A stretch of 20,977 nucleotides of DNA from a candidate division TA06 bacterium SM23_40 (GTDB lineage: Bacteria; LJUI01; SM1-40): positions 1-20,977 of the forward strand of contig LJUI01000035.1 of the NCBI GenBank assembly GCA_001303705.1. The letters run 5' to 3'. Both the position numbers and the translations under genes were made by a program. A model generated the notes under the pieces. The model was not told where the DNA came from, did not search any database, and worked only from the letters and a program-made list of their open reading frames with translations. This document shows positions 1-20,977 of the stretch, in pieces (positions within the stretch are counted from its first letter, which is position 1; the number at the start of each line of letters is the position of its first letter).

Positions 1-186
1 GGGACCCTTGCGTCACAGGTGTGGCTGGTCGTGGCAATGCTCCTCGTCATCACCGGCCTGCGCCACCCTCAGCCCCTCAATGACATAACCCCGCTCGACG
101 GCAGTCGGCGGCTCTGGGCCCTCATTGCGTTTGCCCTGCTGGTGATCACCTTTGTCCCGAACCCGCTGGCGTTCCATTCGCCATAG
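1..186 (+). CDS. C-terminal end of a probable M50/site-2 protease-family membrane peptidase (partial)
   Basis: The frame is open from the first base of the window to TAG at 184-186, giving 61 residues. Two hydrophobic segments (about residues 7-20 and 42-54) flank a polar stretch reading RHPQPLNDITPLDGSRR, and the tail carries FVPNPL. As I recall, an R-H-P-x-P, P-L-x-x-x-R-R, then F-x-P-x-P pattern is typical of the C-terminus of site-2 protease-like M50 metalloproteases in bacteria. The catalytic HExxH part would lie left of the window and cannot be seen. The protein would be an inner-membrane zinc protease acting on membrane or signalling substrates. It ends 113 bp before the next gene on the same strand, and no clear terminator separates them. 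It could instead be another polytopic membrane protein, because only the tail is available. Confidence 0.55.
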   Translation, partial: GTLASQVWLVVAMLLVITGLRHPQPLNDITPLDGSRRLWALIAFALLVITFVPNPLAFHSP

Positions 187-299
187 AGAGCCGCGCCCCG
201 GGAGGGAAGACTCCACAGTTCCCTCTGGATCGCCCGGGCAGGGAAGGCGCTCCCTCCCCTCGACATGGTCGCCGACCGACCGAGAGAGGAGAGCCGTAC

Positions 300-1115
300 A
301 TGTTGATACGGTCGCTCATTCGCGCCCTCGTCGCCAGACCTTCGATTCCGAAGGGCCGGCGCCTTCATCCCTTCATCAAGCTCCTGTCGGAGCGGCGCTC
401 GATCAGGCACTTCTTCGATCGCGACATCCCTGACGACGACTTGGATACGATATTAGAAATAGGGCGGTTGTCTCCGAGCACGGCGAATCTCCAGACATGG
501 AGCTTCATCTCGCTTCGAAGAGCGGAGTGGGAGAAGACGTTCGGATCGCCCATCCCGTTCGGAGCCCCTCTGGCAATCGCCGTCTGTGTCGACCTGGACC
601 GCATCCGTCGTGCAGGATTCGAGACTCCCCCATATCCCCTATCGATGTACACGATCGGGCTCATCAATGCCTGTCTCGCAGCAATGAACATGCAGATCGC
701 GGCCCACGCACTGGGATACGGCACCGTCATGGTTTCGGATACGGGAAGGGTGGGATTCATGCATACCCGGTGGGCCCGGGAGCAGCTCGCTCTCCCCCCG
801 GGAGTCTTCCCGGTCTGCACGCTCCTCGTCGGATCGACACGCATGGAGGCACTCCTCATCCCGCCGCGGCTACCGCGCGAACTCGTGGCGATGAAGAGTG
901 CGTACACCGCGCCGGACTCAAAGCTCCTCAATCAATGGTACGAAGAGATGGGTGCCGTCGTCAGGGCACAGAATCCCTTCATGTCGATCCACAGGCGCCT
1001 CGATATGTACCTGAAGGAGCTCCCGCGGGTCGAGGCGGAGCTGGCCCGCCTGGTCTATGGTGACGAATCCGCGCCCCACTCGGTAAGCAGCGCTGGGAAA
1101 GGGGACGATGCCTGA
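300..1115 (+). CDS. Nitroreductase-family FMN-dependent oxidoreductase
   Basis: This 271-residue protein carries the nitroreductase signature near its N-terminus. ERRSIRHF (residues 31-38) is the FMN-phosphate-binding R-R-S-x-R motif. SPSTANLQTWSFI (58-70) corresponds to the (A/S)PS-x-x-N-x-Q-x-W flavin-contacting segment. The glycine-containing second half (AHALGYGTVMVSDTG, about 136-150) also fits. Such enzymes reduce nitro compounds, quinones or flavins with NAD(P)H in the cytoplasm; the substrate cannot be told from sequence. Length is slightly above the usual 180-250, owing to a basic 25-residue N-terminal extension and a long C-terminal helical tail. The ATG at 300 follows GAGAGGAG with good spacing. 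Its end overlaps the next gene by 8 bp, so the two are probably cotranscribed. Confidence 0.9.
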   Translation: MLIRSLIRALVARPSIPKGRRLHPFIKLLSERRSIRHFFDRDIPDDDLDTILEIGRLSPSTANLQTWSFISLRRAEWEKTFGSPIPFGAPLAIAVCVDLDRIRRAGFETPPYPLSMYTIGLINACLAAMNMQIAAHALGYGTVMVSDTGRVGFMHTRWAREQLALPPGVFPVCTLLVGSTRMEALLIPPRLPRELVAMKSAYTAPDSKLLNQWYEEMGAVVRAQNPFMSIHRRLDMYLKELPRVEAELARLVYGDESAPHSVSSAGKGDDA

Positions 1116-3063
1116 ACTCGTCGATCTTGAGGCCGTCCGGGAGGTGCTCGACATAGAGGTCGCCGGCCGCGGCATCGAACATGTCTCGATCACGCACCCG
1201 ATCGCAGTACGGTGTCGGTCTCATCAGTTCTTCAGGGAGCATGTCGAAGGGCGGCGCATTGAGGCAGTCGGGCGACGAGGCAAGTTCCTGTTCATCTCGT
1301 TAGACGATCGCACGGTCATCGTCATCAACCCCATGCTCGCCGGGAGGGTCCAGCTCTGCGCGAAGACCGCACGCCCGCGCAAGAGCACCTGTCTCCAGCT
1401 CACTCTCGATGACGGACGGGAGGTCCGCTACTTCGACGAACGCCAGATGGGGAAGATCTATCTCGCTCTCGACGGCGATTTCTCGGACATCCCCCAGCTC
1501 AATGATCTCGGGCCCGATGCACTCTCGCCTGATCTGACGAAGGAGGGATTCATCGCGCGGATGAAGCGATTCCGGGCGCCGATCAAGTCCGTGCTCACAA
1601 ACCAGCGGTGTCTGGCAGGGATCGGCAACGCCTACGCCGACGAGATCTTGTTCGAGGCGGGCATAAGCCCGCTCCGCCGCAGGGCGAGCCTGAGCCCGGA
1701 GGATCTCGATAGGCTGTACGAGGCGATGCTCCGTGTGTTCCGTACCGCGCTCGAAGAAGTTCGACGCCGCCTGGGCCGCGACATCCATATCGAGCATCGG
1801 GAGTTCATGAAGGTGCACCGACGCGACGCCACCACCTGCCAGCGATGTGGAAATCGGCTGACGGTCATCGGCGGACGCTCCCGCCCCACAGTCTTCTGCC
1901 GCCGATGCCAGCCACGATCGCTCGCCAGCTATCGGTCCGAGTTTCCCATCACCGAGCGCTGCATCTACCTGAACCACGCCTCTACCTCGCCCCTGCCCAA
2001 GCGCAGCCTCGAGGCGATCAACGCGTTCTTCTCGAGCCGACAGGAAAGCGGAGAGCAACGTGACGACCAACACTTCAACGCCCTCCGCGAGACGCGCTCG
2101 CTCCTCGCTCGCCTCATCGAAGGGGATCATCGCCGTCTCGCGCTGACCTTCAATACCTCGACCGGGCTCAACATCGTGGCACAGGGGCTCGACCTCCGGG
2201 GAGGCGATAACGTCGTGGTGGGCGAACGCGAGTTCCCGGCAAATGTCTATCCCTGGCTCCACCTCAGGCGAAAAGGGGTGGAAGTCCGGCTCGTGCCCAT
2301 GCCTGGCGGCCGGCTCGAGGTCGACACGATACGGGAGGCGATCGATCGGCGAACGAGGATCGTGGCGGCGAGCCTGGTCCAGTTCTCGAGCGGGTATCGG
2401 CTCGACGTCGCGGCTCTGGCCGGGCTATGCCATGATCAGGATATCTGGCTTGCCATAGATGGCATGCAGGCCGGAGGTGCGATCGCATTCGAGCCGGACA
2501 GGGAGGGTATCGACTTCTTCGCCTGCGCCGGGGCCAAGTGGCTCATGTCTCCTCAGGGAACGGCCTTCCTGTACTGCTCTGCCGCCGGGCTGGCGGCAAT
2601 CGAGCCAGCGTACATCGGCTGGCTCAGCGTTGCCGGTTCCGAGGACTTCGAGCACCTGCTCGACTTCACCCGCCCGCTGCACGACGACGCGCGAAGGCTC
2701 GAAGTGGGAAGCCTTCCGTACCACGACTTCTACGGAATGCGCGCGTCCGTCGACCTGCTCCTGGAGGTAGGGATAGAGCGCATCGAGGAGGCACGCCTCT
2801 CCCTGACAGATCCCCTGATCGCCTATCTCGAGCGCAGAGGTTTCGGAATCCGCGGCTCCACTGAGCGCGCCCGCCGCTCAGGGATCGTGGCGTTCGAGCA
2901 GACCGATGCTCCCGATCTGGCGAGGCGGCTTGCCCGTAGGGGGATCTATCTGTCCGCCCGTGAGGGCGCGATTCGCGTCGCTCCTCATTTCTACAATACG
3001 CCTGTGGAGATCGAACACCTCATCGCCGCGCTCGACGAGGAGGCCCGGGATGGTCCGAGTTGA
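1108..3063 (+). CDS. Fusion: Fpg/MutM-type DNA glycosylase + class V PLP-dependent aminotransferase
   Basis: This is a single 651-residue frame with two complete-looking enzymes. Residues 1-268 resemble formamidopyrimidine-DNA glycosylase, which removes oxidised bases from DNA. They show N-terminal Pro2-Glu3 (catalytic in the family), the conserved lysine in RRGKFLF, the GIGNAYADE motif of the helix-two-turn-helix, and a zinc finger with Cys244, Cys247, Cys264 and Cys267. Residues from about 274 to 651 resemble class V aminotransferases of the cysteine-desulfurase/isopenicillin-N-epimerase-like group. These show YLNHAS at the start, a TSTGLN phosphate-binding region, Asp451-x-x-Gln454 (AIDGMQ), and the Schiff-base lysine Lys477 (GAKWLMSPQG). 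I see no SufS-type catalytic Cys loop. Start: ATG after GGGAAAGGGG. No in-frame ATG, GTG or TTG lies near the junction, so the second half is unlikely to be made separately. The residue after MPEL is V rather than the usual P. Substrate of the aminotransferase half is unknown. Confidence 0.9.
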   Translation: MPELVDLEAVREVLDIEVAGRGIEHVSITHPIAVRCRSHQFFREHVEGRRIEAVGRRGKFLFISLDDRTVIVINPMLAGRVQLCAKTARPRKSTCLQLTLDDGREVRYFDERQMGKIYLALDGDFSDIPQLNDLGPDALSPDLTKEGFIARMKRFRAPIKSVLTNQRCLAGIGNAYADEILFEAGISPLRRRASLSPEDLDRLYEAMLRVFRTALEEVRRRLGRDIHIEHREFMKVHRRDATTCQRCGNRLTVIGGRSRPTVFCRRCQPRSLASYRSEFPITERCIYLNHASTSPLPKRSLEAINAFFSSRQESGEQRDDQHFNALRETRSLLARLIEGDHRRLALTFNTSTGLNIVAQGLDLRGGDNVVVGEREFPANVYPWLHLRRKGVEVRLVPMPGGRLEVDTIREAIDRRTRIVAASLVQFSSGYRLDVAALAGLCHDQDIWLAIDGMQAGGAIAFEPDREGIDFFACAGAKWLMSPQGTAFLYCSAAGLAAIEPAYIGWLSVAGSEDFEHLLDFTRPLHDDARRLEVGSLPYHDFYGMRASVDLLLEVGIERIEEARLSLTDPLIAYLERRGFGIRGSTERARRSGIVAFEQTDAPDLARRLARRGIYLSAREGAIRVAPHFYNTPVEIEHLIAALDEEARDGPS

Positions 3064-3072
3064 CATCTGGTA

Positions 3073-3831
3073 TCAATCGGGCTTGGGCACGTTGGTGAGG
3101 AGGGGGCCGTGGGACTCTTCGTACACGTAGATCTTGCTTCTCCGCGGCCGGAGATCTTCGGGGCGAGACGCCGACCCGGAGGTCTGTCCGTCTGACTCCT
3201 CGCCGGGCCCTCCCCGGTCGACGCCCGGAAGGTCCGCGCCGGCAGGAAGCTCATCTGATTCCTTATCTGTATCTGGTAACCCGCACGTTATCAATATCTT
3301 CTGTACGTAGTCCTGTGTCTCCCTGTACGGGGGGATACCGCCGTACCGCACCACTCGCTCCGGCCCGGCATTGTACGCCGCAAGGGCCAGTCTGATCTCC
3401 CCGTCGAACCGATCGAGCATCTCCCTCAGATAGCGCACTCCTCCCTCAATGTTCTGAACCGGGTCGAATGGATTGGAGACCCCGAGATCTACGGCCGTGG
3501 CCGGCATGAGCTGCATCAGCCCCATCGCCCCCTTAGGAGAGATGGCACGGGGATTGAATCCGGACTCGGCGTCGATTACTGCCCTGACCAGGGAGGTGGC
3601 GACACCGTACCGTTTCGCCGCCTCCTCGATGAGCGTCTCGTAGGAGACGGGATCCGCCCGGATGTTGCGGATCGCCGTCCGGAAAAGCTCCATACGCGCC
3701 GGATCCGGGACATTGGTAATTACGACCGACCTCCCCACCTTTCGATACCGTACTTCGTATGCATCCGCCGAGGCAACGACGCTCGCCACGAGCACGAAGG
3801 CGACTCCTATGGAGGTGATGCATCTGGCCAC
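3073..3831 (-). CDS. Periplasmic lytic transglycosylase (SLT domain)
   Basis: This 252-residue secreted protein has a signal peptide at about 1-24 (hydrophobic core [10 protein letters not shown], likely cleavage after ADA). A soluble lytic transglycosylase domain spans about 63-180. The catalytic glutamate is Glu89 in AESGFNPRA, followed by [10 protein letters not shown] (101-110) and [10 protein letters not shown] (151-160), all family hallmarks. It would cleave the MurNAc-GlcNAc bond of peptidoglycan non-hydrolytically. Short YEVRYRKVG...ITNVP and KIYVYEES...LTNVP segments flank the domain at both ends. They resemble each other and the DUF4124-type strand often attached to these enzymes. 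A low-complexity acidic linker covers about 186-225. It lies 7 bp downstream of a GWxTD gene, so it is the last gene of that unit, and it ends 9 bp from the convergent fusion gene. Confidence 0.92.
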
Positions 3832-3838
3832 AGAGCTC

Positions 3839-5290
3839 CTACCTCCTCCTCTTCCGTACCACCGTAGGATCTATGAGATCCTCCCAGTCAGGATCGAACG
3901 ACTCATCCTCATCGCTGGAGTAGACGAGTTCATACCTCCCGTACCCGGTGCGATCGATAAAGATGTACTGGTCGCCCCCGCGCCCGTAGTACAGCCAGCT
4001 GACATAGGAAGCATAACGGACGTCAGCCGGGTGCCTTTCGATCTCATCCGGCTCCCCGTTCTTTATGTAGATCCGGCCACGATCCGATCTGTGTCCCTTC
4101 TCGAAGCCGGAGGAGAAGTGCTCGTCGGCGTACTCAATGCGCCGGACAAACTCCTCGAGCAGTTCGTTTCGTGGCGTGCCGGGAAGGGGATCGCGATCTT
4201 TCCAGAACTTGACGAGGAACCTCTCTTTCCCCTCCGGGCTCAATGACTCATAGAGAGAGAGCTCGTCGCGGTCCGCGAGGTATTCGATCCGCTCGTACCA
4301 CTCCCCCCCCACCTCCTGCAGCCCCCGCAGCTCGGCGGCGGCATCCCGCTCAGGAGCCTCCTCTTCGCCTTCCTCGGAAAGCGCACGGAGTCCCACATCG
4401 CTGACCGCCTCGACATAGAACGGAGCACTCGCCGTCGCCTCTGTGCCGGACGAGAGGTCTTTGACGACAAGGGAGATAGCATATTCGCCGGCCTCCAGGG
4501 CAACGACATTGACGCCGCCCATCTCTACCGCGCTCTCCCCGGGAGTAGCTTTCCTCTTGGACGGCAGAGTGCGAACCTCCTTCCCCTTCGAGTCACAGAT
4601 CGTATACGCGATACTGAAGCTGTCAGGTATCTCTTCAGTGCCGGTGGTGAGGCCGTAGATTTCGCTGTACCAGTAGAGGATGGGGAATTTGCCCCCGAAC
4701 CGGTGCTCGGGATTCGGCGATATGTACAGGCCATTCTTGACGAACCGACTATCACTCGTATCGGCCTCGGCCTCGATCTTGATCGCGAGCTCCACATCGC
4801 TCACGGCCAGCTCTTCGGATGAGGGCGCCACAGGGACTGTGAGAACAACCTCGCCCGCCTTCTCGCTGGTGAGATCGGTCATGGCCAAGGAGATCTCGTA
4901 CTCGCCCGGGCTCACATTCTCGAGTTCCATCTGGTCCACCATCAGTGGAGCCTGACCCCCGGTCACCTCGTCCGGATCGACGACAGAGAAGTGCCCTTCC
5001 CAGCTGTCGCTCACCGTTGCCTTGGATCCCTTACGTTGTAGCACGAACGATGTACGGAACCGCGCGGTCCACCCGCCATCGTCCTCCTCGACATAACTGA
5101 AATCGGCCACCGGCAAGGTGTAGTAGAGTTCGACGTAACTCTTCCCCCCGCCCATGCGGAAGCGGCCAACATCTATGTGGAAGGTAAGATCGCCCTCGCT
5201 CTCGGCCGGCAGGGCCTGCTCGGACGCGAGAGAAGGGGCTGTACAGAGCGCCGCAATGAGCGCCATACTCACAACTACCGTCCGCTGCAT
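3839..5290 (-). CDS. GWxTD-domain secreted protein (second of a tandem pair)
   Basis: This 483-residue protein has a signal peptide at about 1-23 (hydrophobic [12 protein letters not shown], cleavage near LAS). Beta-rich regions follow to about residue 295, then an acidic linker (305-320). A C-terminal GWxTD-type domain spans about 328-465. The domain shows [15 protein letters not shown] (362-376), RIEYADEHF, and [21 protein letters not shown] (about 399-419). The family motif GWxTD is here GHRSD, so both Trp and Thr are replaced. The C-terminal tail is very acidic and ends in VRKRRR. The family has no assigned reaction that I know of; it is periplasmic or envelope-associated in several uncultured and soil phyla. 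Start: ATG after GGAGGAGAG. It lies 60 bp after the upstream paralogue and 7 bp before the transglycosylase, so the three are very likely one operon. Confidence 0.88.
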
Positions 5291-5350
5291 CGATCTCTCC
5301 TCCGCCCTCTCTCTCCCGATCTTCTTCGACAGGAGTCATTATGAGAGAGT

Positions 5351-6658
5351 TCAGTACCCCTGGTCAAGGGGGTAGACTAACCTGTATTCGCCGAAGCCCC
5401 GCTCATCGACGAAGATGAACTCTTCTCCCAGCGAATAGTAGTACCAGATCTCGTACGGGTGTGCATCGGGATCGAAGTAGTGGCGCTCGATCTCACTCGG
5501 GTGACCGAACTTGATGTATATGCGGCCCATGTCGCTCCGCCACCCGCCAAAGGGGCCGAGGAAATGGCTATCGGCATAATCGACGCGCCGGAAATACTCC
5601 AGCATCCGCTCATTCCTCTCCGTATTGGGAGTGGGATCGAATTCCTTCCAGAACTCGTTCCACAGCCTGACCCAATCCTCGGGCGGAGCGGATCTCAACC
5701 GCTCCCGCTCCTCGGGGGTGGCGACGTATTCGAGCTGTTCGACCCGTTCTTCATACTCCTCGCGAGAGGCAAAGAACGAGCCGACGACGGAGAACTTCGC
5801 CTCGCCGAACGCAACACGCTGCGTACGTTCGTCCTCCAGTCTGATGCTCAGCGCATACTCTCCCACCCTGAGCCCCTCCAGGGGAACCGTCCCCAACCTC
5901 ACAACCGTACCCTTCACCGCCATCACGCCCCTCGACCTGAGCTGGACGAGGCCGTCGGCATCGATGACGTACCATTCCTCACGCACGTCTCCCGAGTCAT
6001 CGGGTCCCCGATAGATCTCATAGGAGAAGAGGGCTCTCTCATCCGTCTCGTCGTAGCGCCGCTTCGGATATGCCTCCCACCCTTCTCTGCCAGTTGCCAG
6101 GCTCGTCGCCACCTCGTCGCCCGAGAAGATGAGGCCTTCCGACCTGACGAACGTGACGTCGCTCATCTGGAGCGAGCCGAACCCGAGATCCGGCACATGG
6201 AGTTCCTTTTCCACAGTCCCCTCCCGGCTGGAGTGCCGGTCTCGCAGCAACACGCTGAGATGATATTCACCGGGAGCAATGGAGAGCTCGTGCCGGCTTG
6301 TGATGAACCGCGACAGGCGCTGAGTCTGGGCGTACGCCTCGGGCTCCGAGTAGACTGTCCAGATGTCACCCGCCGCTTGATTGCCGGCAGTGTCACGCAG
6401 TATCGCCGACAGATCGTATCCCGCCTGATATGAATCGCCGACGGCGATGAACTGGAGTTGTTCGTAGACAACCGAGACCTCAATCTCCAGCTGCATTCTC
6501 TCGCCTTCGCCCAGGAACACATTCGTTGCCACATCGTACACGAGTGACCCCGACCAGTGAACCTCGTCGTCGGCGACACTCCCTGTCGCCAGGCAGAGAA
6601 GGCAGATCACCGTCGGGGTGAGATGCAACAGGACGCGTCGTGCGAGGCTGTTTCCCAC
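5351..6658 (-). CDS. GWxTD-domain secreted protein (first of a tandem pair)
   Basis: This 435-residue protein starts at GTG 6656-6658. I chose that start because GGAGAGGA lies 7 bases upstream and the first residues form a clean signal peptide (LARR, then a Leu/Ile/Thr-rich core, cleavage near SVA at 27-29). The reading frame extends upstream to 6868, but that part is Arg/Pro/Gly-rich, overlaps the TolC gene and crosses a likely promoter. A beta-rich region covers about 33-295. The GWxTD-type domain (about 300-430) shows NEFWKEFDPTPNTERNE (334-350), RVDYADSHF, then GGWRSDMGRIYIKFGHPSEIER (371-392). The motif reads GWRSD, with Ser for Thr. The aligned order of motifs matches the next gene, so the two are probably ancient paralogues. 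Biochemical role unknown; likely envelope. Confidence 0.88.
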   Translation of the reverse strand: MGNSLARRVLLHLTPTVICLLCLATGSVADDEVHWSGSLVYDVATNVFLGEGERMQLEIEVSVVYEQLQFIAVGDSYQAGYDLSAILRDTAGNQAAGDIWTVYSEPEAYAQTQRLSRFITSRHELSIAPGEYHLSVLLRDRHSSREGTVEKELHVPDLGFGSLQMSDVTFVRSEGLIFSGDEVATSLATGREGWEAYPKRRYDETDERALFSYEIYRGPDDSGDVREEWYVIDADGLVQLRSRGVMAVKGTVVRLGTVPLEGLRVGEYALSIRLEDERTQRVAFGEAKFSVVGSFFASREEYEERVEQLEYVATPEERERLRSAPPEDWVRLWNEFWKEFDPTPNTERNERMLEYFRRVDYADSHFLGPFGGWRSDMGRIYIKFGHPSEIERHYFDPDAHPYEIWYYYSLGEEFIFVDERGFGEYRLVYPLDQGY

Positions 6659-6692
6659 GGCAGAATCCTCTCCGAAATGGCCATTCATATAT

Positions 6693-6721
6693 ACAATAGC
6701 AGAACCAGGGCCCAGGGGCAA
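6693..6721 (-). promoter_or_regulatory. Candidate extended -10 sigma-70-type promoter for the GWxTD/transglycosylase unit
   Basis: On the - strand TTGCCC (6716-6721) and TATTGT (6693-6698) are separated by exactly 17 bases. TGC directly precedes the -10, which matches the TGn extended -10 element. Each hexamer matches 4 of 6 consensus positions. The predicted start near 6686 leaves a leader of about 28 bases before the GTG at 6658, and places the alternative ATG at 6688 at or before the transcript start. Located between the TolC gene and the first GWxTD gene. Confidence 0.45.
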
Positions 6722-6809
6722 GCGAAAAACCCCCGGCCGCCGCCAGCCTGTCGAACTCATCCCTCCCGCGGGCTTGATCCCGCCGCGGGCGCGCCCGATC
6801 CCCGACCGC

Positions 6810-8132
6810 TCAGGGAAGGGGCCCTCCAACCGCACTCTCCAGACGCGCCACGGCGAGGCGCCGGTCATAGACCGCCTCCACTTCCGACGATTCCGCCATG
6901 TTGAGGGCGAGCTGCGCAGTCACCAACTCGAGCGGAGCAGCGGCGCCCAGCCGATACCGCTCCTCAGCCATCCGGTAGTTTTCTCCCGCCTCCTCGCGTG
7001 CCAGCTCCACCACATCGAGACGCTTCGTCGCCTCCTGCACCGCGAGGTACGCGGCCTCAACCTCATACTCGATCGCCAGCACCCTCCTCCGCTTCTCCTG
7101 TCCGAGGAGCGCGCGCTGCGTGGCCGCCCTCGATAGGGCCGACTCACGACGCAATCCGTCAAACAGGGGGAGTTCCGCCCTGATGCCGATGCTCCAGCTG
7201 TCGTTCGCATCCCAGGTGGTCGCATCGTCCGGGAACTCCTCGCCGCTGTAGCTGTAGTCCGCCGTCACAAGGAGGGTCGGCAGGTACGTCGTCCTGGCAG
7301 AGAAGACATTCAGATTTGCCTGATGGAGCGCGGCGTCGACATTGGCGACCTCAGGACGGCGCTCAAACGCCAGATCCTTCAGGGCAGCGAGAACGGGCAC
7401 CTCACGCTGCACAATACCGGGAACCTCCTCTATCTCGACTGGACGATCGAACGGGATGCCCATCGCCCTGACAAGGGATGCCCTCGCCAAGTCGACCGCG
7501 CCTCTCGCAGTGATCAGATCCACCTCGGCCTGCGTCTTCTCCACTTTGATGCTGAGGTAGTCTGCCTTCGACGCCGCTCCCAGTTCGTATAGGGCCTCGG
7601 CATGGGCCAGATTCCCCTCGCTTCGTTCCAGAGCGAGCAGAGCCACATCCTCGAGCGCAATCGCCTTGAGAAGGCCATAGTAGCCCTCGGTCACGGCCAG
7701 GACCACGGCGTTCTCCATCTCGCGGAGCGACGCCCTGCCAGCCGTGACCGCTGCGCCCGCCGAAAAGATGCCCGTCCACCCGGGAAGATCGAGAAGAGGC
7801 TGGCTGAGCGAGAAACGAGTACTGTACGTCTCAGTCGTCACTTCTTCCATGACGCCCGTCGCGGAGATCCGAAAGCTCGGACCAGAACGTGTGTACCCGC
7901 TCGACGCATGAGCGCTCGGGAGCAGCGCCGAGAAGGAGGAGACGAAATCCGCCTGATCGAGGCGGAGATCCTCCTTGGTCTGGGCAAGGTCGGGGCTGTT
8001 TTCGATCGCGACCGCAATACAGTCGGCCAATGAGAGCGGGGATTCATAGACCTCGGTACCGCCTGCCCCCGCACATGACAGCAGGAGGACTACGGCCGCA
8101 GCAGCCCCCGTGCAGAACGAACCTCCTCGCAT
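6810..8132 (-). CDS. TolC-family outer-membrane efflux/secretion channel protein
   Basis: This 440-residue protein has a signal sequence (AAAAVVLLLSCAGAGG) with LLSC as a possible lipobox at about residues 22-25. The mature part has the two-repeat architecture of outer-membrane efflux proteins. Repeat one begins LSLADCIAVAIENSPDLAQTKEDL and continues with long Ala/Glu-rich helices (EALYELGAASKADYLSIKVE). Repeat two starts near RPEVANVDAALHQANLNV and ends RYRLGAAAPLELVTAQLALNMAE. Family members form trimeric channels across the outer membrane for efflux pumps or type I secretion. Start: ATG 8130-8132, preceded by AAAGGAGG. An ATG six codons upstream (8150) is rejected because the Shine-Dalgarno lies inside that extension. 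No membrane-fusion protein or inner-membrane pump gene is adjacent, so the partner is unknown. Confidence 0.9.
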   Translation of the reverse strand: MRGGSFCTGAAAAVVLLLSCAGAGGTEVYESPLSLADCIAVAIENSPDLAQTKEDLRLDQADFVSSFSALLPSAHASSGYTRSGPSFRISATGVMEEVTTETYSTRFSLSQPLLDLPGWTGIFSAGAAVTAGRASLREMENAVVLAVTEGYYGLLKAIALEDVALLALERSEGNLAHAEALYELGAASKADYLSIKVEKTQAEVDLITARGAVDLARASLVRAMGIPFDRPVEIEEVPGIVQREVPVLAALKDLAFERRPEVANVDAALHQANLNVFSARTTYLPTLLVTADYSYSGEEFPDDATTWDANDSWSIGIRAELPLFDGLRRESALSRAATQRALLGQEKRRRVLAIEYEVEAAYLAVQEATKRLDVVELAREEAGENYRMAEERYRLGAAAPLELVTAQLALNMAESSEVEAVYDRRLAVARLESAVGGPLP

Positions 8133-8190
8133 GCGTCCTCCTTTCAACACATCGGTCGATCGGCGCGTCGCCGTGCCGGGCCGTAGCGCC

Positions 8191-8208
8191 CCAGGGGTCG
8201 CCCCCTGG
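8191..8208. other. Perfect hairpin in the asd-TolC gap
   Basis: CCAGGGG and CCCCTGG form a perfect 7-bp inverted repeat. On the - strand transcript the loop is GCGA, a GNRA tetraloop. It lies about 90 bases past the asd stop and about 60 bases before the TolC start codon. There is no U-run after it on either strand, so it is not a standard intrinsic terminator. It could stabilise the asd 3' end or be a structured part of the TolC leader. Confidence 0.35.
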
Positions 8209-8300
8209 CCCGGTTCGGGTCAATGCACCAGAGTCTATGACAGCGCAGGCGGGCCTCACCGGTTGGCGCGAACGCCACACCGATGGCCCTGTCCCGGCAA

Positions 8301-9314
8301 TCAAACAGCGATGAACGACTCTGCAATCTGGATAGCGTTGAGCGCCGCGCCCTTCCGCACATTGTCCGCCACTACCCAGAATGCGAGGCCGGAGTCGACG
8401 GAAGGATCCCCGCGTACCCTGCCCACGAAGACCTCATCCCTGCCCGACACGAACCGCGGGGTCGGATAGAGAGACCGTCCGGGCTCGTCGATTACCACGA
8501 CCCCCGGGGAACGCTCCCAGACCCTCCGTGCTTCATCGGGAGGGAGAGGTTCGGTGAGCTCGGCCCACACAGCCTGGGAGTGGGCCGTCTGAATCGGCAC
8601 ACGCACAGCAGTAACGCTCATACGGAGTTCATCGAGACCGAGTATCTTCTTCGTCTCCTCGCAGATCTTCGACTCCTCGCCCGTATACCCATCTCGTGAG
8701 AAAGGCCCGATCTCCGGGACGAGATTGTCAACGATCGGATGGGCGAATACCCCCGGTCCACGAGCGGTGTCCGCGTGCGCTCCCCCGGCTGACGCGCGCT
8801 CGTTCTCGAGTGTCTCCATTCCCCCACGCCCTGCGCCGGAGACCGACTGGTAGGTGGCGACCACCACCCGGCGCAGACCAGCGGCCCTCGCGAGCGGCGC
8901 CAGGGCCACGCAGAGCTGGATGGCGCAGCAGTTCGGATTGGCGATGAGCATGGTGTCGCCAGAGACTGTGTCGCCGTTTACCTCGGGCACGACGAGAGGA
9001 ACGCCGGGTTCCATGCGAAACGCGTGGGAATTGTCGATGACGCGCGCACCGGCGTCGAGGGCCCAGGGGACCGCAGTCCGGCTCACCTCAGCTGATGTGG
9101 CGAATAAAGCGAGATCGATGCCGCGAAATGAATCAGGTTCGAGCCGCCCTATGGCGTGTTCCGTGCCCTGGTAGGAGATCTTCCGGCCAGGGACTTCCTT
9201 CGAGCCGAGGAGCCGGAGCGATGCGGCGGGGAACCTCCGTGCCTCGAGCAGCTCCACGATCGTCGATCCGACGAGGCCCGATGCCCCCGCGACTGCCACT
9301 GCCAGATCAGCCAT
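8301..9314 (-). CDS. asd: Aspartate-semialdehyde dehydrogenase
   Basis: This 337-residue cytoplasmic enzyme reduces aspartyl-4-phosphate to aspartate semialdehyde with NADPH, the second step toward lysine, threonine and methionine. The N-terminal NADP-binding motif is GASGLVGST (10-18). The catalytic cysteine is Cys129 in ANPNCC (125-130). The substrate-handling region shows YQSVSGAGRGG (155-165), and the acid/base histidine is His245 in VPIQTAHSQ. KGAALNAIQIAE near the C-terminus is also typical. Length is normal for the family. Start: ATG after GGGGAGAGGT. It is the last gene of the dapA-dapB-dapL-lysC-asd run, 104 bp after lysC; I saw no promoter in that gap. Confidence 0.95.
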   Translation of the reverse strand: MADLAVAVAGASGLVGSTIVELLEARRFPAASLRLLGSKEVPGRKISYQGTEHAIGRLEPDSFRGIDLALFATSAEVSRTAVPWALDAGARVIDNSHAFRMEPGVPLVVPEVNGDTVSGDTMLIANPNCCAIQLCVALAPLARAAGLRRVVVATYQSVSGAGRGGMETLENERASAGGAHADTARGPGVFAHPIVDNLVPEIGPFSRDGYTGEESKICEETKKILGLDELRMSVTAVRVPIQTAHSQAVWAELTEPLPPDEARRVWERSPGVVVIDEPGRSLYPTPRFVSGRDEVFVGRVRGDPSVDSGLAFWVVADNVRKGAALNAIQIAESFIAV

Positions 9315-9418
9315 CGATCACCTCTCCCCTCAGGCGTCTCTCCCTCCCGGACCCATGGCCGGACCGGTCCATGCTCCGCCCACGAGGCATGTCCCGGACG
9401 ATGATCTGCCGCACGCGA

Positions 9419-10690
9419 CTACTCTCGCGGGGCGGAGGCTCGCTTCCTTCCCCGCCCGCCCGAGGTGCTCCTGGCCGTCCGCGGCTTCATCAGATCGAAT
9501 TCCCGGGCCAGAGCTCTAGCCGCGCGCCCCACCGCACTCTGGGGGATGATACAGCTCACTCTCGTCTCCGAGGTCGAGACTGAGCCGATGTGGATACGGC
9601 TCCTGGAGAGGGCCGTGAAGATCCTCGCCAGCATATCAGGAGAACGCGTTATCCCGACCCCGATGACTGACACCAGGCCCACGCCCTTGCTGGCGCGCAC
9701 TTCCCTCGCGCCGATCCGCCGGGCCTCTGACGCGAGAACCCGGCGGGCAGTGGCAAGATCTGACTCATTGACGACGAATGAGAGATCGGTCGTCTTCTCC
9801 GCCCCCGCCCCATGGAAGAAGAACCTCACGGCAACACCCGCGTTGGCGAGGCTCGTCACCACCTGCGAGAGGGATCGGGGACTCCTGGGGACCCGCCTCA
9901 GGGAGAGCAGGGCTATCGCCTCATCGTGCGTCACACCGCGCACCTCTGGCCGTTCGAGCGTCTCATCTCTGATCACTGTACCAGTTCCTTCACCGATGCT
10001 CGGGCGGACCCGGAGCGTGAGATGGTGACGGGCAGCGAGCTCGACTGAGCGACTCTGCAGCACCCGAGCCCCGAGCCCGGCCAGCTCCAGCATCTCATCA
10101 TAAGTTATCTCTGGCAGCAGTCTCGCGCCCGGAACGACCCGAGGATCGGCAGTGAGGATCCCATCGACATCCGTGTATATCTCGCATTCTCTGGCCCCCA
10201 GGCTTATGGCGAGCGCGACTGCCGTGATATCGGAGCCTCCCCTGCCGAGCGTCGTCACCTCACGCTCAACAGAGACCCCCTGGAATCCGGCCACGATGAC
10301 GACCCGCTTCTTCGCCAGCTCTCTTCTGATGCGGTCGGCACGGATCTCGAGAATGTGAGCGTTTGTGTGGCTGGTGTCCGTGATGATCCCGCTCTGCGAG
10401 CCCGTGAACGAGATCGCCTCGCTGCCGAGATCCTGAATCGCCATCGACAACAGAGACATCGTCACCCGCTCGCCCGCCGTGAGGAGCATGTCAAGCTCTC
10501 TACGGGGAGGCTGAGAGATGACGGAGCGCGCCAGCCCGAGGAGCTGTTCGGTCGTGTCTCCCATCGCCGAAACGACAACGACGATGCCGCACCCTGCCCG
10601 ACGCGCCGCCACGATACGCTTCGCCACGCTCCTGATCCTGGCAGGCGTCGCCAGGGAGGTGCCACCGTATTTTTGGACGATTACCTTCAC
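9419..10690 (-). CDS. lysC: Aspartate kinase
   Basis: This 423-residue enzyme phosphorylates aspartate with ATP, the committed step of the aspartate-family pathway. The kinase domain (about 1-235) shows VQKYGGTSL (5-13), [16 protein letters not shown] near 145-160, and [13 protein letters not shown] near 170-182. Two ACT-type regulatory regions follow (about 255-330 and 335-405), including SVIGVGI and [17 protein letters not shown]. In this family the ACT domains bind lysine and/or threonine, so feedback inhibition is expected but not shown. A basic 20-residue tail (RTARST...RKRAS) ends the protein. The start is GTG at 10688-10690 with GGTGG upstream. It lies 30 bp after dapL and is clearly cotranscribed. 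Confidence 0.95.
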
Positions 10691-10720
10691 GCTGTCGTTC
10701 CACCGAGAAAGCCGTCGAGC

Positions 10721-11980
10721 TCACCGAATGTTGGGGCGACCATGGGCGGCAAACGACCCCGCACGGGCCACCCTCTCTGCCGCCTCCGCGATGCGCTCCT
10801 CCCCGAGCGTCAGTGCCAGGCGCACGTATCCCTCTCCGTATTCGCCGAATCCCTGTCCCGGCGTGACCACGATGCCCGTCCGCTCCAGGAGCCAGCCCGC
10901 CCATGTCGACGAGTCATAGCCCGGCGGGACCTCGGCCCAGAGATAGAACGTCGCGGGAGACGGCGTGATACTCCAGCCGGCACGCGAGAATGCCTGAACC
11001 GCGAGGTCTCGCCGTCGGCGGTACGTAGCCCGAAGCTCTTCCACGCACCCTTGAGGACCTCTCAGGGCAGTTATCCCGCCTCGCTGGATCGCCTGAGGCG
11101 CTCCCGAGTCGCAGTTCTTCTTCACGCTGAGGAGTGAGTTGAGGATCTCTCTGTTCCCCACAGCAAAGCCGAGCCTCCAGCCGGTCATGTTGTATGTCTT
11201 CGACAGAGAGTGAAGCTCGACTGCCGCCTCCTTCGCACCGTCGACCGCGAGGAGACTGGGAGGCGGATTGCCATCGAGATAGAGCTCACTGTACACACAG
11301 TCATTGACGAGGAGGCACTGATGTCGGAGAGCGAAGTCGAGTACGCGATGAAAGAAGTCGAGGGAGGCTGACGCTCCGGTGGGGTTGTTGGGGTAGTTGA
11401 GGACGATCAGCCGCGCGCGGTCTGCAATACCGGAATCGAGCGAATCGAGATCCGCCAGGAAGTCATGCTCGGCGCGCAGTGGTACCGGAACAGGAGTGGC
11501 GCCCGCGAGGACCACCTGAGAATGATAGACAGGATAGGCCGGATCGGGCACGAGAACGAGATCGCCCGGCTCGACCACCGCCCACAATAGGTGGCCGATC
11601 CCTTCTTTGGCGCCGATCAGAGTCAACACCTCATGCTCTGGATCGAGCCCGACCCCGAACCGCTGCTGATACCAGTCCGCGACCGCACGGCGAAAATCGA
11701 GCAGCCCGTCGTACGTGGGATAGCGGTGATTCGCTGGATCCTGTGCTGCTGCACAGATCGAGTCGACAATGTGTGGCGGCGTGGGCAGGTCGGGATCGCC
11801 GACGCCGAAGCTGATGATGTCGATACCACGCGCTCTCGTCTCAGCTTCGAGTCGATCGAGCTCAGCATAGAGGTACGGAGGCAACAGATCGATGCGACCG
11901 GCCCGGAAGCGAAACCCCTCTTTCCCCGGGCCCCGGTCTCCACATCCCGCAGCTGGAGCAGTCCTATCTGTGCTGTTCAC
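10721..11980 (-). CDS. dapL: LL-diaminopimelate aminotransferase (class I/II PLP aminotransferase)
   Basis: This 419-residue PLP enzyme has RGIDIISFGVGDPDLPTPPH (51-70) in the form seen in bacterial DapL, NYPNNPTGA (195-203), NDCVYSE (226-232), and the Schiff-base lysine Lys261 in SLSKTYNMTGWRLGF. Arg-containing LALTLGEERI near the end fits the carboxylate-binding region. DapL converts tetrahydrodipicolinate directly to LL-2,6-diaminopimelate using glutamate, replacing DapD/DapC/DapE. The assignment rests on fold I motifs plus placement between dapB and lysC; an AspC/AlaT-like role is possible but less likely. Start: GTG 11978-11980, overlapping the dapB stop by 4 bases (GTGA) with GGGAG 7 bases upstream, which implies translational coupling. 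Confidence 0.88.
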   Translation of the reverse strand: MNSTDRTAPAAGCGDRGPGKEGFRFRAGRIDLLPPYLYAELDRLEAETRARGIDIISFGVGDPDLPTPPHIVDSICAAAQDPANHRYPTYDGLLDFRRAVADWYQQRFGVGLDPEHEVLTLIGAKEGIGHLLWAVVEPGDLVLVPDPAYPVYHSQVVLAGATPVPVPLRAEHDFLADLDSLDSGIADRARLIVLNYPNNPTGASASLDFFHRVLDFALRHQCLLVNDCVYSELYLDGNPPPSLLAVDGAKEAAVELHSLSKTYNMTGWRLGFAVGNREILNSLLSVKKNCDSGAPQAIQRGGITALRGPQGCVEELRATYRRRRDLAVQAFSRAGWSITPSPATFYLWAEVPPGYDSSTWAGWLLERTGIVVTPGQGFGEYGEGYVRLALTLGEERIAEAAERVARAGSFAAHGRPNIR

Positions 11981-12750
11981 GGCCGCACTCCCAGGACATC
12001 GAGCATGTCGTAAAGACCGGGCGCTGCTGCCGCGACGAACCGGATCCCGCGCAGCGCTCCCTGGGCGAACGTGTTGCGATCGGCAGCGGTGTGGCGGAGC
12101 TCCACTTTTTCCCCTGTCCCCGCGAAGATCACCGCGTGCTCGCCCACGACATCGCCTGCCCTGAGAGAATGGATGCCGACCTCCCCGGCGCCGCCCCCGG
12201 GGGCTATCTCACCGGAGCCCGCGCTCCGCCCCTCGGCCACGAGATCGGCCAGGCGCTTTGCGGTGCCGCTTGGCGCGTCGACCTTCTGGCGATGATGAGC
12301 CTCCACTATCTCAACATCGAAATCACCGCCCAGAAGACGCGACGCCCTCGGGACGAGATCGAACAATACACTCACTCCAAGAGACATACTAGGCGAATAG
12401 AGGCACGGGATGGTCGTGCCTGCCTTTCGGATCATCTCTTCCTGCGCGGCATCGAATCCGGTCGTACCGAGCACCAACGGCTTCCCTGCCTCGCGGACCA
12501 TCTCCAGGTGTTCGAGAGAAGCTTCAGGAGTAGTGAACTCCACAACGACGTCGGCGAAGCCCAGCACCTTCCCCAGGTCGACCGTGATGAACGCTTCACT
12601 ATCACGAAGCCGCTGACCCACCAGCGGGTGATCATGCCTCTCGATTCCCGCGATAACTTCCAAGTCATCCGCCCGGGCGGCAGCACGCACGATAGCGGCA
12701 CCCATCTTTCCACAACAACCGCAGACGACGGTTCTGGTCTTTAGAGCCAT
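11977..12750 (-). CDS. dapB: 4-hydroxy-tetrahydrodipicolinate reductase
   Basis: This 257-residue protein reduces the product of DapA to tetrahydrodipicolinate with NAD(P)H. The Rossmann motif reads CGCCGKMG (10-17), with GTTGF at 95-99. The signature EAHHRQKVDAPSGTA (150-164) contains the catalytic His152-His153 and Lys156. RAGDVVGEHAV (197-207) and RHTAADRNTFAQGAL (219-233) are also family hallmarks. Start: ATG 12748-12750, preceded by GGGAGA at 8 bases. An upstream in-frame ATG at 12780 would add MTGRLQGDDL and has a weaker ribosome site, so it is less likely. Overlaps dapL by 4 bases. Confidence 0.95.
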   Translation of the reverse strand: MALKTRTVVCGCCGKMGAAIVRAAARADDLEVIAGIERHDHPLVGQRLRDSEAFITVDLGKVLGFADVVVEFTTPEASLEHLEMVREAGKPLVLGTTGFDAAQEEMIRKAGTTIPCLYSPSMSLGVSVLFDLVPRASRLLGGDFDVEIVEAHHRQKVDAPSGTAKRLADLVAEGRSAGSGEIAPGGGAGEVGIHSLRAGDVVGEHAVIFAGTGEKVELRHTAADRNTFAQGALRGIRFVAAAAPGLYDMLDVLGVRP

Positions 12751-12833
12751 GAGATCATCTCCCTGCAGTCGTCCGGTCATCGTCTATTCCGCCCAGAGGC
12801 GGAACCGAGACCCGGACTTCGGATTCGACCACC

Positions 12834-13709
12834 TCACGAAAGCACCCCGTACTCCTTAAGAGCCTTGCGGAGCGTCCGCTCGCCCTCTTTCGAGAGTGGT
12901 ACAAGGGGAAGGCGCACCTCATCGCCCATCAGACCGATGAGAGACAGAGCACGTTTGACAGGTATGGGATTCGTCTCCACGAACAGAGCCCTCACGAGCG
13001 GGTACAGTGCGAGATGGATCTGGCGAGCACGACCAACCTCTCCACGCCCGTGCTGGTCGATCATCTCGGCCACATCACGGGGCGCGATGTTGGCAACCAC
13101 TGAGATGACGCCAACCGCGCCGACCGCGAGCATCGGAAGTGTAAGGGAGTCATCGCCGGATAGTATGGCGATCCGGTCGCCGGCAAGCCGCGATAGCTCG
13201 CTGACCTGATCGAGGTCCCCGCTCGCCTCCTTGATGCCAGCGATGCGGTCGAGGGAAGCGAGGCGGACCACAGTCGAGGGGAGGATATTCACTCCAGTCC
13301 GAGAGGGCACGTTGTAGATGATGATAGGAAGGGACGACTCCCCGGCAACAACCTCGAAGTGGCGGAAGAGCCCTTCCTGCGGAGGCTTGTTGTAATAGGG
13401 CGTTACGACCAGGACCGCGTCGGCGCCGCACGCGTGAGCTTCTTTTGTCCTGGCCACCGTTGCCGCGGTGTCGTTACTCCCTGTGTAGGCGACGATGGCG
13501 AGCTTTCCCTTGGCACGCCCCGCCGCGGTCTCGATGACCGACCGCCACTCTCCCGGAGTGAGAGTGGGAGACTCTCCAGTAGTGGCACACAGGACCAGCC
13601 CTGCCGTCCTCCCCTCGAGGTGGAACTCGATAAGCCGCGCGAGCGCTGCCTCGTCGAGACGACCGTTCTTGAAAGGCGTGACGAGCGCTACGTAAGATCC
13701 TTTGAACAC
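12834..13709 (-). CDS. dapA: 4-hydroxy-tetrahydrodipicolinate synthase
   Basis: This 291-residue TIM-barrel aldolase condenses pyruvate with aspartate semialdehyde, the first step unique to the lysine/diaminopimelate branch. Key residues are visible: ATTGE (42-46), VVTPYYNKP (101-109), Tyr132 in IYNVPSRTG (131-139), Arg137, and the Schiff-base lysine Lys160 in GIKEASGD. The family usually reads GTTGE where this protein has ATTGE. Start: GTG 13707-13709, preceded closely by GGAGGT; the resulting N-terminus MFKGSYVALVTPF and total length match the family. The frame runs back to 13751, but that extension contains the Shine-Dalgarno. It is the first gene of the dap unit, about 47 bases downstream of a strong promoter. 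Confidence 0.95.
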   Translation of the reverse strand: MFKGSYVALVTPFKNGRLDEAALARLIEFHLEGRTAGLVLCATTGESPTLTPGEWRSVIETAAGRAKGKLAIVAYTGSNDTAATVARTKEAHACGADAVLVVTPYYNKPPQEGLFRHFEVVAGESSLPIIIYNVPSRTGVNILPSTVVRLASLDRIAGIKEASGDLDQVSELSRLAGDRIAILSGDDSLTLPMLAVGAVGVISVVANIAPRDVAEMIDQHGRGEVGRARQIHLALYPLVRALFVETNPIPVKRALSLIGLMGDEVRLPLVPLSKEGERTLRKALKEYGVLS

Positions 13710-13762
13710 ACTACCTCCATGCAGACTAAGAGGACCGAGCCATTCACCCATCGATTGCGTGG

Positions 13763-13791
13763 AGTATACAGAGGCCGAATAAGCATGTCAA
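13763..13791 (-). promoter_or_regulatory. Sigma-70-type promoter of the dapA-dapB-dapL-lysC-asd unit
   Basis: On the - strand a consensus -35 TTGACA (13786-13791) and a near-consensus -10 TATACT (13763-13768) are separated by exactly 17 bases. Transcription would start near 13756, giving a leader of about 47 bases to the dapA GTG. That is too short for a lysine riboswitch or T-box, so no such RNA control is expected here. Confidence 0.85.
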
Positions 13792-13809
13792 GAAGAAGAG
13801 AGGGGCGTT

Positions 13810-13827
13810 GGTAGGTTCGGTAGGTTA
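13810..13827. repeat. Tandem 9-bp repeat upstream of the dap promoter
   Basis: GGTAGGTTC is followed directly by GGTAGGTTA, a tandem direct repeat with one mismatch. It lies about 20-36 bases upstream of the -35 of the dap promoter. The position suits an activator site, but the evidence is only the repeat and where it sits; chance is possible for so short a unit. Confidence 0.3.
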
Positions 13828-13893
13828 CAGCTGACCAGCGACTCCCCCTCCATTCAAGGAGTGTGTACGACGGCTGCGGAGGAGAGTGCTCGA

Positions 13894-16254
13894 TCAGTTC
13901 CCGCTGGTCTTCCCCGTATCGAGCACAGAGGAGAGGACCTCATCGATGGTGTCGGCGAAGATGAATTCCATATCCGCTTTCGCCTGCTCCGGGACCTCTT
14001 CGAGTTCGCCCTCGTTCCGCCTGGGAAGCAGCACACTCTTGATCCCGGCACGCTTCGCCGCGAGGACCTTCTCCTTCACTCCCCCGATCGGCAACACCTT
14101 GCCCCGGAGGGTGATCTCGCCGGTCATGGCGATCTCCGGCCTCACCGGCCGACCTGTCATGAGAGATGCCAGCGCTGCAACGATCGCGACACCTGCCGAC
14201 GGCCCATCCTTGGGAATGGCGCCCGATGGCACATGGACGTGGATGTCACTCTCCTCGTAGAATAAGGGATCGATGCCAAGCGCATCGGCTCTGGTACGAA
14301 GGAGGGAGAGGGCGGCCTGCGCCGACTCACGCATCACCTCTCCCAGATGACCGGTAAGAATGAGTTCGCGGCGGCCCTTCATCCTCGTCGCCTCGACGAA
14401 GAGAATCTCTCCTCCACGCGGTGTCCACGCCAGGCCCGTGGCGATGCCCACCTCACCCACCCGCTCGGCCACCTCCAGCGTCACCTTCACCGGGCCGAGA
14501 TATGACGGGAGCCCCTCAGGCCGTACCTCAACGGAATCTGTCCGCCCCTCGGCCACGCCCTTCGCCACCTTGCGGCAGATCGATGCTATTTCACGCTCGA
14601 GATTCCTCAGGCCGGCCTCCCTCGTGTAGTCGCGGATGATCCCCAGGATCGCCTCATCGGTGAACGAGATCTGGCTAACAGTGAGGCCGTTCTCAGTGAT
14701 TTGCCGCGGCACCAGATACCGTTTCGCGATCTCGATCTTCTCCTCATCTGTGTACCCGGGGAGTTCCAGCACCTCCATCCTGTCGCGGAGAACGGGAGGA
14801 ATTGGATCGAGAATATTGGCGGTCGTAATGAACATCACTTTCGACAGATCAAAGGGCACATCGAGGTAGTGGTCGGAAAACGCGCAGTTCTGCTCAGGAT
14901 CGAGCACCTCGAGGAGCGCTGCCGCCGGATCCCCGCGGAAGTCCTGTCCGATCTTGTCGATTTCGTCCAGCATGTACACCGGGTTCTTCGATTCAGCCTG
15001 GCGTATCCTCTGGAGGATCCTTCCCGGCAGAGCACCGACATACGTCCTCCGGTGGCCGCGTATCTCGGCCTCGTCCCGCACGCCCCCCAACGACAGCCTT
15101 ACGAATTCTCTCCCGAGCGCCCGGGCGATCGAGCGTCCGAGTGACGTCTTCCCCACGCCCGGCGGTCCAACAAAGCAGAGGATCGGTCCCTTGGCCTCAG
15201 GACGCAGGCGGCGCACCGCAAGGTGCTCCAGTATCCTCTCTTTCACCTTCTCCAGATCGTAGTGATCCTCATCGAGCACAGCCCCTGCCTGAGAGACGTC
15301 GAGATTGTCAGTTGTCTCCCGGGTCCAGGGAAGTGCGATGAGCCAATCGAGATACGTCCTGGAAACGGTGTACTCAGCTGCTGCGAGAGGCATCTTTGCG
15401 AGACGCTCGAGCTCCCGCTCCGCCACCTTCCGCACCTCCTCAGGCATTCCTGCTCCCTCGATCTTCTCGCGGATCTCGTTGATCTCAACGGTCCTCTCGT
15501 CATCTTCCCCCAACTCACGCTGAATCGCCTTCAACTGCTCGCGGAGGTAGTACTCTCGTTGATCCTTGTCCATCTCCGTCTTCACCTGGGACCTGATCCT
15601 GTCGCCGAGCTCCAGAATGTTGAGCTCCTTCGTGAGCAGTGGCATCAGCTTGGTGAGCCGTTCCTGCGGGTCGAATGTCTCGAGCAGCGTCTGACGCTCG
15701 GCCATCTCGATATTGATATTCGAGGCGACGAGATCGGCAAGCTTGGACGGATCATTGAGGTTCAGAGCCACGCCCTGCAGTTCGTCGGGAAGGTATGGAG
15801 CGAGAGAAACGATTTTCTCGAACTGAGAGAGGACATTCCGGATCAGCGCCTCGGTCACGACGGTCTTCTCGTACTCCTGAGAGACGGCCTCGACCTTAGC
15901 CTGCAGGTACGGCTCTCGCTGCGTGAATTCGATCACCTTGACGCGACAAAACCCTTGAACGAGAATGCGGAGGGTCCCGTCGGGAAAACGGAGCATCTTC
16001 ACGATGACGGCAGCAGTTCCGACATCGTACAGATCCTCCGGGGTCGGTTCTTCGGTCTCCAGATTCTTTTGTGCAAAGATGCCAATGATCTTGTCTCTGG
16101 CGAGTGCATCGTCGGTCAGCTCTACGAGATTCTCTTCGGAGACGACGAGAGGGACGATAAGGTATGGATAGACCATTACGTCCTTTGCCGGCATCACAGG
16201 GATGACAGGAGGTACTACGAGCTCCCTCTTTACATCCGATCCCTCGTTGTTCAT
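13894..16254 (-). CDS. lon: ATP-dependent protease Lon
   Basis: This 786-residue cytoplasmic AAA+ serine protease degrades misfolded and regulatory proteins. The N-terminal substrate-binding domain (about 13-215) begins with VIPVMPAKDVMVYPYLIVPL. A coiled region (about 225-295) includes QREYYLREQLKAIQRELGE. The ATPase shows Walker A GPPGVGKT (363-370) and Walker B YMLDEIDK (427-434). The protease domain carries the Ser/Lys dyad: Ser686 in PKDGPSAG and Lys729 in GGVKEKVLAAK, with the same 43-residue spacing as in E. coli Lon. Nothing is missing. Start: ATG after CGGAGG at 7 bases. It follows hsp20 by 81 bp on the same strand; I saw neither a CIRCE element nor a clear heat-shock promoter in that gap. 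Confidence 0.97.
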   Translation of the reverse strand: MNNEGSDVKRELVVPPVIPVMPAKDVMVYPYLIVPLVVSEENLVELTDDALARDKIIGIFAQKNLETEEPTPEDLYDVGTAAVIVKMLRFPDGTLRILVQGFCRVKVIEFTQREPYLQAKVEAVSQEYEKTVVTEALIRNVLSQFEKIVSLAPYLPDELQGVALNLNDPSKLADLVASNINIEMAERQTLLETFDPQERLTKLMPLLTKELNILELGDRIRSQVKTEMDKDQREYYLREQLKAIQRELGEDDERTVEINEIREKIEGAGMPEEVRKVAERELERLAKMPLAAAEYTVSRTYLDWLIALPWTRETTDNLDVSQAGAVLDEDHYDLEKVKERILEHLAVRRLRPEAKGPILCFVGPPGVGKTSLGRSIARALGREFVRLSLGGVRDEAEIRGHRRTYVGALPGRILQRIRQAESKNPVYMLDEIDKIGQDFRGDPAAALLEVLDPEQNCAFSDHYLDVPFDLSKVMFITTANILDPIPPVLRDRMEVLELPGYTDEEKIEIAKRYLVPRQITENGLTVSQISFTDEAILGIIRDYTREAGLRNLEREIASICRKVAKGVAEGRTDSVEVRPEGLPSYLGPVKVTLEVAERVGEVGIATGLAWTPRGGEILFVEATRMKGRRELILTGHLGEVMRESAQAALSLLRTRADALGIDPLFYEESDIHVHVPSGAIPKDGPSAGVAIVAALASLMTGRPVRPEIAMTGEITLRGKVLPIGGVKEKVLAAKRAGIKSVLLPRRNEGELEEVPEQAKADMEFIFADTIDEVLSSVLDTGKTSGN

Positions 16255-16335
16255 CTACTGCCTCCGATGTAGCCCCCAGCGCGACCCATCTGATCCTACA
16301 GAGAGAGACCGGCGCAGACGGCACCTTCGTATGAG

Positions 16336-16776
16336 CTATTCGATGTCGATGGTCCTTGGCTGGGGACGAGATCCCTCCTTGGGCATCCGTATCGTGAGGA
16401 TCCCCCGGTCGAGAGAGGTTTCTAGATCGTCTATATCCACACTGCACCAGAAAGGAATGACTTGCTCGAAATCGCCGAAGTTTATCTCCATCTTATGATA
16501 GTTCCTATGACGCTCCCGGGGTGTCAGATCGCGCCTCGTCCCCCGAACAGTCAGCGCCCTGGCCGACGCGAAGACCTCGACGTCCTCCGCGGCCACGCCT
16601 GCGAGCTCCATAATGATGACGATGTGAGCCTTGGTCTCGTAGCAGTCAGCGGAGGGTCGCCAGACATGTCCGCCAGCCAACGCGAGCGAGTGCTGGAAAC
16701 GGAAGAAGTCCTCGAATAGCGCCTCAACCTCATTCCGCATGCGATTGACGTCATCGAGTATGTCATCTCGCTCCAT
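16336..16776 (-). CDS. Hsp20/alpha-crystallin-family small heat-shock protein
   Basis: This 146-residue protein matches the family length. The N-terminal region (1-38) is helical and Phe-rich (FEDFFRFQHSL). The alpha-crystallin domain starts at WRPSADCYETKAHIVIIMELAG (about 39-60), continues with VEVFASARALTVRGTR, and ends with DRGILTIRMPK, the L-x-G-x-L-x-I-type strand (here GILTI). The tail ends TIDIE, a weak I-x-I motif used for oligomer assembly. It acts as an ATP-independent holdase. Start: ATG after AAAGGAG at 9 bases. It is placed 33 bp after the SAM hydrolase gene and 81 bp before lon, suggesting shared transcription of a holdase with a protease. Confidence 0.9.
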   Translation of the reverse strand: MERDDILDDVNRMRNEVEALFEDFFRFQHSLALAGGHVWRPSADCYETKAHIVIIMELAGVAAEDVEVFASARALTVRGTRRDLTPRERHRNYHKMEINFGDFEQVIPFWCSVDIDDLETSLDRGILTIRMPKEGSRPQPRTIDIE

Positions 16777-16809
16777 TACGGCGTACTCCTTTCCCCGACC
16801 GGCATCGAA

Positions 16810-17616
16810 TCATCTGCACGTAACCACCACAGGTTCCCCTCGAGCAGCGGCCAGGAGCTCAGCGGCATTCCTCATATTCGCAGATATCTCGAGGAATCCG
16901 GAACTCCCGAATACAGCGAGCAACTCTCCTGCCTCGACGCAATCATAACTGCGCCGAATCATCTCTATCTTCCTGTCAGCCACTTCGATCACACATTCAG
17001 TCTCGCCTATTTCCGAACGAACGAGGTCAATGGGGATATCAGTCACCATGTTGCCAAACCTGTCGACGTGAATCACGTGTCCCTCGATCCCCCTCGCGGT
17101 CGTCAGTGGCCTGGACAACGGGATTGACACGCATTCATCGAGGGGCGACCCCACCTCACAGGCCGGCAGTCCGAGGGTGAGGCGCCCGGCGATCGGCGCA
17201 AAGATGTCCCGGGCATGAAACAGGTCACTCGGCTGCTGCGGGAGGAGAGACGCTTCATCGATTGCGAATATGGCGGCCTCGAGCTCATCATAGATGTGGC
17301 TGAATATGCCGTTGTCCGGCCCGACGAATAGCCAATCGGCACTCTCCACTACCACGCCGCGCCGCTTCCCTCCGACTCCGGGATCCACGACTGCGAGATG
17401 TACGGTGCCCCGCGGAAAGTAACGATAGTGGCGACCGAGCACGTACGCGGCCTGCACCACATCGTGGGACTCGATGTCATGAGAGAGATCAACGAGCGTG
17501 AGGCGGGGATTCACCGAGAGCAGGAGACCTTTCACTGCCCCCACGTAGCCATCGATGTTCCCGAAATCGGTGAGCAGAGAGACACAATGTGCATCACGGC
17601 AGACAGCAGGATCCAT
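16810..17616 (-). CDS. SAM hydroxide adenosyltransferase (DUF62 family)
   Basis: This 268-residue protein is related to SAM-dependent chlorinase/fluorinase. Characterised bacterial and archaeal members hydrolyse S-adenosylmethionine to adenosine and methionine. Motifs seen: SLLTDFG (13-19), DGYVGAVKG (22-30), VVDPGVGGKRRG (76-87), VGPDNG (98-103), FHARDIFAP (133-141), and VDRFGNMVTDI in the C-terminal domain. Asp78, Arg85 and His134 fit the family's catalytic Asp-Arg-His set. The long halogenase-specific insertion is not apparent. Start: ATG 17614-17616, after GGGGAGAAGGA; the frame extends to 17697 but that part is unlike the family. A 140-base structured stretch precedes it. The physiological reason for SAM hydrolysis is unknown. 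Confidence 0.9.
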   Translation of the reverse strand: MDPAVCRDAHCVSLLTDFGNIDGYVGAVKGLLLSVNPRLTLVDLSHDIESHDVVQAAYVLGRHYRYFPRGTVHLAVVDPGVGGKRRGVVVESADWLFVGPDNGIFSHIYDELEAAIFAIDEASLLPQQPSDLFHARDIFAPIAGRLTLGLPACEVGSPLDECVSIPLSRPLTTARGIEGHVIHVDRFGNMVTDIPIDLVRSEIGETECVIEVADRKIEMIRRSYDCVEAGELLAVFGSSGFLEISANMRNAAELLAAARGEPVVVTCR

Positions 17617-17641
17617 GAATCCTTCTCCCCGACATGTCAGT

Positions 17642-17757
17642 CCACCGGCGCTCCCGGTGGCGAAGTGCCGTGGGGGCCGCCTGTCGACCCCAGTCACTCG
17701 AGGATGCAGTTGGACTCAGATTCCCGGGCCAGCCTGGGAAATCGTCTCCGGTGAGTC
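17642..17757 (-). other. Structured leader upstream of the SAM hydroxide adenosyltransferase gene
   Basis: Two strong foldings lie between the hypothetical gene and the DUF62 start. First, GACTC (17713-17717) pairs with GAGTC (17753-17757) around an inner stem of GATTCCC against GGGAAATC (one bulged base). Second, CCACCGG (17642-17648) pairs perfectly with CCGGTGG (17654-17660), loop 5 bases, about 25-30 bases before the start codon. Neither is followed by a U-run, so I do not call terminators. I do not recognise a known SAM riboswitch class in it. Confidence 0.4.
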
Positions 17758-17993
17758 TAGCTTTCTGATGCACGTTCGCGGGTCTGTGAATCGATGAACT
17801 GCTCGATCAGGCGACGGAATCTGGCTTCGTATATGAGATCGTAGGTCTCCATCTGATCTGGTATGAGCCGCTCGGCCTCGCGCCTCACGTTCTGGACGAG
17901 TTCTTCGGCCTCGGCCCTGCTCACGTTCCCGTAGCGGAGTTCCTCACACGTTGCGTCGACGATCTCTTTGAGTCGATCAATGGGAGAGGTCAC
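17757..17993 (-). CDS. Small helical hypothetical protein (78 aa)
   Basis: I do not recognise this protein. It is 78 residues, charged and predicted almost wholly helical, with heptad-like spacing in LKEIVDATCEELRYG and AEAEELVQNVRREAERLI, and RFRRLIEQFIDSQ near the end. It has no signal peptide or membrane segment, so it is likely cytoplasmic. The start is GTG at 17991-17993, with no strong Shine-Dalgarno; a fully self-complementary GGGGGCCCCC lies just upstream at 17998-18007. It sits 30 bp after the Minf_1886-family gene on the same strand, so they are likely cotranscribed and perhaps functionally linked. Codon use is like its neighbours. Moderately sure that it is a real gene because of the tight packing and the amphipathic pattern. 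Confidence 0.68.
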   Translation of the reverse strand: MTSPIDRLKEIVDATCEELRYGNVSRAEAEELVQNVRREAERLIPDQMETYDLIYEARFRRLIEQFIDSQTRERASES

Positions 17994-18023
17994 GTCAGGG
18001 GGCCCCCGGCGGACTGCGGCCCG

Positions 18024-18434
18024 TCAGTCGCTGCAACTGCTCCACTCCTGGTGGCTCCGGTCCAGATCTCGCCAGTAATTAACCTCGAACTCCCGTTCGA
18101 AGTCGAAGACATCTGTGAAGTCCTCTTTTCGGTCCTCAGTTCTCTTGCTCAGGATTCCGGCGTCGATGAGATCGAAGACGATCTCACCGAAATCGTCCGT
18201 CCTCGTCACCCCCCAGTATGAGAAGACGGTCTTTGCGAGCGGCCCATATGACTCCAGGGCCAGTCGTCTCACGCCATCGAGCAGTTCCTGGCCGCTCACA
18301 TGGCGCCTCTCGCCCACCTGCTCAAGCGTGTACTCCAGCCCCTGAAGAAGAAACTCGTACGCCGCAGGTGCGTACCGTCCCTTCTCCAGAGCCACTCTCT
18401 CGATGGTATTCCTTATGGGTTCTGCCACACTCAT
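18024..18434 (-). CDS. Minf_1886-family conserved protein
   Basis: This 136-residue protein matches what I know of the uncharacterised Minf_1886 family. It shows GRYAPAAYEFLLQGLEYT near the N-terminus, HVSGQELLDGVRRLALESYGPLA, then SYWGVTRTDDFGEIVFDLIDAGILSK and EDFTDVFDFEREFEV. These blocks are strongly conserved across several phyla, but no reaction has been assigned to my knowledge. No signal peptide or membrane segment; cytoplasmic. Start: ATG 18432-18434, preceded by GGAGGG at 6 bases; an in-frame ATG at 18476 is rejected because it would place the promoter -10 next to the start codon. It is the first gene after its own promoter and precedes the 78-residue hypothetical by 30 bp. Confidence 0.85.
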   Translation of the reverse strand: MSVAEPIRNTIERVALEKGRYAPAAYEFLLQGLEYTLEQVGERRHVSGQELLDGVRRLALESYGPLAKTVFSYWGVTRTDDFGEIVFDLIDAGILSKRTEDRKEDFTDVFDFEREFEVNYWRDLDRSHQEWSSCSD

Positions 18435-18476
18435 TCTATCCCTCCATGAGCCAGGTGCCGTTGCTCCACACATCAC

Positions 18477-18505
18477 AATCTAGCACCCTGCAGACCATCT
18501 GACAA
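18477..18505 (-). promoter_or_regulatory. Candidate extended -10 sigma-70-type promoter for the Minf_1886-family gene
   Basis: On the - strand TTGTCA (18500-18505; 5 of 6) and TAGATT (18477-18482; 4 of 6) are separated by 17 bases, and TGC precedes the -10 as an extended element. It follows the terminator of the upstream gene immediately; the -35 overlaps the end of the U-rich tract. Start of transcription near 18470, leader about 36 bases. It probably also serves the downstream small gene, DUF62, hsp20 and lon, since I found no other promoter before lon. Confidence 0.6.
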
Positions 18506-18532
18506 GGGAAAAGTCGCCCTGGGAGGCGACTT
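18504..18532 (-). terminator. Intrinsic terminator after the degenerate GGDEF-like gene
   Basis: AAGTCGCC and GGCGACTT form a perfect 8-bp stem with a 6-base loop (18511-18532), followed on the - strand by TTCCCTT, so the U-tract reads TTTTCCCTT including the stem's last bases. It lies about 80 bases after the stop at 18613. It separates the sigma-54-driven gene from the unit that follows. Confidence 0.75.
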
Positions 18533-18612
18533 GCTGGAGCATTGTTCGCTGTCTGTGGGCAGACCCTGCCGCCCGGGAGGATGCTGCGGCCCCGAACGCG
18601 GATGCCGCGACA

Positions 18613-19107
18613 CTACCTGGGCGACCCGGCATCACCACACTCAGAGTAGATGTAGATCTCTTCTTCGCCGTGGTGTCTGACGAGGGACCCGAGAACGTCG
18701 ACATTATCCAGGAGTTCATCGCCGCTCGACCCATCGACCGGGTACGAGGTGATCAGCGCCCGCGACTGGAGTTGGCAGGACGCCTCCCTGCCCGATCCTG
18801 AGACCCTGTACGGCCCCACATGCTCCTGCATGCGCCGGGCAACGACGAGTGCCCCCTCCTCAGGTGTCTCCGGCAGGATGAAAAAGAGAACACCACTGCG
18901 CGTCTCCTGGAGGTGGTCAGTACGCCGTATGTCCCCCCTCATCACGCTTCTGAGGATCGAAAACGCACCGACAAAACCGGCGCTCTCCGAATCTCCGTTC
19001 ATGACATGAAGGACAAGCACCGAGAGGAAGTGCCCATACCGCTCAGCACGCAGCACCTCCTCGTTGAGCCTCCGTCGCACCACAGCTGTGTGCAGCCCCT
19101 GATTCAA
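18613..19107 (-). CDS. Degenerate GGDEF-like domain protein (no GGDEF signature)
   Basis: This 164-residue cytoplasmic protein resembles a lone diguanylate-cyclase fold. RRRLNEEVLRAERYGHFLSVLVLHV matches the first helix and strand (usual form F-x-x-E-L-x-R-A-x-R-Y-x-x-P-L-S-L-L). SVMRGDIRRTDHL fits the next helix, and GVLFFILPETPEEGALVVARRM fits the strand and helix after the active site. SYPVDGSSGDELLDNVD fits the C-terminal segment. Where GG(D/E)EF should be, the sequence reads TRSGVLFF, so catalysis is not expected; a binding or scaffolding role is inference. Start: TTG 19105-19107 after GAGGG; the frame is open upstream to a stop near 19180 with no ATG or GTG, and the next ATG would delete the conserved first helix. 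It has its own sigma-54 promoter and terminator, so it is probably a single-gene transcript. Confidence 0.75.
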   Translation of the reverse strand: MNQGLHTAVVRRRLNEEVLRAERYGHFLSVLVLHVMNGDSESAGFVGAFSILRSVMRGDIRRTDHLQETRSGVLFFILPETPEEGALVVARRMQEHVGPYRVSGSGREASCQLQSRALITSYPVDGSSGDELLDNVDVLGSLVRHHGEEEIYIYSECGDAGSPR

Positions 19108-19205
19108 CTCATATCCCTCTTCTGAATGGTCACCGTTCCCTGCGATCCTGGATCCGTCACCTCTTCGGCGCGGCAGCCAGGGTACATCTCATGGCCTCAC
19201 ATAAA

Positions 19206-19221
19206 AGCAATAACCGTGCCA
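19206..19221 (-). promoter_or_regulatory. Sigma-54 (RpoN) -24/-12 promoter
   Basis: The - strand reads TGGCACGGTTATTGCT, which matches the sigma-54 consensus TGGCACG-N4-TTGC(A/T) at every defined position with correct spacing. C precedes the first T (consensus Y) and TTT follows. Start of transcription is expected near 19195, about 88 bases before the TTG of the GGDEF-like gene. It lies 186 bases past the end of the sigma-54 activator gene on the same strand. The 299-base gap 19108-19406 holds this site, two palindromes and nothing else I can name. Confidence 0.85.
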
Positions 19222-19316
19222 GACAATCTCACGCGATGCCGCAAGCCGTACGGCTAAGACGTTGGTAGCCCGTCAGTTCACCACGTCGCTTCCAGCCCCT
19301 TGTCCAGCCCCCCTCC

Positions 19317-19328
19317 CGGTGCGCACCG
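19317..19328. promoter_or_regulatory. Palindrome, candidate activator-binding site upstream of the sigma-54 promoter
   Basis: CGGTGCGCACCG is a perfect 12-bp palindrome centred about 127 bases upstream of the predicted sigma-54 transcription start, a usual distance for an enhancer-type site of an NtrC-family regulator. A second, shorter palindrome, GCGATATCGC, lies at 19378-19387. Only the symmetry and position support the role; no second copy of the same site was found. Confidence 0.35.
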
Positions 19329-19406
19329 ATGTTACCAATCATTGCATCTTTCTGCACAACCTCTGAGACAAGCCGCAGCGATATCGCAGCGACCGGCGGC
19401 GGCATA

Positions 19407-20840
19407 TCATTCGGCAGTTGTGATCCCGTATTCCTTGATCTTGTCGAGCAGAGAGCGATAGCTGATTCCCAACAGACGGGCAGCCCTGGTCCTGTTCCAG
19501 TTCGTCCGCCTGAGCGCCTCCCGTATCAGGGGAATCTCCGCCTCGACAGCCGCCCTCCGACTCACCTCCTTCAGAGAGAGCGAGAGCTCCTGCTGGCGTG
19601 TCGGCCTGTGGGGCTCCTCTTCCGCGGATCCGCCGGAATGGCGGAACGGCTCAGGCATCAGACTCTCAGCAATGATCTCCTCGGTTCCGAAGACAATCAT
19701 CTTCTTCATCAGACTCTCCAGTTCCCGCACGTTGCCGGGCCAGGTATGGGCCACAAGCGTATCCATGGTCTCTTTTGAAGGGAACTGAATCTCCTTGCCG
19801 TATTGATCGCCGTACACCCGGAGGAAGTGACCGACGAGGAGCGGGACATCCTCTCGCCGTTCTCTCAAGGGCGGGATTTCGATCATCACCTCGTTGATTC
19901 GATAGTAGAGATCTTCTCTGAATCGCCTCCGGGCCATCTCTTGCTGAAGATTGCGGTTTGTGGAGGCAACGATGCGCACGTCCACACGGATCGTCTTCTT
20001 ACCTCCGAGCCTCATGAATTCCCGGTGCTCCAGTACCTGCAGCAACTTCGACTGTAACGCAATGGGCACTTCCGCTATCTCATCGAGAAAGATGCTCCCG
20101 CGATGGGCGTACTCAAATCGGCCAGGCTTGGTGTGATATGCACTGGTGAAGGCCCCCCGCTCGTACCCGAACAACTCGGCCTCGAGGAGTTCGCCGGGAA
20201 GCGCAGCACAGTTGACCTTGATGAACGGCTTAGTCGCGCGCCTCGACATGCTGTGAAGCGCCCGGGCCGCCAGCTCCTTGCCGGTCCCGCTCTCTCCCCG
20301 TATGAGGACCGTCAATCCGCTGTCAGCCACCTGCTCGATCGTCCGCTTCACCTGGCGTATGCCCGGACTATCGCCGATGATGCTCTCGTCGATCGAGCGG
20401 ATCCCGATCTCGGTCCTCAACTGAGCGAGCTCGCGTGTCAACGCCTTCCGTTCCAGAACCTTCGACAGAACGATTTTCAGTTCATCGATCTCAAACGGTT
20501 TGTTGACGAAGTCCGATGCTCCGAGCTGCATCGCCCTGACAACCGTCTTTGTCTTCCCGAAGCCTGAGATCATGATGACATCAGTGCTCTCATCTATTTC
20601 CTTGACCTTCTTCAGAGTCTCGAGTCCATCCATCCCTGGCATTCGGAAATCGAGGAATACGACGTCGGGTGCGTGCTTGCGTACGCTCTTCAGCGCCCGC
20701 GCCCCGCTCTCAGCGGTTATGACGTGGTACCCTTCGCCCTCGAGCTCCTCGCGCACCATCCAGCAGAGTTGAGGGTCGTCGTCCACAACGAGCACTGTGG
20801 GCGCATCGTCCGTCACGGTATCCACATCCCTCTTCCTCAT
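19407..20840 (-). CDS. NtrC-family response regulator, sigma-54-dependent transcriptional activator
   Basis: This protein is 477 residues from ATG 20838-20840. The receiver domain (about 14-130) has acidic Asp20-Asp22, phosphoacceptor Asp64 in FLDFRMPGMDG and Lys114 in NKPFE. The AAA+ domain (about 150-390) has Walker A GESGTGKE (182-189), a GAFTSA loop (229-234) where the family has GAFTGA, and Walker B SIFLDEI (249-255). A Fis-type helix-turn-helix ends it (NRTRAARLLGISYRSLLDKIKEYGI). When phosphorylated such proteins drive open-complex formation by RNA polymerase-sigma-54. Start: GGAGG lies 11 bases upstream of 20840; an in-frame ATG at 20885 adds 15 residues and cannot be excluded. The likely target is the sigma-54 promoter directly downstream. 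Its histidine kinase is not visible in the window. Confidence 0.93.
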   Translation of the reverse strand: MRKRDVDTVTDDAPTVLVVDDDPQLCWMVREELEGEGYHVITAESGARALKSVRKHAPDVVFLDFRMPGMDGLETLKKVKEIDESTDVIMISGFGKTKTVVRAMQLGASDFVNKPFEIDELKIVLSKVLERKALTRELAQLRTEIGIRSIDESIIGDSPGIRQVKRTIEQVADSGLTVLIRGESGTGKELAARALHSMSRRATKPFIKVNCAALPGELLEAELFGYERGAFTSAYHTKPGRFEYAHRGSIFLDEIAEVPIALQSKLLQVLEHREFMRLGGKKTIRVDVRIVASTNRNLQQEMARRRFREDLYYRINEVMIEIPPLRERREDVPLLVGHFLRVYGDQYGKEIQFPSKETMDTLVAHTWPGNVRELESLMKKMIVFGTEEIIAESLMPEPFRHSGGSAEEEPHRPTRQQELSLSLKEVSRRAAVEAEIPLIREALRRTNWNRTRAARLLGISYRSLLDKIKEYGITTAE

Positions 20841-20959
20841 GCGACCGATCGCCTCCGGGATTGACCGCTCCCCCCCGCTCGTCATCCTTCAAGCGGCAGT
20901 CGGATGTGACCACCCTCGATCCAGTGGCACGACGGCGGGGCGATGTGTCCCACTTTCAT

Positions 20960-20977
20960 AGGGCGCACTCGCGCCCT
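20960..20977. other. Perfect hairpin at the right edge of the window
   Basis: AGGGCGC and GCGCCCT form a perfect 7-bp inverted repeat with loop ACTC, ending at the last base. On the - strand no U-run follows, and on the + strand the following bases are outside the window. It may be the stem of a terminator for a gene lying to the right, or part of the leader of the response regulator gene. Confidence 0.3.

Follow-up and report, generated by a model that had tools for sequence, protein, structure and literature searches.

Introduction

Biofilm polysaccharide is under the control of c-di-GMP. Bacteria also place surface genes under sigma-54 two-component control, as is already established in sections of two published studies (PMC3162934, PMC1569441). 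The described system closest to the locus treated here is PrsK/PrsR, the two-component system found in bacteria with PEP-CTERM proteins and exosortase (Haft 2006, PMC1569441; NCBIfam TIGR02916 and TIGR02915), with which the genes described below have several traits in common: an NtrC-type regulator, surface-protein genes preceded by sigma-54 promoters that have an activator site upstream, and exopolysaccharide genes as neighbours. We looked for a small GGDEF-like partner in the paper on PrsK/PrsR, from which the term GGDEF is absent. Degenerate GGDEF proteins of the PelD type are known as c-di-GMP receptors in P. aeruginosa and B. cereus (PMC7112168).

Two further lines of work bear on the locus. 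Sections of a study of the Desulfovibrio vulgaris regulome (PMC4641369) describe activator genes co-localised with sigma-54 promoters, as here, and tolerance of variants in the activator loop, and sections of PMC3162934 present sigma-54 as a controller of the cell exterior, with exterior and polysaccharide genes as its targets, much as in the genomes compared below. A degenerate GGDEF protein as the target of a sigma-54 activator was not found described in those sections, nor was a conserved pairing of the two found in the open-access literature we searched.

Here we analyse a locus in which the gene for an NtrC-family activator is followed by a -24/-12 promoter and by a gene for a small protein that has lost the GGDEF signature. 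Comparison with other genomes leads us to regard it, on balance, as a probable member of a conserved, previously undescribed two-gene module.

Results

The locus and its surroundings

The window, by which we mean the whole stretch of 20,977 nucleotides that was analysed, is the entire contig C136 of the genome under study, G000 (2.88 Mb in 189 contigs, 89.8% complete). On its minus strand the activator gene is followed, after a gap of 299 bp, by a gene of 164 codons. The features of the locus are these:

19407..20885, minus strand: NtrC-family sigma-54 activator with a receiver, an AAA+ domain (loop GAFTSA) and a Fis-type HTH, NWNRTRAARLLGISYRSLLDKIKEYGI; assigned by Pfam domains and by 49-50% identity to homologues
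19378..19387, strand not applicable: palindrome GCGATATCGC of 10 bp, within a direct repeat close behind the activator stop
19317..19328, strand not applicable: perfect 12-bp palindrome CGGTGCGCACCG, with its centre about 101 bp ahead of the promoter TGG; candidate enhancer
19244..19255, strand not applicable: second perfect 12-bp palindrome AGCCGTACGGCT, ending 22 bp upstream of the TGG
19206..19221, minus strand (read 19221-19206): -24/-12 promoter TGGCACGGTTATTGCT, matching at 12 of 12 defined positions
18613..19107, minus strand: degenerate GGDEF-domain protein of 164 aa, TTG start, with RSGVL for GGDEF and RRTD kept; assigned by Pfam, fold and paralogue
about 18503..18532, minus strand: terminator-like hairpin AAGTCGCC-TCCCAG-GGCGACTT, then TTTT/CCC; -14 kcal/mol, z -3.2

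Directly behind the hairpin lies a minus-strand gene (18024-18476) for a Minf_1886-family protein (TIGR04138) of unknown function, which is outside the module conserved elsewhere. In other parts of the window, a plus-strand frame of 651 aa (1108-3063) resembles a formamidopyrimidine-DNA glycosylase joined with a class-V aminotransferase, an apparent fusion that is possibly an assembly artefact, and two tandem minus-strand proteins (3839-5290 and 5351-6868) carry repeated GRIYIKxGxPDEIERH motifs and resemble GWxTD-domain proteins. A search of phage families gave no match.

The activator

The activator has 492 aa, with a start at 20885 or at an ATG at 20840, and its Response_reg, Sigma54_activat, AAA lid and HTH_8 domains all score over the Pfam cut-offs, which bears out the NtrC-family assignment of the preliminary description. 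Its sigma-54 contact loop reads GAFTSA rather than GAFTGA, with the F and the T kept. The fifth-position variants GAFTDA and GAFTHA are regarded as functional in Desulfovibrio in the relevant sections of PMC4641369; of GAFTSA itself we found no mention in the papers searched. G000 encodes a second GAFTSA-loop activator with a similar HTH (L097, C37:6109-7527), which adjoins Poly_export and Wzz genes and has no clear -24/-12 site behind its gene. Assignment of the window activator to PrsR was ruled out by its score (408.3 bits against a TIGR02915 cut-off of 502.6), and assignment to AtoC or NtrC by scores under every cut-off.

The promoter and the activator-then-site layout

The sequence TGGCACGGTTATTGCT, which stands 185 bp past the activator stop and 99 bp ahead of the start codon of the 164-aa gene, agrees with the consensus TGGCACG-N4-TTGCW at all 12 defined positions; a window-wide scan allowing one mismatch is expected to return 0.08 matches by chance. 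The full-consensus promoter reported earlier therefore stands, and rpoN, without which the earlier reading would not hold, was found in G000. Across the 2.88-Mb genome we counted 10 exact sites; when up to one mismatch was allowed the count was 41, against 20 for the reversed control.

Full sigma-54 activators number 18 in G000, among 24 Sigma54_activat matches. Nine of the 18 have a same-strand site matching at 11 or more of the 12 positions, 145-443 bp past the stop codon (P ~2e-18 at the site density of G000); they lie on C65, C62, C4, C63, C88, C96, C33, C166 and C136. The genes behind these sites include those for two HD-GYP proteins, two receiver proteins, a pilin-like protein, a glutamate dehydrogenase, an FG-GAP/CBM96 protein and one unknown. 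G000 is thus a genome with many activator-then-target cascades, several of them ahead of other signalling proteins (HD-GYP, receivers). In Desulfovibrio, by contrast, sections of PMC4641369 describe such a promoter behind the gene for only one of the one-component activators. The arrangement had been called unusual when the locus was first described, a view that does not survive its presence behind half of the activators of this genome and the conservation of the gene pair elsewhere. On C63 (L092), an activator has as neighbours several pilin-like genes and one that resembles a prepilin peptidase, each behind a -24/-12 site of its own, a set that reads as a PilR-like pilus regulon.

Because the promoter is exact, rpoN is present, the layout recurs behind nine of 18 activators, and homologous pairs in other lineages carry the site as well, it is very probable that the activator switches on the gene downstream of it, as the preliminary description had proposed.

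The small degenerate GGDEF protein

The 164-aa protein matches the Pfam GGDEF family with an E-value of 0.016, short of the cut-off. Its fold model is of moderate quality (pLDDT 63.5, pTM 0.61), because only a thin alignment without the family members of other genomes was used to build it; the Foldseek matches listed are to structures of GGDEF domains or of proteins that contain one. Contig C15 of G000 encodes a paralogue that is 34% identical to the window protein. Fold, paralogue, and the RSGVL and RRTD motifs agree with the earlier view of this neighbour as a degenerate GGDEF-like protein. Because GGDEF is replaced by RSGVL, the protein is, judged by its sequence, no diguanylate cyclase. 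Elsewhere G000 encodes intact GGDEF/GGEEF domains, at least four in number.

The small proteins of the family have 160-210 aa. With the C15 paralogue included, GGDEF is lost in 12 of 12 members and RxxD is kept in 12 of 12. Since RxxD is ancestral in GGDEF domains, occurring in 96 of 97 canonical GGDEF stretches, its retention is a weak indication of ligand binding. The C15 paralogue is encoded directly behind an exopolysaccharide sugar transferase and not beside an activator, and a one-mismatch -24/-12 site (C15:3640-3625) stands ahead of the two genes. The sugar transferase at this locus (L102:2213-3513, on C15) has RRNG repeats within an unusual stretch of charged residues.

The same gene pair in other genomes

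We searched a profile of the two paralogues in 386 genomes and then within the phyla of the matches, where phylum and phylum-level lineage denote the groupings given by the genome collection used. The profile matched 65 genomes, most of them with ordinary long GGDEF proteins instead of the small family; contig scans of other genomes found no orthologue in one scan and ordinary GGDEF proteins only in another. Modules in which an activator is followed by a small protein that has lost GGDEF and kept RxxD were recovered 11 times, in 10 genomes of four phylum-level lineages: G000; G265, G386, G387 and G388, which form one family; G087, with two copies; and G274, G136, G394 and G395 of one phylum. 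The window activator is 50% identical to the module activator of G265 and 49% to that of G087. The reading frames of the small proteins are intact, with conserved residues, in the 10 genomes. An exopolysaccharide sugar transferase adjoins the G087 module, behind a -24/-12-like site.

Between the two genes, eight of the 11 modules carry a site that matches at 11-12 of the 12 positions (TGGCAYR allowed); shuffles for these sites, as for the palindromes of the window and its best match to the relatives' dyad, were mononucleotide shuffles. The promoter in G087 is 452 bp from the annotated start of the small gene. The other three modules, with gaps of 26, 33 and 161 bp, have no site between the genes, and their small genes may be transcribed together with the activator. 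Homologous pairs with a -24/-12 site occur in three phylum-level lineages other than that of G000. The promoter of the G265 family, TGGCATTTATTTTGCA (TGGCATTTAATTTGCA in G388), forms a conserved island within diverged DNA, and G394 and G395 share a block of 25 bases around the site in which two positions differ. The site, whose alignment across relatives had been suggested with the original observation, is by these comparisons conserved in six genomes of two other lineages (the G265 family; G394/G395), in a set covering lineages outside the phylum of G000, the closest genome compared with G000 being of the same domain.

Dyads and surface genes in relatives

Two dyads of the form AATTATGAA-N6-TTCATAATT, spaced 20 bp apart, are found in the G265 family just behind the activator stop and 143-156 bp from the promoter. 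Counts of this dyad against the reversed control were 34 to 11, 20 to 3 and 12 to 2 in three of the four genomes of the family, and 20 to 22 in G388. At seven of 10 other dyad places examined, a subset of all dyad matches in the family, a -24/-12 site lies 114-230 bp downstream, where about 0.08 would be expected at each. The targets that could be read have N-terminal signal-like stretches, as judged by eye, and one dyad-linked gene shares its contig with exopolysaccharide genes and an exosortase. Because the dyad also stands upstream of other -24/-12 sites ahead of secreted proteins, we conclude that the activator of the G265 family appears to serve a surface regulon of which the small gene is one member.

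The link with PrsK/PrsR is most direct in G274, whose module contains a genuine PrsK and PrsR over the NCBIfam cut-offs (PrsR 590.1 bits against 502.6) with the small GGDEF-like gene directly behind them. In G274 and G136 (L139 and L141), PrsK-PrsR and the small GGDEF-like gene are followed by a tandem series of PEP-CTERM genes, each of which has a -24/-12 site. An exosortase is present in seven of the 10 module genomes, against one of 14 control genomes (an archaeon). Searches for an exosortase found none in G000 (about 90% complete) or G274 (90% complete); G136 has one. The window activator thus differs from PrsR in falling under its cut-off, in its type of HTH and in a genome where no exosortase was found.

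Palindromes and hairpin at the locus

In the 185 bp upstream of the promoter there are three perfect palindromes, two of 12 bp and one of 10 bp, against 0.05 (12 bp or longer) and 0.19 (10 bp or longer) expected from shuffles, a comparison picked post hoc. The palindrome noted earlier at 19317-19328 is present, and CGGTGCGCACCG occurs once in G000. Its recurrence near other -24/-12 sites of the genome, which had been put forward as a check, was not found, and with a single copy it is ruled out as the mark of a regulon. It is also unlike the tandem dyad of the G265 family, which is absent from the window (best match 9 of 18, as in shuffles), and no dyad common to the window promoter and 22 other sigma-54 promoters of G000 rose above shuffles. 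Of the intrinsic terminator that had been placed at 18504-18532, the strong hairpin is confirmed; its T run is short (TTTT), and the terminator consensus scan left it unlisted.

Discussion

We consider it reasonably likely that the pair belongs to a sigma-54 system that regulates surface and exopolysaccharide genes and has as its effector an unnamed, non-catalytic GGDEF protein, which is perhaps a receptor for c-di-GMP. A phosphorylated NtrC-family two-component activator would open sigma-54 RNA polymerase at the -24/-12 promoter behind its own gene, and the output of that promoter would be a small GGDEF protein of one domain that is catalytically dead. In relatives, the activator would also switch on other genes, chiefly for secreted or PEP-CTERM proteins, beside exopolysaccharide genes. 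Because the relatives' activator is predicted to act on such genes, the small protein is most plausibly an effector or adaptor co-produced with the surface programme, presumably in this organism as well; it would most likely sense c-di-GMP through RxxD or, like PelD in Pel export, bind a partner enzyme.

The likeness to PelD lies in the lost GGDEF signature, the kept RxxD and, in some members, an exopolysaccharide setting. PelD, however, is a multidomain protein encoded in the pel operon, whereas the small protein consists of one short domain and is encoded next to a sigma-54 activator, and its binding of c-di-GMP is putative.

Another plausible reading, to which we give about one chance in three, is that the small protein binds no nucleotide and acts as an adaptor or inhibitor of protein partners (the kinase, the activator or an enzyme), with feedback on its own system. 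The loss of the active-site signature in every family member would fit this, as would the production of the small protein by or beside an activator in every module, and the kept RxxD, so common in canonical domains, is possibly structural only. The partner protein is still putative, however, and the C15 paralogue stands beside a sugar transferase without an activator.

It is unlikely that the activator and its neighbour form a closed, dedicated circuit in which the activator controls only the adjoining GGDEF-like gene, by way of the palindrome at 19317-19328. The hairpin behind a monocistronic target, the single genomic copy of the palindrome and the want of a dyad shared above shuffles with other sigma-54 promoters of G000 are what such a circuit would lead one to expect. 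Yet non-recurrence of the palindrome, which is only a candidate enhancer, says little, and its lone perfect form differs from the tandem dyads of the G265 family. There, the activator dyad also precedes several other sigma-54 promoters, for secreted proteins, which tells against the terms self-contained and dedicated used in the preliminary description. The activator probably has targets beyond its neighbour.

A bolder and somewhat less probable proposal, which we rate as doubtful, is that the small degenerate GGDEF proteins might form a novel class of co-regulators, which would read c-di-GMP and feed back on the sigma-54 activator or kinase of their own system. If this were true, a c-di-GMP signal would gate an entire sigma-54 surface regulon, and would do so in several phyla. 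Least probable is a chance or relict -24/-12 match with a decaying diguanylate cyclase gene read through from the activator gene, which could draw on the three site-less modules (two with gaps of 26-33 bp) and on the sub-threshold Pfam match, but has against it the 12/12 site, the strong enrichment of such sites behind activators, their conservation in six genomes of two other lineages, and intact frames with conserved residues in 10 genomes.

What appeared at first reading to be an odd arrangement is a repeated design. With a recognisable promoter across distant lineages, and an enhancer in one family, the regulon becomes predictable from sequence. The conserved GGDEF-like partner, unnamed in the papers we found, could join sigma-54 control of the cell exterior and c-di-GMP at the level of one gene pair.
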